Source of the DNA: a virus
Reading direction: 5' to 3' (one strand)
Length of the DNA: 64,000 bases
Virus record (IMG/VR): IMGVR_UViG_3300047558_000137
Span: 124,001 to 188,000 of that record
Shown in pieces: positions 1-64,000 of the stretch. Below the pieces are notes generated by a model that worked only from the letters and a program-made list of their open reading frames with translations, searched no databases and was not told the origin of the DNA. Positions within the stretch are counted from its first letter, which is position 1, and each line of letters begins with the position of its first letter. Made by a program: the position numbers and the translations under genes.

Positions 1-851
1 CTCCACCAATTGTTGCCAAACTCTCGACGAGTTTCTTCTATGTGTGCAGGCAACCACGGTAACATTATTTTTAATGCATCGGTTTCCTGTAAATCTGTAT
101 AAGCATACTCTTGAGCCTGTACAAACGCATTAAGTAAATTTTGAGCAAGCCATCTATGTTGTTCATATATCGATCTACGTATAACAATAACATGCATAGC
201 AGGAAATATATTAGTTAGCCGATAGTAATCTTTTTCTACGTTTGCAAAATCAGGAAACAATCTTATAACTTTCCCGTCACCTTTTAAAAAACTAGTTGGC
301 GTTCTGGCAGCATATAGTGCATCAATTTCGCCAGTATACAACATATTAGACAATGTTTTATTTGAGTCAATTGGGCTCACAAAATCTAAATCAAGTGGTA
401 CACGTTCTATTCTGCCGGGCTGCTCTTGCCCGCCGGTGTAATGTTTTTGCGTAGTTTGATCTACACCATAGTATTCTTGCAAAATGCCACGGATCCATAC
501 AGGTGCAGTCATTTGATATTCAGGGCTCGCTACACGTTTACCATTTAAATCACTCGGTGTTTTAATTCCTGACTCAGCATTAACGTAGATACAACTATGT
601 CTAAAGAATCTAGATGGAAACACTGGAATAGCAACAAATGGTCTTTCTTCAGTATGTAAAGACATGCAGTAACTAGATAAAGACATTTCTGCTACGTCAA
701 AATCTTGATATCGTGCCATTCTGAAGAATGTTTCATCTACAGGTAAATTGCTGTAATACAATTCTGCGCCCTCAACAGACACACACCCGTCAATTAACGC
801 GGCAATGCGATCATAGTTCCAACAGGCAAAACTTAAATTTAATTTTTTCAT
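1..851 (-). CDS. 4,5-dihydroxyphthalate decarboxylase (Pht5)-like protein, 3' end outside window
   Basis: The reading frame starts at ATG 851 and runs off the left edge, so about 283 codons are visible. The N-terminus (KLNLSFACWNYDR), 'VDETFFRMARYQDFDVAEMS', 'PVFPSRFFRHSCIYVNA' and 'SPEYQMTAPVWIRGILQE' match what I know of the Pht5/NMT1-like family, a periplasmic-binding-protein fold annotated as 4,5-dihydroxyphthalate decarboxylase in Burkholderiales. No signal peptide is seen, so a cytoplasmic enzyme or binding protein is likely. ATG overlaps the stop of the upstream PP-loop gene (TAATG), so the two are probably translationally coupled. The actual substrate in a phage is unknown. Confidence 0.8.
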   Translation of the reverse strand, partial: MKKLNLSFACWNYDRIAALIDGCVSVEGAELYYSNLPVDETFFRMARYQDFDVAEMSLSSYCMSLHTEERPFVAIPVFPSRFFRHSCIYVNAESGIKTPSDLNGKRVASPEYQMTAPVWIRGILQEYYGVDQTTQKHYTGGQEQPGRIERVPLDLDFVSPIDSNKTLSNMLYTGEIDALYAARTPTSFLKGDGKVIRLFPDFANVEKDYYRLTNIFPAMHVIVIRRSIYEQHRWLAQNLLNAFVQAQEYAYTDLQETDALKIMLPWLPAHIEETRREFGNNWW

Positions 852-2071
852 TAAAATCTATTACCTAAGGTAATATTAAATTTTTGTCTAGTATTATCAA
901 ACATTACAGCATCACCAATATAGTAGAACGGAGTTAAGAACCCAACAAAGCCTACCGCACGGCCAAATTCAATATTAAAGTATTTTCGATCAATATTACG
1001 TTCAACAAAATTAATGCCAGCCATCCAACTATTGTATAGTTTATGTCCTTGAAAGTTATTGTAAAACCAAAAGTCCATTTCGCTATAAAAGTTAGTACCA
1101 GGTTTAGATACTTGAAACGTCATTGGATCGTAGTCAGGATAGACCAATGGCTTAACCATTTGTTCGTATGCTGTTCGCTGAGCGTTACTATGATTAGGCC
1201 AACGCACTAGGTATTGTAAATGCTGATTAGCTGGCATACTAAACCAATTGCGTACTAGGTGTGCTTGCTTTACACTGATCTCAGGCAAGTCCGGAGACCA
1301 GAAGAAGTATTCGTTTGTAATATTAGTATACTCACCTATGTCTGGATTGGCATAGTTAGCCTGGAAGTCGATAAAATACAAATACCACTTGTCGTCACGT
1401 ATACACATCTTAGGTTTGTCAATGCCGTATAACACACAGATCTTTTTACCCGAGTCTGCTAATATGCGTTGGTCAATTGTGTGGTAGTTAGGAAACTTAG
1501 TAACGTGTGCTGGTTGTAGGAAGTCTTTGGCTGCATAAACCCACGACTCATCACGGTCTTCATTTTCTAACATGTCTTCGCTGTAGTCGTGGACTGTAAC
1601 TTTAACCTTAGGGTAATGTACCTGCACCCATTGTAACAACGGTTTAGTTGCTAACTCAGCTTCACTTAGAGTATTTTCAACTTTATAGTTACCGGCATCA
1701 ACGGGTATAGTTTCGCCTCCGGCCTTTGGATAACGAAATACAACTTCGTCGATATGAATACCATTAAGTAGAAAACAAAATAGGGTTTGTGCGCTATCAC
1801 TGCCACCTGAACATTCTAGTCGAATATAATCGTAACGATCCCGTAACTGCTGTGCCCTGATGCGATATAATTCTTTGAGATTTACTTCAGGCTCGTGTGT
1901 CCAATTTTGGGCACCATATACTTCGTTATTAAAATTCCAGTTTGGAAATTGATCTGTGCGAGTGCCTTCTATTAGGGCCTGCACCTTACTGTAATATCGT
2001 GTGTCTCCAACTTGATAATAGCCTAGTTTGCTATTCTGTTCAAGGGTAACATCGTAAAATTTATTATTCAT
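851..2071 (-). CDS. PP-loop (N-type ATP pyrophosphatase) superfamily protein A
   Basis: A 406-residue protein with a PP-loop signature SGGSDS at residues 88-93, preceded by a strand (YDYIRLE). This is the ATP-pyrophosphate binding loop of adenylating enzymes such as asparagine synthetase, QueC and TilS. A second conserved stretch (GIDKPKMCIRDD, about residue 215) recurs in the paralogues at 5437 and 60080. The N-terminal ~80 residues are specific to this group. It lies between a sulfotransferase-like gene and a Pht5-like gene, with TAATG coupling on both sides. It probably adenylates a carboxyl, amide or thio-acceptor; the substrate cannot be told from sequence. Confidence 0.75.
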   Translation of the reverse strand: MNNKFYDVTLEQNSKLGYYQVGDTRYYSKVQALIEGTRTDQFPNWNFNNEVYGAQNWTHEPEVNLKELYRIRAQQLRDRYDYIRLECSGGSDSAQTLFCFLLNGIHIDEVVFRYPKAGGETIPVDAGNYKVENTLSEAELATKPLLQWVQVHYPKVKVTVHDYSEDMLENEDRDESWVYAAKDFLQPAHVTKFPNYHTIDQRILADSGKKICVLYGIDKPKMCIRDDKWYLYFIDFQANYANPDIGEYTNITNEYFFWSPDLPEISVKQAHLVRNWFSMPANQHLQYLVRWPNHSNAQRTAYEQMVKPLVYPDYDPMTFQVSKPGTNFYSEMDFWFYNNFQGHKLYNSWMAGINFVERNIDRKYFNIEFGRAVGFVGFLTPFYYIGDAVMFDNTRQKFNITLGNRF

Positions 2072-2187
2072 TATCTATAATTTAGCCAGCGCAGGAATTG
2101 ATCAGTTTTTTCTGTCCGAATGCCTGTTAGTTGAAATGTGACTCTTGGATTGTAGCCTGCATTGGCTGTGCCCGACTTGTTTCCCAA
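2071..2187 (-). CDS. possible 38-aa ORF or gene remnant
   Basis: In the 123-nt gap between two genes one frame stays open from a TTG at 2187 to a TAA that overlaps the next ATG as TAATG. The product would contain 'RVTFQLTGIRTEKTDQFLRW'. There is no ATG and no good ribosome-binding site, so this may be the decayed end of an older gene. Weak support only. Confidence 0.2.
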   Translation of the reverse strand: MGNKSGTANAGYNPRVTFQLTGIRTEKTDQFLRWLNYR

Positions 2188-2194
2188 TTGCTTT

Positions 2195-2815
2195 TCATAT
2201 TACTGTTACTCTTACATCGCTTGCGCCATAGTTCTGTTGATATTCTTCGGGTGGTACTTCTATGCCTAACATCCTTGCTAACTGTTGATTAGTTAATGGA
2301 TGCTGCCCTGGATACTTTAGTGCGGCGGCAACAATACCTTGATTCTGCTCTTTGATCTTTACAGCCATGGTCTTAAGATTTACGTAATAGTCAGCGTAGT
2401 TGGGATAGGTAATATCAAAGTGCCCACATTTAACCCACCATCCTAAACAGGCATCGTCGGGTCGATGTACTAGAACAACAGGACAGTCGGGCCAGGTTTT
2501 CTTGATATAATCGATATGATTTGCAAACACGTGGCTCTTAATAATACGAACTCCTGTGCCTGTAAATGGTTCATTGAAGTCAGCTTCTAGTGTAGCTTTA
2601 TCGTACATAGAAAGTCTATGAAACATTTGTCCAAATTCCATGCCAGGGTCATAGTATGCACCAAGATGCATTAGTTCAAGTTGACCGCTGGCATCATGAT
2701 AGTATAATCTATCTTCGCTGTAATCTGTACGATCGACGCTTGGGCTGTAATAAATGTTCTTAACTACACTGCTCCACTTTGAACCAGGAGCGCCGGCTAC
2801 AAAAATATATTTCAT
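2195..2815 (-). CDS. sulfotransferase-like P-loop protein
   Basis: A 206-residue protein beginning MKYIFVAGAPGSKWSSVVKN. The first strand followed by GAPGSKWSS resembles the 5'-phosphosulfate loop of PAPS-dependent sulfotransferases. A second motif 'VVLVHRPDDACLGWW' near residue 115 resembles the 3'-phosphate binding segment (strand followed by RxxxxxxxS/W). At 206 residues it is shorter than typical sulfotransferases (250-300). It overlaps the upstream Bug gene (ATGA) and leads into the PP-loop gene, suggesting one transcription unit. It could equally be a nucleotide kinase-like P-loop protein. Confidence 0.55.
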   Translation of the reverse strand: MKYIFVAGAPGSKWSSVVKNIYYSPSVDRTDYSEDRLYYHDASGQLELMHLGAYYDPGMEFGQMFHRLSMYDKATLEADFNEPFTGTGVRIIKSHVFANHIDYIKKTWPDCPVVLVHRPDDACLGWWVKCGHFDITYPNYADYYVNLKTMAVKIKEQNQGIVAAALKYPGQHPLTNQQLARMLGIEVPPEEYQQNYGASDVRVTVI

Positions 2816-3783
2816 TTAATATCCTTACTCTTGCTTAGTTCATTAATGATAGGAGAAAAATTCTTTCGAAGTGCAATAGAGTATTTTTTAACACCGTCGG
2901 GGGTTAATTGATCTTCTGGGGATAGAATGTAATTGTCTCTGGCCCAACTCTGATATTCTGCAGATTTAATAGCTCGGGAAAATTCTTGCCTATACCATTC
3001 TAAAATTTCTTTAGGGGTTTCTGGGGGCAAACTAACCATCCAACCTGCGTATACACTGATACCAGGTACGCTATCTTCTAATAGTTTTGCACCAGCAATT
3101 TTTTCAGGCACTTTATTTCCCGTTAATCCTACTAATTTTACCCGGCCGGCGTCAATTAAGGGTCTTGCAATAGCAATGGGCATAATACCAAATTCAACAT
3201 CTTTGTCTCCTGCTACTGCTGTAACTGCCTGTGCAGGCCCTTGGTAACGAACTGCTTGGATTCGTGTTTTGTCACCAGCAAGTTTTAACATTATGTATTC
3301 GTAGGCCATTTGGTGTGCACCACCGCCGACTGCAATGTTGATGCTTCTGTGATTCGATTTCACTGTGGCTAAAAATTGCTGTGGAGTATCAACTAAACTT
3401 GTAGCCTTTGCTACTAATGCCAAGGGACTTTGACCAAGTGTAACAACGTTATTAAATGAATCATACTTAAATTTTTTAATGTCTTGTTGCCAAATGTCAT
3501 TGGTCACAAACAAACTCATGTGACTCGGAACACTAATGGTTAATCCATTTTTCTCTGAGGTAACTAATAAATTTTGAGCTACAACCGCGTCTGCCCCGGG
3601 CCTGTTTTCTACAATAAAGTTTACACCTGGGTTATTCTTTTCAACTATCTGCGATGCTTTTCTAAATGATATTTCGTTGCCCGATCCAGGAGCAAACCCA
3701 ATTAATACACGAACTGGCTGATGTGGTTGCCAAGCAAATGCCAGCGAAGGGATTAATGCCAATATGGCTAATAGTTTTTTCAT
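2812..3783 (-). CDS. Bug/TctC-type tripartite tricarboxylate transporter substrate-binding protein 1
   Basis: A 323-residue protein with a signal peptide (MKKLLAILALIPSLAFA) followed by 'PVRVLIGFAPGSGNEISFR' and 'VENRPGADAVVAQN', the characteristic first-domain signatures of the Bug (TctC) periplasmic solute-binding family. The family binds carboxylates and related small molecules for TctAB permeases. No TctA/TctB genes are visible in this window. The ribosome-binding site AAGGAAC precedes ATG 3783. It is the first gene of a leftward unit with the sulfotransferase-like, PP-loop and Pht5-like genes. One of three Bug proteins here. Confidence 0.85.
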   Translation of the reverse strand: MKKLLAILALIPSLAFAWQPHQPVRVLIGFAPGSGNEISFRKASQIVEKNNPGVNFIVENRPGADAVVAQNLLVTSEKNGLTISVPSHMSLFVTNDIWQQDIKKFKYDSFNNVVTLGQSPLALVAKATSLVDTPQQFLATVKSNHRSINIAVGGGAHQMAYEYIMLKLAGDKTRIQAVRYQGPAQAVTAVAGDKDVEFGIMPIAIARPLIDAGRVKLVGLTGNKVPEKIAGAKLLEDSVPGISVYAGWMVSLPPETPKEILEWYRQEFSRAIKSAEYQSWARDNYILSPEDQLTPDGVKKYSIALRKNFSPIINELSKSKDIK

Positions 3784-3815
3784 GAGTTGTTCCTTTGATT
3801 AAATACTTATAGAAA

Positions 3816-3834
3816 TTTTTGCGTAATGCAAAAA
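3816..3834. promoter_or_regulatory. perfect inverted repeat in divergent intergenic region
   Basis: TTTTTGC-GTAAT-GCAAAAA lies between the divergent Bug and methyltransferase genes. It could be an operator or a bidirectional terminator-like hairpin. An upstream candidate ATG (3826) of the methyltransferase lies in its loop, which argues for the start at 3862 instead. Confidence 0.4.
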
Positions 3835-3861
3835 TATTTACCAAATACGGAAATTTTTTTA

Positions 3862-4584
3862 ATGAATACTAAAATTTTTACGCTTCTAACAAAAAAATTG
3901 CATGAAGCCTTTAATTTACCCAAGTACTCTAACATAGTAATAGACGAAACAACTGTAGTGGATCAACTACCCTGGACGCCTGCAAGATACCGCAAGTTTA
4001 AAGATGCAGTAGAAGCAGAACTAAGTCTACCCTGCGACTATGTGGGAACACTTCGGGACATAACGCACGATCTAAGTGAGCGTTACATACACCGCTTCTT
4101 TGCGGAAATTTGGAAACCAAGGACAAATGACTATGACTACACTGGCTGGCAACTTGCCGACGAAATTAATGCGCTATCTCCTAGGTCCGTCCTGGACGTG
4201 GGGTGCGGCTATCACCCATTTAGAGGTCGGATATCTAATTTGGTCGGTATCGATCCTTACAACAACTGCGCTGATTATATGGTTGATATTTTGGATTATG
4301 TGGGTAGCCATGACGTCATCATCGCTTTGGGATCTATCAACTTTAATGACCGTGGTGAAATCGAATCTCGCTTTGCAAAATGTGTCGAACTACTAGATGT
4401 TGGTGGGCGTTTTTATCTACGTGCTAATCCTGGAATTACACACAAGACTGGGCCGTACGTAGAAATCTTTAATTGGACTTTTGAAGTTGTAAAAGAGTTA
4501 GGGGACAAGTACAATCTTAAACTAGAAACGTTTAAGAAGGATGCTAACGAAAGACTGTACTTTGTATATTCCAAGTTAGCCTAA
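3862..4584 (+). CDS. class I SAM-dependent methyltransferase
   Basis: Motif I 'RSVLDVGCGYHPF' and following 'LVGIDPY' give the SAM-binding strand-loop-helix and acidic residue. 'DVIIALGSINF' and 'LLDVGGRFYLRANPG' fit motifs IV to VI of the Rossmann-like class I fold. The N-terminal ~100 residues are not recognised. One of three genes on the plus strand. The start is uncertain: ATG 3862 is chosen because the alternative ATG at 3826 falls within an inverted repeat; neither has a clear ribosome-binding site. The substrate is unknown. Confidence 0.75.
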   Translation: MNTKIFTLLTKKLHEAFNLPKYSNIVIDETTVVDQLPWTPARYRKFKDAVEAELSLPCDYVGTLRDITHDLSERYIHRFFAEIWKPRTNDYDYTGWQLADEINALSPRSVLDVGCGYHPFRGRISNLVGIDPYNNCADYMVDILDYVGSHDVIIALGSINFNDRGEIESRFAKCVELLDVGGRFYLRANPGITHKTGPYVEIFNWTFEVVKELGDKYNLKLETFKKDANERLYFVYSKLA

Positions 4585-4651
4585 TACTTAGCCTCTTTTT
4601 GTCAACAAATAAACACAGTTTATTGGTTTGGCATGTGCCTTTTAAATAGTT

Positions 4652-4672
4652 TTGTGAACGCAAAGTTCACAA
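4652..4672 (+). promoter_or_regulatory. 5' leader hairpin upstream of phoH
   Basis: TTGTGAAC-GCAAA-GTTCACAA forms an 8-bp stem whose 3' arm ends 7 nt before the strong AGGAGG ribosome-binding site of phoH. It may influence initiation or transcript stability. Not followed by a U-tract. Confidence 0.45.
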
Positions 4673-4690
4673 AGACATTAGGAGGCACAC

Positions 4691-5440
4691 TTGTCAAAAA
4701 GACACCGTAGAGCAGAAGCTCTAGTAGCAACAGAAAGTAGTTTTAGTAGTAACAACACAGTCCGTTTAGATGGATACAGAAAAACTCAATCCCGTCCAAT
4801 CACCCTCCTTCCCAAAAGTCTCACACAAGAAACATATATTGATCTGTTAACTGATCCTAGTAAACTTATAGTGTTTGCTACAGGTCCTGCTGGCACAGGT
4901 AAAACTATGCTAGCCGTACTTGCGGCACTAAAGGCTTACCGGGCCGGTGAGATCAGTCGCATAGTTGTGACCAGACCAGCGGTGGGTGTAGATGATGAAG
5001 ACCATGGATTCTTACCAGGCGATTTAAATGAAAAAATGGCGCCGTGGACTAGACCTATTTTCGATATTATCGGCGAATATTATCGTCAAAGTGAAATCGC
5101 AAAGATGCTAGATGAACAGACTATCGAGATATCTCCCCTAGCATACATGAGAGGTAGAACATTTAAAAATGCGTGGATTATTGCAGACGAAATGCAAAAC
5201 GCGACACCAAGTCAGATGAAAATGTTACTCACGCGATTAGGCGAAGGCAGCAAAATGATTGTCACAGGAGACACTCGACAAGCTGACCGCAAAGAAGCTG
5301 ATAATGGGTTGCTAGATTTTAAACGTCTAGTAGAAGATTACAAGAAATGCAAATATGTGTCTGGAGTAGATTTCGATCATCGAGATATCCAACGACACCC
5401 TGCTGTACTTGAAATCTTAAAGATCTACAAGGAGGTTTAA
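4691..5440 (+). CDS. phoH: PhoH-like ATPase
   Basis: A 249-residue PhoH-family P-loop ATPase. Walker A is 'ATGPAGTGKT' (about residue 65), followed by 'RIVVTRPAVGVDDEDHGFLPGD', a PhoH hallmark. Walker B is 'AWIIADEMQNATPSQMK', with 'MIVTGDTRQAD' after it. Phage PhoH proteins are common in marine and freshwater T4-like phages; an RNA helicase/nuclease-linked role is proposed for the family. The start is TTG at 4691 because AGGAGG lies 6 nt upstream. It converges on the PP-loop gene at 5437, the two 3' ends overlapping by 4 nt. Confidence 0.92.
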   Translation: MSKRHRRAEALVATESSFSSNNTVRLDGYRKTQSRPITLLPKSLTQETYIDLLTDPSKLIVFATGPAGTGKTMLAVLAALKAYRAGEISRIVVTRPAVGVDDEDHGFLPGDLNEKMAPWTRPIFDIIGEYYRQSEIAKMLDEQTIEISPLAYMRGRTFKNAWIIADEMQNATPSQMKMLLTRLGEGSKMIVTGDTRQADRKEADNGLLDFKRLVEDYKKCKYVSGVDFDHRDIQRHPAVLEILKIYKEV

Positions 5441-6567
5441 ACGATATCGCCAATATAGTATTCAGGACTTAAACACGCCTCAAGACTTGACTCACTAGAA
5501 AACAAGTCTGAGTGTATATGTTCTTTTAGATATTTAATACCAAGGCTCCAATTTTTTCCAGCCTTGGTATTAATAAGTTGAGTTGTAAACCAGTAATCAT
5601 ATTCACTATACCAATCCCCAACAGGTTTAATTACCTGGAATGAGTTATCCCATGTAGTATATAAAATATTTTTAAGTAGATCTTCTCTTACTTGGTTTGC
5701 GCCTGCAACAAGTCCATCCTTTGCCCAAAGTCTTTGTAACTGTGGCGATGCCTTTAAAAAATTAAGTATGGCATGGCATTGCTTAGATATCATGTCGCAG
5801 GATTCAGGACTCCAATAGAAATTCTCAATGGTATGATTATCGTATTCGTCCATGTGTACACCAACTGGGATGATATTGGCTATAGTATCCATGAAAACAA
5901 GATATAACTGGTTATTAGTTATCCAGCACCTAGGTTTATCAATTCCAATTATCGTACAAACAGAACGTTGTCTATCTATTCTTGTCCTTATGTCCTTAAT
6001 ACTTAGTGAATTATATCGTTGAACCGCAGCCGGGTTAACAGGGCCCATTGCATCTAGGATCCAATTTTCTTCCGCGTTTGAAAAATATTTGTATACATTA
6101 GATCCACAATCATATATGCTAATTTTTGTTTTAGGCATATTATCAGTGATCCACTGCAACTTTTCTTTAGCATTTAATTCAAATTCAGCATTTTGATTCC
6201 ATGCTGCATTAACTCTAGGATCAATGACAGTTACATTTTTACTAGCTTCAAAAATCCAATTAGACACTACTTCGTCTAACAATAAACCTTGTCGATAAAA
6301 ACTCTTTAGAATATTATGGCAATCTGACCCACCGCTATAATTTAATACCACATAGTCATATTTCTCTCGGATCTCTCTGGCTCTACGGTCATAGAGTTGA
6401 TCTAATGTTTCTATAGGCTCAACATGCCATTTGTGTTGCTGAAAGGCGTCATTGTTAAACTGCCACGCCAATGGCTGATTAACTTCGCTGGCATGCAATG
6501 CACATCGAATTTTACTACTAAATTCTTGTCCATTACATGTGTAGTAACCTAATTTTTTATTAATCAT
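5437..6567 (-). CDS. PP-loop superfamily protein B
   Basis: A 376-residue paralogue of the proteins at 851 and 60080. The PP-loop reads SGGSDC at residues 78-83 (the usual final Ser is Cys), after 'YDYVVLNY'. The shared 'GIDKPRCWITNN' and 'NFYWSPESCDMISKQCHAIL' segments support family membership. It overlaps the upstream Bug gene by 4 nt (ATGA), so it is probably co-translated with it. Function within the PP-loop ATPases is unknown. Confidence 0.75.
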   Translation of the reverse strand: MINKKLGYYTCNGQEFSSKIRCALHASEVNQPLAWQFNNDAFQQHKWHVEPIETLDQLYDRRAREIREKYDYVVLNYSGGSDCHNILKSFYRQGLLLDEVVSNWIFEASKNVTVIDPRVNAAWNQNAEFELNAKEKLQWITDNMPKTKISIYDCGSNVYKYFSNAEENWILDAMGPVNPAAVQRYNSLSIKDIRTRIDRQRSVCTIIGIDKPRCWITNNQLYLVFMDTIANIIPVGVHMDEYDNHTIENFYWSPESCDMISKQCHAILNFLKASPQLQRLWAKDGLVAGANQVREDLLKNILYTTWDNSFQVIKPVGDWYSEYDYWFTTQLINTKAGKNWSLGIKYLKEHIHSDLFSSESSLEACLSPEYYIGDIV

Positions 6568-7463
6568 TTAAGTGAATTTAATTTTTCTGGCCAGTATTTT
6601 TTCCAACGATTAAAGGTTTTTACTGTATCAACGTATGCCGAATTAGCAGGAATACATCTATCAGCTTCAAATAAAGCTGGCAACGCTGTTGCACGTTTTG
6701 CTGCTTTGGTTAATATGCTGTTTAATTCTTTAACCAACTGTGGATTCATAGATGAAGGTGCATAAATCCCGTACCCACTTACCATATCTTCGAATCCAGT
6801 TAATCCTTGACTAGTAAATGTAGGATACCCTGGATAACTATGTTTTCCTGACGATCCTATTACATTAATTTTACCTATTTCTACGTGCTGTTGTGTGTCT
6901 GCCGGAAGTCCGATACTAAGGTCAAGTACTCCGGATTGTAAATCAATCATAGGCTTAACAGTTCCGCTATATCCAATAAAATTTAATTTAGTATTGGGTA
7001 ATTTAGTTTGCAATTCCCTGGCTACAGCTTCAGTTAAACTACCGATCCCGACTCCTATGTTCAGGATGGGTTCTTTTTGTATATCATTTAATGATTTATA
7101 TTTAGAACTAATCACACTGTATGGTTGCCCATTGCATTCAATCATTACAGGTTGAAAATCATCTACATTATGGCTATCCGCAGGGTAGAAAAAAGGTCTA
7201 ACAAAGAAACTACTACTTGAACTCAATAAGGTTATGCCATTGGCACCTAATACATATTTTGCACCAACACTTCCGCCGGCCCCGGGTTTATTATCATAGA
7301 TAAAAGTATATTTGTTTTGTATCTTATTGGCTTCTTCATTGATAACTCTAATAAAGTTAGCTTGGTTACTACTGGTATCAAATGGCCAGATAATAGTTAC
7401 AATTTCTTTAGCGTGTACGGATAATGACAATACCGCCAGAATAATAGCAAATAGTTTTTTCAT
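6564..7463 (-). CDS. Bug/TctC-type substrate-binding protein 2 (divergent)
   Basis: A 299-residue secreted protein: signal peptide MKKLFAIILAVLSLSVHA, then 'TIIWPFDTSSNQANFIR' and 'YDNKPGAGGSVGAKYV', a divergent form of the Bug first-domain signatures. The canonical PFxPGG loop is altered (PFDTSS), so ligand specificity probably differs. Transcription is predicted from a near-consensus sigma-70 promoter whose -10 sits 6 nt before the ATG. Followed by an overlapping PP-loop gene. Confidence 0.75.
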   Translation of the reverse strand: MKKLFAIILAVLSLSVHAKEIVTIIWPFDTSSNQANFIRVINEEANKIQNKYTFIYDNKPGAGGSVGAKYVLGANGITLLSSSSSFFVRPFFYPADSHNVDDFQPVMIECNGQPYSVISSKYKSLNDIQKEPILNIGVGIGSLTEAVARELQTKLPNTKLNFIGYSGTVKPMIDLQSGVLDLSIGLPADTQQHVEIGKINVIGSSGKHSYPGYPTFTSQGLTGFEDMVSGYGIYAPSSMNPQLVKELNSILTKAAKRATALPALFEADRCIPANSAYVDTVKTFNRWKKYWPEKLNSLK

Positions 7464-7469
7464 GATTAA

Positions 7470-7498
7470 ATTATAAAGGAGGAAATAGAAAAAGTCAA
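7470..7498 (-). promoter_or_regulatory. sigma-70 promoter, predicted leaderless start
   Basis: On the minus strand TTGACT, 17-nt spacer, TATAAT, then six bases (TTAATC) and ATG 7463. With a normal start site about 7 nt after the -10, the mRNA would begin at or next to the ATG. Confidence 0.75.
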
Positions 7499-7517
7499 CT
7501 GACCGAAGCCAGTTGAC
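7489..7517 (-). terminator. rho-independent terminator overlapping the next -35 box
   Basis: GTCAACTG-GCTTCGGT-CAGTTGAC followed by TTTTT on the minus strand, just after the ferritin-like gene. The end of the 3' arm plus the first U supplies the TTGACT -35 box of the following promoter. Confidence 0.8.
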
Positions 7518-7522
7518 GGAGA

Positions 7523-8218
7523 TTAAGCGTGTAGCTCAGACATTGGGATGTGTTGTTTAATACAGCGTAGGTCCCAAAGAATTTCGATAAATTGATCGGC
7601 AAGTTTTTGTGCCTTTGCCTGTGTTTCTTCATCAGTAACTAATTGTTCTAAAGAACGACGGCCTAGACTAGCATGAAACTTTTCGTCACGAGCAATTTCT
7701 TCGTACTTTTCTGCAATTAGTTTATTCGGGGCACACTTAGCCTGCATCACCCAATTACGATGTGCCATGCCTTCGGCAATAAATTGATAGATAGCAAGTG
7801 CTAGTGGGTCATCTGCACATTCAAATCTTTCCAACAATTCAGCCGGGCGAATTGTTTCGTATTCACTGTTTAGTTGTGCTACTCGAATATCTTCTAATGT
7901 AGCGGCCACATCAACTTCATGGCCCAACATATCTTCAACAATATCTTTAACATATTGAAAATGTTTTGCTTCGTCCAACGCCTGCTTGCTTAACAAGAAC
8001 ATTTCTTCTGCAGGAGTATCATACGGCAAAGCAGCTACACGTTTGCTAATCTGTGTACAGTTCATACGCTCGTTAATCATGCGACGACTAAAATAGCCGA
8101 TCATTTCTTCTTTGCTTGGCTTTGCATCAAAGTAACTCTTAACACTATTTTCGTGATACTGATATAACTCTTCGCAATCTTTTTCTATTTTATTTGTAAA
8201 TTCGCGTGGGGTTAACAT
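7523..8218 (-). CDS. ferritin-like diiron-fold protein
   Basis: A 231-residue mostly helical protein. Candidate iron ligands are visible in a ferritin-like arrangement: E in 'RRMINERMN' (about residue 50), E/H in 'ALDEAKHFQYV' (about 83), E/H in 'IAEGMAHRNW' (about 149) and E/H in 'EIARDEKFHASLG' (about 174). This fits ferritin-like oxidases/oxygenases rather than storage ferritins. It is coupled to the upstream DctP-like gene (TAATG) and ends at a strong terminator. The substrate is unknown. Confidence 0.6.
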   Translation of the reverse strand: MLTPREFTNKIEKDCEELYQYHENSVKSYFDAKPSKEEMIGYFSRRMINERMNCTQISKRVAALPYDTPAEEMFLLSKQALDEAKHFQYVKDIVEDMLGHEVDVAATLEDIRVAQLNSEYETIRPAELLERFECADDPLALAIYQFIAEGMAHRNWVMQAKCAPNKLIAEKYEEIARDEKFHASLGRRSLEQLVTDEETQAKAQKLADQFIEILWDLRCIKQHIPMSELHA

Positions 8219-9177
8219 TATTTTTTTCCTAACATTAATTGGTCTAATAGACCTCCGCTAAAGTATGTGTTTAGATTAGTATACATACCTTTAATTGCAT
8301 CTTCGAAACGAGCAAGTTCTGTTGCGTTCATGCGTACGGTCGGAATGCCTTGCTTGGCAGCTTGTGTTTGAACAACAATATTGTCTGCTAGGCTTTCTTC
8401 ACGTTCAATCTTTGCGGCAGCTAAGGCAGCACGGGCAAATATGCCTTGTACCTTTTCACCTAGGCTGTTCCATAACTGCTTGTTGATGATCAAGCTGGTT
8501 AAGAATAGGCTGTGTTCGTTGTCGTTAATGTAACTTGTTTCTTGATCGTGACCAAGAATAAAGTAACGTGTGTACGTTGTTTCGCCGCCATCAACCTTTT
8601 GTTCTTGTAGACCTTTTGCTAGATCTTCAATAAACATAGGTACAGGGTTAGCGCCAACGCTTTGGAATGTGCCCATTGATACTGGGTTGTTACCGCAGCC
8701 AATGTTCATACGGTAAAAGTCTTCTAGCTTTTCAATTGCATGACGGCTAGGAACAATGCGGAATCCACCTGAGTATGTAAACACTAGACCGCGGATATTG
8801 CTTTTTTCAGCAACCTTGGCTAACATGTGTTGACCAACTGCGCCATCAAGTACTTGTTGTGCTTGATCGTGTTCACGGAACAAGAATGGCATACTTAGAG
8901 CATACATATCTTGATCAATTGTGCCAAGTGTATTTGCGTAGACTGTGGCTAGATCAATGCTGCCATTATCTACTAAGTTAATGATACGCTCACGGTCTGT
9001 GGTCAGCGTAGTTAAATTGTCTTGTGCCTGCTTGTTCCATTCAGTTAGATCGATAACGTTGATCTGATACTGTCCGTTTGTTTCTTCTGCTACTTCGCGG
9101 GCGAAGTTTTGGGCAGCTTTAATAAAAACGTGATAAGGTTCGTGGGCTAGTACCCAGTTTAGGGTGATTGGTTTCAT
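8218..9177 (-). CDS. TRAP transporter DctP-like solute-binding fold protein lacking a signal peptide
   Basis: A 319-residue protein resembling DctP/TRAP substrate-binding proteins: 'HVFIKAAQNFAREVAEETNG' at the N-terminus, 'LSMPFLFREHDQAQQVLDG' (about residue 95) and 'GLQEQKVDGGETTYTRYF' (about 190) match the family pattern LPFLF...LDG and VDGxE. It starts directly with MKPITLNWVLAHEPYH with no signal peptide, so it should stay in the cytoplasm, unlike ordinary TRAP receptors. It is followed in the same unit by a diiron protein, suggesting a cytoplasmic ligand-handling role. Ribosome-binding site AGGAGA. Confidence 0.7.
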   Translation of the reverse strand: MKPITLNWVLAHEPYHVFIKAAQNFAREVAEETNGQYQINVIDLTEWNKQAQDNLTTLTTDRERIINLVDNGSIDLATVYANTLGTIDQDMYALSMPFLFREHDQAQQVLDGAVGQHMLAKVAEKSNIRGLVFTYSGGFRIVPSRHAIEKLEDFYRMNIGCGNNPVSMGTFQSVGANPVPMFIEDLAKGLQEQKVDGGETTYTRYFILGHDQETSYINDNEHSLFLTSLIINKQLWNSLGEKVQGIFARAALAAAKIEREESLADNIVVQTQAAKQGIPTVRMNATELARFEDAIKGMYTNLNTYFSGGLLDQLMLGKK

Positions 9178-9213
9178 TGGGATTCTCCTGATAGAGTGTG
9201 ATATAATTATTTA

Positions 9214-9801
9214 TCACTCCCGTGTAATCAACTCAAACACTTCCTTCCAGTTAGTTACTTTTTCAATACCATGCCCATAATGGTACATATTATGCCCGTG
9301 TTCCATTAGGATACTACGCAAACCCAACTGATAGCCCACTTCTGCGTTTTCGGGTTTATCTTCAACCCACCAGCACTTTGAGCCTTTGTAGGGTAATAGT
9401 GCATCGTGCTTGTCTGCGCCAGTATCTAAGCAGATAACCTTTTCAAATGCTGTTTCTCCAAACAGCTTTTTAAGGTTCATTTCACGCAGTTTGCCAGCAT
9501 TTGGATCTAGACTCAAACTGGTAATGCAGTGAAACACATAGCCAAATTCTTCATGCAGACGTTTAACGTAATACATGGCATCACGCAATGGTGGTAAGAA
9601 GCCAATTGCGGCACTTTCGTTAAAGATCTTGATTAGCTTTTTGCCCTGCTCGCGATCAATATTGTAGTTCTTTGCAATATCATATTCAAACTCGCTACCC
9701 GGGACTTTCTTAAATCCGTGTTGCTCCATCCAAATATCAAATGCATATTCCCAATTCAACAAGACGCCATCAGCGTCAACTAATATGACTGAATTTTTCA
9801 T
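9214..9801 (-). CDS. HAD-like 5'(3')-deoxyribonucleotidase-type phosphatase
   Basis: A 195-residue HAD-superfamily protein. Motif I is 'VILVDADGVLLNWE' (nucleophile Asp and acid Asp in DxDGV), motif II lies near 'FHCITSL', and the acidic motif IV near 'KCWWVEDKPENAEVG'. Family relatives in phages include 5'-nucleotidase and polynucleotide phosphatase proteins. Likely soluble and acting on nucleotides or another phosphomonoester. Confidence 0.7.
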   Translation of the reverse strand: MKNSVILVDADGVLLNWEYAFDIWMEQHGFKKVPGSEFEYDIAKNYNIDREQGKKLIKIFNESAAIGFLPPLRDAMYYVKRLHEEFGYVFHCITSLSLDPNAGKLREMNLKKLFGETAFEKVICLDTGADKHDALLPYKGSKCWWVEDKPENAEVGYQLGLRSILMEHGHNMYHYGHGIEKVTNWKEVFELITRE

Positions 9802-9804
9802 TTA

Positions 9805-9906
9805 TTATTCCAAAAGATTACTTAAAAATTTAACTAATAACACAATTAATACCAAACCCGGATGGCCGGCTAGCAGTAAAAACAAACAGGCAGTAAACAA
9901 GGCCAT
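9805..9906 (-). CDS. 33-aa hydrophobic membrane peptide
   Basis: ATG 9906 overlaps the stop of the upstream gene (TAATG) with an AAGGAA ribosome-binding site 8 nt before it. The product is almost entirely hydrophobic (ALFTACLFLLLAGHPG..., one or two membrane segments). Too short to assign a family. Confidence 0.6.
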   Translation of the reverse strand: MALFTACLFLLLAGHPGLVLIVLLVKFLSNLLE

Positions 9907-10379
9907 TACCGATGTTCCTTTGTTAGTTCACACACCAACTGAAAATGTTCATATGCTTGTCGCACACTTTCGTGCCGCATCAGTTGGTCTGCTTCTACAC
10001 GCATAGCTTCGACTGCGGATTCACATACTTCTCGGGCGCTGGGCCATTCTAGAAAACGTGCATCTTCTCCAAACACTTCTACTAAATGTTCCCAAGCGGC
10101 TTTTTGTTCGTCGGTTAAGGGCTTTTGCTTTGGTCGCAGATTACTGGCCCGCATCAATGCTGAACTGATAGCATCCTCTGCTATACGCCCTGCGGCAATC
10201 ATTGCGGCATAGTTTGGTTCTATATTGTAGCGTGTGGACTTGCCGCCGGGGTAGCAGATAACCAGATGTGCGCCTTTAGGGAAAGCATCCATTAGTTCCT
10301 GATCGTACTCATACGCAGGCACATATTTGCGCCCTTCTTTTTTATAGAAGATTGTTTTTTTGTTGGTGTTGGTACTCAC
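9906..10379 (-). CDS. conserved phage protein, unknown function (157 aa)
   Basis: A soluble, charged 157-residue protein. The N-terminus (KKTIFYKKEGRKYVPAYEYD) is a beta-hairpin-like segment, and the C-terminal half is predicted helical. It resembles hypothetical proteins I associate with T4-like phages; no function known. It overlaps the upstream 53-aa gene by 38 nt in a different frame. Confidence 0.6.
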   Translation of the reverse strand: MSTNTNKKTIFYKKEGRKYVPAYEYDQELMDAFPKGAHLVICYPGGKSTRYNIEPNYAAMIAAGRIAEDAISSALMRASNLRPKQKPLTDEQKAAWEHLVEVFGEDARFLEWPSAREVCESAVEAMRVEADQLMRHESVRQAYEHFQLVCELTKEHR

Positions 10380-10503
10380 GTTTTAACCACCATTTGTAAC
10401 GTTGAAAGTAATGTTCAGGCTTTGCCATTGGCTTTTGCTGGAATGTCTGACATTCATCTAAGTACTCAAACCATTTTTCTCTGCACCAGAATCTAAATGT
10501 CAT
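10342..10503 (-). CDS. 53-aa basic aromatic protein
   Basis: A small ORF starting at ATG 10503 (ATGA overlap with the preceding gene) and reading MTFRFWCREKWFEYLDE..., ending TAA inside the next gene. Rich in W, Y, K and R. Operon position and coupling support it; no family recognised. Confidence 0.5.
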   Translation of the reverse strand: MTFRFWCREKWFEYLDECQTFQQKPMAKPEHYFQRYKWWLKREYQHQQKNNLL

Positions 10504-10841
10504 GAATACTCCTGATGATCTTGTTTAAGTGCTTCCCACGTTGCCATGCGTTCTTTATCATAAATTTCATATAGTGCAGCTAGCCAGTTGTATACATAGA
10601 ATGCCGGTACCATGTAGATTGCAGTTCGTAATGCAAAAAATATGTCATCCCGTTCTTCTAAGAAGTACATAGACAAACAGAATGCAACCATAAACCAAAG
10701 TAGTCCAGCAAAGATCGTGGTCATAATTGAGTAGAACTTATCTTCCATAATGAGGCGGCGATACTCATAAAGCCAACGCCATGGCCGTGCCGGCGTTATT
10801 GATGTTTTGATTCGGTTTAAAATCCAGATAGTGAAGTTCAT
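10500..10841 (-). CDS. two-helix membrane protein, unknown
   Basis: The start is placed at ATG 10841 (MNFTIWILNRIK), with GAGGAG upstream, rather than at an earlier ATG inside the preceding gene. About 113 residues with two hydrophobic segments ('TTIFAGLLWFMVAFCLSMYF' and 'AIYMVPAFYVYNWLAAL'), so probably an inner-membrane protein. Confidence 0.6.
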   Translation of the reverse strand: MNFTIWILNRIKTSITPARPWRWLYEYRRLIMEDKFYSIMTTIFAGLLWFMVAFCLSMYFLEERDDIFFALRTAIYMVPAFYVYNWLAALYEIYDKERMATWEALKQDHQEYS

Positions 10842-10846
10842 TGTTG

Positions 10847-11227
10847 TTAGATCTCCTCTTTGTACAGTTCCGCGGCATCTTTGCTCTGTAAGATTTTGCA
10901 GGCCTTTTCCATAGTCTTCCAAAATACTTCAGCATCCTGCATACAACTCCAAAGTATGCCATCAATGTGCTTGGCAGGAATCACATCAGTCTGTCGGAAT
11001 GATTTATGGAATTGATAACCAATTGAGTGGCTTGCATCTTCTCCTTCGTATTGATCAATGTCCCACATTGCACCTTCAAGTGTTTCCTTAACATCTTTTT
11101 CGTATTGGCAGAACATATCGTAGATAATGCGATCTGTAGTACTGGATGTATAGTTGCGACTCATCTTTTCTTCATGTAGCTTAAAGAATAAGTCAGCAAA
11201 CTCTTTGCTGGTAAGATAAGTTTTCAT
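10847..11227 (-). CDS. hypothetical soluble phage protein (126 aa)
   Basis: Acidic, mostly helical 126-residue protein (MKTYLTSKEFADLFFKL...). ATG overlaps the upstream stop (ATGA). No recognised domain. Confidence 0.6.
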   Translation of the reverse strand: MKTYLTSKEFADLFFKLHEEKMSRNYTSSTTDRIIYDMFCQYEKDVKETLEGAMWDIDQYEGEDASHSIGYQFHKSFRQTDVIPAKHIDGILWSCMQDAEVFWKTMEKACKILQSKDAAELYKEEI

Positions 11228-11517
11228 CGCTTTAATAACTCCACAAGTTTCTTTGGGTCTACTATTTCATGAACAGGCTTAACATTAGTTGGTACCGAAC
11301 GATATTCAATGACTTCCCAGTCACTCATATCGGTGTTGTTATATTTGTTCATGTGGCTAGTAATATGGGCACGTAGTTTACCCAGGGTGTCCCAGGTCTT
11401 GCCACCTTTTTCGACCCACAGCCCACCATGTCCATCGGCAGGAACATAGACGCCGCCCTTACTGTAACAGTTAGTCTTGCGGTGTCGTATTTTATAGAAT
11501 GTAACTTGATCACTCAT
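11224..11517 (-). CDS. hypothetical phage protein (97 aa)
   Basis: The sequence begins with a strand-rich, basic region 'TFYKIRHRKTNCYSKGGVYV' and includes 'GKTWDTLGKLRAHITSHMNKY'. It resembles small conserved proteins of T4-like phages with no known role. Four-nt overlaps on both sides. Confidence 0.6.
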   Translation of the reverse strand: MSDQVTFYKIRHRKTNCYSKGGVYVPADGHGGLWVEKGGKTWDTLGKLRAHITSHMNKYNNTDMSDWEVIEYRSVPTNVKPVHEIVDPKKLVELLKR

Positions 11518-11699
11518 GGGAAATTAGGATCTCGTTCTGATTCAAGCGGAACATCAGTCCACTTAGACCATTGCATATTAGCGGTTTGATTCATCTGCTC
11601 CTGCGTAGGCATACCTGCGTATATAGTAGCATTATACTTCTGGCGATACTGCAAAACTTTATCGCCAACAACTGGCACGTACCAACGTAATTCAATCAT
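11514..11699 (-). CDS. hypothetical phage protein (61 aa)
   Basis: MIELRWYVPVVGDKVLQYRQKY opens with the pattern of a short conserved phage protein ('LRWYV...LQYRQ'). Acidic C-terminus. ATGA overlaps on both sides. Confidence 0.55.
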   Translation of the reverse strand: MIELRWYVPVVGDKVLQYRQKYNATIYAGMPTQEQMNQTANMQWSKWTDVPLESERDPNFP

Positions 11700-11917
11700 T
11701 TGTCATCCCCCGAATCTAGGTTCATGCAACCATCGCGCATTTCAGCTATTTTAATTTGTTGTATTTGTTTTTCCTCAACAGTCTTGTGTTGCCAGAAAAA
11801 AGTATCGTATCCTTGATTAAACTGTACTGCTTCAATCATGATGTAGATAATTGCAAACAGCCAAAATACGGCTGCACCAGAGATATGGATTTCAGTTCGT
11901 TCTGTCCGGAATAACAT
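11696..11917 (-). CDS. single-pass membrane protein, unknown
   Basis: One transmembrane segment ('ISGAAVFWLFAIIYIMIEAV') and a charged C-terminal tail. An earlier in-frame ATG at 11944 is possible; 11917 gives a more compact protein that still overlaps the upstream gene. Confidence 0.5.
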   Translation of the reverse strand: MLFRTERTEIHISGAAVFWLFAIIYIMIEAVQFNQGYDTFFWQHKTVEEKQIQQIKIAEMRDGCMNLDSGDDK

Positions 11918-12170
11918 GTACGTGTCCTTCGGTGAAGTCTGCAACCTTTAAGGCTGGATAACATTGTAAACAAACACTACGGTAACCTGGGCCGCCAGTG
12001 CTACTAATAACGGATCCACACTCGCGACACATCCTAAGTGCCTGTGTAACAATGAACCCACGACCTCTTTCGTAGATGGGGTCAAATATGTATGATCTTC
12101 CTGTGTAGTCATATTCGCCATCTACTTCAAGTAGCCTTTCGTCGTAACCCAACAGTTTCTTCTGCGTCAT
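11892..12170 (-). CDS. zinc-ribbon-like small protein (92 aa)
   Basis: CREC and CLQC pairs about 20 residues apart ('ALRMCRECGSVI...RSVCLQCYP') suggest a structural zinc site. The N-terminus contains 'GYDERLLEVDGEYDYTGR'. Function unknown. Confidence 0.55.
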   Translation of the reverse strand: MTQKKLLGYDERLLEVDGEYDYTGRSYIFDPIYERGRGFIVTQALRMCRECGSVISSTGGPGYRSVCLQCYPALKVADFTEGHVHVIPDRTN

Positions 12171-12411
12171 AGTCTTTTAGTTTCCTAATATCTTTGTGCT
12201 TAACTACAATTATACTACAGATGTTATTTTCTGTCTTCATGGGCAAATCTAGATGCACAGTAACTTCGGGTCCAGTTACTGGGCTAATCAAACGATCATT
12301 GCCCACTGTACCGATAAAGGGCACCTTGTTGTAGTGCCCAAACACACGGTCGCCAATTTCATACCGGGCTTTGTATCCGTTACGTTCAAAGTATTCTGCG
12401 TAGTTTGCCAT
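12127..12411 (-). CDS. conserved phage protein, SH3-like (94 aa)
   Basis: Contains 'RYEIGDRVFGHYNKVPFIGTVG', a typical small beta-barrel opening (RxxIGDRVxG...F.GTV), followed by 'ISPVTGPEVTVHLDLPM'. Such proteins are frequent in T4-like phages; role unknown. Confidence 0.6.
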   Translation of the reverse strand: MANYAEYFERNGYKARYEIGDRVFGHYNKVPFIGTVGNDRLISPVTGPEVTVHLDLPMKTENNICSIIVVKHKDIRKLKDYDAEETVGLRRKAT

Positions 12412-12412
12412 T

Positions 12413-13450
12413 TTACTTCCATACAGTAAGTTGTTGAGTTCTTTCGGGAAATAGATCTACGGGGCTGTCTTCTCTGCGTATGTCAACTGTTAGACAATGC
12501 AGTCCGCCATCCCAAAAAGTTCTAGTCCTAAATGGCATGGCGTGTGCTGTTACACCATGTCGTTCTAGTTCTCTAAACACCTGCTCGTTTTCGCCAACCA
12601 TAAAAACATTTTTATCATCAATTACAAGACAGTTGATTTCAAAGAATGTTTCGGTATAGTCGCCTACCCAATCAAGTGCATGTTGTATTATATACTGGTT
12701 AAAGGTTTTATTTTTACCGGCGACACCAGATTCCCACCATTTTCCGTTTGCTCCAGGGCCGGCTCTACGCTTGGATGCAAACTCTGGGCGATTAACCTGT
12801 ATACGGTCCCACCCAGGAAATGTATTATCATAGTCCTTGTAATATCTGCTGGCCAGTATTAATCCAGGTTTGACCACAGCAAAGCAACCGTCTATATGCC
12901 CACCATTAAACAATAAATGAACTCTGTGGTCTTTAAAGTATTCTGTCTGTTCGAAATACTTTACAAATTGATCAAGGTCTTCAGGTTTTGACCCCCAATC
13001 TAAGTAAATGTCTCGGCCTATTCTAACAGTGTTTGCACTGTTAAATTGCCTAACAATTGGGTCTGAGTGTTCTTTGTTAACAAATCCTGTGTAGGTATCA
13101 ATGACAGAGGCCCATTCACGTGAACGGAATCCAAACATTGTTTTTCCAGCAACAAGATATTCATCCCGTGGCGTAATGCTGGGCTTGTGTAGGTTGCCTT
13201 CAATGTCAATGAAATTATCAATGCTATCGTATGTTGGTCGTTGGACCACGATACCTAACGCTTCAAGACTCTTTTGAATTACTGTTAGATCTTCTTTTGT
13301 CTTTTCAGTGATCTCCTGAAAGACATCTCGTACTTGGGAATCCAAGTGTTCGTACCAGCTAGCTGGATAAACGTCACCGAGCCAAACTTCATTTAACTTT
13401 CCCCAATTTGTATAACTGTTAATTTGGTACAACTTCGCACCCTTGTTCAT
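12413..13450 (-). CDS. amidinotransferase/guanidine-modifying superfamily enzyme
   Basis: A 345-residue protein of the glycine amidinotransferase/arginine deiminase fold. Candidate catalytic residues are H185 and D187 in 'NGGHIDGCF' and C319 in 'WDGGLHCLTVD', with the acidic 'FFEINCLVIDDKNVFMV' strand pair between them, as in GME enzymes. 'GGLHC' near the C-terminus strongly resembles the amidinotransferase nucleophile motif. It could transfer an amidino group from arginine or hydrolyse a guanidine. Within a string of hypothetical genes; purpose for the phage is unknown. Confidence 0.8.
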   Translation of the reverse strand: MNKGAKLYQINSYTNWGKLNEVWLGDVYPASWYEHLDSQVRDVFQEITEKTKEDLTVIQKSLEALGIVVQRPTYDSIDNFIDIEGNLHKPSITPRDEYLVAGKTMFGFRSREWASVIDTYTGFVNKEHSDPIVRQFNSANTVRIGRDIYLDWGSKPEDLDQFVKYFEQTEYFKDHRVHLLFNGGHIDGCFAVVKPGLILASRYYKDYDNTFPGWDRIQVNRPEFASKRRAGPGANGKWWESGVAGKNKTFNQYIIQHALDWVGDYTETFFEINCLVIDDKNVFMVGENEQVFRELERHGVTAHAMPFRTRTFWDGGLHCLTVDIRREDSPVDLFPERTQQLTVWK

Positions 13451-13679
13451 AATCCCAATATACTTTACTACCTAAGGCTTTGAGCACATTATACTTCTTA
13501 GCTTCTTCTACGCACTCTCGTGGTTGAGCAATGCTACCCACAACTGTGCCACATTGGTCACAGCGATAACTAATGCCACTGTCAACATCAAATGTTGCCC
13601 TATTTCCGCAAGGCAAGTATTGATACAATGGCGTCGGGCTACCGTCGAATGCCTGCGTAACTCTGTTAGGTAGTTTCAT
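13419..13679 (-). CDS. zinc-ribbon phage protein (86 aa)
   Basis: Contains 'YLPCGNRATFDVDSGISYRCDQCGTVVG' and a later Cys ('PRECVEE'), consistent with a Cys4 zinc site. The sequence pattern is one I associate with a conserved phage hypothetical. Overlaps both neighbours. Confidence 0.6.
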   Translation of the reverse strand: MKLPNRVTQAFDGSPTPLYQYLPCGNRATFDVDSGISYRCDQCGTVVGSIAQPRECVEEAKKYNVLKALGSKVYWDYEQGCEVVPN

Positions 13680-14034
13680 TTCGACGTTTGGCCTGTGTAC
13701 GTTTGCTCATAATTTGATAGGCTGCGTTTTCTTTAACAGCATCAATATAGTCTTGAGGTGGTTTTACAATACGGCCTTCGCCAGTCTCCGGATCAATTAG
13801 GCGCCAGCGTTTGCCTACTAGTTGAGGATAGGGCTCGCCTTTGGCAAACAACAGTGTTTTACGATAGTTGGCCTCGGCTACCATACGGTTAAGGGCAGTT
13901 AGTGGATAGGAATCGGGATTATCAAGTATCCAATTAATCACGTTAACTAAATGGCTATCGGCCATGTCTTTAACTGCAATAGATCGGCCATCTGCTGTAC
14001 GCCATACACGACCACGTTCGGATTCATGACTCAT
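13666..14034 (-). CDS. conserved phage protein (122 aa)
   Basis: Basic protein with 'VWRTADGRSIAVKDMADSHL', a common phage hypothetical motif, and a 'GKRWRLIDPETGEGRIV' strand pair. C-terminus is Lys/Arg-rich (SKRTQAKRR), possibly nucleic-acid binding. Confidence 0.6.
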   Translation of the reverse strand: MSHESERGRVWRTADGRSIAVKDMADSHLVNVINWILDNPDSYPLTALNRMVAEANYRKTLLFAKGEPYPQLVGKRWRLIDPETGEGRIVKPPQDYIDAVKENAAYQIMSKRTQAKRRNETT

Positions 14035-14236
14035 CCTTGCCCCCGAGCAGTTTTACGATTTCATCTGCTAGCCAAGTACGGTGCGAGTTACTAGTGTAAC
14101 GCCAGTCGTAATTAACCTGTGCAATAGTAAATTCTTCTTCACCTTCGTGTTGCATTTTGATAGCAACGCCGCCGAACATGTCGTACTCTTTCCAGATCTT
14201 TGTTGGAAGAATTTTGACTATCTTTACTTCTTCCAT
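14024..14236 (-). CDS. hypothetical phage protein (70 aa)
   Basis: Short alpha/beta protein (MEEVKIVKILPTKIWKEYDM...) in the small-gene operon, overlapping the next gene by 11 nt. No family assigned. Confidence 0.5.
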   Translation of the reverse strand: MEEVKIVKILPTKIWKEYDMFGGVAIKMQHEGEEEFTIAQVNYDWRYTSNSHRTWLADEIVKLLGGKDES

Positions 14237-14436
14237 TAGCGCACCTGGCCTTCGTAGCGGGCCATCATATACCAGTCTGGTACATGTTCGGGCAAGTCCT
14301 TGTTGTAATCATTTACAAAACGAATAGCATCGCCTTCGCTGTCAAAGTATTTGACTTCGTCAACTTTAGTGCCCCATCCACGTTCACTTTCAATGATGAT
14401 AACCTTATAGGCTGCTGTTAGTTTAATTTCTGGCAT
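14236..14436 (-). CDS. conserved small phage protein (66 aa)
   Basis: 'YKVIIIESERGWGTKVDEVKYFDSEGDA' and 'VPDWYMMARYEGQV' form a recognisable small conserved phage protein, predicted beta-alpha-beta. Function unknown. Confidence 0.6.
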   Translation of the reverse strand: MPEIKLTAAYKVIIIESERGWGTKVDEVKYFDSEGDAIRFVNDYNKDLPEHVPDWYMMARYEGQVR

Positions 14437-14437
14437 A

Positions 14438-14677
14438 TTAGTTCTTTAGTAGATAAAGTGTTACTACACTGCTGTCAAGTTTGATTAGATCGTCGGGATA
14501 TTTGTTCCACTCGCTTCCGTATGATTTGCTACCAACTTTTTGCACTTTAACCATTTTGTTGTTTAGCTTAATAACTTTACCAATTATTAAACTGTTATGT
14601 GCAGGAAAGGTAACACAGTCATCTACTGCTAGATCCTGTCCTAACTTGTCTTTATGTTGTGGAATTTCTTTAACCAT
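14438..14677 (-). CDS. small beta-barrel (SH3-like) phage protein (79 aa)
   Basis: 'KDKLGQDLAVDDCVTFPAHNSLIIGKVIKLNNKMVKVQ' has the D.VxF....L.xGkVxKl..kmV.V pattern of KOW/SH3-like small phage proteins. Function unknown. Confidence 0.6.
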   Translation of the reverse strand: MVKEIPQHKDKLGQDLAVDDCVTFPAHNSLIIGKVIKLNNKMVKVQKVGSKSYGSEWNKYPDDLIKLDSSVVTLYLLKN

Positions 14678-14867
14678 TAAAATATTCCTCTGCTTTGATT
14701 GTAGCTTCTTCTATAGTTTCTGCGTAGACCTGCACACGGGCAACGCCATCTTCTATAGTCATGTCAAACGGTACTACGCCTGTGAACGCAAATGTCTCAG
14801 GTAATGGAACCTCCACTTCAAATATCTGCAATCGCTTGATGCGATTAATTACATCTTTTGCATCCAT
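14670..14867 (-). CDS. hypothetical phage protein (65 aa)
   Basis: Short alpha/beta protein with 'ARVQVYAETIEEATIKAEEYF', a DUF-like C-terminal helix (strand followed by 'AxtxeEAxxKaeey'). Overlaps the next gene by 8 nt. Confidence 0.5.
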   Translation of the reverse strand: MDAKDVINRIKRLQIFEVEVPLPETFAFTGVVPFDMTIEDGVARVQVYAETIEEATIKAEEYFNG

Positions 14868-14868
14868 G

Positions 14869-15039
14869 TTATGCCTTACTTGCCAACCCTATTAGGTTGA
14901 TTAGATTGTAAATGCCTAGCAGTGCTAGTCCGATAGACCACCATAGGCTATGTTTCTCTTTGAAATTATCAAAGACTGCCCAATGCATACCAGCTAGAAA
15001 TATCAGTGCAAAACAAACACACATCGAAATTAAAATCAT
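14869..15039 (-). CDS. 56-aa two-helix membrane protein
   Basis: ATG 15039 to TAA 14869. Two hydrophobic segments (ILISMCVCFALIFLAGMHWAV and SIGLALLGIYNLINLIGLA) separated by a charged loop (DNFKEKHS). The spacing fits exactly between neighbouring genes. Confidence 0.6.
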   Translation of the reverse strand: MILISMCVCFALIFLAGMHWAVFDNFKEKHSLWWSIGLALLGIYNLINLIGLASKA

Positions 15040-15040
15040 A

Positions 15041-15352
15041 TTAAACCTTTAGTAATGCCCACACGGCTGTTGCCTGCAGGTCGTTTTCAAATTCAGGATA
15101 AACTTCGTCAAGATTATCAACAGTTTTGTATCCGCTATCGATCTTCTTATCGCAAAGTTTGTGGGCATTGTAAGTGTCAATGCCCTCGTGAATTTTTGTT
15201 TGTAGTTTCTTGCCGCGGCGGCCCCAGAATGCCACGTAGTTGTTTGTACGGTAACCGTATTTTAAGTGATCATCAGTTCCGTTAAGACGGATCAAGCCCC
15301 ATACTTTATCTGAGGTGCCTTCTTTGTAATGTCCAATCCAGAAGTAGTTCAT
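15041..15352 (-). CDS. WGR-like domain phage protein (103 aa)
   Basis: Contains 'YVAFWGRRGKKLQTK', close to the W-G-R core of WGR domains, then 'CDKKIDSGYKTVDNLDEVYP'. WGR domains in PARPs bind nucleic acid ends; here it stands alone. Conserved in phages to my knowledge, role unknown. Confidence 0.6.
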   Translation of the reverse strand: MNYFWIGHYKEGTSDKVWGLIRLNGTDDHLKYGYRTNNYVAFWGRRGKKLQTKIHEGIDTYNAHKLCDKKIDSGYKTVDNLDEVYPEFENDLQATAVWALLKV

Positions 15353-15756
15353 ATTGTAAATCCTACGTTACGCAACCCTGCTACTGCTTTGTGATAGTCT
15401 TCGGGATTAACTTTGATAAACTCATTACTAGTACCGCTATCAAACCTACGGTCACGCAAACGATCGTACATGTCCTTGCTTTCTTTAAGTCCAAGTCCCG
15501 ACCATGCGCGAATCTCTTTAATACAACCCACAGCATTGTTCATAGCGCCCTGCCCCATGCCTTTGAGATGCACACGGTCGTTGTATGTGCCAGTGATCAT
15601 AGCAAAGAAGATCTGTCCTTTAACATCAGGATCAAGTGCAGACGTGATACTTTCCCACAATTCCATACCTTTCTCTGCGCCGTAGGCTTCCGATATGCTA
15701 CGCATAAAATGAATTCCGTTACAGATAATTGCGGTCTTGTGGTCTTCGGGAATCAT
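15349..15756 (-). CDS. protein with ribosomal L7/L12 C-terminal-like segment
   Basis: Start placed at ATG 15756, which overlaps the preceding stop (ATGA). The protein contains 'CIKEIRAWSGLGLKESKDMYDR', closely matching the IKxxRxxtGLGLKEAKdlv helix of the bL12 C-terminal domain that docks translation factors. The rest, including 'GAEKGMELWESITSALDPDVKG', is a phage-type helical domain. This might let it bind translational GTPases, but in other phages this motif occurs with no demonstrated role. Confidence 0.6.
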   Translation of the reverse strand: MIPEDHKTAIICNGIHFMRSISEAYGAEKGMELWESITSALDPDVKGQIFFAMITGTYNDRVHLKGMGQGAMNNAVGCIKEIRAWSGLGLKESKDMYDRLRDRRFDSGTSNEFIKVNPEDYHKAVAGLRNVGFTI

Positions 15757-15917
15757 TCTGGTACTCCAACAGCACGACAATTTTGATCACGTGGCAGTGT
15801 GCGTTCGCACTCTCTAATGGCCTTGCGATACTTTTCAGCATCAGCAAAAGGCATAGTATTAAGGATACTACAGATAAAAAATCCTAGTACCACACACCAA
15901 ACGTTATCTCGTGTCAT
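15753..15917 (-). CDS. 54-aa small membrane-anchored protein
   Basis: ATG 15917 to TGA 15753. N-terminal hydrophobic segment (WCVVLGFFICSILNTM) then 'AEKYRKAIRECERTLPRDQNC', resembling short anchored phage proteins ending in VPE. ATGA coupling with the downstream gene. Confidence 0.6.
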   Translation of the reverse strand: MTRDNVWCVVLGFFICSILNTMPFADAEKYRKAIRECERTLPRDQNCRAVGVPE

Positions 15918-15918
15918 A

Positions 15919-16182
15919 TTAGATCCGTTTCAAATATACAAACAAATTCTTCTTGCTACGTGGTTCCCATGCTGTTGCATCAGGTCCACATACAGATCTT
16001 GTGACCCGAGCAACACCACAGCTATCATAATAGCCTCGTGTAGTTGTGCCGTCAACTGGATTATACTTAGGCTCGGTGTAGGACTTGCTACACTTCCATG
16101 TCCATGCGTTCATTTTAAATCGGCGCTCAATCCAGCTGGCACGATTGTGTACGCAGTCCTGGCATGTTACTTGTTCTGTCAT
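15919..16182 (-). CDS. cysteine-rich phage protein (87 aa)
   Basis: Six cysteines, including 'VTCQDCVHN' and 'WKCSKSY', suggest a zinc-binding fold. Conserved phage-type hypothetical. ATGA overlap with the upstream gene. Confidence 0.55.
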   Translation of the reverse strand: MTEQVTCQDCVHNRASWIERRFKMNAWTWKCSKSYTEPKYNPVDGTTTRGYYDSCGVARVTRSVCGPDATAWEPRSKKNLFVYLKRI

Positions 16183-16829
16183 TTTTCTTCCTTAACATAG
16201 TTAAGATAAGTCACGTTTGCATCTTGTAGTGCATGGCGCCCTTTGGCGTGTGACTTTACTTTAGCATGTATTATACTACCAGTTGGAATTTTTGTTTTGC
16301 AGTAAAAGTGAATTAAGTTGCCATGTTCATCATGGCCAGTGTGTACAAAAGTGTTATAATGAGTCAAATAACGTGTATCAATTTCCGTATATGTCAATGT
16401 GACCTTGGCATGCAGTTGACCAATGAATCGACTGCTAAGTCCCATGCGGTAGACTTGATCTTTGATTTCATGTCGCTTACGCAGGTCGTCTGCCAACTTA
16501 GGAGCCCATGCAATCACACCAAAGTTCTTGTTGGATACTTCTTTGTTTTTAATGGCCTCGTAAACAACCATAGTAAATTCAGGAATTGTTTTGCTAGAAA
16601 TACTGGCCATCAAGACTTGATGTTCGATTATCTGCTTAACTTGATCGGCTGCTTCAATGTCTAGATCGGCAATGACATCTTTCTGTTCAAAGTGTGAAAG
16701 GATCAGTTCTTTATTACCGGGTTCGTTGTTGTTGAATTTAACAACACGATCGCCCTGCTGTCGGTAGACAGCCAAAGCTACCGCAATGGCGTCTAGTGTA
16801 TCAACCTTTTGTTGCGGATGACGTGGCAT
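16179..16829 (-). CDS. conserved phage protein, possible OB-fold C-terminus (216 aa)
   Basis: N-terminal helical region, then a C-terminal strand-rich region: 'GQLHAKVTLTYTE', 'VHTGHDEHGNLIHFYCKTKIP' and 'IIHAKVKSHAKG...DANVTYLNYVK'. That ending resembles the OB-like tail of proteins seen in T4-like cyanophages. Nucleic-acid binding is plausible but unproven. Confidence 0.55.
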   Translation of the reverse strand: MPRHPQQKVDTLDAIAVALAVYRQQGDRVVKFNNNEPGNKELILSHFEQKDVIADLDIEAADQVKQIIEHQVLMASISSKTIPEFTMVVYEAIKNKEVSNKNFGVIAWAPKLADDLRKRHEIKDQVYRMGLSSRFIGQLHAKVTLTYTEIDTRYLTHYNTFVHTGHDEHGNLIHFYCKTKIPTGSIIHAKVKSHAKGRHALQDANVTYLNYVKEEK

Positions 16830-17113
16830 TACATACTCCAGTAAGATTCGCTAGCAGGGTTACAGCACCAAGGTGTGTCACGATCGATTTGAACTTCTTT
16901 GCCAGTCATTAAACTTTTAACAGTTTTCATTGTAGCATAAAACACAATGCGATACTTGTCCACAGTATAAAGTCCGGACAGTAAAAGCTCGTTAACTTCA
17001 CGTTTCATGCCTGCTTCATCACGATCACGCCATACAGTAGTACTAACCAAACGCTCACCGGTTTTGCAGCGACGATCCAGTTTGTAGATATACATTGTGT
17101 AAGACTGTTTCAT
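16829..17113 (-). CDS. hypothetical phage protein (94 aa)
   Basis: Start placed at ATG 17113 because AGGAGC lies just upstream; the longer frame would cross a terminator and a promoter. The protein (MKQSYTMYIYKLDRRCKTGE...) looks alpha/beta. It heads a new transcription unit. Confidence 0.6.
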   Translation of the reverse strand: MKQSYTMYIYKLDRRCKTGERLVSTTVWRDRDEAGMKREVNELLLSGLYTVDKYRIVFYATMKTVKSLMTGKEVQIDRDTPWCCNPASESYWSM

Positions 17114-17141
17114 GATAGCTCCTGTGTGTTGCAATAACTGT

Positions 17142-17147
17142 ATTATA
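17142..17147 (-). promoter_or_regulatory. sigma-70 -10 box (TATAAT)
   Basis: TATAAT 28 nt before ATG 17113, directly after a terminator; leader contains AGGAG. The -35 is not obvious. Confidence 0.55.
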
Positions 17148-17151
17148 CAAT

Positions 17152-17172
17152 AAAAAAGGCCCAAAATGGGCC
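17152..17172 (-). terminator. rho-independent terminator
   Basis: GGCCCA-TTT-TGGGCC followed by TTTTTT on the minus strand, downstream of the coiled-coil gene at 17222. Confidence 0.85.
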
Positions 17173-17221
17173 AATTTATCTGATTTTTGTTGTATTTTTG
17201 CAACAAACTAGTACTAGAGTA

Positions 17222-17467
17222 TTACTTTTTTCTAACCATATGCTGCATCTGCTGATGCACAGCGTTTAGGTATGCTGTTTGATTGATGTTTTTGCGCTCT
17301 AATGTTTCTACACGGGCAGTTAGTACACGCACAGTCTGCTCCATTTGTTCAATAACAGCCTTTTGATCACGAATAACTTTGTCGTGACTCATTAAGTTTG
17401 GGCGAGGAGGAGCATTGGGATCTACTTCCCGCTTCTTCTTTGCCCTGTACATGTCAAACATACTCAT
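17222..17467 (-). CDS. short coiled-coil phage protein (81 aa)
   Basis: After a basic N-terminus (MSMFDMYRAKKKREVDPNAPPRP) the sequence from about residue 28 has clear heptads (VIEQMEQTVRVLTARVETLE). Probably oligomeric. Followed by a terminator. Confidence 0.6.
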   Translation of the reverse strand: MSMFDMYRAKKKREVDPNAPPRPNLMSHDKVIRDQKAVIEQMEQTVRVLTARVETLERKNINQTAYLNAVHQQMQHMVRKK

Positions 17468-17790
17468 ACTGTATATTTATCGTTTAATGGGCCCGGCACT
17501 TTAATGACCATTGTTTCTGTATCTTCGAGGTACTCGCACTCACAAACATCACCGGGATAGAAGATTATTCCCATCCCTTCACTAAAGATCTCACCGTTTA
17601 TTTTAACAAGACCCCGGGTAATGAGATTGATTTCTGTAGCAACTTTGTGATAGTGCGCTTCGCTGACTTCACCTGCATAGTTAATTTGATACGCAGCCTC
17701 AAGGTCTGTAGTCTTAAACGCAGCCCTATCAAATCCACCGACAAACCATCCGCGGTCACCGGTTTCACGCAGATGGAACTTCTTTGGCAT
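17464..17790 (-). CDS. cupin-fold protein
   Basis: A 108-residue single cupin: 'SEAHYHKVATEINLITRGLVKING' has the H.H....E....G pattern of motif 1 (HYHK..TE), and 'GMGIIFYPGDVCECEYLED' resembles motif 2. It may bind a metal or a small ligand. Overlaps the upstream gene by 27 nt. Confidence 0.65.
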   Translation of the reverse strand: MPKKFHLRETGDRGWFVGGFDRAAFKTTDLEAAYQINYAGEVSEAHYHKVATEINLITRGLVKINGEIFSEGMGIIFYPGDVCECEYLEDTETMVIKVPGPLNDKYTV

Positions 17791-18184
17791 CTGTAGTCTC
17801 TTCAGAAGTGGCCTGAGTGCTTACTTCAGACTCGATAGCTTTATCTTCTTCCTTGGGGATGAACTGCTCAAGATATGGTAAGTCCAACTGTGCCATAACC
17901 TGAATAACGTATTCAGGATATCCTTCTAAGAAGTATTTAAACAGCCGATCAAAGTTACCATCTAATGCGCCATAGCGATTAGCAATAACAGTTTTCTTAG
18001 CTAGGTTTAGGATAACGCCAGCATAGGTTTGATCCTTGGGATTAAGCCCACGAGTAAACTCAATGCGCTCATCATAACGATGATTTTCGGGGTTAGTCAT
18101 GTAGCCCTTTTCCCCTGTACGCTTAGGATCCTTGGGTTTGATTACATAAAATGCTAATAGGTGTAGGTCTTTAGTTTTCGTCAT
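17765..18184 (-). CDS. conserved phage protein after clamp loader (139 aa)
   Basis: Starts at the stop of the clamp-loader gene (TAATG), the place where gp62 is found in T4. The sequence ('FYVIKPKDPKRTGEKGYMTN', 'RYGALDGNFDRLFKYFLEGYPEYV') does not look like gp62 to me, so I leave it unassigned. Acidic C-terminal tail. Confidence 0.55.
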   Translation of the reverse strand: MTKTKDLHLLAFYVIKPKDPKRTGEKGYMTNPENHRYDERIEFTRGLNPKDQTYAGVILNLAKKTVIANRYGALDGNFDRLFKYFLEGYPEYVIQVMAQLDLPYLEQFIPKEEDKAIESEVSTQATSEETTDAKEVPSA

Positions 18185-19107
18185 TATTCTTCAATCTGTG
18201 TTAATTCTACTAGAGTTGCGCTTACATTAATTTCTGGGTCTGCAACTTGTCCGTGATGCAGTATACCTTTCTTAATAACAAGAATGGCAGCATCTTGTCC
18301 TTCTGGGGTAGTGGCCCAGAGTTCTAAGTTATCATACATCCAACGGAACATTTCGTTAATGTCCTCAGTTGATGCTTGATTACAAATAATTTCTCTAGCT
18401 TCGCGGATCTTCTTACGCTTTAATAATTCAACAGCTTCTAGTTTCCATTCCTTAACGCCACGATCGTTTGAGCTCGGGTTAATTAGTTTTCCTGTTGTGC
18501 TGTTGGGTTGCAATAAATTTAAACATTTACGCAGATCTGGGTATGTTGCCTTAACATAACTGTCTAGTGTGTCTAATTCAAAATCTACGCCTTCTGTTAC
18601 AAGAATAGTTGCAACACGGGCAGTAAATTCAGTAATGTCAGTTTTGTCAATGTGGAATCCTTGGCAACGACTATGTAACGCTGGCATAATCTTTTGCGGC
18701 ATATTACAAGTAAAGATAAAACGTGCTTGGCTTGCGTAGGTTTCTAACAGACCACGCATAATTCCCTGTGCGTTATAACTTAGAAAATCTGCTTCGTCTA
18801 GTAATACAACTTTAAATCGGCCAAATGGCATTGTTTGTACAAAGCCTTCAACCTTGGTTTTAATAAAGTCTACACCGTTATCACGACTTGCGTTAATTTG
18901 TAATACATCGTACTCGTCGATGCCTAGCTCGTTAATTAATATCTTAGCAAGAGTTGTTTTACCAGTACCTGGACTACCGCTTAGTAAAATGTGCGGAATA
19001 GTTTTGTCTTTAATCCAACTTAACACCTGTTGACGTTGGCGCTCATCTGTAAAGACATAATCGTCAACAGTCTTGGGTCTATATTTCTCGGTCCATAATT
19101 CTATCAT
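18184..19107 (-). CDS. sliding-clamp loader AAA+ ATPase (T4 gp44-like)
   Basis: A 307-residue AAA+ protein: 'ELWTEKYRPKTVDDYVF' (RFC box II), Walker A 'LLSGSPGTGKTTLAKIL' (residue ~40), Walker B 'VVLLDEADFLSYNAQGIMR', sensor 'RFIFTCN' and the SRC arginine finger 'ALHSRCQGFHI'. These are the RFC boxes of T4 gp44/RFC small subunits, which load the polymerase clamp on DNA. Length is close to gp44 (319). Confirms a T4-type replisome. Confidence 0.93.
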   Translation of the reverse strand: MIELWTEKYRPKTVDDYVFTDERQRQQVLSWIKDKTIPHILLSGSPGTGKTTLAKILINELGIDEYDVLQINASRDNGVDFIKTKVEGFVQTMPFGRFKVVLLDEADFLSYNAQGIMRGLLETYASQARFIFTCNMPQKIMPALHSRCQGFHIDKTDITEFTARVATILVTEGVDFELDTLDSYVKATYPDLRKCLNLLQPNSTTGKLINPSSNDRGVKEWKLEAVELLKRKKIREAREIICNQASTEDINEMFRWMYDNLELWATTPEGQDAAILVIKKGILHHGQVADPEINVSATLVELTQIEE

Positions 19108-19286
19108 ACGTTTCTTAATCCTATTCTACTGTATCCTAAACTGCTACGTAATTCTTTTTTGTTTGCACGTTCTTCGACTCTACGCTTTTTCTCAGGGTCT
19201 TCCATGCACACCCAGCAATCACAATACCGACGATGCCTTTGTTGATTTCGTTTTTGCCCTAGATCTCTATTGCGTCTATCACTCAT
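19104..19286 (-). CDS. basic Cys-containing phage protein (60 aa)
   Basis: Start set at ATG 19286, at the stop of the upstream gene. 'RRYCDCWVCMEDPEKKRRVEERANK' holds a CxCxxC cluster in an Arg/Lys-rich context, possibly metal and nucleic-acid binding. Confidence 0.5.
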   Translation of the reverse strand: MSDRRNRDLGQKRNQQRHRRYCDCWVCMEDPEKKRRVEERANKKELRSSLGYSRIGLRNV

Positions 19287-19464
19287 ATCTGCTTCCCGGT
19301 TGTCCTGGATCGTTGCTGTTTGTGCAGGCCAGGTTATGATCTGTTGCTCTAGGGCATCGTTTATTGCCGCATGTGGGACATACAATGAATCTACTCATAG
19401 TAACTGGCATTAGTGTAACAGGATCTATTAACTTGCTCAAACAGTTATAGCACCAACACTTCAT
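19279..19464 (-). CDS. zinc-finger-like phage protein (61 aa)
   Basis: Start at ATG 19464 (MKCWCYNCLSKL) rather than an upstream codon. CxCxxC then 'CPTCGNKRCPRATDHNLACTNS' and 'NDPGQPGS', a pattern I recognise from a widespread phage zinc protein of unknown role. Confidence 0.65.
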   Translation of the reverse strand: MKCWCYNCLSKLIDPVTLMPVTMSRFIVCPTCGNKRCPRATDHNLACTNSNDPGQPGSRYE

Positions 19465-19736
19465 ACCAGTTCTTCTAGTATTCCCAAACATTCTGCTAAT
19501 CCTAGTAGGCCTGCTGTTACCTTAAGCCATGCACCCAACAATGCAGGATCTGCACCTGCTAGAAATAATGTTACACAGGCAGTAAGGCGTAGAAAACTTT
19601 TTACAAGACTAATGTAAAAGTGTCCGGGGCTAGTATCTTTTGGTTGAATTTCTATCATAGGTTTCCTATGTGGACAACGTCCTTGATTGTAGTCGCAATC
19701 AGCATGTATTTCATGCCTGCAGGTATCACACTTCAT
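19461..19736 (-). CDS. Cys-rich head plus membrane segment (91 aa)
   Basis: 'MKCDTCRHEIHADCDYNQGRC' forms a possible zinc site, followed by a hydrophobic region ('LRLTACVTLFLAGADPALLGAW...GLLGLAECLGI'). Probably membrane-associated. Confidence 0.5.
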   Translation of the reverse strand: MKCDTCRHEIHADCDYNQGRCPHRKPMIEIQPKDTSPGHFYISLVKSFLRLTACVTLFLAGADPALLGAWLKVTAGLLGLAECLGILEELV

Positions 19737-19935
19737 TAAAAAGCTCTTTTAGTTTTTGAGTTGCAGCAGGATCTAAGATCCATGTAAATTTTACTTGTTC
19801 ATCGTCGGGATTGCGAGCGGCATTGTATACTGTTGTTACCTGTAAATGATACCAGCCTGCATGTTGTGGATTTTCAAGCGGAGTTAACTCTGCGTAAGTG
19901 TGGATCTCACCACTGTTGTCAATTAGTTTTTTCAT
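19726..19935 (-). CDS. hypothetical phage protein (69 aa)
   Basis: ATG 19935 is preferred over an upstream TTG. 'HAGWYHLQVTTVYNAARNPDDEQVKF' looks like a beta-sheet protein. No family known. Confidence 0.5.
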   Translation of the reverse strand: MKKLIDNSGEIHTYAELTPLENPQHAGWYHLQVTTVYNAARNPDDEQVKFTWILDPAATQKLKELFNEV

Positions 19936-20164
19936 TAAGTCTTTTCCACATGATAGTTTTATCAAGTTGTTCTATAAATTCTTCTTCGCCGGCGAATACG
20001 GGTGCAGTTCTTAAAATTTCATCGAGTTGATATTTTAGTATAAGCAAGTCTTGTTTACAATGCCATTGAGTAAATCCATCATTGTAACCACTATTCATTT
20101 GTGCCGCGCAGGCATCGACTTGACGCTGGAGATCTCCAACATCCCATCTTTTAATAAAACTCAT
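19919..20164 (-). CDS. hypothetical helical phage protein (81 aa)
   Basis: 'WDVGDLQRQVDACAAQMNSGYNDGFTQWHCKQDLLILKYQLDEIL' is a recognisable pattern of small helical phage proteins. Function unknown. Confidence 0.55.
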   Translation of the reverse strand: MSFIKRWDVGDLQRQVDACAAQMNSGYNDGFTQWHCKQDLLILKYQLDEILRTAPVFAGEEEFIEQLDKTIMWKRLNEKTN

Positions 20165-20166
20165 GT

Positions 20167-20538
20167 TTACCAGCGGTCTTTTGTGTCAGACAAAATAGCA
20201 TCGCTAATATTGTCATCACTTGGTTGTTCATCGGACACCATTAAAATATCATTAGTGTCGATGCGTCGAATTGTTTTTTCGCCTTCTGCATCTTCAATCT
20301 TAACACCACGTGTCCAACGACCGTGACTGATTAAGATCCATTGTCCGACTGTAATATCTTTCTGCTTTGGGCCAATAGCATATACTTGTGCCCAACGTGG
20401 ACGAATGCCGGCTGTACGTAAATCGTCGCCAAGTAATAGTAGTCCACTGCTTAGTGTGCGCCCACCAAAGTTCATATCTGCAACCAATACATGGTCGTTT
20501 AGGGCTCGAATATCATTTACTTTAATTGAATCAAACAT
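20167..20538 (-). CDS. GroES-like cochaperonin (T4 gp31-like)
   Basis: A 123-residue protein with 'IRALNDHVLVADMNFGGRTLSSGLLLLGDD' (GroES-type PLxDRVLV...SGGIxLP core with mobile loop), 'WAQVYAIGPKQKDITVGQWILI' and 'IRRIDTNDILMV', the three conserved strands of chaperonin-10. T4 gp31 replaces host GroES to fold the capsid protein; the same role is likely. Confidence 0.8.
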   Translation of the reverse strand: MFDSIKVNDIRALNDHVLVADMNFGGRTLSSGLLLLGDDLRTAGIRPRWAQVYAIGPKQKDITVGQWILISHGRWTRGVKIEDAEGEKTIRRIDTNDILMVSDEQPSDDNISDAILSDTKDRW

Positions 20539-20540
20539 AA

Positions 20541-20987
20541 TTAAATTCTTGTAGGTCCTGATGCTTTCTTAGGGTTAGGCATTGGCGCCTGTGTAACTGT
20601 TTGTGTTTTAGCAACACTACTGGCCAAACTACCACGTGCAGATGGTTGAATTGGGCTGGACTGATCTGGAATAGGGGTAGACTCGGGACTAGTTGTTTGA
20701 ACTAGATTTTGTGCCAAATTGTGCAATTCTTGTGCTCTATTTTGCTCAACGATAGATTGTGTGCGAGCAAATGATGTTGGGTCATTGGGACTATATGGTG
20801 CTTCTTCAACAGCGTATACTTGATCCATTAACTGATTTCTTCCAGCAGCAATAGTGCCCTGGGCACCTAATAAGTCACCACGAGCGTTAACTCGCATATT
20901 TCCTACCGCAGTGGTATCTTCGTTTGACAATTTAATTTTGTCAAAGTCGACTGTTTTTCCTCTGGCAGTTTTATATAGTTTAGACAT
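20541..20987 (-). CDS. conserved T4-like phage protein, Pro/Ser/Gln-rich tail (148 aa)
   Basis: 'KLYKTARGKTVDFDKIKLSNEDTTAVGNMRVNARGD' is a recognisable T4-like phage hypothetical N-terminus; the C-terminal half is low-complexity (S, P, Q, T). A TATAAATA late-type promoter lies 17 nt upstream, suggesting expression with virion genes. Confidence 0.6.
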   Translation of the reverse strand: MSKLYKTARGKTVDFDKIKLSNEDTTAVGNMRVNARGDLLGAQGTIAAGRNQLMDQVYAVEEAPYSPNDPTSFARTQSIVEQNRAQELHNLAQNLVQTTSPESTPIPDQSSPIQPSARGSLASSVAKTQTVTQAPMPNPKKASGPTRI

Positions 20988-21004
20988 AAGTCTCCTTAAA
21001 ATGG

Positions 21005-21012
21005 TATTTATA
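21005..21012 (-). promoter_or_regulatory. T4-late-like promoter TATAAATA
   Basis: TATAAATA on the minus strand, followed by AAGGAG and ATG 20987. Identical to the T4 gp55-dependent late -10 consensus. Confidence 0.6.
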
Positions 21013-21023
21013 AACTACGTAGT

Positions 21024-21536
21024 TTACTTTAAAAATTCCTCTATTGGTAGATCATAATAGATACTATCAATTTTGTGTACTCCTATTAAGTACAACACAT
21101 AACTTGCAACACTAGATCCTCGACCTAGCCCCCACACTATGTTATTTGTTCTAAATGTATCCACTAGATATTTTAGATAACGCAACAAATTAAATGCATC
21201 ACGCTCTTGAAATAATAATAACTCTTGGCCAACACGCTGTAATTCGGGCTCTGTACTGCATTGATCTAATACCCATTTAGCAATATCCATAGTTTTATAT
21301 TCTTCAGGCATGTGCCAATGGCTTTGCATGGCCTGATCAAATTGATCTATATCAATGTCATTGGCTTCGTATTTTTTCAACGAGGGCATGTCTGCATACA
21401 TGGCACGTACTGATGAATTATAGTATTCTGGATCTAGTACAAAAAACTTTGAAAGATCTAGATCAGGATTTTGATATAACAAATCAGCAAGTTCCTTAGT
21501 ATCAGTGTATGCTACGCCGCATTGATCGTACATCAT
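21024..21536 (-). CDS. DnaE (Pol III alpha)-like fragment protein
   Basis: A 170-residue protein whose C-terminus 'NNIVWGLGRGSSVASYVLYLIGVHKIDSIYYD' mirrors the GPGRGSaaGSLVaYxLgItxxDPlxyxLLFERFL motif that opens the catalytic region of bacterial DNA polymerase III alpha. The catalytic aspartates lie further downstream in DnaE and are absent here. Probably a stand-alone domain of unknown role, or an NTPase accessory. Confidence 0.65.
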   Translation of the reverse strand: MMYDQCGVAYTDTKELADLLYQNPDLDLSKFFVLDPEYYNSSVRAMYADMPSLKKYEANDIDIDQFDQAMQSHWHMPEEYKTMDIAKWVLDQCSTEPELQRVGQELLLFQERDAFNLLRYLKYLVDTFRTNNIVWGLGRGSSVASYVLYLIGVHKIDSIYYDLPIEEFLK

Positions 21537-21769
21537 TGAATGTCAATAATATTCTTAAATTGCTTGGAGTTCTTTTCCATATCAGCAAGAGCTTTGGCAT
21601 TACGCCGGCTAATTTCTTCCTGGTATCCTACTTGCAACAATTGTAACTGTTGTACCATGTCAGGTCTACCCCACTGGTAGGCCTTGGTCATCCGTGATAT
21701 AAGATCACCATATTGTTTATGTAAGTCATCATTTGATAACTCAGTTAGACTTGGTTGTAATGGATGCAT
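21533..21769 (-). CDS. hypothetical helical phage protein (78 aa)
   Basis: 'LTELSNDDLHKQYGDLISRMTKAYQWGRPDMVQQLQLL' is typical of short helical T4-like phage proteins. Overlaps neighbours by 1-4 nt. Confidence 0.55.
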   Translation of the reverse strand: MHPLQPSLTELSNDDLHKQYGDLISRMTKAYQWGRPDMVQQLQLLQVGYQEEISRRNAKALADMEKNSKQFKNIIDIQ

Positions 21770-22053
21770 TATTGTGTACAGGTTCTAGTAATAGTTACAG
21801 TACCGTCCGGCTGTTGTATCTGTGTCCACGGACTGCAATTTTGCTGTTGCTGTATGATCACAGGTGGTTGTTGTGTAACTATTACAGGAGGCACAGGTCT
21901 TGTTGCTTCATAGACAATAATGCCGCCAACAACAGCCGGCGCCATCCAGTACCAATTACTTCCGCCGCCACGGTGCCAATGCCCGTGATGATGATGTTGG
22001 GCAATGGCTCCAGAGCATATAGTTAATAATGCAATTGCTAAGATTTTACGCAT
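21769..22053 (-). CDS. secreted/periplasmic His-rich small protein (94 aa)
   Basis: Signal peptide MRKILAIALLTICSGAIA, then a His cluster (QHHHHGHWHRGGGSNWYW), a hydrophobic segment and a Pro/Gln-rich linker, ending in two Cys-containing strands (NCSPWTQIQQPDGTVTITRTC). May bind metal in the periplasm; function unknown. Confidence 0.6.
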   Translation of the reverse strand: MRKILAIALLTICSGAIAQHHHHGHWHRGGGSNWYWMAPAVVGGIIVYEATRPVPPVIVTQQPPVIIQQQQNCSPWTQIQQPDGTVTITRTCTQ

Positions 22054-22061
22054 AGAGTTCC

Positions 22062-22250
22062 TTAAGGATTGTCTAGGCCGTTAAGATCTATCCAGTTTAC
22101 AGTTTGCTTAACTTCTTCGCCTTTTATATATGCCTGTAAATCTGACATTGTTTGTTCTGGCATCACACAAACCCAATTAGCACCTTGCTTTTGAAAAGCT
22201 AATTTTGCGTGTCCACCTTCAAATTGAACATCAATGTACTTTAAATTCAC
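22062..22250 (-). CDS. hypothetical small phage protein (62 aa)
   Basis: MNLKYIDVQFEGGHAKLAFQ... a small beta-rich protein coupled to the MazG-like gene (ATGA). No family known. Confidence 0.5.
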   Translation of the reverse strand: MNLKYIDVQFEGGHAKLAFQKQGANWVCVMPEQTMSDLQAYIKGEEVKQTVNWIDLNGLDNP

Positions 22251-22660
22251 AGATCACCTTCTTTGCGATTTTCGCTGTAGTGTGCATCAAATGTGCCACC
22301 TGGATAACGGCTCTCTAACTTATTTACGTTTTCTTGAATAACATCATTAGGATTTAAGCCCAATGCAGTACATGCATCAGTCCAATACCAAATAATATCG
22401 CCAAGTTCACGTTTCATATGAAAGATTTCTGCGTCAGTAAGTGGCTTGCCCTGGAACAAGATTTTCTTAACAATCTCACTAAATTCGCCGCCTTCGCTGG
22501 CTAAGCCAATACTAGCAGTCATTAACAAGCTGATGTTAACGTTAGTTGAATTACGTAGTTCGTTAATTCTACGTAGCAAATCATCAAAGTTCATTGACTC
22601 TCTGCTGGTCACTGCTGCGACAAATTTTTGATATTTTTCTAAATCGATTTGATTACTCAT
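22247..22660 (-). CDS. MazG-like nucleotide pyrophosphohydrolase
   Basis: A 137-residue all-helical protein with 'ASIGLASEGGEFSEIVKKILFQG' and 'HMKRELGDIIWYWTDACTALG', i.e. the ExxE...ExxD metal-binding pattern of MazG/dUTPase-like NTP pyrophosphatases. Hydrolyses (d)NTPs or possibly ppGpp-related nucleotides in this family. It has its own consensus promoter and ribosome-binding site AGGAG. Confidence 0.85.
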   Translation of the reverse strand: MSNQIDLEKYQKFVAAVTSRESMNFDDLLRRINELRNSTNVNISLLMTASIGLASEGGEFSEIVKKILFQGKPLTDAEIFHMKRELGDIIWYWTDACTALGLNPNDVIQENVNKLESRYPGGTFDAHYSENRKEGDL

Positions 22661-22680
22661 AAGAAACTCCTAATGATGCT

Positions 22681-22709
22681 AGTATACACATACATCAATT
22701 AGGAGTCAA
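22681..22709 (-). promoter_or_regulatory. sigma-70 promoter with nested inverted repeat
   Basis: TTGACT, 17-nt spacer, TATACT on the minus strand, driving the MazG-like gene. CTCCTAATTGATG just after the -35 is complementary to CATCATTAGGAG in the leader, which holds the ribosome-binding site. Confidence 0.75.
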
Positions 22710-22719
22710 TTAGTTTGGT

Positions 22720-24189
22720 TTAACGCAAGTACCAGGTGCTGTTTGGACTGTTATACAACAATTCAATGCTTAGGTTACCACTGGTAAACTTGTTGGTTGG
22801 AACCCAAAGGATAGCTGAACTATCACTGGTGTTTACGTTAGCGTAGGTAATCGGGCTGGTTGTACTAATTCTAAATGTCTGTCCATTTGCAGGATATGGT
22901 GGCAATGTGATGTTAGCCACGGATACTGTTGCAGAACTTGTACTTGTAATAATAACACCACTTACATAAATGTTAGCAACAAACTGGTTGTTACCTACAG
23001 TGTTAAATGTCTTAACCATTGTACCAGCATCAACACGGGCACCATTTGATATTAATTGACCCTGTACTGTAACGTTGCCCATTGCTGTCATGCTTTGGTC
23101 ATTGTTAATACTTACGGCCTGTAGTTTTTGTTGCTCAACAGTTCCGCCATCTGGGCTAGTAAAGAATGCAATATTACCACCTAGACCGTACTGTACGTTT
23201 GAGCCTGTAGCAAAGAAGTCAATACTGGCTGTTTGTTGGAATGCATTACCGCCAGTGATGCCTGTGCCATTGCCAGTAAATGCTAACGCATTAACATAAC
23301 CTAGTAGATCAGCACTCTTAACTGGTTCTATAGATGCGTATGACTGTAAACTACCACGTGCGGCTGTAACAGTATATCCACCCATTGGGCCATTGTCTGT
23401 TTGATAATAACTTACGTTAGCCAATGTTAAGTTACCGACCATAACACTATTATGACTTCCGTATGTGCTCACAACATCTTGACCTTGCTCAAGAGCTTTA
23501 ACTGTGTTTAGATCATTATAATCATTGAAGCCAATTAACAATGTGCTGTTTTCATCGGGGTTGTAGTAAATGTGGTGATCACGGAAACTGGCACGATCTC
23601 TAGTTAAGTCAAAAATCAAATAGTTAGTACCACCATCAACACTACTAATATCAAAAACAAAATCGCCGGTGGCATCAAATGTTATGCTGTTAGTGCCAGA
23701 ATCATATCCTGCAATATCGCCGACACCAACTGAAACGCTGGCAGGTAATGTTAGAGTGTGGTCAGTATCTGTAATTACAACCCATATACGCATTGAACCA
23801 TAGCCAATTGCGTTTGCACCAGTACTTGCTGGCCAATTAGTAAAATCAAGACTAAATGAACTACCTGAAGTAATTTTATGAAAGTTAGCAACGTTAAAGT
23901 CTAGTGTAACACTGGTACTAATAACGTTATGATCAAATAGTGTTTCAGTCCAAGCAGCCAATTGTGGTCTGCGTAGCACTGTACCAGCCATGTCATTTTC
24001 AAATTGAGTTTGGCCATTTAGTGCGCTGGTTAATACAACTTTACCTTGCAAATCGTTAATTTCGTTTTGTGCAAAGATAAAGTTATTTTTTATGTTTGTA
24101 AAGTTATCACGAAAGCCCTGGCTTGAGTTATCTTGCCCAGCTACCGGATAGGTACCATCAATGTTGTATGGATTAATGTTTGATGCCAT
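22720..24189 (-). CDS. tail-fibre-like structural protein (489 aa)
   Basis: The N-terminal module 'NINPYNIDGTYPVAGQDNSS' followed by 'QGFRDNFTNIKNNF' recurs in the 97-aa protein upstream and is one I associate with fibre proteins of T4-like phages. The body is beta-rich with many T/N/S/G repeats, and the C-terminus (PYPANGQTFRISTTSP...LWVPTN) is a small receptor-type domain. Probably a virion fibre or adhesin subunit. Confidence 0.7.
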   Translation of the reverse strand: MASNINPYNIDGTYPVAGQDNSSQGFRDNFTNIKNNFIFAQNEINDLQGKVVLTSALNGQTQFENDMAGTVLRRPQLAAWTETLFDHNVISTSVTLDFNVANFHKITSGSSFSLDFTNWPASTGANAIGYGSMRIWVVITDTDHTLTLPASVSVGVGDIAGYDSGTNSITFDATGDFVFDISSVDGGTNYLIFDLTRDRASFRDHHIYYNPDENSTLLIGFNDYNDLNTVKALEQGQDVVSTYGSHNSVMVGNLTLANVSYYQTDNGPMGGYTVTAARGSLQSYASIEPVKSADLLGYVNALAFTGNGTGITGGNAFQQTASIDFFATGSNVQYGLGGNIAFFTSPDGGTVEQQKLQAVSINNDQSMTAMGNVTVQGQLISNGARVDAGTMVKTFNTVGNNQFVANIYVSGVIITSTSSATVSVANITLPPYPANGQTFRISTTSPITYANVNTSDSSAILWVPTNKFTSGNLSIELLYNSPNSTWYLR

Positions 24190-24227
24190 TTATGTTGTCC
24201 CAAATTATTAAGTATTTATCTGTTATT

Positions 24228-24521
24228 TTACCAGGTAGCAAATGTTGCTCTAACCCAGGTATTAGTTGCAATACAGATATACAGATGAGTGTTATCACGT
24301 GCCAATTGTCCGGTTATTCCGGTGTCTGACGCAGTAGTTGGCACACTAGTCCAAGTTGGGGTAGTATCTAAAATAGATTGTATGTTGGAAATTTCTGACT
24401 TAGCAACAACAAAGTTGTTTTTGATGTTACTGAAGTTATCACGAAATCCCTGCGTGTCATTGTCTTGACCGGCAATAGGATATGTGATGTCAATGTTTGT
24501 TGGGTTAATGTTAGAAGCCAT
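24228..24521 (-). CDS. short fibre-attachment-module protein (97 aa)
   Basis: Shares the N-terminal module of the adjacent 489-aa protein ('NINPTNIDITYPIAGQDNDT', 'QGFRDNFSNIKNNF') but ends after a short domain (GQLARDNTHLYICIATNTWVRA). Likely arose by duplication of the attachment module; could be a competing short fibre or cap. Confidence 0.65.
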   Translation of the reverse strand: MASNINPTNIDITYPIAGQDNDTQGFRDNFSNIKNNFVVAKSEISNIQSILDTTPTWTSVPTTASDTGITGQLARDNTHLYICIATNTWVRATFATW

Positions 24522-27500
24522 TATTTAAATACTCCGTATTGTGGAAATTTAAGATATTTATCTTGACTTCCTGGTGCGTAATATTGATCACGACGTGATA
24601 TAAACTTAGTTGTACCACCATTGAATGTGGTTGGTTCACTAATTGCAGATTTAGTTAATAGATATGTTTTATATGACGGAACTGTTTGTCCGTTAAGTAG
24701 TATTGGGTCGTAGTAGAGAACTGAGCTGGCACGAGACTTGCCCCCTAATACTTGAACTCGATCATTTGGGGTTATTTCTTGTATAGAGCTCAAATAGACA
24801 ATGTCATTAATTATATTAATTTGCCAAACTCCGGCACGTTGATTTGTAGCAGCCGTTCCTTGTGCTTTTTCTAAATAACCAGGAACAACAGTATAAGAAT
24901 CATAGGCTGTGACACCATATCCTTCAACTACAGTAGTTGAAATGTTATCACCAATCCAGGCATCAAAATAATTTACCCATCCGTCGTACGGCCCCACGTT
25001 ACTAAAGTTTTCTTGTTTAGCAAAAACCATAGTAGAACCAGATGTGTAATTTAACACGCCATCGATACCTCCTCTGGCATTTATATAACTGATAGGTCGT
25101 CCATTTATTTCACTAAATGGTACGTTAACTGCGTAATCAACTCTAGCAACAATTGATCCAACGTTTTTAGTTGGCAGATAATCAAATGTAGTTTCTTTGC
25201 CCGGTAAGTAGGAATTTGAAACTGGATCAAAATATTTACTATATGTATCTTCAACTTGATAACGGTCTATACTAAATTCAATGTTATTAAAGTTTATTCC
25301 GGCATTCTTTAAACGGTATGCAATTAATTTACTTGTACCAGGAATAGTGTAGGCCAATACGGCCGCTTTAGTATATCCCAGTGGTGTTTTAAATTTTGTA
25401 CTGTCTGTTGGATCAGGCTGATTACTTGCCATCCATGGTGGCAAACTACTTTGGTCAATGTATCCTATGCCTTGCTCAAGACGCTTAATCATATTTTCTG
25501 AACTATTAGGATATACCACAGTGTATGGTTGACCATCTTCGTCTATATATGGATTAGATATATCTGCAGACAAATCTAATGTCAATGCTGCACCATGCCC
25601 ATCGGCATTTTCTGCTGGATCAACAATGTTTATATACACCACTTCGTATTTTACATTGTAATATTCATCCAATACTACCGCAGTTTGCACTCCGTCGAAA
25701 CTGTAACGCTTAGTCCAGTGGTTACTTGTTATGGCTGTTTGATAATCGCTTAATTCTTTAGTCGTCAATCCAGACAACATCAGCATTTCAATATTTTTTC
25801 TAACACCGAACCATGGGTCAGTGGGTCTATAGATAATAGCAGGATCAAATATGTTTGTATCAGTAATGATAGAATTATAAATTTGTCTTTGGTCGTTGGC
25901 CGGCAACGCTTTTAAATATAGATTCTCGTAAGGTTTAGAATTTATAATATTCAATGATATAGTAAATTCTTGTATAGAGGTAGCAGAATTATCATTTGTA
26001 CTTGCAAGAACTGTAAATTTATAAGTTCTGTCAATTGTGGTTGTGTTTTTATCAAACGTAGTTGTATAGTCATCAATTGTTGATGCCTCAAAACTAACTC
26101 TTCCGCTTATATCACCGGATGGTAATAGTGTTAGCCCCTGAGGTAATCTAGCAGATAAACCAGATTTATCATAAATTGAGTAGGTCAATGGCTTTCCAAT
26201 AATACTACGTGCTTTAACTGAAAGCTCGCTAACTGTACCATTATCAATTGACCCAAGATTTGGAGATGTTTGCCATTCAATGATATTGTTAATATCACCC
26301 AATACATTTAATGTAAAGTAAATCGGAACACTAGAGTAATCTACTTCGTCAACAGTCTTAGTTACAACAACACCAAATGTATATGATGTCAATGACTCTG
26401 TTTGTGGATCTAATTTTCCGTACAGCCATCCTGTGTTGGCATCCAATAATAATCCAGGTAAGTTATTAGTTCCGCTACCGCCGGGGTCAAAACTGTCGAA
26501 ACTTCCTGGTAATCCATTGTTAGTTGGCAATTGTTCCAGTGGATCAAATCCCGAATCATCATCAAATGTTCCAATGGTGTTTGCCAATGAATATGTTAAA
26601 TCATAATTTTGAAAATCAAATCCATCAAACTTAAAAGCATAATAGCTGTCTTGACGACCAACTGGTAAGACTCTCGATGTGTTTAATAAAACAGGTAGAT
26701 ATTGGTTTAAGCTATCAACTGTTATATACGTATCATTGATTTTGTTTGTACTGTCTGCTGTAAATCCACCGCGGCTAACAACCTGTAGTGAATAATCTTG
26801 TATGTCATAGTTAGCACCATCATACGCCTGTACAGTAAAACTATAGGTTAGGCTCTGATTTAATTGGTTAAAGTCGTAGGGACCGAAATCGTAATCCTGT
26901 ACATCAGTTTGTATACCACCTGAATCAACTACATCCCCGTCAAATCCTGCAGGCCCCCATGCACCTACTAGTTGCAATGGTTGTATATAGCCGCTTAACA
27001 AGCCTGTGTTAGATAAAGTTATACCTGTTGGCAAAGATCCACCAACAATAGACCACTGTATTACCACAGCTGGGTTAGATTCTAATACTTGTAACTGCTG
27101 ACTATAGTATCCGCCGTCAAAATATGTTCCTAGATTTTTAGAACCTGGACTACTTGGTTCAACTGTTGGGCCATATACGTTAGTTAATGTTATACTAAAC
27201 GAACGATCATTGATATGACCAAGATCGTTTGTTGCTCTGACACTAAATCTGAAATTTTGACTTTGATCAACTGCAATGGAATTTAAAAATGTAGGTACAC
27301 CTTGTAATATTCCAGTGCGTGTTAATTCCATTCCCGGCGGCAACTCGCCGGATATTACTTTGTATGTGATAGTTTGTCCAGATGGACCTTGTGCTGTTAA
27401 TTGTAAAGAAAAATATTCCGAGTTTGGTACAGTGGCTAACAGTCCGGGTGGGGTAACCCATTGAAAGTCTCGGTTAACTGTATTAGTGATAGATATGTAA

Positions 27501-27859
27501 AAGTTACCATCAATTACTTTTCCTTCAGCACTTCTCGCTCTTATAATAAAATTATAATCTAAGCGATCAAAGTAATTATTAGATGGAGTTGAGTAAACGG
27601 GAGTTCCTGATATTACACCAACATAGTCATGGGCAACAATTTGTCCATAGTATGGACTACCCGGGTCAGTGACAACAGGACCTTTATCAACAGTAGTTAA
27701 GGTCAGTCCCGGTGGCAAGTCTCCACTTATTTTAGTAAATGTATACTCTGTGCCGGGATAGTCAGTATCTGCCACTAGTAATTGTACACTAGCAGGCAAT
27801 CCGATAAGAAAATCACCTAAACTACCCGGTGTTGTTACCCAACTTAATTTTGTTGCCAT
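24521..27859 (-). CDS. giant Ig-like-repeat adhesin/fibre protein (1112 aa)
   Basis: Contains at least four repeats of the putative-Ig (He_PIG/cadherin-like) type: 'SGDLPPGLTLT...GVISGTPVY', 'SGELPPGMELTRTGILQGVPTF', 'GGSLPTGITLSNTGLLSGYI' and 'LPQGLTLLPSGDISGRV'. The C-terminal third is not repeat-like. Such proteins bind carbohydrates or other surface polymers on virions. Starts 1 nt from the preceding gene's stop, within the fibre operon. Confidence 0.75.
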   Translation of the reverse strand: MATKLSWVTTPGSLGDFLIGLPASVQLLVADTDYPGTEYTFTKISGDLPPGLTLTTVDKGPVVTDPGSPYYGQIVAHDYVGVISGTPVYSTPSNNYFDRLDYNFIIRARSAEGKVIDGNFYISITNTVNRDFQWVTPPGLLATVPNSEYFSLQLTAQGPSGQTITYKVISGELPPGMELTRTGILQGVPTFLNSIAVDQSQNFRFSVRATNDLGHINDRSFSITLTNVYGPTVEPSSPGSKNLGTYFDGGYYSQQLQVLESNPAVVIQWSIVGGSLPTGITLSNTGLLSGYIQPLQLVGAWGPAGFDGDVVDSGGIQTDVQDYDFGPYDFNQLNQSLTYSFTVQAYDGANYDIQDYSLQVVSRGGFTADSTNKINDTYITVDSLNQYLPVLLNTSRVLPVGRQDSYYAFKFDGFDFQNYDLTYSLANTIGTFDDDSGFDPLEQLPTNNGLPGSFDSFDPGGSGTNNLPGLLLDANTGWLYGKLDPQTESLTSYTFGVVVTKTVDEVDYSSVPIYFTLNVLGDINNIIEWQTSPNLGSIDNGTVSELSVKARSIIGKPLTYSIYDKSGLSARLPQGLTLLPSGDISGRVSFEASTIDDYTTTFDKNTTTIDRTYKFTVLASTNDNSATSIQEFTISLNIINSKPYENLYLKALPANDQRQIYNSIITDTNIFDPAIIYRPTDPWFGVRKNIEMLMLSGLTTKELSDYQTAITSNHWTKRYSFDGVQTAVVLDEYYNVKYEVVYINIVDPAENADGHGAALTLDLSADISNPYIDEDGQPYTVVYPNSSENMIKRLEQGIGYIDQSSLPPWMASNQPDPTDSTKFKTPLGYTKAAVLAYTIPGTSKLIAYRLKNAGINFNNIEFSIDRYQVEDTYSKYFDPVSNSYLPGKETTFDYLPTKNVGSIVARVDYAVNVPFSEINGRPISYINARGGIDGVLNYTSGSTMVFAKQENFSNVGPYDGWVNYFDAWIGDNISTTVVEGYGVTAYDSYTVVPGYLEKAQGTAATNQRAGVWQINIINDIVYLSSIQEITPNDRVQVLGGKSRASSVLYYDPILLNGQTVPSYKTYLLTKSAISEPTTFNGGTTKFISRRDQYYAPGSQDKYLKFPQYGVFK

Positions 27860-27860
27860 A

Positions 27861-30074
27861 TTATAAAATCAACGCTTCGATCATCTTTTCGCCAACTTCG
27901 TCGCTAGATTCTAATGCTATAGCAAATACATCACTTGAATGTGGTACGCCTGCTACCGCACAACCGTTTGCACCAGCAATTAGTCGTTGGCCTTTTCTAA
28001 TAAATCCAATTACACGCACAGGAACTCGACCTTTAAGTGCAACAGCTTGACCATTGCATTCACTATTCATCAAGTAAGCAGGAGATTCTGATATAGCACC
28101 AATTGCTCTATCGCCAATTTGACATGCAGTTACTTCAGCTTCTCCGCCAACTGCAACCACTGTACCAATTGAGTACTCTTGGTCTGTTACATATTTCTCT
28201 GCCAAGTCGGCATACTTGGCCTGTGTAGATACACCATAGAATGTATTAAACCAACTAGTTGGACTACCTAGGTTATATGTTACGTTGGCACTTGGCATAA
28301 TGTTGCCGGTTATAATAATACCACTGCCGTTAGTAGTTGGTGCTACCAATGTAATATTGGCTGTGGAGTTTACAGACAGGTTACTTAATGTACCAACTGC
28401 GGTAATACCAGTCTGTACCGCTGTTCCTATAGTACCAATATGTACTGCACCAACGTTACCAATAGTGGCTGCATTAATAGTTGTTGAACTCAATGAGTTA
28501 ATATTGGCACTAGGTGTTTGTACATTTGCAACGCCTTGTATATAACCGCCGGTGATAACTGCATTGGCTGTGTTAATGCTACCAGCATATAATGTTGTTA
28601 CGTTACCGTTTGTACTATTTAGGCTGGTAATATACCCTGTAGCGGCAGTAATGTTTGCCAGGCCTTGTATATACCCGCCTGATATTACTGCATTGGCAGT
28701 ACTAAAACTGTTTGCAACCAATATTCCATGGTTACTTGCACCACTTACTGTTAATCCAGTCAGTGTTCCTAGGCTAGTTACGTTAGTCTGTGCCGCTGTT
28801 TGCAGTTGGCCATATACTGGACCAACAAATGCACCGGCAGTAATGTTACCACTAACACCTAATTGTGTTAGACCTGTTAATGAACCAGTGACAGTAATAG
28901 TGGTAGCGGTAATGTTAGTAACGCCAATTGACGTTGCTTGTAATGTGTTTGTGGAAGTTGTGCCGATAACAGTTAAGTTGCCCAGACTACCAACTGTGGT
29001 AATTCCTGTTTGCACTGGATTAGTTACGTTGCCCCACACGTTGCCTACAAATCCACCAGCTACTACGTTTCCAAATACTCCTAGACCACCGGCAGTGATT
29101 GCAATAGCGCCAGTTGATGAACTAGTAGAAGCTTCAGCTGATGTAAATCTTGCACTACCGGTAACAATACCTCCAATTAATGGAGTACCGTACCAGCCTA
29201 TTGTGTTAGCAGTAAGAACAGCGTACCCACCTGAGTATACATTTCCAGTAGACATTATAGATCCACTTACTGTAGCGTTCGATGCAACAGTTAGATTGCC
29301 GCCTGCGTTAACGTTACCTGCAATGCCTGCGCCACCTGCAACAATCAATGCCCCGGTTGCAGTGCTTGTACTTGGTGTGGTATTGCTTAATAGGCCGCTA
29401 CCAAAGTGTACGTTACCATATATACCACTATAAACTACACTGTTACCCAACATTGGGTCAGCATCATTATTGTTTGTGATTTTATAGACAAAATCGTTGG
29501 TTTGGTATTGATACCCAAAGAACGAATATGTGTTAACTGGATAATGGTGGCTAATGTTGCCAAAAATACCCACGTCTTTAACGTCACCTACTGCGGCGTT
29601 AGCATGAACTACCAACAGACCAGCATCAGTGGTCTGTGCAACACCACCAGAAACTGCTGATACATAATATAAATTTCTAAAAGGACGGGTAACACTACCT
29701 AAGTCGTATACGCCACTATCAGTTGGAATAATGTTACCCGATGTGTATACTGTGTTGGCAAAGTAAGTTGTACCGCCGCTATATAACCCAGTATTTGCAA
29801 TTACATTGTCGGCAGCTAAATTGGCAGAAAATGCCGCTGTAGTGCCTGTTGCGTTTGCTGTAAATGAATTAGTAAAACTAGCATTTACAGAAGTAAGTTG
29901 GTTGGATATAGTAGAGTTTAAAAAGTCTACCTGCGTTCCGTTTAAGAAAGCAGAAACGTTAGCGAAGTTGTCGTCTACCTTTTTAAACGCTTCTCGAATG
30001 TTGTCACCAGTACCGTCGTTGGGACTAGTACCAATATTAACGTCTGTAATCTTATTAGATTCCCACAATGCCAT
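27861..30074 (-). CDS. long repetitive fibre protein with C-terminal G2-peptidase-like domain (737 aa)
   Basis: The N-terminal 'DVNIGTSPNDGTGDNIREAF' plus 'KKVDDNFANV' is a fibre-attachment module common in phages. The middle holds repeats like 'GNVTNPVQTGITTVGSLGNL' predicted to form a beta-helix. The C-terminus 'TQAKYADLAEKYVTDQEY...GTVVAVGG' resembles the intramolecular chaperone/peptidase G2-type domain of fibres. First gene of the fibre operon, AAGGAT upstream. Confidence 0.75.
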   Translation of the reverse strand: MALWESNKITDVNIGTSPNDGTGDNIREAFKKVDDNFANVSAFLNGTQVDFLNSTISNQLTSVNASFTNSFTANATGTTAAFSANLAADNVIANTGLYSGGTTYFANTVYTSGNIIPTDSGVYDLGSVTRPFRNLYYVSAVSGGVAQTTDAGLLVVHANAAVGDVKDVGIFGNISHHYPVNTYSFFGYQYQTNDFVYKITNNNDADPMLGNSVVYSGIYGNVHFGSGLLSNTTPSTSTATGALIVAGGAGIAGNVNAGGNLTVASNATVSGSIMSTGNVYSGGYAVLTANTIGWYGTPLIGGIVTGSARFTSAEASTSSSTGAIAITAGGLGVFGNVVAGGFVGNVWGNVTNPVQTGITTVGSLGNLTVIGTTSTNTLQATSIGVTNITATTITVTGSLTGLTQLGVSGNITAGAFVGPVYGQLQTAAQTNVTSLGTLTGLTVSGASNHGILVANSFSTANAVISGGYIQGLANITAATGYITSLNSTNGNVTTLYAGSINTANAVITGGYIQGVANVQTPSANINSLSSTTINAATIGNVGAVHIGTIGTAVQTGITAVGTLSNLSVNSTANITLVAPTTNGSGIIITGNIMPSANVTYNLGSPTSWFNTFYGVSTQAKYADLAEKYVTDQEYSIGTVVAVGGEAEVTACQIGDRAIGAISESPAYLMNSECNGQAVALKGRVPVRVIGFIRKGQRLIAGANGCAVAGVPHSSDVFAIALESSDEVGEKMIEALIL

Positions 30075-30129
30075 AGCTCAAATCCTTATATAGCTTATTT
30101 AGCTGGATTTGAGAAAGCAGGGTTTTGGA

Positions 30130-30453
30130 TTAAATGCTAAAACTGCTACCGCAACCGCATGTTGTTTGTGCGTTTGGGTTATTAATAGTAAAACTGCTGC
30201 CCATTAATTCTTCTTTATAATCAATGGTAGCGCCAGTTAAATACTGCCCACTCATAACATCTACTAGAACTTTTACCCCATCTAGGTCAAAATCCCAATC
30301 GTCATCAGTTTTTTCTTCGTCCAGTGTAAATCCATAGCTAAATCCCGAGCAGCCGCCACCTTGGACAAACACTCGTAAGTTAACGTTTGGATTGTTTTCT
30401 TCTGCTAAAATGTCTCGAATTTTAGCTTTTGCTGATTCAGTAATAGTAATCAT
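30130..30453 (-). CDS. A-type iron-sulfur carrier (IscA/ErpA family)
   Basis: A 107-residue protein with the three invariant cysteines: '[13 protein letters not shown]' and 'TTCGCGSSF'. '[16 protein letters not shown]' is the family N-terminus. A-type carriers deliver Fe-S clusters to apo-proteins; phage copies are known in cyanophages. Its clients could include the radical SAM enzyme at 46900. Confidence 0.93.
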
Positions 30454-30458
30454 ACAAA

Positions 30459-30677
30459 TTATTTATTGCGATATACTACACGACCGCGATTTAAGTCATA
30501 TGGACTCATTTCAACTTCTACACTGTCACCTAGTAGAATACGAATATTGTGTTGACGAAGTTTTCCGCCAATTGTGGCAGTAATCATATGATCGTTTTCG
30601 AGTTTAACTCTAAACATTGCATTGGGCAGTACCTCGTCAATTTTACCTGCCATGCGAATTTGCTCTTCTTTGGCCAT
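30459..30677 (-). CDS. infA: translation initiation factor IF-1
   Basis: A 72-residue protein, the same length as E. coli IF-1, with the OB-fold pattern '[20 protein letters not shown]', '[20 protein letters not shown]' and '[18 protein letters not shown]'. IF-1 occupies the ribosomal A site during initiation. A full-length, well-preserved copy in a phage is unusual and fits the other translation genes here (tmRNA, suppressor tRNA). Five nt separate it from the Fe-S carrier gene. Confidence 0.95.
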
Positions 30678-30717
30678 TTTGCTTTTGCGTTATCCTTTCA
30701 TTATCTACGCTGTTTAC

Positions 30718-31026
30718 TTATGCCAAAGGTTTGGCAATTAGTTTAATAAACATGAACTTTTTCATGTGTTTTTCGCTGCCAGTGACGTAGCCCAACGGAT
30801 AGGTGCCGCGGCAGTCTTTAACTACCTTGACTCCACCCTTGGGGCCTTGGCGCCATATTACGTCACTGCATTGAACCGCGTCATAGTACGACCTAGTGGC
30901 ATACTTGTGGTCTGGAGAATCGAACGTATAAACGCCGCGGGGACGACTGGGACTGTCCCAATTGACTTCGCAGTAGTACTGGTAATTAGCCACGGCGCAT
31001 ACGGCTGATTTCCACCGCCTCATCAT
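30718..31026 (-). CDS. hypothetical phage protein (about 102 aa)
   Basis: The frame runs further upstream inside the next gene, so I place the start at ATG 31026 (MMRRWKSAVCAVANYQYY). Basic with a Cys pair; 'RQGPKGGVKVVKDCRGTYPLG' is a beta-rich stretch. Start uncertain. Confidence 0.5.
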   Translation of the reverse strand: MMRRWKSAVCAVANYQYYCEVNWDSPSRPRGVYTFDSPDHKYATRSYYDAVQCSDVIWRQGPKGGVKVVKDCRGTYPLGYVTGSEKHMKKFMFIKLIAKPLA

Positions 31027-31381
31027 CACTGAAGATGGGCACGGCGTTGCTTTTGTGCATGGTACCAATGCCAAGAATCTTAGTACCTGTATATTGTGGA
31101 ATAGCTTTTGTAGTTGCAATACCGTCGCCAGTATTACGACTAGGAATGTGGTTAGTAGTTGAACGGCCCGGCGGAGCTGACAACGAATAATTCAGTGGCT
31201 CAGCCTTTAAGGCACGTTGACGTCGGCGGTCTTCTTGTTCGGCGCCATGACGCTTTTTAAGTTCTGCCCATTCTTGATTAAGACGCTCATGCGCTGCCTT
31301 GGCTTCGGCGCTCTTAAACTTGATCTTGCCTTTTTTCTTACCAGATAGGCTCAAACTGGGGTGTGCTAAGTGCATTGTCAT
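30986..31381 (-). CDS. conserved phage protein (131 aa), leaderless promoter
   Basis: Basic helical N-terminal half (KKKGKIKFKSAEAKAAHERLNQEWAELKKRH) and a C-terminal 'QYTGTKILGIGTMHKSNAVP' segment that I recognise from phage hypotheticals. TATAAT lies 6 nt before ATG 31381 with no ribosome-binding site, implying a leaderless transcript. Confidence 0.6.
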   Translation of the reverse strand: MTMHLAHPSLSLSGKKKGKIKFKSAEAKAAHERLNQEWAELKKRHGAEQEDRRRQRALKAEPLNYSLSAPPGRSTTNHIPSRNTGDGIATTKAIPQYTGTKILGIGTMHKSNAVPIFSDDEAVEISRMRRG

Positions 31382-31387
31382 AGCTGT

Positions 31388-31393
31388 ATTATA
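31388..31393 (-). promoter_or_regulatory. extended -10 promoter (TGCTATAAT), predicted leaderless
   Basis: TGCTATAAT-ACAGCT-ATG. The 20 nt ATGCTATAATACAGCTATGA are identical to those preceding the array gene at 37978. Confidence 0.65.
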
Positions 31394-31398
31394 GCATA

Positions 31399-31728
31399 TT
31401 ATTCAAATTGATCTGGCCAGTCTCTGTAGTAAGCATGTTGTAAGTTTTCGGCAAATTGATTAAAACTTTTGTGTTTAGTTTCTAGCTCGCCCTCTTGTGG
31501 GGCAACACGCTTAAATGCGGACTCTAGCTGTGTCATATCCTTAAAGTCCATCATAATGTGCCACTCGGGAATGTCCATACTACGAAACCCCATTTTACAA
31601 CGAGTAATTCTGTAGCTGACCATTTTGCCTTCTTTGACTAAATGATCTAAAAATCCCCGCATATTAGCAACCCACTGTGAGTCACTAATGTCGCCTTTCT
31701 TGTCACACCAAACGTGATAGATATCCAT
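31399..31728 (-). CDS. DUF6614-like protein
   Basis: A 109-residue protein 'MDIYHVWCDKKGDISDSQWVANMRGFLDHLVKEGKM...' with 'YRITRCKMGFRSMDIPEWHI' and 'AYYRDWPDQ', which matches my memory of the DUF6614 family (ferredoxin-like fold, found in bacteria). Function unknown. Confidence 0.6.
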   Translation of the reverse strand: MDIYHVWCDKKGDISDSQWVANMRGFLDHLVKEGKMVSYRITRCKMGFRSMDIPEWHIMMDFKDMTQLESAFKRVAPQEGELETKHKSFNQFAENLQHAYYRDWPDQFE

Positions 31729-32153
31729 TATAAAGTCCCTAACATTTTAAACCCTTGCAGGCCTAGCATATAGGGTTCAGTTGATTCAAAATACATAAAT
31801 TGATATCCTCTATCTCGATAGATAGCACATTCATTTTGTAAACTGCGTATGCCCAATCTTAATTTAGGGTTGGCATAATCCCAAGCATGGTGGTCTACAA
31901 CAACGGTTTGGCTATCCCAAATACGATACATGCTCCATGCTATTAGTCGATCTTGTTCATAATATCCAAATACTTCAGTGTTAGGTACAGAGAATCTCCC
32001 TGGTACCATTGGCATAACACTTTTAAATTTTTTGTATAAGCAGTATTCTTTATAAACTCGATTGATTTCGTCTATTGGAACAGGGTTTAATAAATGTGCT
32101 TCTAATGTAATATTATAAGTGACCGTAGTTAAATCTATACGACCGAATTCCAT
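31728..32153 (-). CDS. GNAT/FemAB-like acyltransferase-fold protein
   Basis: A 141-residue protein with GNAT-like strands 'TEVFGYYEQDRLIAWSMYRIW' and 'VVVDHHAWDYANPKLRLGIRSLQNECAIY', the second resembling the acceptor/CoA helix region. Its ATG comes one codon after the in-frame TAG of the upstream gene and has no ribosome-binding site, so it may be made by readthrough or reinitiation. Confidence 0.55.
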   Translation of the reverse strand: MEFGRIDLTTVTYNITLEAHLLNPVPIDEINRVYKEYCLYKKFKSVMPMVPGRFSVPNTEVFGYYEQDRLIAWSMYRIWDSQTVVVDHHAWDYANPKLRLGIRSLQNECAIYRDRGYQFMYFESTEPYMLGLQGFKMLGTL

Positions 32154-32156
32154 GAA

Positions 32157-32636
32157 CTATTTGAATCTCCAGTTGACAACTTGATCTAGTGCAGCCTGGT
32201 CCCAGTTATTGTAGTAACCCTTAGATTTAAGTTGATCGGCTGCTGTATTTAACTTGTCTAGTTTCTGTACCACTAATAATCCAGCCAACCCAAAGTTCAT
32301 CTTTACGCCATTGACATATTCCTCAGCATCAGGATGATCTTCTAAGACTACATAGTTATGGGGCATTAAAATTTTATTGTATGCCTGTACAAGACTTGCT
32401 AATACAACTTGGTCCACCTGTGTGTGGTCAAACCAAACAACTACAACTTCTTTAGTTTCAAGTTCTTGTAGATTTGCTTCAACTGTATTAACAAGATTAC
32501 CAGGATCGCTTTTTACAATGGCTATTTTATTGTTTACCCTGGCCTGTCTTGCAAAAGGACAAGGCGCCCATGCGCCTAATGCAGGATGTGGAACTTCCAC
32601 AAACTCCTGCATCCATTTAATTAATTGCTGTTCCAT
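32157..32636 (-). CDS. hypothetical protein ending in TAG, in frame with next gene (159 aa)
   Basis: 'HPALGAWAPCPFARQARVNNKI' is a motif I associate with small proteins found near GNAT-like genes. It ends at TAG, one of few amber stops in this window; the next gene's ATG follows after one further in-frame codon. Readthrough would give a 302-residue fusion. Confidence 0.6.
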   Translation of the reverse strand: MEQQLIKWMQEFVEVPHPALGAWAPCPFARQARVNNKIAIVKSDPGNLVNTVEANLQELETKEVVVVWFDHTQVDQVVLASLVQAYNKILMPHNYVVLEDHPDAEEYVNGVKMNFGLAGLLVVQKLDKLNTAADQLKSKGYYNNWDQAALDQVVNWRFK

Positions 32637-33000
32637 CGCTGGTTAATTTTAATTTGGCAAGTGGGATTTCTTCTAAACGTGGACCTGCTAGTGCTCGCTC
32701 TTTGTCAATTAAAAAGATATGCCCTTTAAAACGCTCGAGCAGATGCTTTTTAATTTCTTCTTCATCACGACCTTGACCTAGAAATTGATCAGTTTCTGCA
32801 TCAAACCAGTAAGTCATATCGCCATGTTTTTCCGGTTTAATTTCGTGTATCATTTTAGATACACGCTTGTACATAGATTCAATTTCTGCTTCACTGGGGC
32901 GATTGCGCCAGCGATCAATTACACGAATCACTACAGACCAAAAGATAGCCCATAGAGTTAGCTGTAACATAAATCCTAAGAATTCTGCGATAATTTCCAT
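32617..33000 (-). CDS. single-pass membrane protein (127 aa)
   Basis: Start placed at ATG 33000 (MEIIAEFLGFMLQLTLWAIF), next to the stop of the upstream gene. One N-terminal transmembrane segment then a cytoplasmic-type helical region ('DMTYWFDAETDQFLGQGRDEEE'). Conserved phage type, unknown role. Confidence 0.6.
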   Translation of the reverse strand: MEIIAEFLGFMLQLTLWAIFWSVVIRVIDRWRNRPSEAEIESMYKRVSKMIHEIKPEKHGDMTYWFDAETDQFLGQGRDEEEIKKHLLERFKGHIFLIDKERALAGPRLEEIPLAKLKLTSDGTAIN

Positions 33001-33001
33001 A

Positions 33002-33718
33002 TTAGTCCCAAAGTGCCTGATAATACTTACCAAACAGTCGGAAGCCGTTGCTAATACGGTCTTGCACAACCTTCATGCCTTCGTAATCACATTTGTATGT
33101 ATCGTTTGGTCCACGATCCATTTGGTAATATTTATGTTCACCTTTTGGAACTTGATTACCATCTTTATCGACAGGCACCCACAGCATGTCTATCTCGCCT
33201 GAGCGAAACTCATCTTGCCAGCTTTCATCAAGTTCATGCTCAAAGGCAAATATCATTTCATCCATTACCCAATCCCAACGCTTGAAATGATTGTCGTCGG
33301 TGTCGTATTCATTTTCTTTAGGAGGTGCGCTGGTGCTACGCAATTCTTCCGGTACATCAGCATCATCTACAAATGGCGCACCGTGTTTATCACGCTTTAG
33401 CTGTCGTAGCATAGGCAAGGCAATCATGCCCAGCGTATGATCCATTGACCAAGTGTCCCAACGATCAATCTTAACGTATTCAATACGTGGGTAAATCTTT
33501 TCGCCAACCCACTGAATAGCACGACTAACGGGTACTAGTCGTTCAGCAAGTGCTTCTGCCCATTCGGGACGATCAAACCATTTACGGTTTTCGTCTAGTG
33601 CAGATTCAATGCTTTTATCGCGATGGCAACGACTCCAGTCAGTCCAAAAGAACGCCAAGTCCACGATAGTGTAGGGACTAAGCCAATGATCTCGATATTT
33701 GCTGATGTAAACTTTCAT
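33002..33718 (-). CDS. conserved T4-like phage protein (238 aa)
   Basis: 'MKVYISKYRDHWLSPYTIVD', 'RIEYVKIDRWDTWSMDHTLG' and 'STSAPPKENEYDTDDNHFKRW' are highly recognisable in a widespread phage hypothetical protein. No enzymatic motif identified. Transcribed from a consensus promoter placed for a leaderless start. Confidence 0.75.
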   Translation of the reverse strand: MKVYISKYRDHWLSPYTIVDLAFFWTDWSRCHRDKSIESALDENRKWFDRPEWAEALAERLVPVSRAIQWVGEKIYPRIEYVKIDRWDTWSMDHTLGMIALPMLRQLKRDKHGAPFVDDADVPEELRSTSAPPKENEYDTDDNHFKRWDWVMDEMIFAFEHELDESWQDEFRSGEIDMLWVPVDKDGNQVPKGEHKYYQMDRGPNDTYKCDYEGMKVVQDRISNGFRLFGKYYQALWD

Positions 33719-33724
33719 AGCTTA

Positions 33725-33753
33725 ATTATATATTTAATTGAATTTCTGGTCAA
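33725..33753 (-). promoter_or_regulatory. sigma-70 promoter, predicted leaderless
   Basis: TTGACC, 17-nt spacer, TATAAT, then TAAGCT and ATG 33718 on the minus strand. The -35 overlaps the stop codon of the last LRW-array gene. Confidence 0.75.
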
Positions 33754-34019
33754 GCCCATCGTAGGGCAAACGCTGTGGCGTCTGCTGGATGTTCAAAATA
33801 CCAATAGTTTTGCACCAATTTATAGTCGCCTGTTGCACTAATATGGACCCAGGCTGCAATTTCTACAATGGTATTTGTAATTTTATATCTTTCCATGCTG
33901 ACATTGGCCCTAGTCCATCCATCACCAATTAGTTTTTCTGCCATTATATTATCAATAATCTCTTGATCTATTTGGCGGGCTAAATGTGTCGAAGCCTCGT
34001 TGGCCCAATCATCTTTCAT
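33750..34019 (-). CDS. LRW-family protein, last of array (89 aa)
   Basis: Member of the LRW family (described at 43340..43522). Ends FALRWA but encodes it as CTA CGA TGG GCT, without the AGG-TGG Shine-Dalgarno found at most junctions; no gene follows directly. This suggests the peptide itself is under selection. Start ATG is set by the upstream RWA junction. Confidence 0.65.
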   Translation of the reverse strand: MKDDWANEASTHLARQIDQEIIDNIMAEKLIGDGWTRANVSMERYKITNTIVEIAAWVHISATGDYKLVQNYWYFEHPADATAFALRWA

Positions 34020-34267
34020 GCCCATTTCAGTACAAATGCAGTATAGTCTTGATCTTCATCAAAGTATACACGAATTCTATAACCTCGCTCTGTACTTTCG
34101 TAGGTAGCACCAACTTGCTCAAGTTCCTCATCTAGGATTCTTTCTAACATTCCAGGAGGTGCAGTTGGTGTGCCAATACGGCGTCGCCATACATCCGCAT
34201 ACCAACGCTCAAAGTAGTTCTTGGGCTTATTACAGTTGATGTTCTGATAATACTCTTTTACAATCAT
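34016..34267 (-). CDS. LRW-family protein (83 aa)
   Basis: N-terminal part is basic and aromatic (YYQNINCNKPKNYFERWYADVWRRR); C-terminus 'YFDEDQDYTAFVLKWA'. LKW is encoded with AAA, so the ribosome-binding site for the next gene is weak. ATGA overlap. Confidence 0.65.
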   Translation of the reverse strand: MIVKEYYQNINCNKPKNYFERWYADVWRRRIGTPTAPPGMLERILDEELEQVGATYESTERGYRIRVYFDEDQDYTAFVLKWA

Positions 34268-34515
34268 GCCCACCTCAACAAAAACATCGTAAACTTTTGT
34301 TCATCAATCACACGGTAATCTTTCATGTTGTAATCTTTGTCTAACTTTACTTCTACACCGTATTCGATCAACACATGATGAAGTTGTGCGTCATAAACAG
34401 GATTGCCTGTGACTACTTTTGCTTCTGGGAGAACTGACCAATAATGATTTGGTGACGGTTGTCCCATACTTTCCACAGCTCGTGCCAATATTAGTTGTAA
34501 GTCACAAGATTTCAT
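34264..34515 (-). CDS. LRW-family protein (83 aa)
   Basis: C-terminus 'VIDEQKFTMFLLRWA' with TGAGGTGGGCATGA at the junction. Middle region has 'VYDAQLHHVLIEYGVEV', a helix-turn resembling the WCxExFG helix of other members. Similar to 41106 (VVDEQKYLIFVLKY). Confidence 0.65.
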   Translation of the reverse strand: MKSCDLQLILARAVESMGQPSPNHYWSVLPEAKVVTGNPVYDAQLHHVLIEYGVEVKLDKDYNMKDYRVIDEQKFTMFLLRWA

Positions 34516-34943
34516 GCCCACCTCAACTTATAAAACACAAAATCTTTTTCGTCGCGAAAGTAGATTGCCCCGACCCCGCACCACCACCGACTCCACGCAT
34601 CTGGTTTGTTTGGATGTTTTCCGAAATGTTCTGTACACCATTTGATGATTTCGTTATACTCGCGGCCCAGGGGATAGATGCTATTGCTAATGTCAACAGT
34701 GTGCCATTTAGCCCGACTGAATTGGTATTTGGGTTTTGTAACAGGATGCATTGGTAAAAAGATTTCTTTACATAAGTTACTATCGTAGATTCTGTTTTTC
34801 AAAATCTTTGTGTACAAACTCTTACCAGTTTGACGGCCCACGCTGATTACATTTATTGTGCCAGCTGGGATACCACCAGCGGTATTACCTAACACAGTTG
34901 GCATCCATGTTTCAAGATCAACGGTGATTGTTTTATTTTTCAT
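34512..34943 (-). CDS. LRW-family protein with long N-terminal extension (143 aa)
   Basis: The longest array member. An extra N-terminal ~75 residues include 'GNTAGGIPAGTINVISVGRQTGKS', which looks like a Walker A loop (GRQTGKS) of a nucleotide-binding protein such as a helicase/packaging fragment. Then typical 'EIIKWCTEHFGKHP' and 'YFRDEKDFVFYKLRWA'. Looks like a fusion of a P-loop fragment to the family unit. Confidence 0.65.
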   Translation of the reverse strand: MKNKTITVDLETWMPTVLGNTAGGIPAGTINVISVGRQTGKSLYTKILKNRIYDSNLCKEIFLPMHPVTKPKYQFSRAKWHTVDISNSIYPLGREYNEIIKWCTEHFGKHPNKPDAWSRWWCGVGAIYFRDEKDFVFYKLRWA

Positions 34944-35224
34944 GACCACCTCAACAAAAATGCAGTAACTAACTTCTCATCGTAGAAGTAAATATAGCCG
35001 CCGCGATAGTCCCAGTCGCTGTGTTCTCCACCTGCTAGATCACTAAGTGGGTTACCGAGTTCCCACAGCCACCTATACAATCCATGTGGCCAATCGATTG
35101 GCGTGCGATAAGTTTCCCAGCGTTCTTGGGCAGGATTATAATCAAACCTCCACTCATTTTTAGCATGTTTGTGACGAATAGTAGCCAAAATTTTCTCCGC
35201 CGGTGTCAACGGTGCTAACATCAT
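34940..35224 (-). CDS. LRW-family protein (94 aa)
   Basis: Ends 'YFYDEKLVTAFLLRWS'. Trp-rich centre (GLYRWLWELGNPLSDL, WDYRGGY). Junction TGAGGTGGTCATGA supplies the next ribosome-binding site. Confidence 0.65.
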   Translation of the reverse strand: MMLAPLTPAEKILATIRHKHAKNEWRFDYNPAQERWETYRTPIDWPHGLYRWLWELGNPLSDLAGGEHSDWDYRGGYIYFYDEKLVTAFLLRWS

Positions 35225-35505
35225 GCCCACCTCATCAGGAACACTGCCTTATCACGCTCGTGCTTGAAGAAGATTGTTTCAAATCTCCAAATCCAATCGC
35301 GTCCAAAATGTTCTTCACACCACAGCATGATTTCTTCAAATGGTGCAGCACCATTATACTGCCAGTGAGAGAAATACTGACACACAATATTAACTGCGTT
35401 TGCGTCATTTGTATATAGGCAAGGAGTCTCTGCTACAAACTCCCGTAGACGTTCGCGGAGAGTGCTGTAAATCGAATCAACTTGCAGTGTGTTCTTTACT
35501 TTCAT
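35221..35505 (-). CDS. LRW-family protein (94 aa)
   Basis: A textbook member: helix 'FEEIMLWCEEHFGRDWIW', strand 'RFETIFFKHERDKAVFLMRWA'. Upstream helical part 'YSTLRERLREFVAETPCL'. GAGGTGG junction. Confidence 0.7.
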   Translation of the reverse strand: MKVKNTLQVDSIYSTLRERLREFVAETPCLYTNDANAVNIVCQYFSHWQYNGAAPFEEIMLWCEEHFGRDWIWRFETIFFKHERDKAVFLMRWA

Positions 35506-35732
35506 GACCACCTCAACATAAAAAGAGTTGCTTTTTCCTTGCTAGTAAATTGCCACCAGGTCCCGATATAATTGTGACATTCTCTCCAGCCTGCACATTT
35601 CTTTCCGTTGCCAAAAGTGTCCCGGCACCAATCAAACATGTTATCGTATCCGTTTCGATCTGCATGTTCAAAGTCTAAATGTACGTGCCATTGCCATTTT
35701 CTAGCATCTTTTCTACGTTGTTTTGAGTTCAT
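35502..35732 (-). CDS. LRW-family protein (76 aa)
   Basis: Contains 'NMFDWCRDTFGNGKKCAGW' and 'WWQFTSKEKATLFMLRWS'. Basic N-terminus. GAGGTGG junction. Confidence 0.7.
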   Translation of the reverse strand: MNSKQRRKDARKWQWHVHLDFEHADRNGYDNMFDWCRDTFGNGKKCAGWRECHNYIGTWWQFTSKEKATLFMLRWS

Positions 35733-35914
35733 GCCCACCTCAATAAAAATGCTGTTAAATCTTGTTCAGTCTTATAGACTATACCGGTTGCAAAAGCATC
35801 GTATTCAGGTCTGCTGTTACACCAGTCATAAATTTCATCCCACTCAGCCGCAGAGAAATGAAAACTAATACCAATGTAATTGTAGCGATGATCGATTGTA
35901 AACTTCTGAGTCAT
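35729..35914 (-). CDS. LRW-family protein, minimal (61 aa)
   Basis: One of the shortest members: 'WDEIYDWCNSRPEYDAFATG' then 'VYKTEQDLTAFLLRWA'. GAGGTGG junction. Shows the minimal unit needed. Confidence 0.65.
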   Translation of the reverse strand: MTQKFTIDHRYNYIGISFHFSAAEWDEIYDWCNSRPEYDAFATGIVYKTEQDLTAFLLRWA

Positions 35915-36108
35915 GCCCACACCAATGCAAATAACGTAGCGTCTACTTGACGCACAAACTTAAATGTGTAATCCCAGTCGTCTTTAAAGTAATCTGGCTT
36001 TGTGAAGTTCCAGTCCTTATGCTGAACCAAATTTTGATGCATTAGCCATGATAATATATCAGGAAGAACCTGATCACGTTTAATGCTAACACAAACATCG
36101 TAAGTCAT
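35911..36108 (-). CDS. LRW-family protein, LVW variant (65 aa)
   Basis: Ends 'FKFVRQVDATLFALVWA': Arg of LRW replaced by Val through GTG, which also breaks the GAGGTG site. Helix 'LPDILSWLMHQNLVQHKDW'. Confidence 0.6.
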   Translation of the reverse strand: MTYDVCVSIKRDQVLPDILSWLMHQNLVQHKDWNFTKPDYFKDDWDYTFKFVRQVDATLFALVWA

Positions 36109-36314
36109 GCCCACTTTAACCTAAACCACATGGCATCCTGCTCACGCTCAAACCAAACATAGCGACCAGCATAATACAGATAGAACTTACCAGGGCTGTC
36201 ATGCAGTTGCAGTTCACGCTTGAGATTTCGATCAAAACGATCATGCATATCGGAAACACTGACTTTGTGCCAGCGTAGTTGGCGAATCCGTTTATCTTTG
36301 TTCCAGTATTTCAT
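36105..36314 (-). CDS. LRW-family protein (69 aa)
   Basis: ATG 36314 is chosen from the TGAGGTGGTCATGA junction. Very basic N-terminus (MKYWNKDKRIRQLRWHKV), C-terminus 'YVWFEREQDAMWFRLKWA'. Confidence 0.65.
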   Translation of the reverse strand: MKYWNKDKRIRQLRWHKVSVSDMHDRFDRNLKRELQLHDSPGKFYLYYAGRYVWFEREQDAMWFRLKWA

Positions 36315-36631
36315 GACCACCTCAATGATAACCAAGTCAATAGTTCTTCGCTAATGATATAACGGTCCCAGAATCCGGGCCTTGTTGCTTTTAATTCACC
36401 ATGTTTCCACATGTATAGGGCTTGTTGCTCTATCCAGTGACTGACCTCTCTATTGACATCTACGACTACATACCCTTCGGGTACAGTTTCATTATGATTA
36501 GTAACCGTAACCCATTTGGGTGGTGTTAGATCCATAGGCTGTACACCCACAATATCTTGTGCTATTAACTTGGGAAGAATTTTCCTAATCATAGGAATCA
36601 TTATCATTGGATTTTTTAATGGGTCTGTCAT
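36311..36631 (-). CDS. LRW-family protein with N-terminal extension (106 aa)
   Basis: Extended N-terminal half (MIPMIRKILPKLIAQDIVGV...PEGYVVVDVNREV) then 'HWIEQQALYMWKHGELKA' and 'YIISEELLTWLSLRWS'. GAGGTGG junction. Confidence 0.6.
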   Translation of the reverse strand: MTDPLKNPMIMIPMIRKILPKLIAQDIVGVQPMDLTPPKWVTVTNHNETVPEGYVVVDVNREVSHWIEQQALYMWKHGELKATRPGFWDRYIISEELLTWLSLRWS

Positions 36632-36855
36632 GCCCACCTCAACAAAAATGCAGATGCCTTGGCATCATCATTGAACTTAAAAACCACAGCCCACTGATTG
36701 AACTCAAGATATTGCTCTTTAGTACCGGAACGTCGGTTAAATTTAGCAAAACTCCAATCCCATGTGCGAACATCGTTACCGAAAGTCTCAAAACACCAAG
36801 TCAGCTGTTGTGTCAATCCGACATCAGACTTTGCGTCCACGTTTACTTTAATCAT
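36628..36855 (-). CDS. LRW-family protein (75 aa)
   Basis: Clear family pattern 'QLTWCFETFGNDVRTWDWSF' and 'FKFNDDAKASAFLLRWA'. GAGGTGG junction. Confidence 0.7.
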   Translation of the reverse strand: MIKVNVDAKSDVGLTQQLTWCFETFGNDVRTWDWSFAKFNRRSGTKEQYLEFNQWAVVFKFNDDAKASAFLLRWA

Positions 36856-37103
36856 TGCCACCTCAACCTACATATTGTAGCATCTTTTTCATGCAAGAAC
36901 CAGACACTTCTCATAAACATTTTGTATGTGTGCGGGTCAAAAGTTTCCCGGCACCACGTGTTAATTGTTTCAAAATCGTGTTGCTTCCAGTTTAGTGCAG
37001 TCTCATACTCTGCACCTAAATGCCATCCAAACTCCGGGGCCTCGCAAGGAGTCATAGGAATCATAACCTTTTTACCGTCAATGTATGTCCACACTTCTGT
37101 CAT
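36852..37103 (-). CDS. LRW-family protein (83 aa)
   Basis: 'FETINTWCRETFDPHTYKMF' and 'VWFLHEKDATICRLRWQ'. The junction is AGG TGG CAA TGA. Gene begins ATG 37103 after a non-LRW (LKL) ending of the upstream member. Confidence 0.65.
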   Translation of the reverse strand: MTEVWTYIDGKKVMIPMTPCEAPEFGWHLGAEYETALNWKQHDFETINTWCRETFDPHTYKMFMRSVWFLHEKDATICRLRWQ

Positions 37104-37327
37104 AGCTTTAATAAAAACATTAGATAGTGTTGTTCATTGTGAAATGTCAAATAGTTGCGACCTTCTTTCCAGTTGTAGTATTGTCCAACATCGTATTTGT
37201 CATTGAGCCAGCGCCAAAGATTACTGTATCGTATTTGATCCTTAAGCCAGCTATCTTTAATCTGCTCGATATGAGCATCAATTGGAATCTTGTGTTTGAA
37301 CCAATGATTAAACAGATGTACTTTCAT
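37100..37327 (-). CDS. LRW-family protein, degenerate C-terminus (75 aa)
   Basis: 'LWRWLNDKYDVGQYYNWKEG' and 'TFHNEQHYLMFLLKL': the final Trp is lost. No Shine-Dalgarno in the tail. Basic N-terminus. Confidence 0.6.
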   Translation of the reverse strand: MKVHLFNHWFKHKIPIDAHIEQIKDSWLKDQIRYSNLWRWLNDKYDVGQYYNWKEGRNYLTFHNEQHYLMFLLKL

Positions 37328-37569
37328 GACCACCTCAATACAAATGCTGTATGACTAGATTCATTGTCCCAACGTAAATACCATCCTTGTGTTTTTGTTG
37401 CAACAAACCGCCCGCCAACGGGACGAAGCTCATGGTTCATTACTGTACCCGGATCCCACCCATTGGCACGAGCAATAGTCTGACAATGTTTAAAAAAGTT
37501 ATCAAAATACTTGGGCCATGCATCTTCCCAATAACCTTTAGTAACATGTACTATAAACTTGTCAGACAT
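37324..37569 (-). CDS. LRW-family protein (81 aa)
   Basis: ATG 37569 follows TAA of the upstream gene (ATAATG), the only TAA at a GAGGTGG junction I see. Ends 'YLRWDNESSHTAFVLRWS', with an additional LRW at the strand before. Confidence 0.6.
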   Translation of the reverse strand: MSDKFIVHVTKGYWEDAWPKYFDNFFKHCQTIARANGWDPGTVMNHELRPVGGRFVATKTQGWYLRWDNESSHTAFVLRWS

Positions 37570-37787
37570 TATGCCCACCTCAACATAAACATAACATAAT
37601 CACGTTCATCTTCAAAATAAAACACCGGCGATTCTTGATCTTCTTCTACGGCATGCCACTTAGTTAATGCCTGCGTGATTACATCACCGTTCTGCATATC
37701 GAGTCCTTGTGCTGTATGGTACTCGTAGAAGTTGCGCCACCAGTTGGTCCACACGCCACGCTCATTAATCACATTTACTTCAATCAT
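37569..37787 (-). CDS. LRW-family protein (72 aa)
   Basis: Ends 'VFYFEDERDYVMFMLRWA' with junction GAGGTGGGCATAATG. Middle contains 'WTNWWRNFYEYHTAQG'. Confidence 0.65.
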   Translation of the reverse strand: MIEVNVINERGVWTNWWRNFYEYHTAQGLDMQNGDVITQALTKWHAVEEDQESPVFYFEDERDYVMFMLRWA

Positions 37788-37981
37788 AGCCATTTTAATG
37801 CAAACATTGATGCATCAGCTTCATCTCGGAAATAAAATCCAGTATTCCCAAATGACGATTCCCAGGACCAACGATCTTGATCTTTACGATGCCAGACTGC
37901 GTAACCAAAATGTCGGATACACCAGGCTCGGATGATATCTATTTCGTGATAGCGATCCTTACCTAATACAAACTCAGTCAT
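37784..37981 (-). CDS. LRW-family protein (65 aa)
   Basis: Contains 'IIRAWCIRHFGYAVWHRKDQD' and 'FYFRDEADASMFALKWL'; LKW uses TTA AAA TGG so no embedded ribosome-binding site. Confidence 0.7.
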   Translation of the reverse strand: MTEFVLGKDRYHEIDIIRAWCIRHFGYAVWHRKDQDRWSWESSFGNTGFYFRDEADASMFALKWL

Positions 37982-38274
37982 TGCCATCTCAGACTAAACA
38001 TCATGGCATCAGCTTCACGACGGAAGATAAAGACCAAATCGCTTTCTTCATCATCGCTAGCATCAACGTGCTGTATAACACCTTCAGCTTCTTGCTCAGT
38101 GGTAAGCTCAGGAACCTGCTCTACACGTTCTTCGTAATAGAACCAGTCCTCGATGCCCATCCAGGTGTTTTTAACAAAGCGGCGCGAACCAAGACCAATA
38201 CTGGCTCGGCACCATTCTTCGATTTCCACGAGCTTGTCGTGGTGCTTACGGTCTAGTTTGATAGTGGTTGTCAT
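37978..38274 (-). CDS. LRW-family protein with acidic insert (98 aa), start of second subarray
   Basis: 'LVEIEEWCRASIGLGSRRFV', 'TWMGIEDWFYYEE', a Glu/Asp-rich linker, then 'FIFRREADAMMFSLRWQ'. I recall similar single-copy proteins in other T4-like phages, so this may be closest to the ancestral form. Has its own extended -10 promoter 6 nt before ATG. Confidence 0.7.
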   Translation of the reverse strand: MTTTIKLDRKHHDKLVEIEEWCRASIGLGSRRFVKNTWMGIEDWFYYEERVEQVPELTTEQEAEGVIQHVDASDDEESDLVFIFRREADAMMFSLRWQ

Positions 38275-38280
38275 AGCTGT

Positions 38281-38286
38281 ATTATA
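38281..38286 (-). promoter_or_regulatory. extended -10 promoter inside the LRW array, predicted leaderless
   Basis: TGCTATAAT-ACAGCT-ATG 38274, preceded by AGTACTTTAGTACTAC. Divides the array into two transcription units. Confidence 0.65.
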
Positions 38287-38322
38287 GCATTTTTTGAATT
38301 TACAAAAAGTAGTACTAAAGTA

Positions 38323-38568
38323 CTAGGAAAACTTTAGCTTCCAGAGCAGGTATAACTCTGGCGTTAGATACAAGGCTACATTGCTTTCGGGCTCAGAGTC
38401 CATTGGCTTCCAGTACTCAGCATCTTGGCTGCGTATCCATTCAAACATGCCTGCGGGAGTTACAATGGATTCAAACTCTGGATCGTCGTAACAACTTGTT
38501 TTACCTTTGTAGCTAAACAGTTCATACTGTCCATTACGTGGCAAAAATTGTTTGTAAGTTACAGCCAT
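38323..38568 (-). CDS. LRW-family protein, LKF variant ending in TAG (81 aa)
   Basis: Start at ATG 38568, overlapping the upstream stop. Ends 'ALYLTPELYLLWKLKFS' then TAG, one of the few amber stops. Readthrough would add 16 codons and then meet ATG 38274 of the next member in frame. Confidence 0.55.
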   Translation of the reverse strand: MAVTYKQFLPRNGQYELFSYKGKTSCYDDPEFESIVTPAGMFEWIRSQDAEYWKPMDSEPESNVALYLTPELYLLWKLKFS

Positions 38569-38747
38569 TTCAAATTGAACCATTCAATATGTGATTGTAC
38601 CATAAAACTATATCCTTCAGGTCCCGAAGATACATGCATATGGGCAACATCATTTTCTAACAGCCAGAGGACCATTTCAAGCCACTCTGGCGTTGTGCCT
38701 ATAGTATAGCAGTTTGGACCGTATCCGTATTTTTTAGTTAGTTTCAC
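38559..38747 (-). CDS. LRW-family protein (62 aa)
   Basis: GTG start at 38747. 'WLEMVLWLLENDVAHMHVSSG' and 'SFMVQSHIEWFNLKWL'. Overlaps the upstream gene by 14 nt. Confidence 0.55.
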   Translation of the reverse strand: MKLTKKYGYGPNCYTIGTTPEWLEMVLWLLENDVAHMHVSSGPEGYSFMVQSHIEWFNLKWL

Positions 38748-38934
38748 GACTGCCCCATTTTAACTTATACCAGGTATAAACATCTTCATCCATGTAGAGA
38801 TTCTCAAGACCATAGTCATACTCTGTGCCCCAACGACTGCTGTTCTCTGGACCAAAGTTTAAACCTAGCCAATGCCTAACATCCTGCTTTAGTTTCCAGT
38901 CCCAGTGTTCGATAACTATGCCATGTTGCTTCAT
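38734..38934 (-). CDS. LRW-family protein with C-terminal extension (66 aa)
   Basis: 'DVRHWLGLNFGPENSSRWG' and 'YMDEDVYTWYKLKWGSRETN': eight residues extend past LKW, crossing into the next gene. Confidence 0.55.
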   Translation of the reverse strand: MKQHGIVIEHWDWKLKQDVRHWLGLNFGPENSSRWGTEYDYGLENLYMDEDVYTWYKLKWGSRETN

Positions 38935-39191
38935 AACCATTTCAACTTTATCAAGGTCAACAAATCTTCACGCACAATGTAGATAGCACGATGACGGCCA
39001 CCATAGCTACGCCACGTTGTTGTGTCTTGTTCTTCAATCCAATCACCAAACCAGTAGCTACATTGTATACGATACCATACATATCCATCAGGTTCTTTAT
39101 AGCCGTACTCGCAACCAGGCTCAACTTGATAGAGTCTGCTACTGTATCCTTCTGGTGGGTGTTTGGTATGAAACCACTCCTCGTAACTCAT
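38931..39191 (-). CDS. LRW-family protein (86 aa)
   Basis: Ends 'AIYIVREDLLTLIKLKWL'; centre 'FGDWIEEQDTTTWRSYGGRH'. ATG 39191. Confidence 0.6.
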   Translation of the reverse strand: MSYEEWFHTKHPPEGYSSRLYQVEPGCEYGYKEPDGYVWYRIQCSYWFGDWIEEQDTTTWRSYGGRHRAIYIVREDLLTLIKLKWL

Positions 39192-39403
39192 GCAAATCTC
39201 AACAAAAAATAAGTTAAATCTTCTTGGCTTTTCAACTCGACGTAATTCTTGGTAGAATCACTAACAAACACACCTTGGCGCCAACGACGATTATCCCTGT
39301 CTTCTTGGATCCAATTTACAATGCTCCAATGTATGGGCGTGTCGAATGGAATTTGATAAGCAAACCCATCATATAGCTGTTTGTTGAGATTGAAATACCT
39401 CAT
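39188..39403 (-). CDS. LRW-family protein, LRF variant (71 aa)
   Basis: 'HWSIVNWIQEDRDNRRWRQG' and 'ELKSQEDLTYFLLRFA'. The LRF codons do not give an AGGTGG site. Confidence 0.6.
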   Translation of the reverse strand: MRYFNLNKQLYDGFAYQIPFDTPIHWSIVNWIQEDRDNRRWRQGVFVSDSTKNYVELKSQEDLTYFLLRFA

Positions 39404-39612
39404 GACCACCTCAAAGCAAATAACACAGCATCCTGCTCAGATCTAAAATGCCACACAGTTTGGTCCCGGCGAAACATAGCACCCCTATAATCGTCCTGAC
39501 AATTTTGTTCGCACCATACAAACCTTTGATCCTTGCCCCAGACCCAACCACCCGAATGTGGAACTTCCACTCGATGACGGAGATCTCGATTGCGACTGTA
39601 TTTTGATTTCAT
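39400..39612 (-). CDS. LRW-family protein (70 aa)
   Basis: Basic N-terminus (KSKYSRNRDLRHRVEV), 'FVWCEQNCQDDYRGAMF', 'WHFRSEQDAVLFALRWS'. GAGGTGG junction. Confidence 0.65.
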   Translation of the reverse strand: MKSKYSRNRDLRHRVEVPHSGGWVWGKDQRFVWCEQNCQDDYRGAMFRRDQTVWHFRSEQDAVLFALRWS

Positions 39613-39869
39613 GACCACCTCAGCGCAAACATCATAGCATCTTGATCACATTCAAACTCAATGAACTTTTCTTTGAGATATCCGGGACTGTGATAGTAAG
39701 GATGTTGGCAGTTGTCTTCGAGCCATTGATTAACTAGATAATCTTTGTAGCTAATCTGCCATTGCTTTGGTACACCGTCAAAAGTATGGCCATAGACAAC
39801 ACGGTGCAACTTGGGCACCTTGAGAGTTTTTCCAATACCAAACTTTGTGTCTATGTAAGTTATTGCCAT
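39609..39869 (-). CDS. LRW-family protein (86 aa)
   Basis: 'YLVNQWLEDNCQHPYYHSPG' and 'FIEFECDQDAMMFALRWS'. GAGGTGG junction; ATG 39869 overlaps the upstream stop by 10 nt. Confidence 0.65.
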   Translation of the reverse strand: MAITYIDTKFGIGKTLKVPKLHRVVYGHTFDGVPKQWQISYKDYLVNQWLEDNCQHPYYHSPGYLKEKFIEFECDQDAMMFALRWS

Positions 39870-40132
39870 CTTAGTACAAACAGTGTTAAATCCGCTTCGT
39901 TACGAAACCAAAACTTGGCGCTGTTGGCATACCAACGAGCTGATGGAGTCCATACACCGTCTTCTGGAGTAGGACCAAATGTATCGAAACACCATTTTAG
40001 CATATCATTCCAATATTGATTATACCATCCGTGCCCTGAACCAAATTCAAATACTGGTGCAACAGTGTAATAACGTGCTCCATAAACGCGGCCTTCATTT
40101 ACAGTAAGCGTCACGCCTCCATTATGTGCCAT
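39860..40132 (-). CDS. LRW-family protein (90 aa)
   Basis: 'YWNDMLKWCFDTFGPTPEDG' and 'FWFRNEADLTLFVLRWQ'. The start may be downstream of 40132 because the first codons overlap the coiled-coil gene. Confidence 0.65.
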   Translation of the reverse strand: MAHNGGVTLTVNEGRVYGARYYTVAPVFEFGSGHGWYNQYWNDMLKWCFDTFGPTPEDGVWTPSARWYANSAKFWFRNEADLTLFVLRWQ

Positions 40133-40461
40133 ACATTGATCTTTTCTTCTAGATCACGATTTTTCTTTGCAATCAAGTCACGTTCTTCACGTGCAACTTT
40201 TGCAATGCGTTCTGCGCTTTCAGTTCGACGCACTAGTTCAGCAGCCATATCTTCAATGGTACGTGCTTCTAGCATTTTAATTTCGTAACGTGCTTCTTTA
40301 AGCTGTCGTTCGGCATAGTCAACATCATTCTTTAGATGATCTATTTCATCTTCAAGATCAATAACTTTATTGTCATTGAGAATTATTTCGCACAGACGGC
40401 GAACAACAGGATCGTCTGTATAACGAAGATGGTAGTCGGCAAATTCTTTATCGGTTCTCAC
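40111..40461 (-). CDS. coiled-coil protein inside LRW array (116 aa)
   Basis: GTG start at 40461 (GTGA with the upstream stop, GGAG 7 nt before). After 'RTDKEFADYHLRYTDDP' there is a long charged coiled coil (DLEDEIDHLKNDVDYAERQL). Not an LRW member; interrupts the array. Confidence 0.6.
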   Translation of the reverse strand: MRTDKEFADYHLRYTDDPVVRRLCEIILNDNKVIDLEDEIDHLKNDVDYAERQLKEARYEIKMLEARTIEDMAAELVRRTESAERIAKVAREERDLIAKKNRDLEEKINVWHIMEA

Positions 40462-40724
40462 GAGTGTGCTCCAAACTTTAATGCAAACATTATAGCAGCT
40501 TCTTCCCATTCAAATTGAAAGGTAGCATAATCAGTGCCCCAAATATTTTGATTGTCGTTTCCGTTACGCCAATCAATATAGTAGCGTTTAAAATAAGGTT
40601 TGTCGCCAGTAGCATATTCATTGCACCATTCCATCATGGCAGTAATATCTGCTTTACGACTTACACGCACCTTATATATAAAGTCTGGGTTACTGCGACC
40701 GCCCTCGCTGTAAAATAATTCCAT
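40458..40724 (-). CDS. LRW-family protein, LKF variant (88 aa)
   Basis: 'ITAMMEWCNEYATGDKPYFK' and 'FQFEWEEAAIMFALKFGAHS'. The Shine-Dalgarno GGAG of the next (GTG) gene lies in the codons for F-G-A. Confidence 0.6.
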   Translation of the reverse strand: MELFYSEGGRSNPDFIYKVRVSRKADITAMMEWCNEYATGDKPYFKRYYIDWRNGNDNQNIWGTDYATFQFEWEEAAIMFALKFGAHS

Positions 40725-40728
40725 AATA

Positions 40729-41109
40729 CTATTTCTCTGTTAAGGCACGAATTGTTTCGTATCGTTTAATTGCTTCTTCGACATCTTTCCATGCATCTTT
40801 TACAGCAGGATGAACGTCATTGTAACTATGATCTTGCGGATTATAACCGGGTCGAATTTTTATACTAGGTGGATCTTGCTTAACCCAGCCCTGAGGATCT
40901 GCGTCAGTCCAATAATAAACAATAGCAGAATTGCCCAAGGTAGAGCTTGAGTAGTCACGCCACTCATCTTTACGCTTGTCGTACCATAGATAACCATGGT
41001 CGCTGTCGCCGTCGCCTTTACCGCCCATGCCCCAACCGCGGTAGCAGAGATAGTAGTCGCTCTTACTAGGCTGACGTTCTTCTACTCTATACCAAATGCT
41101 TGTTCTCAT
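40729..41109 (-). CDS. DUF551-like protein, TAG stop (126 aa)
   Basis: 'WYRVEERQPSKSDYYLCYRGWG' and 'IVYYWTDADPQGW' resemble the DUF551 pattern (WxxvxdrlP...YW). Ends in TAG. Not an LRW member. Confidence 0.55.
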   Translation of the reverse strand: MRTSIWYRVEERQPSKSDYYLCYRGWGMGGKGDGDSDHGYLWYDKRKDEWRDYSSSTLGNSAIVYYWTDADPQGWVKQDPPSIKIRPGYNPQDHSYNDVHPAVKDAWKDVEEAIKRYETIRALTEK

Positions 41110-41342
41110 GTTGCATATTTTAACACAAATATCAAATATTTTTGCTCGTCAACAACTTCAAGTGTATCACGCAGGTTAAAATCATCCTCGGCCACAGTTA
41201 ATTTAATACCATAGTTTACATTTAGCCAGCGTACAAAATCCTGTGTGCTGGGCTCATAATATCCAGTAAAAGTGGTGTCATACTCTTTTTTGGCTGCACG
41301 TAAGAGCATGAATAACTCTTGCCAGGTTGGAGTGTTAGTCAT
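41106..41342 (-). CDS. LRW-family protein, LKY variant (78 aa)
   Basis: 'TQDFVRWLNVNYGIKLTVAE' and 'EVVDEQKYLIFVLKYAT'; similar to 34264. ATGA overlap with the next gene. Confidence 0.6.
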   Translation of the reverse strand: MTNTPTWQELFMLLRAAKKEYDTTFTGYYEPSTQDFVRWLNVNYGIKLTVAEDDFNLRDTLEVVDEQKYLIFVLKYAT

Positions 41343-41556
41343 CTTTTAGTATATCAAATAATTCAGCGTATTCAACTTCGGGCTCCATGTGAAACCCGTT
41401 CCCCCATACCGCCCAAAAACGTTGTTTATATACAGTCTTTAACCAAACATATCTCCCGCCAATTGTTTTAACTGGCCAAATGGCAAAGGTCCGGCGCCAT
41501 GGATAGCAGTCGGCGCCATTGTATATGCGTTGGGTTATCAACATGTTATTCTTCAT
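41335..41556 (-). CDS. conserved phage protein inside array (73 aa)
   Basis: 'YPWRRTFAIWPVKTIGGRYVWLKTVYKQRFW' and 'GFHMEPEVEYAELFDIL' match a recognisable T4-like phage protein. Not an LRW member. Confidence 0.65.
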   Translation of the reverse strand: MKNNMLITQRIYNGADCYPWRRTFAIWPVKTIGGRYVWLKTVYKQRFWAVWGNGFHMEPEVEYAELFDILKDD

Positions 41557-41782
41557 TTTTCTGGATACAATTTAGAAACAAAAATGTAGTAAACGATTCA
41601 GTGTAAAGATCTCTGCGGATATAGATAGTATGACCTTGAGTAAACCAAGGGCGTTCGATGAACTTTTGGTAAGGATCATTATCGCCGTAGGCCTTACGCA
41701 GGCTGTCAATTACAGGCACCCAGTCTTGAGCTTTAAATTTTAAGTTAAAGTGTGTTTTTTTATAATGATTAAAATAACTCAT
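41546..41782 (-). CDS. probable LRW-family derivative with lost motif (78 aa)
   Basis: Starts at a GAGGTGG junction, but the C-terminus reads 'TESFTTFLFLNCIQKNEE' instead of FLLRW, as if frameshifted or decayed. Basic N-terminus. Confidence 0.5.
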   Translation of the reverse strand: MSYFNHYKKTHFNLKFKAQDWVPVIDSLRKAYGDNDPYQKFIERPWFTQGHTIYIRRDLYTESFTTFLFLNCIQKNEE

Positions 41783-41988
41783 GACCACCTCAGTGCAAAC
41801 ATTGCGGCATCTTGTTCTAGTGCAAAGTAGTATACACGATTATCAGTAAACGGATGGTCTACCCCATCAAACTCATAGTTATAATCCGATACATTGTCCA
41901 ACAACCAAATACGCAGGTCCCTAAAGTGTCCAGTACTACGCCATGGCACACTGACTGGAATTGTACACCAATATTTTACAGGTCTCAT
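41779..41988 (-). CDS. LRW-family protein (69 aa)
   Basis: 'HFRDLRIWLLDNVSDYNYEF' and 'VYYFALEQDAAMFALRWS'. GAGGTGG junction. Confidence 0.7.
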   Translation of the reverse strand: MRPVKYWCTIPVSVPWRSTGHFRDLRIWLLDNVSDYNYEFDGVDHPFTDNRVYYFALEQDAAMFALRWS

Positions 41989-42212
41989 GCCCACCTCAAC
42001 ACAAACTCTGTAGCATCTTTTTCATTGTAAAAAAAGTAGTCGTGCCCGCCGGGTACACTAAAGATTGCATACAGGTTACGAATATGTTCAGTTTCGAAAA
42101 ATTCAAAATAACTGTGGTCATTTCGAAGGTCCAACACTTTCGAATGATCAAAGTGTATGCAGGTCCATCCTGCATTTTTAAAATCTTGATGACTTTGTGA
42201 GATCTGTGTCAT
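41985..42212 (-). CDS. LRW-family protein (75 aa)
   Basis: Lacks the WC helix; 'VLDLRNDHSYFEFFETEHI' replaces it. Ends 'FFYNEKDATEFVLRWA'. GAGGTGG junction. Confidence 0.65.
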   Translation of the reverse strand: MTQISQSHQDFKNAGWTCIHFDHSKVLDLRNDHSYFEFFETEHIRNLYAIFSVPGGHDYFFYNEKDATEFVLRWA

Positions 42213-42439
42213 GCCCACCTCAACACAAACATCATGTGATCGTCTGCACGCCTAAACTCAAACACCCCTTCGCCAACAAAGCGCCAGTTGCCATCTTTGA
42301 TTTGTTCAGCACACCATGTAATACAAGGAGTCCAACCTTGATAGTATGTGTTAACAATACCGCTGCCAATTGAATTAGGACCAGGTGCCGGCACACTTGC
42401 TACAATCCAACCATTGAGTTCATTTCGTGGAAGTTTCAT
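42209..42439 (-). CDS. LRW-family protein (76 aa)
   Basis: 'WTPCITWCAEQIKDGNWRFV' and 'FEFRRADDHMMFVLRWA'. GAGGTGG junction. Confidence 0.7.
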   Translation of the reverse strand: MKLPRNELNGWIVASVPAPGPNSIGSGIVNTYYQGWTPCITWCAEQIKDGNWRFVGEGVFEFRRADDHMMFVLRWA

Positions 42440-42657
42440 AACCATCTCAAACTAAACAAGGTTGCATCTTCGCCACGCTTGAATGCAAAGTAAGGGCCAA
42501 CGTTGCGCCACTCACTGCTCTTAAAGTTTTCGTAACACCAGCGTTCTTTGGCACCAGTATCATCTTTGACTTCTACATGGTACGGCCAATATTTCTTGTT
42601 TAAAACTCTCATAAGGTGCATCTCATTTCGTTTCTGTGTGTAGTAACTTAACTCCAT
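42436..42657 (-). CDS. LRW-family protein (73 aa)
   Basis: 'TGAKERWCYENFKSSEWRNV' and 'YFAFKRGEDATLFSLRWL'. LRW encoded with AGA. ATG 42657 from the upstream AAATGGAG junction. Confidence 0.65.
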   Translation of the reverse strand: MELSYYTQKRNEMHLMRVLNKKYWPYHVEVKDDTGAKERWCYENFKSSEWRNVGPYFAFKRGEDATLFSLRWL

Positions 42658-42878
42658 TTTAACACAAATTCCATTAAAGTTATATCATCGGCAAATAATA
42701 CAGTCATACCTTCTGATATTACTGTGTCTCTAGCATCGCACCAATCAGCAAATGCGTCGATATTATCTGCCCAAAATTTATAATCTGTCAGAATGACTAG
42801 TCGCTCGTCTGTATCCAATAATTCACTTGGAGCAATAATAAAACGGTGATGCCGCCACTCTTCAAATATATCTGTCAT
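42648..42878 (-). CDS. LRW-family protein (76 aa)
   Basis: 'NIDAFADWCDARDTVISEGM' and 'LFADDITLMEFVLKWS'. Longer N-terminal part with 'DERLVILTDY'. Confidence 0.6.
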   Translation of the reverse strand: MTDIFEEWRHHRFIIAPSELLDTDERLVILTDYKFWADNIDAFADWCDARDTVISEGMTVLFADDITLMEFVLKWS

Positions 42879-43114
42879 AGATATTTGATCCTAAAGAATG
42901 TTTCTGCAGCCTCATCGTAGAAGTCTAAGCAGATCATTTCTCTATGTTGATGGCGGCCATCTGTATCGGTGACCCAGTCTTGGTGGTAGCGTGTAGTGAA
43001 TCCAAGTTCGCGCCGCATAACTTCGCGAATCATAAAGACGCTGGGCTTGGTCTTATATTCTTCTTTAATTCGTTTGCGTATGCGTGTCCATTCACGCTCA
43101 TTTAAGGATATCAT
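42875..43114 (-). CDS. LRW-family protein, IKY variant (79 aa)
   Basis: Basic helical N-terminus (WTRIRKRIKEEYKTKPSVFM) and 'ICLDFYDEAAETFFRIKYL'. Distant member. Confidence 0.55.
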   Translation of the reverse strand: MISLNEREWTRIRKRIKEEYKTKPSVFMIREVMRRELGFTTRYHQDWVTDTDGRHQHREMICLDFYDEAAETFFRIKYL

Positions 43115-43349
43115 ACTTTAACTTAAACCAAGTTGCATCAGATTCAGTTAGTGTTGCTACAATTTTGTACCTATAACTGTAGGTTGTATTATCTAAGTGC
43201 AGGGCCCAGTAAGGTTCTTCAACGGCATTTTCCATTACCCACTTACCAGCGTCAGTCTGTTGCCATTCCCAAATTGGTTGGGCAGCATATATTTCTGGGT
43301 CGTCTACATCGCCCATGCTGAAGGTGTGAACTATTAATTTTACCGCCAT
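43098..43349 (-). CDS. LRW-family protein, LKY variant with tail (83 aa)
   Basis: 'WEWQQTDAGKWVMENAVEEP' and 'IVATLTESDATWFKLKYDILK'. Overlaps the next gene by 17 nt. Confidence 0.6.
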   Translation of the reverse strand: MAVKLIVHTFSMGDVDDPEIYAAQPIWEWQQTDAGKWVMENAVEEPYWALHLDNTTYSYRYKIVATLTESDATWFKLKYDILK

Positions 43350-43522
43350 CGTAATGCAAATTCTGTGGCAGCTTTTTGGTCTGTAAAAGTAAACCTATAC
43401 TGCTCATTAAAAAGTGTTGTTTCAAAGTCCAGGGACCATGCAGATTCATCCAAATTCTTATTGCACCAGGTGGCCGCGAGCGTAGCTCTATTTGCACCAG
43501 ATACTGTAATAGTACTAATCAT
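43340..43522 (-). CDS. LRW-family protein, first of array (60 aa); family description
   Basis: Founder position of an array of about 36 leftward genes (43522 to 33750) each coding 60-140 residues. Shared plan: variable N-terminus; amphipathic helix often 'xWCxExFG'; loop with W; then a strand and helix 'hFxxExDAxxFxLRW' at the very C-terminus. Here 'AATWCNKNLDESAWSL' and 'FTFTDQKAATEFALRWR'. I do not recognise a named family. Predicted small alpha/beta domain; sequence divergence is high while order of motifs is kept. A TATAAT box lies 8 nt before ATG 43522. Confidence 0.65.
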   Translation of the reverse strand: MISTITVSGANRATLAATWCNKNLDESAWSLDFETTLFNEQYRFTFTDQKAATEFALRWR

Positions 43523-43530
43523 ATGCGTAT

Positions 43531-43536
43531 ATTATA
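43531..43536 (-). promoter_or_regulatory. -10 box of LRW-array promoter
   Basis: TATAAT eight nt before ATG 43522; possible -35 TTTAAC at 18 nt. Confidence 0.55.
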
Positions 43537-43562
43537 ACGTATAACATCTTTATAGTTAAAAA

Positions 43563-43937
43563 CTATTTCTTTAAAATGTCCCAGACCTTTTGTTTTTCTT
43601 TGTATTCTTTTACCATTGCTTCGTATTTTTCACGGAGTACGCGAATCTCTTCAAAGCTCTTTTCGAGATGTTCGTCTCTTTTTATCTTGTCCGGAATACG
43701 TAATGCTTCTTTAATTTCTTTAAGAGTTGCGTTTAGACTGTCGCCGTTAATGATTATATCGGCCTCTTCACCTTTGAGTTCAATTTGGGCTTTTTGACTA
43801 ACGGTCATTGGAGCCGAAGTCCATGTGCCTGTATTGTAATCTATCGCACTGGTTCCGTTTGCTACGCCAATAGTATAAGTTCCTGCGGCGCTTGTATTTG
43901 TATAAGGTAATGTAGTTGTATATACTGTATTTGCCAT
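43563..43937 (-). CDS. phage protein with beta N-terminus and C-terminal coiled coil (124 aa), TAG stop
   Basis: N-terminal strand repeats (TVYTTTLPYTNTSAAGTYTIG), then 'KAQIELKGEEADIIINGDSL' and a coiled coil (LEKSFEEIRVLREKYEAM). Pattern of a conserved phage protein. Ends in TAG. Confidence 0.6.
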   Translation of the reverse strand: MANTVYTTTLPYTNTSAAGTYTIGVANGTSAIDYNTGTWTSAPMTVSQKAQIELKGEEADIIINGDSLNATLKEIKEALRIPDKIKRDEHLEKSFEEIRVLREKYEAMVKEYKEKQKVWDILKK

Positions 43938-43953
43938 ATTAATAAGAGGCCAT

Positions 43954-43980
43954 AAAAAAGCCTATACCGTAGTATAGGCT
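43954..43980 (-). terminator. rho-independent terminator
   Basis: AGCCTATAC-TACG-GTATAGGCT followed by TTTTT on the minus strand, downstream of the barrel gene at 44004. Confidence 0.9.
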
Positions 43981-44003
43981 GTTTGTTAACTAAAGTCAAC
44001 AGT

Positions 44004-44555
44004 TTAGAAATTACGTGTGTAACTAACTTTGACTACATTATTTTCTGTATCGCCTCTGATTCTATCAAAGCCAACTGTTACAGAATCGTTCTTGTTTAAT
44101 GGATAAGTTAAACTGGCACGAGCAGTATGTGTCTGGTCGGAATCGAGCTGCGTTGCTGAACGATATCTCCATCCCAATTTTGCAGTAAATGGACCAACTG
44201 GCATACTTACACCTGGTTCAACACTGTAATATGTAAAGTCTGTAGTGTTTGTATACTTCTGACCTACCCCGATACGAGTATATCCTTTAACTGATCCAAA
44301 TATAGTGTTTGTTGCAGTTAGACCAGCCTCAAGGCGTGTGCTTAATGCACCAGTGCCATCAGTAACTTGGTTACCAAAACCTACATCGGCAGCAAGTGTA
44401 TTGCTTAAATCGTGTTTGACAATTAAGCTGTACAGTTTACTATTTGCACCACCGGCTACTTGATTTGTGTAGTCAGCAAATTCAACAGTTGCACTTGAAC
44501 CTGCAAATGACAAGCCAGAGGCAACTAGCGATAACATTGCTAAAATTTTCTTCAT
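44004..44555 (-). CDS. small outer-membrane beta-barrel protein 1
   Basis: A 183-residue protein with signal peptide (MKKILAMLSLVASGLSFA) and alternating hydrophobic strands ending in a C-terminal Phe (KVSYTRNF), the BAM recognition signal of outer-membrane proteins. Size fits an 8-stranded barrel (OmpX/OmpW-like). Paralogue of the next gene; both share signal peptide and ribosome-binding-site context (AAGGAAAATAAATGAAG). Confidence 0.75.
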   Translation of the reverse strand: MKKILAMLSLVASGLSFAGSSATVEFADYTNQVAGGANSKLYSLIVKHDLSNTLAADVGFGNQVTDGTGALSTRLEAGLTATNTIFGSVKGYTRIGVGQKYTNTTDFTYYSVEPGVSMPVGPFTAKLGWRYRSATQLDSDQTHTARASLTYPLNKNDSVTVGFDRIRGDTENNVVKVSYTRNF

Positions 44556-44575
44556 TTATTTTCCTTAAAATAGAG

Positions 44576-44601
44576 AAAAAGCCCAATGATGGGCTTTTTG
44601 T
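44576..44601 (-). terminator. terminator between the two barrel genes
   Basis: AAAAAGCCCA-TCAT-TGGGCTTTTT, usable in both directions. Expression of the downstream barrel from the same promoter would need readthrough. Confidence 0.85.
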
Positions 44602-44616
44602 TTTTGTTAGTCTTAA

Positions 44617-45168
44617 TTAGAAATTAAAGCCTAGACCAACACCAAATGCGTTTTCTTTGATAGTCTGACCTGAGCGGCTAGCATTCAAGTTGAACGAAAC
44701 ATCTTTTGTAACTGGAATGCTGTATGTAGCAAAACCAACTGTCTGTTTGGTACGTGCGCCAACTTCTGTTGAACCAACGCGAGTCTTAACACCGGTTAGC
44801 AAGAAACCTGGGCCAACTGGCAAACCGTATGTTGCACCAACTAGACCATAGTTGTAAGCTGTGCCACCGTTGAAGCCATTGTCATGACCTGCACCAACAA
44901 ATGGTGTGATGCCTTTAAAGTTGATACCGTTCTTTGCGGCAGTAACCTCAACACTAGACAAGATACCTGAATTGTCTTTCATTGTGGCTGTGCGGCCTTG
45001 CAAGCCGTATTGGATTCCGCCAATTTCCTTACCAGCACGAATGTATTGTGCTGTGCTATCGCCAGAACCATTACGACCTAAAACGTTATCAACGTCAACG
45101 GATACATAAGATACTGCAAAAGCAGAACTAGAAACGGCCAAAGCCAAGATTGCTAAAATTTTCTTCAT
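44617..45168 (-). CDS. small outer-membrane beta-barrel protein 2
   Basis: A 183-residue protein with signal peptide (MKKILAILALAVSSSAFA), strand pattern and terminal Phe (GVGLGFNF). Same length as its neighbour though divergent in the loops. May alter host surface, for example to block superinfection, or serve as porin; this is inference. Confidence 0.75.
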   Translation of the reverse strand: MKKILAILALAVSSSAFAVSYVSVDVDNVLGRNGSGDSTAQYIRAGKEIGGIQYGLQGRTATMKDNSGILSSVEVTAAKNGINFKGITPFVGAGHDNGFNGGTAYNYGLVGATYGLPVGPGFLLTGVKTRVGSTEVGARTKQTVGFATYSIPVTKDVSFNLNASRSGQTIKENAFGVGLGFNF

Positions 45169-45192
45169 TTATTTTCCTTTTATAAAAGTATG

Positions 45193-45213
45193 TAAAAACT
45201 ACACATTGTAGTT
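45193..45213 (-). terminator. rho-independent terminator
   Basis: AACTACA-ATG-TGTAGTT followed by TTTT; a second hairpin AACCTG-GGCA-CAGGTT (45221-45236) overlaps the stop of the phosphoesterase gene. Confidence 0.7.
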
Positions 45214-45234
45214 ATAAGATAACCTGTGCCCAGG

Positions 45235-46083
45235 TTAAATTTCAAATCCAAAAGTTGGATCGAAATCAGCGGCTCTTGACTCGTATCCTGCATAACCGCG
45301 TGGATTGCAAATAATACGAGTATCGCCAATTTGGTAGTCAAACGGATCATGTGTATGCCCGTGTGTCCAAACTCGAATTTCTGGATTGTCTAGAATAAAC
45401 TCTGACAAGTCACTGCTGTAGGCACCATTCATAATAGTGTCGTCGGCATAGTGCGGATGTGTAGATAACTTGCTAGGTGCATGATGTGTTAGTACAACCA
45501 CAGGCAAGGGGTTGTCACGTTTGCGGTTTTCTTCTAGATAAAACTTAAACAACTGTTTTGTCTTAACGTGTTCGGTAGTAGTATGCTCAGGAACCAAGCG
45601 ATGGTAAACACTCTTAGCTTCGTTAAGCATGGTAATCTGTCGGTAATCATTCATCATTGACTTCATATGATATAAGGTCAATTGATCAAAGTTGTTCATG
45701 TCGGTCCAGAGTGTGCCACCTAAGAATAATACTCCATTATATTCACAGGCTTCTTTTTCAAGCACTGTAATATTTTTAGGCAGCATATCTTTTAAGTGCG
45801 GCACAGTCTTATGGTAAGTGTAACCATAGTGCTCGTGATTGCCTACAACGTAGAATACCTTGTCGTACTTGCAACATTCTTCGTGGAAGAAGCGTGTCCA
45901 ACGATCCATACGCTTCATGTTGCCAGTGCTTGGCCCACCTTCGTTTAGAATGTTGTTTACATCGTACTCAGCTTTAACGTGCTTGGCTTCGCAGACATCG
46001 CCGGACAATAGTAGCACTTCGCCGCCAGGTAATTCGAGGTCAGCAAATTCAAGGTGCAGGTCAGAGATCACATTTATTTTCAT
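45235..46083 (-). CDS. calcineurin-like metallophosphoesterase
   Basis: A 282-residue phosphoesterase: 'NVISDLHLEF' (DxH), 'EVLLLSGDVCEA' (GDxxE), 'VFYVVGNHEHYG' (GNHE), 'VVVLTHHAPSKL' (H) and 'VWTHGHTHDPFD' (GHTH) form the five dimetal-binding motifs. Substrate could be a nucleotide or nucleic acid. Has a perfect-consensus promoter with a leaderless-type start. Confidence 0.9.
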   Translation of the reverse strand: MKINVISDLHLEFADLELPGGEVLLLSGDVCEAKHVKAEYDVNNILNEGGPSTGNMKRMDRWTRFFHEECCKYDKVFYVVGNHEHYGYTYHKTVPHLKDMLPKNITVLEKEACEYNGVLFLGGTLWTDMNNFDQLTLYHMKSMMNDYRQITMLNEAKSVYHRLVPEHTTTEHVKTKQLFKFYLEENRKRDNPLPVVVLTHHAPSKLSTHPHYADDTIMNGAYSSDLSEFILDNPEIRVWTHGHTHDPFDYQIGDTRIICNPRGYAGYESRAADFDPTFGFEI

Positions 46084-46089
46084 ACACAG

Positions 46090-46118
46090 ATTATAGTACT
46101 AAATTGATTAGATGTCAA
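46090..46118 (-). promoter_or_regulatory. perfect sigma-70 promoter, predicted leaderless
   Basis: TTGACA, 17-nt spacer, TATAAT, then CTGTGT and ATG 46083 on the minus strand. The -35 lies within the last codons of the upstream gene. The spacer contains TAGTAC. Confidence 0.85.
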
Positions 46119-46476
46119 CGAAACGGCGACTAGTTAATAGCCAACCAATTTGATTTAGATCTTGTTCAATTTCTTCTGTTACATAGCTTTCTTCGACAAA
46201 GCCAGCAAAGTCGGTTCCTTTGAACCCCGATCCCGATCCGTACCAAGAACGATAATCTTCGTGCTGTCGTATTTCAGAAACTATTATTGCGGCATTGTGC
46301 CAGGTTGTGTCCCAGGTAATATTAGTTAATATGCCCCAGACATCTTTTGGTTGATAAACATTGTTGCACAGAGCAGCGTATAAGTTCTGTGCGTATATTT
46401 CTTGGCGCTGAATCTTATCAACTACCCATGTAGTTGTTCTAATGTCACGTTCCAGATTAAAAACCCTGCGCCCCAT
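46108..46476 (-). CDS. conserved phage protein, paralogue of 52713 (122 aa)
   Basis: 'YAQNLYAALCNNVYQPKDVWGIL', 'TWDTTWHNAAIIVSEIRQHEDYRSWYGSG' and 'IEQDLNQIGWLL' match the 52713 protein and a widespread phage family of unknown function. The start codon is not preceded by an obvious ribosome-binding site. Confidence 0.65.
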   Translation of the reverse strand: MGRRVFNLERDIRTTTWVVDKIQRQEIYAQNLYAALCNNVYQPKDVWGILTNITWDTTWHNAAIIVSEIRQHEDYRSWYGSGSGFKGTDFAGFVEESYVTEEIEQDLNQIGWLLTSRRFVDI

Positions 46477-46497
46477 ATTGTATTTAATACAGGCAAC

Positions 46498-46520
46498 AAA
46501 AAAGCCCGCCTAAGCGAGCT
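46498..46520 (-). terminator. rho-independent terminator
   Basis: AAGCTCGC-TTAG-GCGGGCTT followed by TTTTG on the minus strand, after the HTH gene. Confidence 0.85.
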
Positions 46521-46549
46521 TTTTGCTTTTAAAAGAAATAAGTCTAGTA

Positions 46550-46816
46550 TTAGACCAAACCCATTGCCAGGGCCTTGTAACCAGCGGCAATGATCTTGCG
46601 GCTAGCTTTACCATGACGGTACTCAGTAACGTGAACGCCGTTCTTGGCCTTACGTTGGTTTGCATAAATTGCAAAACCTGCTTGGCGCAAACGAGTTGCT
46701 TCTGCACTCAAGTTACCAATGCCAAAACGCTTTTTAGCTTCTGCGGCTGTCAAAGACTCACCGTCAACAACCAATGCCTTATAGGCTTTACCAGTTTTAG
46801 TTTTCAAATCAAACAT
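46550..46816 (-). CDS. small helix-turn-helix DNA-binding protein
   Basis: An 88-residue basic protein: 'KALVVDGESLTAAEAKKRFGIGNLSAEATRLRQAGFAI' reads as a winged helix-turn-helix (turn at FGIGN), then a wing 'YANQRKAKNGVHVTEYRHG'. Conserved in many phages of this type; likely a DNA-binding regulator or accessory factor. Stand-alone unit with own promoter, leader hairpin and terminator, suggesting high, tuned expression. Confidence 0.75.
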   Translation of the reverse strand: MFDLKTKTGKAYKALVVDGESLTAAEAKKRFGIGNLSAEATRLRQAGFAIYANQRKAKNGVHVTEYRHGKASRKIIAAGYKALAMGLV

Positions 46817-46837
46817 ATTAATTTCCTTAAAGTATTT

Positions 46838-46890
46838 GCTGTTAACGCAACAGCTAGATCTATTGTAACAACAGCAACACTACAAATCAA
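46838..46890 (-). promoter_or_regulatory. sigma-70 promoter and leader hairpin of HTH gene
   Basis: TTGATT, 17-nt spacer, TACAAT (46862-46890 minus strand), then a leader hairpin GCTGTT-GCGTT-AACAGC at 46838-46854 and AAGGAA before ATG. Confidence 0.7.
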
Positions 46891-46899
46891 ATATTTTGG

Positions 46900-48702
46900 T
46901 TAAACTCGTGTAATTTTATTTTTCGTTGAATACAACTTACGGAATATAAACTTTTTAAAGTCTTTAATATTTGGTGTGCTCGGCTCAATTTGGTACTGGA
47001 ACGCACCCCGATCCCACGTTTCTATATCAACATCAGTATCAACTGTTAAAGGATAAGATACAGAATCCCGATACATTGAATTAGTCTGTAGCTGATAGAT
47101 AGAATCGGGTATATTGGTTAAACTTCTGGCAACACTGGTTGTTAGGTCAAATGTAAGATCCAAATGATCGTAGAGATATTCGGAATTTAAGTTATGATAA
47201 AGCCCATGCCCATTTTTTCGAAATGATTCAAGATCCTTTATTTCCCCAGTTGATAGATATTGGTGTATAATATTTCTAGACTTGACAAACTGTTCGGCAA
47301 AGTCTCCTATGCGGAATTGTTCGAACAGTTGATCGTAGAATTGTCTATAGGATATACCTAATACGTTTCTGCAATACTTGGCATACAGATGACTATAGCC
47401 ATGTATGTGAAAATTAATAACAGTGGCCGCATATAGATAACCATCAACAATGTCATCTAGGCTCATAGTGTCGGTTGACTGTACCAATTCCATATCTTCA
47501 TCGATACCACGCCAGTCATCTTGGTGATATAGTGTAACAAAATCTCTTACTGTTACAGATTTAATACCATACTGCTGTCTGCTGGCAGGTTGAGATAATT
47601 CACTGTTTTCCAATAGTTGAGCAAAAAATACTTCAATGGTTTGATGCTGTCCCATTTCTAGCGTATCAGCTATGCCCTGCTTCCAGGACTCTAGTGTTTC
47701 ATTGGGCAGACCAATAATTAATTCTGTATAGGTTGGTATCTTGTGCTGTTGGCTCAACTTCATTAACTTCTGTACATCATTAATGGCAAGATTTTTACGT
47801 TTGATTGCATCTAAGGTATTGTCGTTGTTACTTTGTAATGCCACAGTAACACCTTTGCTATAAGGACCTATTACTCGCGCAATTTCAAATGCATTTTCTG
47901 AACTGTTCTTAGGATACTGAATATTGACAGAACTGATCATACTGTTATCTGCGGCCTCACGTATCATGTGTGCTATTTCAAGATCTCTTTTGAACAATAT
48001 ACCAAAGTTGGCATCTGCTACAAATATATGCACAACAGGATTTGCTCGAGCCCAGTCTAGTTCTGCTTGTATATGCTCTAACTGAAACTTTTTTATTTTT
48101 GAGTATGTAACTCCGCCCCAATCGCAAAACGTGCATGAATAAGGGCATCCACGATTGGTTTCTAATGTCATTGCCCAGACAAAGTTGGGATTGTCTTTGA
48201 CGATTTGATCAAACACTCCTGAGGTATATGCACTTGGAATGTCTAGGTCTTGTAGTCGTTGTCGTTGATAAAACGGTTCTATAGGTCGATTGGCAGCAAT
48301 GTCTCGAAGTATGGCAGTGAAGTTTTCCTCACCTTCGCCCATGATAATGCAGTCAATGAATTTATGCTGTATTAATTTACCGCTGGGTTCTGCTCCACCA
48401 AATACAATAACACAATCAGGCCAACGTTGTTTAATTTCTTGGGCCAATGTTAGACAATAATTTTTATTCCATATATAACAGCTAAACCCGCATAAGACAG
48501 GATCCGACATTCGTGCCAATACATCTTCAACAGGTTCTCTGCGGAATATAATATCAGCTAAATGGAATTGTTCACGTATGTCAGAAAAATGGGTTGCATA
48601 ACTCCATATGCAACCCACACTGTACGGTAGCCAATAAGTATTTTCGTCTCTATATTCAACACCGTACTGTGGTTGAAATAGATATACGTTTGATTTTGTC
48701 AT
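46900..48702 (-). CDS. B12-binding-domain radical SAM enzyme
   Basis: A 600-residue protein. The N-terminal ~150 residues look like a cobalamin-binding Rossmann domain ('CVIVFGGAEPSGK', 'CIIMGEGEENF'). The radical SAM cluster motif is C187-x3-C191-x2-C194 (GCPYSCTFC). Later segments 'HIFVADANFGI', 'KGVTVALQSNNDNTLDAI' and 'YTELIIGLPNETLESW' match the TIM-barrel strands. Members methylate or rearrange diverse substrates. Start at ATG 48702. Neighbours AhpD/AhpC and the IscA-type carrier could support Fe-S chemistry. Confidence 0.9.
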   Translation of the reverse strand: MTKSNVYLFQPQYGVEYRDENTYWLPYSVGCIWSYATHFSDIREQFHLADIIFRREPVEDVLARMSDPVLCGFSCYIWNKNYCLTLAQEIKQRWPDCVIVFGGAEPSGKLIQHKFIDCIIMGEGEENFTAILRDIAANRPIEPFYQRQRLQDLDIPSAYTSGVFDQIVKDNPNFVWAMTLETNRGCPYSCTFCDWGGVTYSKIKKFQLEHIQAELDWARANPVVHIFVADANFGILFKRDLEIAHMIREAADNSMISSVNIQYPKNSSENAFEIARVIGPYSKGVTVALQSNNDNTLDAIKRKNLAINDVQKLMKLSQQHKIPTYTELIIGLPNETLESWKQGIADTLEMGQHQTIEVFFAQLLENSELSQPASRQQYGIKSVTVRDFVTLYHQDDWRGIDEDMELVQSTDTMSLDDIVDGYLYAATVINFHIHGYSHLYAKYCRNVLGISYRQFYDQLFEQFRIGDFAEQFVKSRNIIHQYLSTGEIKDLESFRKNGHGLYHNLNSEYLYDHLDLTFDLTTSVARSLTNIPDSIYQLQTNSMYRDSVSYPLTVDTDVDIETWDRGAFQYQIEPSTPNIKDFKKFIFRKLYSTKNKITRV

Positions 48703-48714
48703 CAACCGTATTTA

Positions 48715-49233
48715 TTAGTTACTTACTACCCTTGCTACAGAATTAATAACACTGGCAATACGTCCGATATCGCGAAGTTGTTCTACGGTGTAGCCCATCT
48801 TCTTTAATCCTTCATAGTGTGCCTTAACACAAAAGTGGCACTTACCAACAATACTTGCAGCCAAACTATAGGCTTCAAAACGTTCTTTGGTTGTACCGCC
48901 ACTGGTACTGATAGCGTTCATACGCAACTGTGCCGGCAATCCTTTTAACTGCTCATCGTCGGCCATTTCAACATAAGGATACCATATGTTGTTTTGTGCC
49001 ATTAATGCGCCAGCCGTAAGTGCTGCCTGTGTTTCAGTTTTGTTGGCAATTTGGCTTTCCATCCAAGTCCATAGCTTGCTGTTACCTGTTGCAAAAGCTG
49101 CCGCTAAGGCCACAGCTTCTGCTTCTTCTACTGGTAGTGTGCTACGCTTGATTACTGCGTCAATGTTTAATTTTGTATCTTTTGCATAGTCAGGAATACT
49201 GGCTTCCTTTAATGCATCTACCCATGCTGTCAT
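48715..49233 (-). CDS. ahpD: AhpD-like carboxymuconolactone-decarboxylase family protein
   Basis: A 172-residue helical protein with the active CxxC motif 'CHFCVKAHYEGLKKMGY' (about residue 131). AhpD reduces AhpC in some bacteria. It is two genes downstream of an AhpC-type peroxiredoxin, so the pair can form an NADH-linked or lipoamide-linked peroxide defence. Confidence 0.85.
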   Translation of the reverse strand: MTAWVDALKEASIPDYAKDTKLNIDAVIKRSTLPVEEAEAVALAAAFATGNSKLWTWMESQIANKTETQAALTAGALMAQNNIWYPYVEMADDEQLKGLPAQLRMNAISTSGGTTKERFEAYSLAASIVGKCHFCVKAHYEGLKKMGYTVEQLRDIGRIASVINSVARVVSN

Positions 49234-49243
49234 TTTGTTTTCC

Positions 49244-49471
49244 TTACGTTAATGCTTTAAAAGAGCCTACTAGATAGATTACAACCACAACTAGTTCTAC
49301 TATGATTAGGCTCCATTTCTTCCATATAAATCCTAACCAGAGCCATAATAGATTGGCAGCTAGACAGACAAATATATTAATAGGATAATAGTTAAAACTT
49401 GTTAACCAAACACCCAACAACAGTATTAGTGTAGCTGACCATTCTACTATAAACTCTAGGTTAAATTTCAT
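49244..49471 (-). CDS. small membrane protein between AhpC and AhpD (75 aa)
   Basis: Two to three hydrophobic segments ('SATLILLLGVWLTSFNYYPINIF', 'LAANLLWLWLGFIW', 'LIIVELVVVVIYLVG'). ATG overlaps the ahpC stop (TAATG). Confidence 0.6.
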   Translation of the reverse strand: MKFNLEFIVEWSATLILLLGVWLTSFNYYPINIFVCLAANLLWLWLGFIWKKWSLIIVELVVVVIYLVGSFKALT

Positions 49472-50016
49472 TAAAGTGTTTCACCACCGATTGGGCGTGA
49501 GCATGGGCACAACTCGCCAGTTTGCAATGCATCTAATACACGCAATGCTTCGTCTGGGTTACGGCCAACATCCAAGTTGTTTACTGTAACGTGTTGGATG
49601 ATGTTGTCTGGGTCAACAATAAATGTTGCACGTAGTGCGGCACCTGCTGGACCATAGAAGATACCCAATTGCTCGGCCAAGCTGTTTTCGTCGCGAGCTA
49701 CGTCAGCAAATGACCAGCTGTTAGTTTTCTTCAAGTCTTCGTGTGCGTTACGCCAAGCCAACTTGCAGAACTCATTGTCTGTTGAGCCGATTAGCAATAC
49801 TGCATCACGGTCAGCAAAGTCCGAATTCAACTTGTCGTAGGCTACGATTTCAGTTGGACATACAAAAGTAAAGTCCTTTGGATAATAAACGATTACTTTC
49901 CATTTACCTTCAAAGCTCTTGTCTGTGATGGTTTCAAATGCGCCGTCTGGTGTCAATGCGCCTGGCTTAACGCCTGTTACTGCAAAACTTGTGATTTTGT
50001 CGCCGATAGTTTTCAT
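49471..50016 (-). CDS. ahpC: AhpC-type 2-Cys peroxiredoxin
   Basis: A 181-residue peroxiredoxin. Peroxidatic Cys is in 'DFTFVCPTEIVAYDKL', the conserved Arg in 'LRATFIVDPDNIIQH', and a C-terminal resolving Cys in 'TGELCPCSRP'. Reduces hydrogen peroxide and organic peroxides. Phage-borne AhpC is unusual; with AhpD it forms a likely accessory metabolic module. Confidence 0.93.
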   Translation of the reverse strand: MKTIGDKITSFAVTGVKPGALTPDGAFETITDKSFEGKWKVIVYYPKDFTFVCPTEIVAYDKLNSDFADRDAVLLIGSTDNEFCKLAWRNAHEDLKKTNSWSFADVARDENSLAEQLGIFYGPAGAALRATFIVDPDNIIQHVTVNNLDVGRNPDEALRVLDALQTGELCPCSRPIGGETL

Positions 50017-50041
50017 TTTAGTTTCCTTTAAGTTAATGAAT

Positions 50042-50386
50042 TTATTTTTGTGATCTGCAATTTGGGCAAATCAATTCTAAGTTAGATTCGTCATTATTGT
50101 AACTGTTGTTGTCTTTGTATTCTACTACCAAAGGTGCAGGTTCTCCTTGCCATTCTGTAATACCGCAACGTTCGCATTTGTGACCACGTTCTTGGATCAA
50201 ATATTTTTTAACCCAATCTGGCACTTGCCTCCAAGCTGATGGCTCTTTGGCCATTTTCCAATCGTTAACCAATTGGCGGCTGCGGTGTTGTTGTTGACAA
50301 CTATTGTTGCAGTATTTGTTAGTATAACTATTACCTTTGATAGGATTGTTACGACCACAATTCAAACAAGTAAAACAACGTGACAT
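50042..50386 (-). CDS. HNH-fold zinc protein with altered catalytic residues
   Basis: Two zinc-type pairs: 'CLNCGRN...YCNNSC' at the N-terminus and 'CERCG...CPNC' framing an HNH-like centre. Where active HNH enzymes have DHIDGN and NCH, this one has 'VEYKDNNSYNND' and 'CPNCRSQ', so the usual catalytic His is replaced by Tyr. Either inactive or with altered function. Confidence 0.65.
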   Translation of the reverse strand: MSRCFTCLNCGRNNPIKGNSYTNKYCNNSCQQQHRSRQLVNDWKMAKEPSAWRQVPDWVKKYLIQERGHKCERCGITEWQGEPAPLVVEYKDNNSYNNDESNLELICPNCRSQK

Positions 50387-50497
50387 ATCTTCTTTCTCTA
50401 GAGCTAATCTAAAAGCACTATGTAATTACTTAGTGCTCTATACTTGGTAATTATATACGCATATAACTATAAATCAAGTCATTTGGTTAAATACGTT

Positions 50498-51136
50498 GTG
50501 TTCAAGCCAACCATTGCACTTTATCAACACCATCCCGAAGCTTCCCGAGATTGCGGGCAGGGAATAATTTTGTCAATGGCTGATAGATATAACATTGTAG
50601 AGTTCGCTGAGCAGGACTGCACAGATGAATTTCTAAGCAAAGTGGACCTGCTAGCATTTCCCGGGGGAATAGGAGATGCAGACAAATACTACGAATTCTT
50701 CCGACGCAAAACGGCCAATAGAGTGGCCGATTTTATTGACCGTGGTGGCCGCTATCTAGGTATCTGTATGGGCGCATACTGGGCTGGCCTTAACTATTTT
50801 GATATCCTAGATGGAGCAGACGCAGTACAGTATATCAAACAACCCACTGCTGACATACGCCGTAGCTACGGAACTGTGGCTCCTGTTACTTGGAATAATA
50901 CAGGCTATAATATGTATTTCTACGATGGCTGTACGTTTACGGGCAACAACTTTGAAACCGTGGCACGTTACGCAAACGGTGACCCAATGGCTATAAGAAA
51001 AGGCAGTATAGGGTTAATTGGCTGTCATCCCGAAAGCCAAGAATATTGGTACGATAAACCCTACTTAAAGGGCCATTGGCACAATGGGCAACACAATCGG
51101 CTGTTGCTTAATTTTGTTGATCAGCTGATGCTCTGA
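50498..51136 (+). CDS. class I glutamine amidotransferase-like (BPL_N type) protein
   Basis: The body has 'LLAFPGGIGDADKYYEFF', nucleophile-elbow 'RYLGICMGAYWAGL' (Cys in GICMGAYW) and 'IGLIGCHPESQEYWY' (His-Pro-Glu), matching the GATase fold and in particular biotin-protein-ligase N-terminal-domain proteins. GTG 50498 is proposed as start; an upstream TTG at 50444 would add 18 residues. Plus-strand singleton whose end overlaps the next minus gene. Confidence 0.7.
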   Translation: MFKPTIALYQHHPEASRDCGQGIILSMADRYNIVEFAEQDCTDEFLSKVDLLAFPGGIGDADKYYEFFRRKTANRVADFIDRGGRYLGICMGAYWAGLNYFDILDGADAVQYIKQPTADIRRSYGTVAPVTWNNTGYNMYFYDGCTFTGNNFETVARYANGDPMAIRKGSIGLIGCHPESQEYWYDKPYLKGHWHNGQHNRLLLNFVDQLML

Positions 51137-51365
51137 TCTTCATACCTAGTAGTGTGCCAAAGAACGCACCTAGTAAAGCAAACACTAGAGCAAAGTGATC
51201 AGTAACATAGTTAATTACTGCTAGGCTAGCAGTGAATGTTACAACCACACTCCACAAGGCTGCTACCACAGGACGATTGTGTTGTACACTCTTTAAGAAA
51301 TAGATGTAAATTACATCAGTGAAAAACACAGCCAAAAACGTTATTAGGTATATATCCCAGGTCAT
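51108..51365 (-). CDS. small membrane protein (85 aa)
   Basis: Three hydrophobic helices ('LITFLAVFFTDVIYIYFL', 'VAALWSVVVTFTASLAVI', 'FALVFALLGAFFGTLLGM'). Coupled to the 45-aa gene upstream (ATGA). Confidence 0.6.
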   Translation of the reverse strand: MTWDIYLITFLAVFFTDVIYIYFLKSVQHNRPVVAALWSVVVTFTASLAVINYVTDHFALVFALLGAFFGTLLGMKIRASADQQN

Positions 51366-51499
51366 TTGGCTTTTTCCACTTCTGCTTTCTTTTCAGCATA
51401 GATAGGTTCAGGTAGGTGCGGGGTAATAACATAGTAGTTAGCACCCCACCACCCAATTGCCGATAGTCCGCCGGCTACAATTAATTCGATGATTATCAT
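51362..51499 (-). CDS. 45-aa membrane peptide
   Basis: ATG 51499 to TGA 51362. N-terminal hydrophobic stretch (IIIELIVAGGLSAIGWWG) then 'YVITPHLPEPIYAEKKAEVEKAK'. ATGA with the downstream gene. The start sits in a palindromic CGATGATTATCATCG. Confidence 0.5.
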   Translation of the reverse strand: MIIIELIVAGGLSAIGWWGANYYVITPHLPEPIYAEKKAEVEKAK

Positions 51500-51510
51500 C
51501 GAGTATTTAA

Positions 51511-52077
51511 TTAATCATCGATGTCCTCATAATATTCTTCGTCCTCATAAATGTAGTCTTTGTTATCATAGTCCTGATAATAGGCTTCATTTGGTGCAAG
51601 GATTCGGAATTGTCCTGCGTACTTTAATGCAGCCATAGTAAGATCGTATTCTTCTCGGATATCGCAGATAGCCCATCTGCTACCACACGACCCGATAACT
51701 TCTTTCAGCTTACTGTGTTTAAATTCATTATCTTTAAGGGCTCGGTGAATACCAGACCCTTGACTTAAAATAATACGCCCAGCTCGCTGTTCGGGATGTT
51801 TGAGCCATGCATCCATAATACCCAACGAACTAATCGTGGCATTATTGTCTGGATCAATGGTTAACTTACACTTCTTGAATTTGATACTACCCTTGGTCTT
51901 TTCATTACCAGGAGTTTCCTTGGTGCTCCAAGGCATATCTGAGGTTACGTGATTGACGTAGAACGTGACGCCATGTGCTTTTACAACCCACATTGGTATG
52001 GTTGGATCTGCCAAGTGTCCTTTGTTAAAGTGAAACACTAGGTCTTTACATTTGTATTCAATCTATTTTTGTGACAT
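51511..52077 (-). CDS. conserved phage protein with in-frame amber at codon 5
   Basis: A strong AAGGAG site precedes ATG 52077. Translation reads M-S-Q-K then TAG (52065-52063), and continues in frame as IEYKCKDLVFHFNKGHL... to TAA 51511 (189 codons including stop). A GTG further in (52038) could restart but has no ribosome-binding site. The sequence 'IEYKCKDLVFHFNKGHLADP' is what I expect at the N-terminus of a conserved phage protein, with the amber probably at a CAG (Gln). An amber-suppressor tRNA lies just upstream. Acidic, Tyr/Asp-rich C-terminus. Confidence 0.75.
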
Positions 52078-52103
52078 GCTGTTCTCCTTGGTTATGTCAA
52101 TAA

Positions 52104-52111
52104 TATTTATA
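52104..52111 (-). promoter_or_regulatory. T4-late-like promoter TATAAATA
   Basis: TATAAATA between the tRNA 3' end and the amber-containing gene, followed by AAGGAG and ATG 52077. Confidence 0.6.
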
Positions 52112-52113
52112 AA

Positions 52114-52189
52114 TGGTGCGCTAGACGGGACTCGAACCCGTACATGGGAGTTTTAGAGGCTCCTGCTCTAACCTTTTAGCTACTAGCGC
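52114..52189 (-). tRNA. tRNA with anticodon CUA (amber suppressor), CCA encoded
   Basis: A 76-nt cloverleaf: acceptor GCGCTAG/CTAGCGC, discriminator A, encoded CCA, D arm with G18G19, T arm ACGGG-TTCGAGT-CCCGT, 5-nt variable loop. The anticodon loop is C-T-CTA-A-A in a GGAGC/ACTCC stem, with a C31-A39 mismatch. With T33 fixed, the anticodon reads CUA, pairing with UAG. Short variable loop and A73 argue against Tyr, Ser or Leu identity. An Arg-UCU ancestry with a shifted loop is possible. Confidence 0.75.
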
Positions 52190-52197
52190 ATGTAGTA

Positions 52198-52225
52198 ATT
52201 ATACAAGATTTTGATTTAACTGCAA
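52198..52225 (-). promoter_or_regulatory. sigma-70 promoter of the tRNA
   Basis: TTGCAG, 16-nt spacer, TATAAT on the minus strand; predicted start is 1-2 nt before the mature tRNA 5' end. Confidence 0.7.
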
Positions 52226-52234
52226 GTATTTTGG

Positions 52235-52369
52235 TTATTTTTTATTGCAGTCTTTGCAGGGTGTAGTTCTTTTGATGTCACAATCACCGCAGGCACCTTT
52301 ATGTGCTAGCCAACGTGGAGCATAGACTATAGGTTCGTATTTTGCGGGTTTTGATTCTGAGCATTGCAT
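52235..52369 (-). CDS. 44-aa Cys-rich peptide
   Basis: ATG 52369 with GGAG 6 nt upstream. MQCSESKPAKYEP... ending 'CGDCDIKRTTPCKDC'. Zinc-binding pattern of four to five Cys. Not in a longer frame. Confidence 0.55.
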   Translation of the reverse strand: MQCSESKPAKYEPIVYAPRWLAHKGACGDCDIKRTTPCKDCNKK

Positions 52370-52423
52370 ACATGTCTCCGTAACTTATATATAACGTTTG
52401 ATAGCTACGTTACGTTGACATGT

Positions 52424-52732
52424 TTAACGTTTTTTTGCACGTTGGGCAAAGACATCATTGGCTGTGGCAACCACGGTCTGCTGATATACCTTAGGTGTAG
52501 GCTTTGTTAAATCGACCACTTCTGCCACTGTGTGCTCATGGCAAATACGTTCGTTTTCAATTACACGAAGTGTGGCACAGTCCTGCCCTGCTACATGACT
52601 TAGTGCATGATCTGCTGGACCTTTACCTGTTGCAGCCATAACAGCCATGCTGGCGCTGGTAACTGGATACTCTGCAACCACAGCGCATCCAGTTAGTTGA
52701 ACAAGTAATAGGCTATACCAGATCTTCGTCAT
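52424..52732 (-). CDS. small lipoprotein
   Basis: Signal sequence with a lipobox (LLLVQLTGC) and start at ATG 52732. After Cys 'AVVAEYPVTSASMAVMAATGK' and a C-terminal basic segment. Probably anchored to the inner or outer membrane. Confidence 0.6.
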   Translation of the reverse strand: MTKIWYSLLLVQLTGCAVVAEYPVTSASMAVMAATGKGPADHALSHVAGQDCATLRVIENERICHEHTVAEVVDLTKPTPKVYQQTVVATANDVFAQRAKKR

Positions 52733-53045
52733 CAAATGGTACCGGTTGCCATCCTAACTTTAGAAAGTCTTCACGAACATCGTCAGCAACAAATCCTTCG
52801 TTACCTGAACAGTAGTAGTCCATGTAATCTTCGTTGCGTCTAGCTATATGTGCCATCATGCCTCCTGCATAGCGCCAGGTACATGACCAAGTGTCGTCTT
52901 TAAGGATAGGCATAACTTCACGCTTTTGCCATTGCATATTGCAGAGTGCCGCATAGACTCTCTGTGCATAATCATAGTCTGTACGAATCTTTGCAACAAT
53001 CCAGTCGCAATCTTCTAATTCATGCTCTAGACTAGGGCTTGTCAT
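52713..53045 (-). CDS. conserved phage protein, paralogue of 46108, TAG stop
   Basis: Start at ATG 53045 (ATGA). 'YAQRVYAALCNMQWQKREVMPIL', 'TWSCTWRYAGGMMAHIARRNEDYMDYYCSG' and 'VREDFLKLGWQPVP' define the same family as 46108. Ends in TAG. Confidence 0.65.
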   Translation of the reverse strand: MTSPSLEHELEDCDWIVAKIRTDYDYAQRVYAALCNMQWQKREVMPILKDDTWSCTWRYAGGMMAHIARRNEDYMDYYCSGNEGFVADDVREDFLKLGWQPVPFDDEDLV

Positions 53046-53341
53046 GACAGTACTCGAATGTGTGTTACATTGGCGGTACGGAAACTGCGCCATTCACTTT
53101 TATCCAAACACCAAACACTCATTGACTTTGGATCGTGTATGCGTGTTTCATGTAGTTTGGCTGCATCACGTGCAGGCAATGCTGATGCCATTAATGTGCA
53201 GGGCATTGTACGCTTTTCGCCATTTACTTTTGTAAAGGTTACTTCGCATTGATGTTTCCAAAGTAAGTTTTGGATTTCGCGGAATCGTGTATCCAAATCA
53301 AAGTCTGGATTGTCATTGTTAAATTCGTAGTCTAAACTCAT
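53042..53341 (-). CDS. DUF2693-like small protein
   Basis: 'CEVTFTKVNGEKRTMPCTLM' and 'LDKSEWRSFRTANVTHIRVL' match the pattern of DUF2693 (SH3-like) proteins: VxFTKxxGxxRxMxCTL...WRSFRxxxV. Function unknown. Confidence 0.65.
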   Translation of the reverse strand: MSLDYEFNNDNPDFDLDTRFREIQNLLWKHQCEVTFTKVNGEKRTMPCTLMASALPARDAAKLHETRIHDPKSMSVWCLDKSEWRSFRTANVTHIRVLS

Positions 53342-53952
53342 TGTATACCTCGTCCTAGTATTGTACCATATTCTGGATTTTCCTCAGTGTACAAGACCTG
53401 ATATCCGTTGTTTAACAGCAACGGAACCACAGCGCCACATTTGCCACTGTAATGTCCCCAGTATTTGTTGTACCAAGTGTCATCGCATACCACAATACTC
53501 TGTTCAGCCATTGCAGGTAGTGCGTAGACCATTTGTTGCAGATGTGCAGCCTGACTATTGACGTTGTTCATTTCAAAGCCCAACTGTTTATAGCGGACCT
53601 GTTGATCACGTACAAAGTCTTCAGTCTTTTCTGGGTGCCAGTCCCAATCAAAGTTATCCAAGTACAAAAAGCTAATGTAAGCAATATGACTGGGAAAATG
53701 TTTGAGATAAGATTCGCCAGTTTGGTTAATGACCTCTACGTTGGGGATGTCTTGTTCAATAACAAAGTTACAGTTATTGATGTCCATATCCACTGTAAAC
53801 AGGCTTTTACCAAATCTAGAGGCCCACTCAGCAATGGTTTTTGTACTACCGTCATCGCCATTACGACTTGTGCCAATTTCTACAAACTGGCCAATGTAGT
53901 CCGGATCAAATTGATCTAGATACTGCTCGGCTCGACGGAATACTTGTCCCAT
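53338..53952 (-). CDS. class I methyltransferase-like protein
   Basis: 'IGQFVEIGTSRNGDDGSTKTI' is a motif I (VEIGxxxGxST) as in CmcI/class I methyltransferases; 'LFTVDMDINNC' supplies the acidic residue after strand 2. C-terminal 'QSIVVCDDTWYN' may bind metal. Substrate unknown. Confidence 0.65.
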   Translation of the reverse strand: MGQVFRRAEQYLDQFDPDYIGQFVEIGTSRNGDDGSTKTIAEWASRFGKSLFTVDMDINNCNFVIEQDIPNVEVINQTGESYLKHFPSHIAYISFLYLDNFDWDWHPEKTEDFVRDQQVRYKQLGFEMNNVNSQAAHLQQMVYALPAMAEQSIVVCDDTWYNKYWGHYSGKCGAVVPLLLNNGYQVLYTEENPEYGTILGRGIQ

Positions 53953-54119
53953 TACTTAGACTGATTGCGGCTAGTGCGTTGGCGGCTTTCGCTTTGAAGA
54001 ACTTCAACAAAGCTACGGACAAATGCGCCACGAACGTGACGATCTGGGATAGTGCTAGCCCGGCGCTTTACTTCTTTGGTCAGTTTAACTGCCTTGGGAT
54101 CGTAACCTTTACATGTCAT
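53952..54119 (-). CDS. conserved 55-aa phage protein
   Basis: ATG 54119 with AAGGAA; MTCKGYDPKAVKL... 'IPDRHVRGAFVRSFVEVLQSES' is a recognisable small basic phage protein of unknown function. Confidence 0.7.
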   Translation of the reverse strand: MTCKGYDPKAVKLTKEVKRRASTIPDRHVRGAFVRSFVEVLQSESRQRTSRNQSK

Positions 54120-54169
54120 TTTGTTTTCCTTAGTTAAATGAATATTTTACAATAATTATCTTAAAAAGT

Positions 54170-54403
54170 CTAGGCTTTGTCAGCTAGAACGTTGAAAGTT
54201 TGTTCGTGTTTATACACGTTGGCAATAGGAACTACATATCCACGATCAAGTGCCCAGTTAAGTGAGTCTCGGACCGATGTTGGGCAATCGTGTTTAATGG
54301 CCAGCATTGCCCGTGGAACAAGCCTTACTCCGTCAACAAGATTGTAACCTTCATCTCCGGGTTGCAAGGCAGTTGTGTTGGATTCGTGCAGGATATAAGT
54401 CAT
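54170..54403 (-). CDS. hypothetical phage protein (77 aa), TAG stop
   Basis: 'DGVRLVPRAMLAIKHDCPTSVRDSLNWALDRGYVVPI' is helical. Ends in TAG. Confidence 0.55.
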   Translation of the reverse strand: MTYILHESNTTALQPGDEGYNLVDGVRLVPRAMLAIKHDCPTSVRDSLNWALDRGYVVPIANVYKHEQTFNVLADKA

Positions 54404-54444
54404 TTAATGACAAACTCAATTACCATGATTAGAATAGCAGCCAT
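54400..54444 (-). CDS. possible 14-aa micro-ORF
   Basis: ATG 54444 with GGAG 6 nt upstream encodes the hydrophobic MAAILIMVIEFVIK and its TGA overlaps the next ATG (ATGA). Could be a translational coupling leader or membrane micropeptide. Confidence 0.3.
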   Translation of the reverse strand: MAAILIMVIEFVIK

Positions 54445-54445
54445 T

Positions 54446-54676
54446 TTATACTCCAAAATGTTTTTGTATTGCTTCTAGGTAGTTGTCAGTTCCAAGATGT
54501 TGGTTACCGTTGTCAATCTTGTCATAGATGCCGGCACATTCTTTGACAATCAACAGGGCGAATTTTTCCATATTGTCGGTAATAGGCAAATGCTCTAGTT
54601 TGGCAGTATAAATCCCGGTACTATCTAAACTAAAGCCACTCTTTTTAGCAAGTTCTCGAATTCGTTCGCTCATCAC
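54446..54676 (-). CDS. MNERI/HFGVEE-family protein (76 aa)
   Basis: Member of the second paralogous family (described at 58233..58433): 'MSERIRELAKKSGF', 'FALLIVKECAGI', 'AIQKHFGV'. Ends GGAGTA TAA, supplying GGAG to the micro-ORF downstream. Confidence 0.65.
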   Translation of the reverse strand: MMSERIRELAKKSGFSLDSTGIYTAKLEHLPITDNMEKFALLIVKECAGIYDKIDNGNQHLGTDNYLEAIQKHFGV

Positions 54677-54909
54677 TTACCCCATAACATTAAGAAACGC
54701 CAGATAACAAGTTCGTACATGGTCTGTCCCTGCATGTTACGCACTCGACCGAAAAGAAAATAGCTGGTCTTTTCTTTTTCACGATCAGTAATATGTGTCC
54801 AACAATCGTTGGCCCAATTTACTGAAAATAAATAACCAAACAGAGTAAAATACCTAGGCTCATTCGGGCAAGGATAGGTATTAAAGTATTCTCGGGCACG
54901 TTCACTCAT
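54673..54909 (-). CDS. hypothetical, MSER-like start (78 aa)
   Basis: Begins MSERAREYFNTYPCPNEP but otherwise unlike the MNERI family; 'DREKEKTSYFLFGRVRNMQGQ' centre. ATGA overlaps. Confidence 0.5.
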   Translation of the reverse strand: MSERAREYFNTYPCPNEPRYFTLFGYLFSVNWANDCWTHITDREKEKTSYFLFGRVRNMQGQTMYELVIWRFLMLWGK

Positions 54910-55139
54910 TCTATCAAACTCCTTATAAGTTCTTGCTGAGATTGCTCTTTGTTCATAGTTGACAATAAGTATAGCATTTGCGATTCGTCTGCAATAACTT
55001 CTTCGTCTTCCCCGTTAGGGCTTTGGATAATTTTGCTTTCAATAAATTGATACTGTGCGCTGTCTTCGCCGAAGAAGAGTTTACACAATGTCTTGTATGA
55101 CCCTAGTGTGCTAGGCATGCCAGTACTAAGAGTTATCAC
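54906..55139 (-). CDS. hypothetical phage protein (77 aa)
   Basis: Acidic helical protein (LGSYKTLCKLFFGEDSAQYQF). ATGA overlap with the DNA ligase gene. Confidence 0.5.
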   Translation of the reverse strand: MITLSTGMPSTLGSYKTLCKLFFGEDSAQYQFIESKIIQSPNGEDEEVIADESQMLYLLSTMNKEQSQQELIRSLIE

Positions 55140-56437
55140 AGTTTTTCTCCTGGGTTAAATCCGCGGAATCGCAGGAATCGGGGGAAGCGCAAACTATAGG
55201 TACCATCTTGGTTCTGTGTAATAGCATCTGCTCTTACTTCAACAATTTGACCAAGGCACTTAGTACGATGATTCCAAAACTCAATTCGATTATCATCGCT
55301 AAAGCCACTACCAACGTTGACTGTAATCTTGCGTTCGTCGTCCACACCTGAGCAAACAAATGCTCCCAGGCGTCCGACATTACGTCCAGTACCTTCTTCA
55401 ACATCAATGACCTCCAAACTAACCTCAATAAAAGGTTTCTGCTTGAGCCAGGCCACACTGCGTTTACACTCGTAGACAGCATCGGGATCTTTGATCATAA
55501 TGCCTTCATACCCTCCAGCAATGGCAGTGGCGTTAATTTCTTTAAAGCGAGCAAGTCCTTGGTTAGTGTCTAGATCAACAAGTTCTTGCCCTAGTACACT
55601 TACATTGGGCATGTGTTCTGCAATAGGTGCAATCCACGCACGAAGTTGGGCACTGCGTTGGTGTTGCGTTTTAGTGCTAACACCTGCTTGGAACTCGCTT
55701 AGTGGCAGAATGTCAAACAGATTGAGTACTGCATCGTCGGCTTTAACATCACCTTTGCGATGGATCTGCTTCATTAGATCTTGGAAGTTGCCTGACATAA
55801 TCTCACCGTCAAGCACCATTGGCTCTTTAAAGAAGATAGCATGTTTGGCAATCTGTTGCTTAACTGTTTCAAAGTTAACCAGCTCTTTGCCGTTGCGGCT
55901 ATATTGATCAACCTGTCCATTGGGATAGGCGATTGTGATAACACGGACACCGTCTAGTTTAACTTCAATGAGTTTTTGGCCCGAAACCTTGCTTTCGTGC
56001 TTGGCCCCATCATGTGCTAGCTGGCATTCAAATACAGGCACATGATAGCGGGCATCTGCGTGTTTGTTGACAGTTGAGTCACTAGTACCACAGCGCATAT
56101 CCTTAATAAGAATACGGCGGTACCAACGATTCCATTCAGCTTCGGTTGCCTTTTGGCGCATATGGTTAACTGCGGCAATGGCGTTATTACCAGTTAGTTC
56201 ACGTTTACGAAGTTGTTCAGCAAACAGCCAAAATGTTTCGGGCTTGAGTCCGGCTCCGTCGCCAGTCTTTTCTTCGACCTTTTTAACACCAAAGGTAATC
56301 ATAGCATCGTAAGCATAACGAAAGCCTTTAAACAGCTCGTCATTGCCTGCGGCACTTTCACGTTGGATAACAGATTCCTTAAACAGGCGACTGTTGTCGC
56401 TTTCAAGTTCTGCAATTACATCCCAAGGTTTATTCAT
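55136..56437 (-). CDS. ATP-dependent DNA ligase (T4 gp30-like)
   Basis: A 433-residue ligase. Motif I 'KLIEVKLDGVRVI' has nucleophile K160; motif III is 'MVLDGEIMSGNFQDLM'; motif IV 'YEGIMIKDPDAVYECKRS'; motif V 'AWLKQKPF'. Seals nicks at replication forks. Length is close to T4 ligase (487) with a shorter N-terminus. Overlaps neighbours (ATGA). Confidence 0.93.
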   Translation of the reverse strand: MNKPWDVIAELESDNSRLFKESVIQRESAAGNDELFKGFRYAYDAMITFGVKKVEEKTGDGAGLKPETFWLFAEQLRKRELTGNNAIAAVNHMRQKATEAEWNRWYRRILIKDMRCGTSDSTVNKHADARYHVPVFECQLAHDGAKHESKVSGQKLIEVKLDGVRVITIAYPNGQVDQYSRNGKELVNFETVKQQIAKHAIFFKEPMVLDGEIMSGNFQDLMKQIHRKGDVKADDAVLNLFDILPLSEFQAGVSTKTQHQRSAQLRAWIAPIAEHMPNVSVLGQELVDLDTNQGLARFKEINATAIAGGYEGIMIKDPDAVYECKRSVAWLKQKPFIEVSLEVIDVEEGTGRNVGRLGAFVCSGVDDERKITVNVGSGFSDDNRIEFWNHRTKCLGQIVEVRADAITQNQDGTYSLRFPRFLRFRGFNPGEKL

Positions 56438-56777
56438 AGTCGTACTCTTTGTTCAATTGTTCCACTGCCGCGTCCATGATGATTTCATCAAATGCCAGTT
56501 CAGTTCGATTATACATTACTTGACTATATTCTTTACCATAGTTGCCAGTGATTTTGTATTGGCTGGCACCAAATTTAAATGCCTTAGGAAACTCACGACC
56601 ACGATTGCCCAATCCGTTGTTGTACAGATCGTAGTAGCAGTTCATTGCAATACGAAAACGTTCTAGAGCAGGATTGTTTTTAACATCAACTACTGGACCC
56701 ATTGTGGGAATACGCTTGTGCAGAGCATCTGCAAGTGCTTGATATCGACCGTTGCCGCTCCAGTATGTTTTTTCCAT
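56430..56777 (-). CDS. conserved phage protein (115 aa)
   Basis: ATG 56777 with AGGAG; 'YWSGNGRYQALADALHKRIP' and 'RFRIAMNCYYDLYNNGLGNRG' are hallmarks of a widespread phage hypothetical. Function unknown. Confidence 0.7.
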   Translation of the reverse strand: MEKTYWSGNGRYQALADALHKRIPTMGPVVDVKNNPALERFRIAMNCYYDLYNNGLGNRGREFPKAFKFGASQYKITGNYGKEYSQVMYNRTELAFDEIIMDAAVEQLNKEYDYE

Positions 56778-56807
56778 TTCCAACTCCTGTTGTGTTTTGC
56801 TATGTCT

Positions 56808-56843
56808 AAATTATAACATGATTTTGGGCAAATTTTACCCAAA
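56808..56843 (-). promoter_or_regulatory. extended -10 promoter with inverted repeat upstream
   Basis: TGTTATAAT near 56808-56816 (minus strand), preceded by TTTGGG-TAAAATTT-GCCCAAA (56823-56843). Leader contains AGGAG before ATG 56777. Confidence 0.5.
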
Positions 56844-56866
56844 TGTTGCAAAAATACAACGTAGTA

Positions 56867-57181
56867 TTAAGTATTACTTTTGCCCGCTTCTTTTAGCGTA
56901 TCAAACAGCATGAGCTTTTCATGTGCCGCTTTGATTGTATCAAAACGATCCTGCAGGTTTACAATTGATTTGCCAACCGAATGTAATTGATTTACATCAA
57001 GTGAGCGCAGAGCATCTAGTGTAGAGTAGGCTGCGGCCAGATCAATTTCTGCGCCAACCATAGCGTATTCTTTACGCCACTCATTGTCGTAACTGCTAGA
57101 GTAGCCGCGTAGGCGAACAATTTCTGCTTCAGTTACTTCGCACATACGGCGCCCATGGCCCATGTCTGCAATAATTTTCAT
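56867..57181 (-). CDS. conserved phage protein (104 aa)
   Basis: 'MKIIADMGHGRRMCEVTEAEIVRL' and 'EIDLAAAYSTLDALRSLDV' match a known phage hypothetical family. Coupled to the HFGVEE gene upstream: its ribosome-binding site is the GGAGTTGAAG of that gene's tail. Confidence 0.65.
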   Translation of the reverse strand: MKIIADMGHGRRMCEVTEAEIVRLRGYSSSYDNEWRKEYAMVGAEIDLAAAYSTLDALRSLDVNQLHSVGKSIVNLQDRFDTIKAAHEKLMLFDTLKEAGKSNT

Positions 57182-57384
57182 TCTTCAACTCCAAAATGTT
57201 CTCTAACAGACCCACCAGGATCAACTCCTCCCCTGTCTGCTTGGTTAGCGCAGACTTGGATTATCATTATCGCAAAGTCATACAATGACTTTCGGTCAGT
57301 TTCAAACAAGCCAGTGCTGGCATCGTATTGCAGTCCTGGCACCATTCTAATGTAGTCATTGATACGGTGTATATTTTCGTTCAT
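57178..57384 (-). CDS. MNERI/HFGVEE-family protein (68 aa)
   Basis: 'YDFAIMIIQVCANQADRGG' and 'REHFGVEE'. GGAGTTGAAGAATGA at the end feeds the 56867 gene. Confidence 0.65.
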   Translation of the reverse strand: MNENIHRINDYIRMVPGLQYDASTGLFETDRKSLYDFAIMIIQVCANQADRGGVDPGGSVREHFGVEE

Positions 57385-57387
57385 TCT

Positions 57388-57636
57388 TCAACTCCTTGGA
57401 TATCGAGTAAATCCAAAATTCTTCAAAACTTCTCGGGTAACATCAATCTCGGGATCAATGCCTTGTGTTTGATATGCCCGTGTTAGACGGCCAAATTCAG
57501 CAACTTGATCTAATGTATCACGCACAATCAACTCGGCGAACTTTTCTTTGTCAAACGAGTAATATACTGTTTCATCAACACCAATTGAGTCTACATAAGT
57601 GCATGACTCAATAAGCTGTTCAATTCGTTTGTTCAT
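57388..57636 (-). CDS. MNERI-family protein with altered C-terminus (82 aa)
   Basis: 'MNKRIEQLIESCTY', 'FAELIVRDTLDQV', 'LKNFGFTRYPRS'. The terminal AGG AGT TGA gives AAGGAGTTGAAGAATGA: the same DNA as the usual HFGVEE end but in another frame, so the stop comes earlier and the ribosome-binding site is kept. Confidence 0.65.
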   Translation of the reverse strand: MNKRIEQLIESCTYVDSIGVDETVYYSFDKEKFAELIVRDTLDQVAEFGRLTRAYQTQGIDPEIDVTREVLKNFGFTRYPRS

Positions 57637-57857
57637 GGTACCCTCACAAAATCAACATTTTCCACAGCATCGGTAGCAAACACTCCACTTTGATTGCGAC
57701 TGCCGACGACACCATGCGTACTCAGGTAGTATTGGTTATTTGGCATTAGTGATGCATAGATTTCGTCACCTGATTTCACGCCTTCTCCGGCAAACTTTCG
57801 TAATGCCTTTGCTTTAAAAACAACAAGAAGGTCGGGATTACTGTTTCGTATAATCAT
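57633..57857 (-). CDS. hypothetical protein in MNERI array (74 aa)
   Basis: Beta-rich ('NPDLLVVFKAKALRKFAGEG', 'GVFATDAVENVDFVRV'); not a family member. ATG overlaps the upstream stop (ATGA) using the GGAGTTGAAG site. Confidence 0.55.
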   Translation of the reverse strand: MIIRNSNPDLLVVFKAKALRKFAGEGVKSGDEIYASLMPNNQYYLSTHGVVGSRNQSGVFATDAVENVDFVRVP

Positions 57858-58069
57858 TCTTCAACTCCAAACTGTTCTTTTAATTCTGCGAGAGCATCTT
57901 CTGCCAGGTTATCATCTTCTATGAACGGAGATATTGTAGTCCAACAATCACGAATAATCAACTCGGCGAACTTTTCAGCAAAAAGCATTGTCAGTTTCAT
58001 TTCACCGAATTTCCCACCAAATACTTGTTCGCAGGACTGTTCAGCAAGTAGTTTAATTCGTTCGTTCAT
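57854..58069 (-). CDS. MNERI/HFGVEE-family protein (71 aa)
   Basis: 'MNERIKLLAEQSCEQ', 'FAELIIRDCWTTI', 'ALAELKEQFGVEE'. Standard GGAGTTGAAGAATGA tail. Confidence 0.7.
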   Translation of the reverse strand: MNERIKLLAEQSCEQVFGGKFGEMKLTMLFAEKFAELIIRDCWTTISPFIEDDNLAEDALAELKEQFGVEE

Positions 58070-58236
58070 TCTTCAATACTGAAATGTTTCTTAATCGTAG
58101 CCAATTGTAGTATAGCCTTCTTATCCCAAGGGTTTCGTTTTACTTTGTCCTCAAAATAACGAATGTCATCCACTGTAGCATGTTCTGGGACAGTGTTCAT
58201 ATCAACGTCTGTAGTAAGTTTATATTCTTCGTTCAT
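58066..58236 (-). CDS. diverged MNERI-family protein (56 aa)
   Basis: MNEEYKLTTDVDM... lacks the FAELI segment; ends 'IKKHFSIEE'. The GGAG has changed to CAGTATTG so coupling may be weaker. Not in a longer frame. Confidence 0.55.
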   Translation of the reverse strand: MNEEYKLTTDVDMNTVPEHATVDDIRYFEDKVKRNPWDKKAILQLATIKKHFSIEE

Positions 58237-58433
58237 TCTTCAACTCCGAAATGTTCTTTGTATCGGTTTAGCATCCGTTCAAAGGCGTTGAACGCCAACT
58301 CTTGTTTGTTCAGTTCGATGCATTCCTTGATAATCAACTCGGCAAATTTTTCAAAATTGAATCCGATTTCGCCACAGTCACAAATAGTTCGACCTTCGCA
58401 TTGGTCGGCAAGTTCTAAGATTCGTTCGTTCAT
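58233..58433 (-). CDS. MNERI/HFGVEE-family protein (66 aa); family description
   Basis: Representative of about nine tandem small paralogues between 54.4 and 59.7 kb. Pattern: N-terminal 'MNERILELADQC' helix, variable centre, 'FEKFAELIIKECIEL' helix, variable linker and C-terminal 'YKEHFGVEE'. I recognise this layout from hypothetical proteins of many phages but know no function. The last codons GGA GTT GAA GAA TGA contain GGAG 7 nt before the next ATG, with ATGA overlap. Confidence 0.7.
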   Translation of the reverse strand: MNERILELADQCEGRTICDCGEIGFNFEKFAELIIKECIELNKQELAFNAFERMLNRYKEHFGVEE

Positions 58434-58675
58434 TCTTCAACTCCGAAATGTTCTTCAATCTCGTTTATAATCTCCTGGTACGGAGTAGCCCTGCGGCACA
58501 TTTTCGCACCCATACCTGTTTGATCGTCATACACTTTATCTACAATGTCAATACATTCACGCACAATCAACTCGGCAAACTTTTCAATATCTTCAGCATG
58601 CCAAGGCCCAACTATATAGAATTTAGCAAAGTCTGGGTTGGCCTGTTCAGCAAGTAGTTTAATTCGTTTGTTCAT
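58430..58675 (-). CDS. MNERI/HFGVEE-family protein (81 aa)
   Basis: Two adjacent ATGs; the second (58675) gives MNKRIKLLAEQANP. 'FAELIVRECIDIV', 'EIEEHFGVEE'. Standard tail. Confidence 0.7.
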   Translation of the reverse strand: MNKRIKLLAEQANPDFAKFYIVGPWHAEDIEKFAELIVRECIDIVDKVYDDQTGMGAKMCRRATPYQEIINEIEEHFGVEE

Positions 58676-58878
58676 CATTCAACTCCGAAATGTTCGTTCA
58701 AAACCATTGCCCAATCCAAGTCACTGCGTCCAATAAACTCAGGAGAGTTAAGATATTGACCACATTCCTGCACAATCAATTCGGCAAACTTTTCCATAAA
58801 CTTTGTCTGCCCCGCCCAAGAAGGATCGGGTTCGAGTTTGGCTGCTTGGTCCCAAAGTTGTCGAATTCGTTCGTTCAT
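58675..58878 (-). CDS. MNERI/HFGVE-family protein (67 aa)
   Basis: 'MNERIRQLWDQAAKLEP', 'FAELIVQECGQYL', 'VLNEHFGVE'. Tail GGAGTTGAATGATGA gives two possible starts for the next gene. Confidence 0.7.
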   Translation of the reverse strand: MNERIRQLWDQAAKLEPDPSWAGQTKFMEKFAELIVQECGQYLNSPEFIGRSDLDWAMVLNEHFGVE

Positions 58879-59081
58879 TAATATTTCCTTAATTGCTTAA
58901 GACCGATTACACCACAATGATCACATTTTCGTGCCTGGTAATCAATATCGTACCCGCCTTCTCTGCGATGCATAGGTTTAGACCACTTAGTCCACTTATG
59001 TAATCCTAGCCAACACCATCGCCCCGTGGCTAGGAGCTCTTCGTCCTTTAGGAGACGAAAGGTGTTTTCGGCTTCGTTCAC
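58878..59081 (-). CDS. zinc-finger-like protein, MNEA start (67 aa)
   Basis: GTG start 59081. 'GRWCWLGLHKWTKWSKP' and 'YQARKCDHCGVIGLKQ' form a pattern of conserved phage zinc proteins. Confidence 0.6.
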   Translation of the reverse strand: MNEAENTFRLLKDEELLATGRWCWLGLHKWTKWSKPMHRREGGYDIDYQARKCDHCGVIGLKQLRKY

Positions 59082-59365
59082 GATGCATTACCTGCACTAT
59101 CATAGTTGTAGAAGCGACCCGCTTCATCATTCCAATGGCGTGTGTCGTAGTACTGTGCTGATACAGTATATCCTAGTAGGCCAAGTTCCAAGTTCATGCC
59201 AGCGTGATCTTGTCTAATAGCCCATCTAAACGATAAGCTAATAATTGTAGTATCACGATAGACTTCAAATTCTACAGCCTTCTTGCCAAGAACTGCACTG
59301 CGGTTGTAGATATTGTCCCAACGATCACTAAATGGATTGCTTAAATTAAAACTAAAATTAATCAT
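59078..59365 (-). CDS. conserved phage protein (95 aa)
   Basis: 'FNLSNPFSDRWDNIYNRSAVLG' and 'DHAGMNLELGLLGYTVSAQYYDTRHW' are recognisable in a phage hypothetical family. Its start uses the GGAGTTGAAAAATG site inside the frameshifted tail of 59358. Confidence 0.65.
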   Translation of the reverse strand: MINFSFNLSNPFSDRWDNIYNRSAVLGKKAVEFEVYRDTTIISLSFRWAIRQDHAGMNLELGLLGYTVSAQYYDTRHWNDEAGRFYNYDSAGNAS

Positions 59366-59702
59366 TTTTCAACTCCGAAATGTTTTCTTCATACCACTTA
59401 TCAGTTTGTTCCTGGATAAGTTCTTCCAATGCAATAACACTATTGACCCCGCACTCAACAACGCCTTCTTCACGCTCAGTGCGAACCTTGAGTTGTGGGT
59501 GAAATGGATTTGTTCGCCCTTCAACGGTTGAATCCCGAACAGGAATATACTGACTGCGAACACGCTCAATACATTCCCGAATAATCAACTCAGCGAACCT
59601 TTCGTTGTATAGTTGGTCAAACTCTTTGTCACCACGTTTACTGCCAGACAAGACAGTATCACGAAATGCCTGTTCAGCAAGTTTTTTAATTTGTTCGTTC
59701 AT
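59358..59702 (-). CDS. MNERI-family protein with frameshifted C-terminus (114 aa)
   Basis: ATG 59702 with AGGAG. 'MNEQIKKLAEQAFRD', 'FAELIIRECIERV'. The tail AAC ATT TCG GAG TTG AAA AAT GAT TAA reads NISELKND, but a +1 shift gives CAT TTC GGA GTT GAA AAA TGA, i.e. HFGVEK. DNA is conserved while the reading frame is not. Confidence 0.7.
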   Translation of the reverse strand: MNEQIKKLAEQAFRDTVLSGSKRGDKEFDQLYNERFAELIIRECIERVRSQYIPVRDSTVEGRTNPFHPQLKVRTEREEGVVECGVNSVIALEELIQEQTDKWYEENISELKND

Positions 59703-60034
59703 GCTTTCTCCTGTAAGATTTCCCATACATGCGCTTTTTCAATTCGATCAGCGTACTCTGTTCTACATCCGTCAACATCTTTAAGCCAACGATGAACTGA
59801 TGATGTGCTACCCCATGCAGCACTAGGAATAGCGTGTCCAAGAAACTTGACAATATCTATTAGTGCTTCTCGATTAATATGATCGGCGCTCCAAGCCGCA
59901 CCTGCTAGGTCATTAGACAATACTGACGTAAGAAACCTTCCGGGCTCGTAGCCGCGTAACAGATAATCTTCTAGTGCCCGTGCTGTGTGCTCAGGAACAC
60001 CAGTGCCATCGTATTTGAGAAGTAGTTTTGACAT
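59699..60034 (-). CDS. hypothetical phage protein (111 aa), leaderless promoter
   Basis: MSKLLLKYDGTGVPEHTARALEDYLLRGYEPG... 'FLTSVLSNDLAGAAWSADHIN' helical. TGCTATAAT 6 nt before ATG, no ribosome-binding site. Confidence 0.6.
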   Translation of the reverse strand: MSKLLLKYDGTGVPEHTARALEDYLLRGYEPGRFLTSVLSNDLAGAAWSADHINREALIDIVKFLGHAIPSAAWGSTSSVHRWLKDVDGCRTEYADRIEKAHVWEILQEKA

Positions 60035-60040
60035 GTGCTA

Positions 60041-60046
60041 ATTATA
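60041..60046 (-). promoter_or_regulatory. extended -10 promoter, predicted leaderless
   Basis: TGCTATAAT-TAGCAC-ATG 60034 on the minus strand. Confidence 0.65.
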
Positions 60047-60079
60047 GCACAGATTGGATTTTATTCTAGGTAATACTTT

Positions 60080-61186
60080 TTACTTACCCAAACAGTAATG
60101 CTTACTGAATACACCCTTGGTACGCAATAACTGGTTTGGCGATACTGCCACAAACGCATTTAGGTACTCTAAGAATGGTTTATCGGATGCAAGATTGTAA
60201 ATTCCCTTGATGTAATTTAATGCCAACGGATCGTGGCTTTTAAATTTCTCTTGCAGTACTGGCTCAGCAGTAGACAGATCTGTGTTATCTACTATTCCAT
60301 TGGAATCTAATGAAATTGACAATATCTTAGTGTGTACTTGTTTCTGTAATGCACTAACGCCGGGTGTTAATTCATCGTGGCGTCCACACGAACGAGCAAA
60401 TCCCCTGTGCCCAGAAACACCTTCAGGGAATAGGTGTTCAGCTTCTGTGCCTTCATATAATTCAACTGGCAACTTAGACACAGCCTGTTTTAATAAATGG
60501 CTTTGTTTAAGTAAAATTTTGGGTTCTAAAAAGAAACATTCTAATCTGTTGTCAGCACCAAATACCTGTCGCATTGGTAAGTCTTTTTGTCTAGACCACC
60601 ACAGACCATTTTTGTATATTAGGAATGGTTTTTCATGTCCCGAAATCATTGCCCAATTTCGGCCATTATATTTTTGTTCGCATTGAATATTAGCAACAGG
60701 GTCAGTTACACAATTAGTAAATGTTCTAATGTCTCCGAGATTTTTGTAAACCCAGTCTTCACTGTCGATAAACTGTTCTCTAATACTGCTATCTAATTTG
60801 TCAACAAATGATAACTTAGTCGTTTTATCCCAATGATTATTAATTAGCCAATTAAATTGAGATGCTGGCATATATTTGAGATCGGCATTGCCAACACATA
60901 TAATTTCATCTATGTGAATTTTGTTTCTAGCAAATACATTATAAATTGTTTGGCTATCAGTGCCGCCGGACCAATAGAATACTAGTATGTCATACTTGTC
61001 CCTGATCCTACGTGCATGTTGATCCATCAATTCTTCAATTGATTCAGTTGGATTAACGGTCCAATCTAATTTGTCGTACTCGGCGGTATTGCAATAGAAT
61101 TGTACAGGTGCACCGCTTAGATAACTTTCGTATTGGGCCAGATATATATTATGGAAACGTTTTCCATTTACTATATAGTAGTACAT
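60080..61186 (-). CDS. PP-loop superfamily protein C
   Basis: A 368-residue paralogue of 851 and 5437. SGGTDS at residues 73-78 after 'YDILVFYW'; 'NWAMISGHEKPFLIYKNG' and 'FFLEPKILLKQSHLLKQAV' correspond to conserved segments of the other two. Coupled to a Bug gene (TAATG). Function unknown. Confidence 0.75.
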   Translation of the reverse strand: MYYYIVNGKRFHNIYLAQYESYLSGAPVQFYCNTAEYDKLDWTVNPTESIEELMDQHARRIRDKYDILVFYWSGGTDSQTIYNVFARNKIHIDEIICVGNADLKYMPASQFNWLINNHWDKTTKLSFVDKLDSSIREQFIDSEDWVYKNLGDIRTFTNCVTDPVANIQCEQKYNGRNWAMISGHEKPFLIYKNGLWWSRQKDLPMRQVFGADNRLECFFLEPKILLKQSHLLKQAVSKLPVELYEGTEAEHLFPEGVSGHRGFARSCGRHDELTPGVSALQKQVHTKILSISLDSNGIVDNTDLSTAEPVLQEKFKSHDPLALNYIKGIYNLASDKPFLEYLNAFVAVSPNQLLRTKGVFSKHYCLGK

Positions 61187-62124
61187 TATTGTTTGATATT
61201 ATAGTCGCGAAACAGTTGCAAATAACTATTAGCAATTCTGTTTTGATCGCGCATTAGATCTGTCGGCGGTGTGCTGTTAGGGTCAATAATAAATGAACGT
61301 ACTAACTCCTGCTTAAATTCGCCTGCCATAAGGGTATGTATCTCTTTACGTAGACGTTGTACAACATCAGCCGGAGTTCCTGCAGGTGCCCAGACTCCAA
61401 ACCATTGGTCACGGCCAGCAAACTGTGGGTATCCTAAACTACGCAATGTTGGTACTCCGGGCAATTCACGATATGGCTGGTCTGCTACTACAGCAATAGC
61501 TCGTAGTTTGCCTGTCTGTACATGAGGTAACACAGCCTGAGGAACAGCAGTCATAAAGTCTAATTGACCACTTAACAAATCCTGTGTAGCCAATGGCTGT
61601 CCCTTATAAGGAACGTGCGTCATATTGGTGTTAGTAATTTGACTTAGCATAGCAGAGAATACGTGTTGAGCATTACCTGCGCCAGGCGAACCATAATTAA
61701 GAGTTCTTGTACGTGCAAGTTCAACTAACTGTCTAATATCCTGAATGCCTGAACTAGAATTTACTGCAACTACCATAGGTAACACTGTCCCAACATAGGC
61801 CACAGGAATTAAATCTGTTTTGTAGTCGTAAGGCGGATCAGTCATAAAGTGTGTGCTTATGGCCAATACTGCCACCGAGCTTAACAACAATGTGCGACCA
61901 TCTGGTGTGCTTTTTGCCACGTGTGCAGAACCAATTGTAGTGTTTGCACCTGGACGGTTTTCTACAATTACAGGACGTTCTGATGTGGACATATTTTTTG
62001 CTAGTAATCTAGCAATAGTATCATTACCGCCGCCGGGACTATATGGAACTACAATTTTAGTTTCGTTTGCATGAACACACAAAGAAATTGCCATAGAAGC
62101 AATTACAATTATTTTTTTAATCAT
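61186..62124 (-). CDS. Bug/TctC-type substrate-binding protein 3 (canonical)
   Basis: A 312-residue secreted protein with signal peptide MIKKIIVIASMAISLCVHA and canonical 'TKIVVPYSPGGGNDTIARLLA' and 'VIVENRPGANTTIGSAHVAKS', plus 'THVPYKGQPLATQDLLSGQLDFM'. The best-preserved Bug protein here. Lies just downstream of the tmRNA gene and next to a PP-loop gene. Confidence 0.9.
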   Translation of the reverse strand: MIKKIIVIASMAISLCVHANETKIVVPYSPGGGNDTIARLLAKNMSTSERPVIVENRPGANTTIGSAHVAKSTPDGRTLLLSSVAVLAISTHFMTDPPYDYKTDLIPVAYVGTVLPMVVAVNSSSGIQDIRQLVELARTRTLNYGSPGAGNAQHVFSAMLSQITNTNMTHVPYKGQPLATQDLLSGQLDFMTAVPQAVLPHVQTGKLRAIAVVADQPYRELPGVPTLRSLGYPQFAGRDQWFGVWAPAGTPADVVQRLRKEIHTLMAGEFKQELVRSFIIDPNSTPPTDLMRDQNRIANSYLQLFRDYNIKQ

Positions 62125-62146
62125 TGGATATATGTATTTGAATAGT

Positions 62147-62466
62147 GGTAGCTTATTCTGTTACGAGGAAAGCTACCGAAACCCTAGGCGGCGTTTAGGC
62201 TACCAATGCGAACTGTGAGTCGTTTGCGTTTACTTTTTTGCTTCTACGGCCGGGAAACCCCAACCCTAAGGGCTTTCACATTGCCCTGCTGTCCACTCTG
62301 TTACTCTTGACCCAATCGATCCTGTGTCAGGCCCATTATAAAACACACTAAGCACGACTACATTGCCAAAAAGACCTGGAAGTCAAAAACAATGTACATA
62401 ATGTGTTTTATGGTGGACCTGGGCGGCACTGCCCCGCCGTCTTGAATCCTTTTCTCTTTGCTTCAT
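62147..62466 (-). ncRNA. ssrA: permuted two-piece tmRNA (ssrA), tag ANDSQFALVA
   Basis: On the minus strand the acceptor piece comes first: T arm GGCGG-GGCAGTG-CCGCC, then CAGGTCC-A-CCA (62421-62411). A 76-nt intervening loop with pairing TAAAACACA/TGTGTTTTA and ACATTG/CAATGT follows. The coding piece starts GGGCCTG at 62334, which pairs with CAGGTCC, including the G3-U70 alanine identity pair. The tag reads GCA AAC GAC TCA CAG TTC GCA TTG GTA GCC TAA (62227-62195). The non-standard T loop is like that of two-piece tmRNAs. The 3' end at hairpin 62147-62177 is approximate. Confidence 0.9.
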
Positions 62467-62477
62467 ACAGCAATAAC

Positions 62478-62921
62478 TTAATACTCTTCTACTTTAACAA
62501 TCTTTGCGGCAGTTGTCAAATATTCCCACACACTTTCATTGTAGTGTGGCTTACCTGCCCAATAGTTTTCTGCCGCTGATTTAACTTCAGCACTGTCAAT
62601 TGCATGTCCGTCACCGATTAACATACTTACTTCACTGCCCCAGTTTAGATCGTGACGTTGCACAGGACCTTCTGGGACTACAGTAAATAACCAATCAGTT
62701 GCACCACCAGCTAAATCTACATCATCTGGATCGCTACACATAAAAACACTTTGCTTATGTGATAGCATGTTTTGTGGACGATACATTTCCAATGGACGAT
62801 AAAAGTCCGTATGCCCCCAATTGGCCTCATAGTTGTTGCGTGGGGTTAGAACTGTACCTACTGGTAATTCTGTGGAACTGCCGTGGTAAAATGTTGGACT
62901 AGTAATCTCTGTAATACGCAT
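62478..62921 (-). CDS. possible ADP-ribosyltransferase-like phage protein (147 aa)
   Basis: 'TFYHGSSTELPVGTVLTPRNNY' resembles the YHGT...L.vGd.L.P start of Arr-type ADP-ribosyltransferases; 'VFMCSDPDDVDLAGGATDWLF' and 'GPVQRHDLNWGSEV' could be the following strands. Assignment is tentative. TATAAA lies 6 nt before ATG, no ribosome-binding site. Confidence 0.5.
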   Translation of the reverse strand: MRITEITSPTFYHGSSTELPVGTVLTPRNNYEANWGHTDFYRPLEMYRPQNMLSHKQSVFMCSDPDDVDLAGGATDWLFTVVPEGPVQRHDLNWGSEVSMLIGDGHAIDSAEVKSAAENYWAGKPHYNESVWEYLTTAAKIVKVEEY

Positions 62922-62933
62922 TTTATATTTATA
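62922..62933 (-). promoter_or_regulatory. TATAAATA-like -10, 6 nt before ATG
   Basis: TATAAATATAAA-ATG 62921. Can be read as sigma-70 TATAAA or T4-late TATAAATA; either predicts a leaderless or near-leaderless mRNA. Confidence 0.45.
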
Positions 62934-63027
62934 TCCAAGTTGGTCAACAATCTGACTTGACAGATAGTAGGCTCAACCAACCTAGTGTTCCGGGCTCATT
63001 TCGTGTCTTCTTGGATACAAATAGGTT

Positions 63028-63045
63028 GCCCTACCGAAGTAGGGC
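63028..63045 (-). terminator. stable UUCG hairpin after 63075 gene
   Basis: GCCCTAC-TTCG-GTAGGGC on the minus strand; no U-tract follows, so it may instead be a processing or stability element. Confidence 0.45.
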
Positions 63046-63074
63046 TACCACATTAACTAAGGAGAAATCCGCAA

Positions 63075-63398
63075 TTAAGCGGCTGCTTTTTCTGCGGCAC
63101 GAGCTTGGATAGACTCCATGCTAGGCTTAACAGCCTTGGCCTTAACAGTTGCCACAGCATTATACTTGGCATCTGCTGTGTCAATGGCTTCTTTGTATGC
63201 GGCATTAGAATACAAGTCAGTTGTTTTGAGATGGCTAACCAACTCAGCTTTGGTCATGGCCTTGGGCAACTCAAACAGTTGCACATCTGTGTCTGTCTTT
63301 GCCAAGATCTTGACACGGGTCATGTCGGTTGCAAAGCGAACTTTGTAACCAGATTTGCACTTACTAACACCACCAACTTTAAAAAGTTTATCAGTCAT
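63075..63398 (-). CDS. conserved phage protein (107 aa)
   Basis: 'LFKVGGVSKCKSGYKVRFATDMTRVKIL', 'AAYKEAIDTADAKYNAVATV' and 'SMESIQARAAEKAAA' are recognisable in phage proteins of this type. Basic N-terminal beta region, helical tail. Own consensus promoter. Confidence 0.7.
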   Translation of the reverse strand: MTDKLFKVGGVSKCKSGYKVRFATDMTRVKILAKTDTDVQLFELPKAMTKAELVSHLKTTDLYSNAAYKEAIDTADAKYNAVATVKAKAVKPSMESIQARAAEKAAA

Positions 63399-63429
63399 AA
63401 TTTACTCCATAAAAAGACTGTTGTTGAAA

Positions 63430-63482
63430 TGTCCACACACTGGACATATTCAAATTGTAGTTGAAACCGAATTTAGCGTCAA
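63430..63482 (-). promoter_or_regulatory. sigma-70 promoter plus leader hairpin
   Basis: TTGACG, 17-nt spacer, TACAAT (63454-63482), followed by TGTCCA-GTGTG-TGGACA (63430-63446) and GGAG before ATG 63398. Confidence 0.7.
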
Positions 63483-63509
63483 CCACAATTTGAACCTTGT
63501 TTGCCCATT

Positions 63510-63638
63510 TTACTGGGCCAATTCCTTGCTGTGCTCTTTAACAGCACCAATACCGTTGTCCAGAATTCGAGCAACACCGCTAAAGCCGACTGTGGCTACA
63601 ACGATGCCCAAAATGAATCCAATTAGAATGTTACGCAT
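63510..63638 (-). CDS. 42-aa small membrane protein
   Basis: ATG 63638 to TAA 63510: MRNILIGFILGIVVATVGFSG then 'ARILDNGIGAVKEHSKELAQ'. N-terminal hydrophobic segment, amphipathic tail; a recognisable small phage protein. Confidence 0.7.
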   Translation of the reverse strand: MRNILIGFILGIVVATVGFSGVARILDNGIGAVKEHSKELAQ

Positions 63639-63652
63639 TTTGGGCCTCTTGA

Positions 63653-63988
63653 TTAACGGGTAAGTTTGTACATTGTGCCTTTGGGAGTAACTTTACCCCA
63701 GACACCTTCTTTGGCCCAATCTGCTTCGAGCAGTTTGAGAGCTTGGCCATCTGTAATACGATAGCCAATTGCAACTTTTACATAGGCTGTTTTCTTGTCA
63801 TAGCTAACAGGGTAAATAGTTCCTTCAATAACCTCGCCAAGTCCAATTTTGACTTTTTCCAAAAGGAGACTCTGTTTATCAGTATAAAGGCTACGATTAA
63901 CGCTGTTCTTCATACGACGGTCGAGCCATGCGCCGCCCTTGCGGGTAGGGGGTGCTTCGTTTGAAAAATTAGAAACAATAACTTGCAT
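63653..63988 (-). CDS. hypothetical phage protein (111 aa)
   Basis: 'VKIGLGEVIEGTIYPVSYDKKTAYVKVAIGY' is beta-rich and 'EADWAKEGVWGKVTPKGTMYKL' ends it. Ribosome-binding site AGGAG just before ATG 63988. Confidence 0.6.
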   Translation of the reverse strand: MQVIVSNFSNEAPPTRKGGAWLDRRMKNSVNRSLYTDKQSLLLEKVKIGLGEVIEGTIYPVSYDKKTAYVKVAIGYRITDGQALKLLEADWAKEGVWGKVTPKGTMYKLTR

Positions 63989-64000
63989 TTTTACACTCCT

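Follow-up and report, generated by a model that had tools for sequence, protein, structure and literature searches.

A conserved tail of small phage proteins probably recoded as Shine-Dalgarno sequence, start codon or -35 box at gene junctions

An array of small genes on the minus strand of virus record IMGVR_UViG_3300047558_000137 raises the question of why its last member retains the C-terminal peptide LRWA without the ribosome-binding codons seen at many junctions upstream. The analysed stretch, designated here as the window, is 64,000 nt long and is part of this 374 kb virus record (positions 124,001 to 188,000). We consider it probable that a conserved C-terminal helix of the paralogues is recoded along the array as a Shine-Dalgarno (SD) sequence, a start codon or a -35 box, and that the terminal member uses the -35 box. 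The features are listed in Table 1.

Table 1. Features of the small-gene array and of its junctions (window coordinates)
Feature	Position	Strand	Remark
Small-gene array	~43522 to 33750	−	direct reading
Terminal array member	33750..34019 (at widest 34025)	−	89 aa from ATG overlapping upstream stop; ends FALRWA
LRWA codons CTA CGA TGG GCT	33753..33764	−	direct reading
-35 hexamer TTGACC (wobble T of GCT, stop TGA, CC)	33748..33753	−	recurs in other phages
-10 hexamer TATAAT, 17-nt spacer from -35	33725..33730	−	
14-codon open frame, start in cgATGg, TGA over ATG of next gene	33715..33759	−	probably coincidental
Next gene (phrog_11543, E 2.4e-41)	33002..33718	−	ATG 6 nt past -10 box
Lower array segment, upstream of terminal member	34016..38274	−	mostly stop/start overlaps, commonly AGG TGG (G/T)CA TGA
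TATAAT-N6-ATG (TGC TATAAT, extended -10)	38272..38286	−	start of lower segment, before gene 37978-38274
Upper array segment	38323..43522	−	SD-type junctions and junctions with next ATG inside Arg/Lys-Trp codons
Promoter-like TTAACT-17-TATAAT	43531..43559	−	8 nt before first array ATG
In-motif start, example TTA CGATGG CGG TAA	43340..43354	−	ATG of next gene inside CGA TGG

The terminal gene ends on the minus strand with TTT GCC CTA CGA TGG GCT TGA (33750-33770), which codes for FALRWA and the stop. The AGG common at many upstream junctions is absent from its tail, and because the next gene starts 31 nt downstream (stop at 33750, ATG at 33718), stop and start neither overlap nor abut. The spelling of LRWA, the lack of a coupled neighbour and the loss of an SD-like AGG(TGG) from the last codons, as given in the initial annotation, were thus all confirmed by direct reading. 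Tails without AGG are not unique to this gene, as they were found in 13 of the 29 window members in a regular-expression listing, with AGA, AAA, AAG, CGA or GTG at this place. In eight of these 13 the ATG of the next frame lies within the Arg/Lys-Trp codons, and is composed of the last base of the Arg/Lys codon and TG of the Trp codon.

Translationally coupled gene pairs have an ATGA stop/start overlap, with the SD inside the coding end of the upstream gene. The array junctions resemble such pairs, as stop/start overlap and AGG in the last codons are present at junctions apart from the terminal one, which is not of the ATGA type. The SD junction TGAGGTGGNCATGA, i.e. TGAGGTGG(N)CATGA, has 14 exact sites in the whole genome, all of them inside the array. 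The array differs from the known pairs in that the end of the upstream gene codes for a conserved protein motif, shared by more than 1000 paralogues and homologues.

Several neighbouring genes on the minus strand were recognized by their domains. Two adjacent genes at 30130-30677 code for translation initiation factor IF-1 (PF01176, E 1.2e-22), which is of interest near putative leaderless genes, and for a protein of iron-sulphur assembly (PF01521, E 3.4e-22). Just upstream of the array, at 44004-45168, there are two 183-aa proteins with signal-peptide-like N termini, one of them at the cut-off of Porin_4 (PF13609), which suggests phage-encoded outer-membrane barrels. A radical SAM protein with B12-binding domain was found at 46900-48705, and an AhpC-type peroxiredoxin (PF00578) near a carboxymuconolactone-decarboxylase-family protein (PF02627) at 48715-50016 suggests an oxidative-stress module.

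A large family of small phage proteins

The LRW-tail proteins of phages are small and belong to a large, widespread and undescribed family. Loci with many similar arrays were collected by two pattern scans of viral contigs. The family profile has 14 columns and stops at the conserved F, so L, R, and W are left out of it, although its seeds were LRW-ending proteins. The profile search recovered 1106 members in 233 loci, or 844 when close copies were removed. An upstream C-terminal signature (aromatic...D-A..F) precedes F-x-L-x-aromatic in both the profile and the alignment of subfamily A2, which comprises the terminal member and its orthologues; in its 51 sequences W57, F84, and W88 are invariant. 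One further member lies in the genome of the array but outside of the array itself (G000:C1:271689-271847) and ends with FQLKWAGHEI.

Two other phages carry dispersed members. Sinorhizobium phage Phosso, a cultured virus of 469 kb, has 41 of them over its genome (loci L388 and L412-L420), and Agrobacterium phage Atu_ph07 has six. In the region of Phosso that was viewed, the members are annotated as hypothetical proteins with the frequent tail FKL(T/R/A)(W/F).

No convincing match of the array members was found in Pfam, PHROGs, PADLOC, or PDB sequences, and distant membership in a described family is possible. The terminal protein and another array member were both without a match when phage isolates were searched by tblastn. 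No earlier description of the family or of its junctions was found in the literature, which was covered in part. The N-terminal helix of an orthologue matched weakly the major head protein phrog_138 (E 0.08 and 0.0055). The terminal member has an orthologue at L377:6527-6781, downstream of which come a promoter-like -35/stop element and then a gene that resembles ClpS by eye. Most likely, the family represents putative small accessory proteins expressed as large operons.

The AF2 model of member 37784, computed from a 40-sequence alignment, has a pLDDT of 93.8 and a beta-alpha-beta-beta-alpha arrangement, while the model of the terminal member (51 sequences, pLDDT 86.7) has a long N-terminal helix followed by a similar core. 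F-x-L-R-W sits in the final helix of both models, against our first guess of a beta strand for LRW. According to the conservation and the models, F, L, and the aromatic residue of the tail probably pack into the core. Small alpha/beta-plait (ferredoxin-like) proteins in PDB share the beta-alpha-beta-beta-alpha order (best VIA Z 6.5 over 57 residues, rmsd 2.5), but the family model is without the last beta strand. Foldseek against PDB gave a best E of 0.15 and there was no convincing sequence match, and a fold relative in PDB is not claimed, as the comparison revealed only a common alpha/beta arrangement. BFVD contains proteins from uncultured Caudovirales phages, among them A0A6J5LHB1 (Foldseek E 5e-4), that have the same fold and size and probably belong to the same family. 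These likely relatives are unannotated, and no description of their function or of junction recoding was found.

Conservation of the tail peptide and switching of its codons

The members were classed by the position of the downstream start, and the scan hits were removed as a control for bias. The uncoupled sample is small, with 42 bias-controlled members, of which 15 have Arg, and these are phylogenetically non-independent. The motif [LMIV][RK][WFY] is kept in 31 of these 42 members, all from other phages, where 0.0044 would be expected for each by chance. As proposed initially, the peptide is therefore kept where no SD is needed for coupling. Among members with Arg, AGG is used by 142 of 203 overlap-coupled versus 3 of 15 uncoupled ones (bias-controlled; Fisher p = 1.8e-4), and AGG makes up about 8.9% of Arg codons in long frames as background. 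Where the ATG lies inside RW, 3 of 33 have AGG and the others have AGA or CGA. Comparison of the LRW codons with and without a coupled downstream gene, which the initial annotation had suggested as a check, thus agrees with its view that the SD is layered on the peptide by codon choice. The same switching of AGG was observed in the terminal gene's own orthologue subfamily.

A blind scan required the upstream DA..F signature, a stop inside the -35 box, and TATAAT, with L, R, and W unconstrained. The signature was added since TGGNNTTGAC-N18-TATAAT as the sole search pattern is unspecific, with nearly all hits by chance and one member in 122 sites. The scan returned 28 contigs with about 11 distinct uncoupled members, and these have W in 11/11, aliphatic L/M/I in 11/11, R or K in nine, and AGG in 0/11. 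Retention in uncoupled members, the codon switch, the blind scan, and the switching in the subfamily together support two effects on the same tail codons, a constraint at the protein level and an overlay at the codon level.

LRWA in the terminal gene could also be a remnant, duplicated along with the junction during expansion of the array, its SD codons having drifted after uncoupling with no selection on the protein. A remnant would fit the clear paralogy of the gene with coupled genes, the higher frequency of R and W in coupled members, and the looser motif in Phosso; but the motif has survived in the uncoupled members despite heavy codon change and deep divergence, and W88 and F84 have not varied over the diverged terminal subfamily. 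Moreover, uncoupled members replace R by K with AAA codons, by which the charge is conserved rather than the DNA. We regard the remnant explanation as improbable.

The protein-level constraint does not concern a fixed triplet. Among 49 members found by profile in the fetched regions of Phosso and Atu_ph07, which serve as outgroup, the first motif position is L in 41, the second is R in 13, T in 13, A in 11, and S in five, and the third is W in 19, F in 14, and Y in four. In the sequences compared, the deeper conserved feature is F-x-L-x-aromatic, looser than LRW. A protein-level role of LRW, as claimed initially, stands as far as the motif is kept when uncoupled, but not for the exact triplet (R 13/49, W 19/49); in these two phages, homologues outside arrays uphold it only in part. 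In the array phages W was counted in 257 of 332 coupled versus 23 of 42 uncoupled members, and R over K is also commoner in the coupled ones, which indicates that the nucleotide overlay shapes the peptide too. Influence is suggested both ways, as the codons serve the next gene, and the needs of the next gene favour R against K and W against F/Y.

A promoter-like element over the stop codon

From the last codon of the terminal tail onward the sequence reads GC[TTGACC]-AGAAATTCAATTAAATA-[TATAAT]-TAAGCT-ATG, a match of 11/12 to the sigma70-type hexamers TTGACA/TATAAT with a spacer of 17 nt (within 16-18). The element spans 33753-33725 on the minus strand, and its -35 box includes the stop codon of the terminal gene. 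The initial annotation had considered the nucleotide site useless, and this view had to be abandoned, given a stop codon inside a -35 box with TATAAT 17 nt further on. The terminal tail is probably part of a candidate promoter for the next gene. The ATG at 33718 is at the expected +1 position, 6 nt after the -10 box, and from this distance a leaderless mRNA is predicted for this gene.

The wobble base of the last Ala codon sets the use of the site, as GCA TGA gives ATGA and GCT TGA CC gives TTGACC. This base is necessarily A in every ATGA-coupled member, and it is T in 9 of 16 uncoupled members ending with TGA. Of 56 uncoupled ends, 22 lie near a promoter-like match with a score of at least 11 of 12 (shuffles: 0.0), as against a single one of 425 ATGA-coupled ends, and the -35 box is at exactly -4 in nine uncoupled ends with a score of at least 10. 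In the related contigs L154, L201, and L219 the spacer has diverged, with both hexamers retained. TATAAT-N6-ATG was counted 15 times on the coding strand across this genome and four times in the reversed control, and in the window the three strongest promoter-like matches of the minus strand (46118, 33753, and 7498) each precede an ATG by 6 nt.

TTGACC-17-TATAAT could have arisen by coincidence, with the next gene expressed by read-through of the array transcript. Promoter-like matches at a loose threshold are about as many in the region as the shuffle mean (47 vs 45.5), and a score of 11 is expected by chance about once per 64 kb strand, so the case for the single site in the window rests on its position and recurrence. 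A terminator between the array and the promoter was looked for and not found, and read-through could therefore also express the next gene. On the other hand, promoters at the strict threshold are specific to uncoupled ends, and the exact distance of 6 nt from -10 box to ATG recurs across the genome, so coincidence appears rather unlikely. From the recurrence of promoter-like sequences at uncoupled ends, we infer promoter activity and leaderless translation.

In leaderless genes a -10 (TANNNT) box lies about 10-12 bp before the start codon (PMC3160421; PMC12340547). TATAAT-N6-ATG of the phage is similar, as its expected +1 falls on the A of ATG, and differs by an added near-consensus -35 box that overlaps the stop codon of the previous gene. 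In the literature searched, there was no report of a -35/stop overlap with leaderless-type spacing for this phage group.

The terminal CGATGGG also contains the ATG of a 14-codon frame (33759-33715), the TGA of which overlaps the ATG of the next gene. Ribosomes could be carried across the gap by this frame, and the terminal gene would then still be coupled. Eight other window junctions offer an ATG within the Arg/Lys-Trp codons from which the next gene could start. By a hand estimate, however, chance would produce such a 45-nt frame in about 5% of comparable gaps; the frame also lacks a preceding SD and was not seen to recur at the other uncoupled ends that were read. Since the overlapping promoter-like element accounts for the same gap, such coupling is very improbable; the frame is probably coincidental and is not relied on here.

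Recoding of the tail

The preferred explanation, that the conserved helix is recoded at each junction, would proceed as follows. The terminal gene would be the last in an array of small paralogues sharing a C-terminal helix that ends with F-x-L-(R/K)-(W/F/Y) and is presumably kept for protein reasons. As the helix extends to the stop codon, the four codons at its end would be free to take other spellings that are of use to the next gene. AGG TGG NNA TGA would provide an SD with overlapping ATG, NNA TGG would provide the ATG of the next gene itself, and NNT TGA C would provide a sigma70 -35 box. The terminal member would use this last spelling, with its stop codon within the -35 box of the promoter of the next transcription unit, which probably begins as a leaderless mRNA. 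Peptide conservation, codon switching, and the recurrence of promoter-like sequences at uncoupled ends are demonstrated by the comparisons above.

At these codons, selection on the protein can be told apart from selection on the nucleotides, and on a large set of natural sequences. Simple operon prediction would overlook the probable leaderless promoters that lie over stop codons. More tentatively, the last four codons could act as a recoding switch, by which cassettes are inserted, lost, or made operon ends through little more than wobble changes, and the conserved junction may be a site of cassette recombination. If such a switch exists, it would let phages rewire their large small-gene arrays while the proteins stay unchanged.

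Follow-up and report, generated by a model that had tools for sequence, protein, structure and literature searches.

The window analyzed here, a stretch of 64,000 nucleotides, spans positions 124001-188000 of a virus record that is 374,314 bases long (IMGVR_UViG_3300047558_000137; genome G000). The genome itself was examined as sampled stretches, which amount to 224 kb of its 374 kb. On the minus strand of the window, a tRNA gene with the anticodon CUA is followed by the motif TATAAATA, an AAGGAG Shine-Dalgarno (SD) sequence, an ATG start codon, an in-frame TAG at codon 5, a further 183 codons, and a TAA stop codon. We refer to the gene that contains the early amber codon as gene X. The features of this locus are as follows.

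52114..52189, minus strand: putative amber-suppressor tRNA gene, anticodon CUA (52154-52156), 76 nt, CCA encoded (ARAGORN; Rfam RF00005, 60.3 bits; stems kept across 63 unique relatives)
52104..52111, minus strand: TATAAATA, T4-type late-promoter-like motif (from sequence)
52084..52089, minus strand: Shine-Dalgarno AAGGAG (from sequence; 37 of the 39 non-redundant homologues also have an SD)
52075..52077, minus strand: start codon ATG of X (SD spacing; ATG lies 2-6 codons ahead of the amber codon in non-redundant relatives)
52063..52065, minus strand: in-frame amber TAG, codon 5, next codon ATT (conserved in 39 non-redundant homologues)
51511..52077, minus strand: gene X, predicted to be amber-gated, 187 sense codons plus the amber codon (ORF reading; homologues)
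51838..52062, minus strand: N-terminal domain of X, conserved and rich in beta structure, not assigned to any named Pfam or PHROG family
51514..51837, minus strand: C-terminal portion of X, for which the order beta-alpha-beta-beta-alpha-beta and a disordered acidic tail are predicted (pLDDT 84.7)
51511-51513, minus strand: stop codon TAA of X
62144..62523, minus strand: permuted (two-piece) tmRNA gene, functional context (Rfam RF04321, 102 bits; RF01849, 57.5 bits)

An earlier note on this DNA, prepared without database searches, had described a 76-nt CCA-ending tRNA with anticodon CUA, located 36 nt upstream of a gene with an SD sequence, an ATG, and TAG as codon 5, and had placed a late promoter between them. 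Each of these elements is present, including TATAAATA between the tRNA and the gene, and the gap from the tRNA to the ATG on the same strand is exactly 36 nt. The note had counted 184 codons after the amber codon, where the actual number is 183. Elsewhere in the window, the minus strand at 49471-50016 encodes a peroxiredoxin (AhpC)-like protein, as judged on sequence alone, and positions 33750-43349 hold a long series of small (60-100 aa) head-to-tail ORFs, the majority on the minus strand and many of them overlapping at their ends.

When the 224 kb of sampled genome were searched for an SD sequence and ATG followed by at most 15 codons, a stop codon, and at least 60 further codons, gene X was the only convincing case. 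Because the candidates for this early-stop pattern number three for TAG, two for TAA, and two for TGA, an isolated case would be weak evidence, and it is conservation that settles the question. A first scan recovered 13 relatives of X at 49-83% identity, and each of the 12 whose 5' end is intact has the order SD, ATG, 1-4 codons, TAG, ATT. A profile scan then found 394 relatives, 80 of which were kept, and 79 of these 80 carry an ATG, a few codons, and an in-frame TAG. Many contigs in the comparison are fragments and some are redundant. A non-redundant set of 39 genes at <85% identity was assembled from the profile-scan relatives and a further locus set. In this set, the amber codon is codon 3 (29 genes), codon 4 (5), codon 5 (4), or codon 7 (1), and the base after TAG is always a purine (A in 35 and G in 4).

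The codons that follow the amber codon are under selection in the frame of X. Over the nine codons that come directly behind TAG, the in-frame pN/pS is 0.38 versus 1.41 and 1.84 in the shifted frames, and therefore the post-TAG codons are translated. The genes themselves end in TAA (57) or TGA (35) and never in TAG (0 of 92). The criterion for programmed readthrough, which combines a conserved stop codon, an SD sequence and ATG before it, and coding selection after it, is fulfilled for X, with the readthrough product itself being inferred. A start at the internal GTG 52038, which the earlier note had named as an observation that would refute its proposal, can be ruled out because homologues do not retain this GTG and because conserved residues precede it. 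Its expectation of Gln or Lys at the TAG position in homologues failed, since neither was found there and nearly all homologues keep the TAG. Amber-less X genes (L037, L138, and an L148-type clade) have a Met start at the amber position (L037) or a short Met leader. At L108 (about 4000-4500), the in-frame amber codon has shifted from the N terminus of X to the junction of its two halves, with a CUA tRNA 1.1 kb upstream, and only the C-terminal half of X is predicted to be gated there.

Searches of Pfam and PHROGs with X found no family, the best match in a PDB sequence search (E 0.076) is not meaningful, and a Foldseek search of the PDB with the X model returned nothing at E <= 0.001. In BFVD, Foldseek identified one close homologue (57% identity) and two further weak matches, over ~80 residues, to phage proteins without known function. 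The C-terminal part is absent from short forms of X. A scan of bacterial and archaeal genomes found no X relatives, and at the DNA level the window region had no match among phages.

ARAGORN identified one tRNA in the window, with the anticodon CTA at position 34. The earlier note had proposed such a structure scan and would have been contradicted by any other anticodon. The tRNA has a complete cloverleaf with anticodon CUA and so fulfills the structural criterion for an amber suppressor, whereas activity on UAG in the cell is inferred. Its acceptor arms are GCGCTAG and CTAGCGC, with A73, G1-C72, C2-G71, and G3-C70, and these same identities are near-invariant in the main type of CUA tRNA. Across 76 unique CUA tRNAs, the stems are kept via compensating changes. 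Among 63 suppressor tRNAs that encode their CCA end, most have a mismatch or wobble (C-A, A-C, C-C, or U-G) as the last anticodon-stem pair (31-39), while pairing is retained at most other stem positions. With 25 CUA tRNAs as the basis of a covariance model, further examples that ARAGORN had overlooked were detected. A CUA tRNA was located for 30 of the 39 non-redundant X loci, as judged from the DNA examined at each locus. Of these, 29 lie upstream of X on the same strand at distances of 85-2556 nt, and one lies downstream.

Where X lacks its amber codon, a gene for a PTH2-type peptidyl-tRNA hydrolase lies upstream in the same operon and itself opens with ATG, 1-3 codons, and TAG. The identification rests on Pfam PF01981, to which the tested members score 24.9-30.6 bits against a cut-off of 23. 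One locus (L109) has amber codons in both X and PTH2, and another (L037) carries a CUA tRNA and an ungated X together with a gated PTH2. When every early-stop ORF in the loci was tallied, only two amber families recurred, X (59 representatives) and PTH2 (15), and equivalent tallies for TAA and TGA yielded no comparable family. Of 77 loci recovered from IMG/VR by a PTH2 profile scan, 75 have ATG, a few codons, and TAG; one of the remaining two begins at a contig end, and the script could not read the other. The gated copies of PTH2 belong to divergent subfamilies, one of which is a fusion to an HD domain. Canonical second copies without an early stop codon occur in XacN1, CM1, Atu_ph07, Phosso, and LR756500, and likewise in G011. 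In those phages checked that have only a canonical PTH2 (Magneto, RpAliso, SCTP-2, Munch, and Pound), no CUA tRNA was seen among the best matches. PTH2 shares an operon with X and can bear the stop codon in its place, but the gated copies are divergent and the canonical copies have no stop. Canonical PTH2 has GK residues close to its active site; these are present in the Atu_ph07 and Phosso copies and absent in a Bacteroidota-like clade, according to a reading of the alignment only. Because these residues are missing in that clade, hydrolase activity of the amber-type PTH2 is not assured, and its chemistry may be altered.

The same pairing is found in cultured phages. RHph_I1_18 carries an unannotated 82-codon X with an amber codon at codon 6 (ATG AGT GAG TTC ATG TAG) and a CUA tRNA 11 nt beyond the X stop codon. 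In Phosso, the amber codon is codon 4 of PTH2, upstream of the annotated start, and the CUA tRNA is distant from the gene, about 270 kb further along the record. The PTH2 of pT24 has its amber codon at codon 3 and a CUA tRNA about 2.5 kb upstream. CM1 and XacN1 encode HD-domain-PTH2 fusions with an amber codon at codon 3, and each has CUA tRNAs. These fusion genes, which lie at about 243.7-244.6 kb of AP018399.1 and about 70.4-71.3 kb of OP883945.1, open with ATG AAG TAG. We found no XacN1-type HD fusion in IMG/VR. The authors who described XacN1 reported its CUA tRNAs and sought targets but found none (PMC5852040); the HD-domain-PTH2 fusion genes are candidates for these targets. Atu_ph07 has a PTH2 with TGA at codon 7 and a UCA (opal) suppressor tRNA >200 kb from the gene. 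This tRNA was reported by the authors of that study, who named no target gene (PMC6102473). The stop codon and the anticodon have changed together here (UAG/CUA versus UGA/UCA), an inference from one phage only. A search of IMG/VR for Atu_ph07-type PTH2 recovered only Atu_ph07 itself, which leaves the opal case unreplicated. Ochre tRNAs were also noted, in that UUA tRNAs lie at L289 16364-16439 (phiM19) and L235 740-812 (Lak-A2), and no early-TAA gene was found in 19 kb around the phiM19 tRNA. Finally, RTG-TAG-GTG precedes the PTH2 gene of the mycobacteriophages Alice, Phabba, and ScoobyDoobyDoo, and a CUA tRNA follows that gene at a distance of no more than about 300 nt. We regard this case only as a lead to the same putative switch, since the second GTG could also be the start codon. 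In the mycobacteriophage PTH2 loci L230, L231, and L234, promoter spacing could fit a leaderless mRNA.

Perhaps the ATG, the few codons, and the TAG instead form a minigene, where translation terminates at UAG and reinitiates just downstream, at a non-AUG codon or an internal start, without any suppression. Termination followed by reinitiation is known, and the ATT that often follows TAG in X, the GTG or TTG codons inside some X genes, and the GTG start immediately after the amber codon in mycobacteriophages would suit such a process. However, the codon after TAG varies (ATT, ATC, ATA, ACT, GTA, GTC, AAA, and GTT in X; also CTT, AGC, AAC, and ACA in PTH2), and most PTH2 loci have no ATG, GTG, or TTG between TAG and the first conserved strand. 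Furthermore, the leader remains short and in frame, and the link to a suppressor tRNA is left unexplained by reinitiation, which we consider very improbable.

The TAG could also be read by leaky readthrough or by a host suppressor, with the phage CUA tRNA being a mere bystander of tRNA clusters. UAG followed by a purine is a suppressible context, and at some loci a CUA tRNA is lacking within reach. In the DNA examined, none was seen for 9 of the 39 X loci, most of which are short contig ends or tRNA-rich loci, nor for 19 of 45 non-redundant PTH2 loci, nor in the sampled stretches of LR745206. Nevertheless, 113 tRNAs of the first locus set had their anticodon called, and 72 of these are CUA, whereas the next commonest type has 11 members. 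The tRNA of the window is the sole CUA tRNA found in the 224 kb sampled, and it stands alone, >120 kb from the cluster at roughly 299-317 kb that holds the other tRNAs. The pairing of TGA with UCA in Atu_ph07 also argues against a bystander, and we give this alternative only a slender chance.

Another possibility is that the stop codon encodes a specific amino acid whose chemistry is needed, as with selenocysteine or pyrrolysine. The position is roughly constant and ARAGORN labels the tRNA 'Pyl', but this label rests on the anticodon alone. Amber-less X proteins have Met at that position or a short Met leader instead, one lineage uses TGA, and the acceptor ends of the suppressor tRNAs differ in the Bacteroidota-like clade. 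Because of these differing acceptor ends, it is probable that not all phages insert the same amino acid, with the charged residue remaining undetermined. A requirement for one particular residue appears similarly remote.

Least tenable, and scarcely conceivable in our judgment, is a recoded genome (table 15) in which X is one of many genes that contain TAG: code-15 phages typically encode suppressor tRNAs (PMC11210395) and the PTH2 of the 735-kb phage LR756501, which may be recoded, has a further internal TAG, but in-frame TAGs proved not to be widespread in this genome, and recurrent early amber codons occur in X and PTH2 only. Among ORFs of at least 100 aa in the 224 kb, 14 of 226 (6%) end in TAG and readthrough rarely lengthens them, while in relatives of this genome 8% of ORFs end in TAG, mostly without abnormal extension. 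Because only 6-8% of ORFs end in TAG, this genome and its relatives are not recoded, and TAG is an ordinary stop codon.

We therefore favor a suppressor-gated switch. The central claim of the earlier note, that X depends on the neighboring suppressor, is strongly supported by comparison, given the conserved amber codon, the coding selection after it, the linked CUA tRNA, and the shift of the amber codon to PTH2. In the absence of protein, ribosome-profiling, or expression data, we hold with high confidence that expression of X would depend on the phage tRNA. The whole explanation, in which a suppressor gates genes that deal with peptidyl-tRNA or rescue ribosomes, has had no bench test, and we judge it to be probable. 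The phage CUA tRNA would compete with release factor 1 to read the UAG at codon 5 of X. If the suppressor were lacking, translation of X or PTH2 would be halted by release factor after a few codons, and in its presence the product would be made. The proposed module, which is widespread and recurs in many phages that are not related to one another, consists of a stop codon a few codons into PTH2, X, or both, together with a suppressor of matching anticodon, in a genome that otherwise uses the standard code where this was tested.

The purpose of such a switch can only be inferred. In a version based on timing, the tRNA would accumulate first and X or PTH2 would be made late. This reading is helped by late-promoter motifs like TATAAATA, which are over-represented upstream of X; the exact motif precedes the X ATG in 6 of 38 homologues versus about 0.9% in shuffles. 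There is no direct evidence on timing, and we consider plain late timing possible but clearly short of an even chance. In a version based on rescue, suppression would drive ribosomes past ordinary UAG stops, so that ribosomes stall and peptidyl-tRNAs build up. Peptidyl-tRNA is what PTH2 acts on, and an amber codon in a rescue gene could sense readthrough and supply the remedy in proportion. Rescue on demand or feedback suits the gene content at least as well as timing, and readthrough-coupled rescue or feedback has, in our estimation, about an even chance of being the purpose. The permuted tmRNA lies about 10 kb from X in the window, and many of the other phages have one too; a permuted tmRNA is near X in about 30 relatives' loci. 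It is also found in Phosso, in RHph_I1_18, and, as a weak match, in XacN1. Tags of tmRNAs near X in relatives include ANDTRFALAA. PTH2 was not found in the genome that carries the window, and therefore X is tied to rescue through the genes that share its operon in other phages and through the nearness of tmRNA.

Parts of this proposal have parallels in known systems. In Streptomyces, the bldA tRNA (tRNA-Leu UUA) controls development and gates the few genes that carry its rare codon. The likeness is that one tRNA gates few genes, but bldA reads a sense codon, whereas here a stop codon and release-factor competition are involved. The prfB gene for RF2 regulates itself through an early in-frame stop codon that reports termination efficiency, and it shares this early stop with the genes described here but responds by +1 frameshifting rather than through a suppressor tRNA. 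Stop-codon-recoded phages (code 15 crAss-like and Lak) are reportedly the subject of work by Borges in 2022. In code-15 crAss-like and Lak phages, as in those described here, a phage CUA suppressor reads in-frame TAG, with proposed control of gene timing (PMC11210395). However, TAG lies across many genes of code-15 phages, whereas X/PTH2 phages keep TAG as a stop codon and have one or two conserved early-stop targets. The CUA tRNAs of XacN1 (PMC5852040) and the UCA tRNA of Atu_ph07 (PMC6102473) are of the same tRNA class in standard-code jumbo phages. Those papers name no target, and here a matching early-stop PTH2 is present in both (the XacN1 ORF364 region and the Atu_ph07 gp256 region). No earlier report of an early-stop gene paired with a suppressor tRNA was found in the literature searched.

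These findings predict that genes with an N-terminal stop codon are systematically mis-annotated. X is missing from the annotation of RHph_I1_18, and the annotated PTH2 starts are internal in Phosso, Atu_ph07, pT24, and XacN1. More broadly, a stop codon and its matching suppressor may constitute a termination sensor in phages of very different hosts, such that readthrough would induce peptidyl-tRNA and rescue genes and be self-adjusting alongside tmRNA, with the stop-anticodon pair swappable as a unit. We offer this generalization tentatively, as somewhat less than an even prospect. The proposed switch nonetheless offers an answer to the purpose of suppressor tRNAs in standard-code phages, whose targets were unidentified in the XacN1 and Atu_ph07 papers, and it would represent a natural nonsense-gated switch that is testable in laboratory phages.
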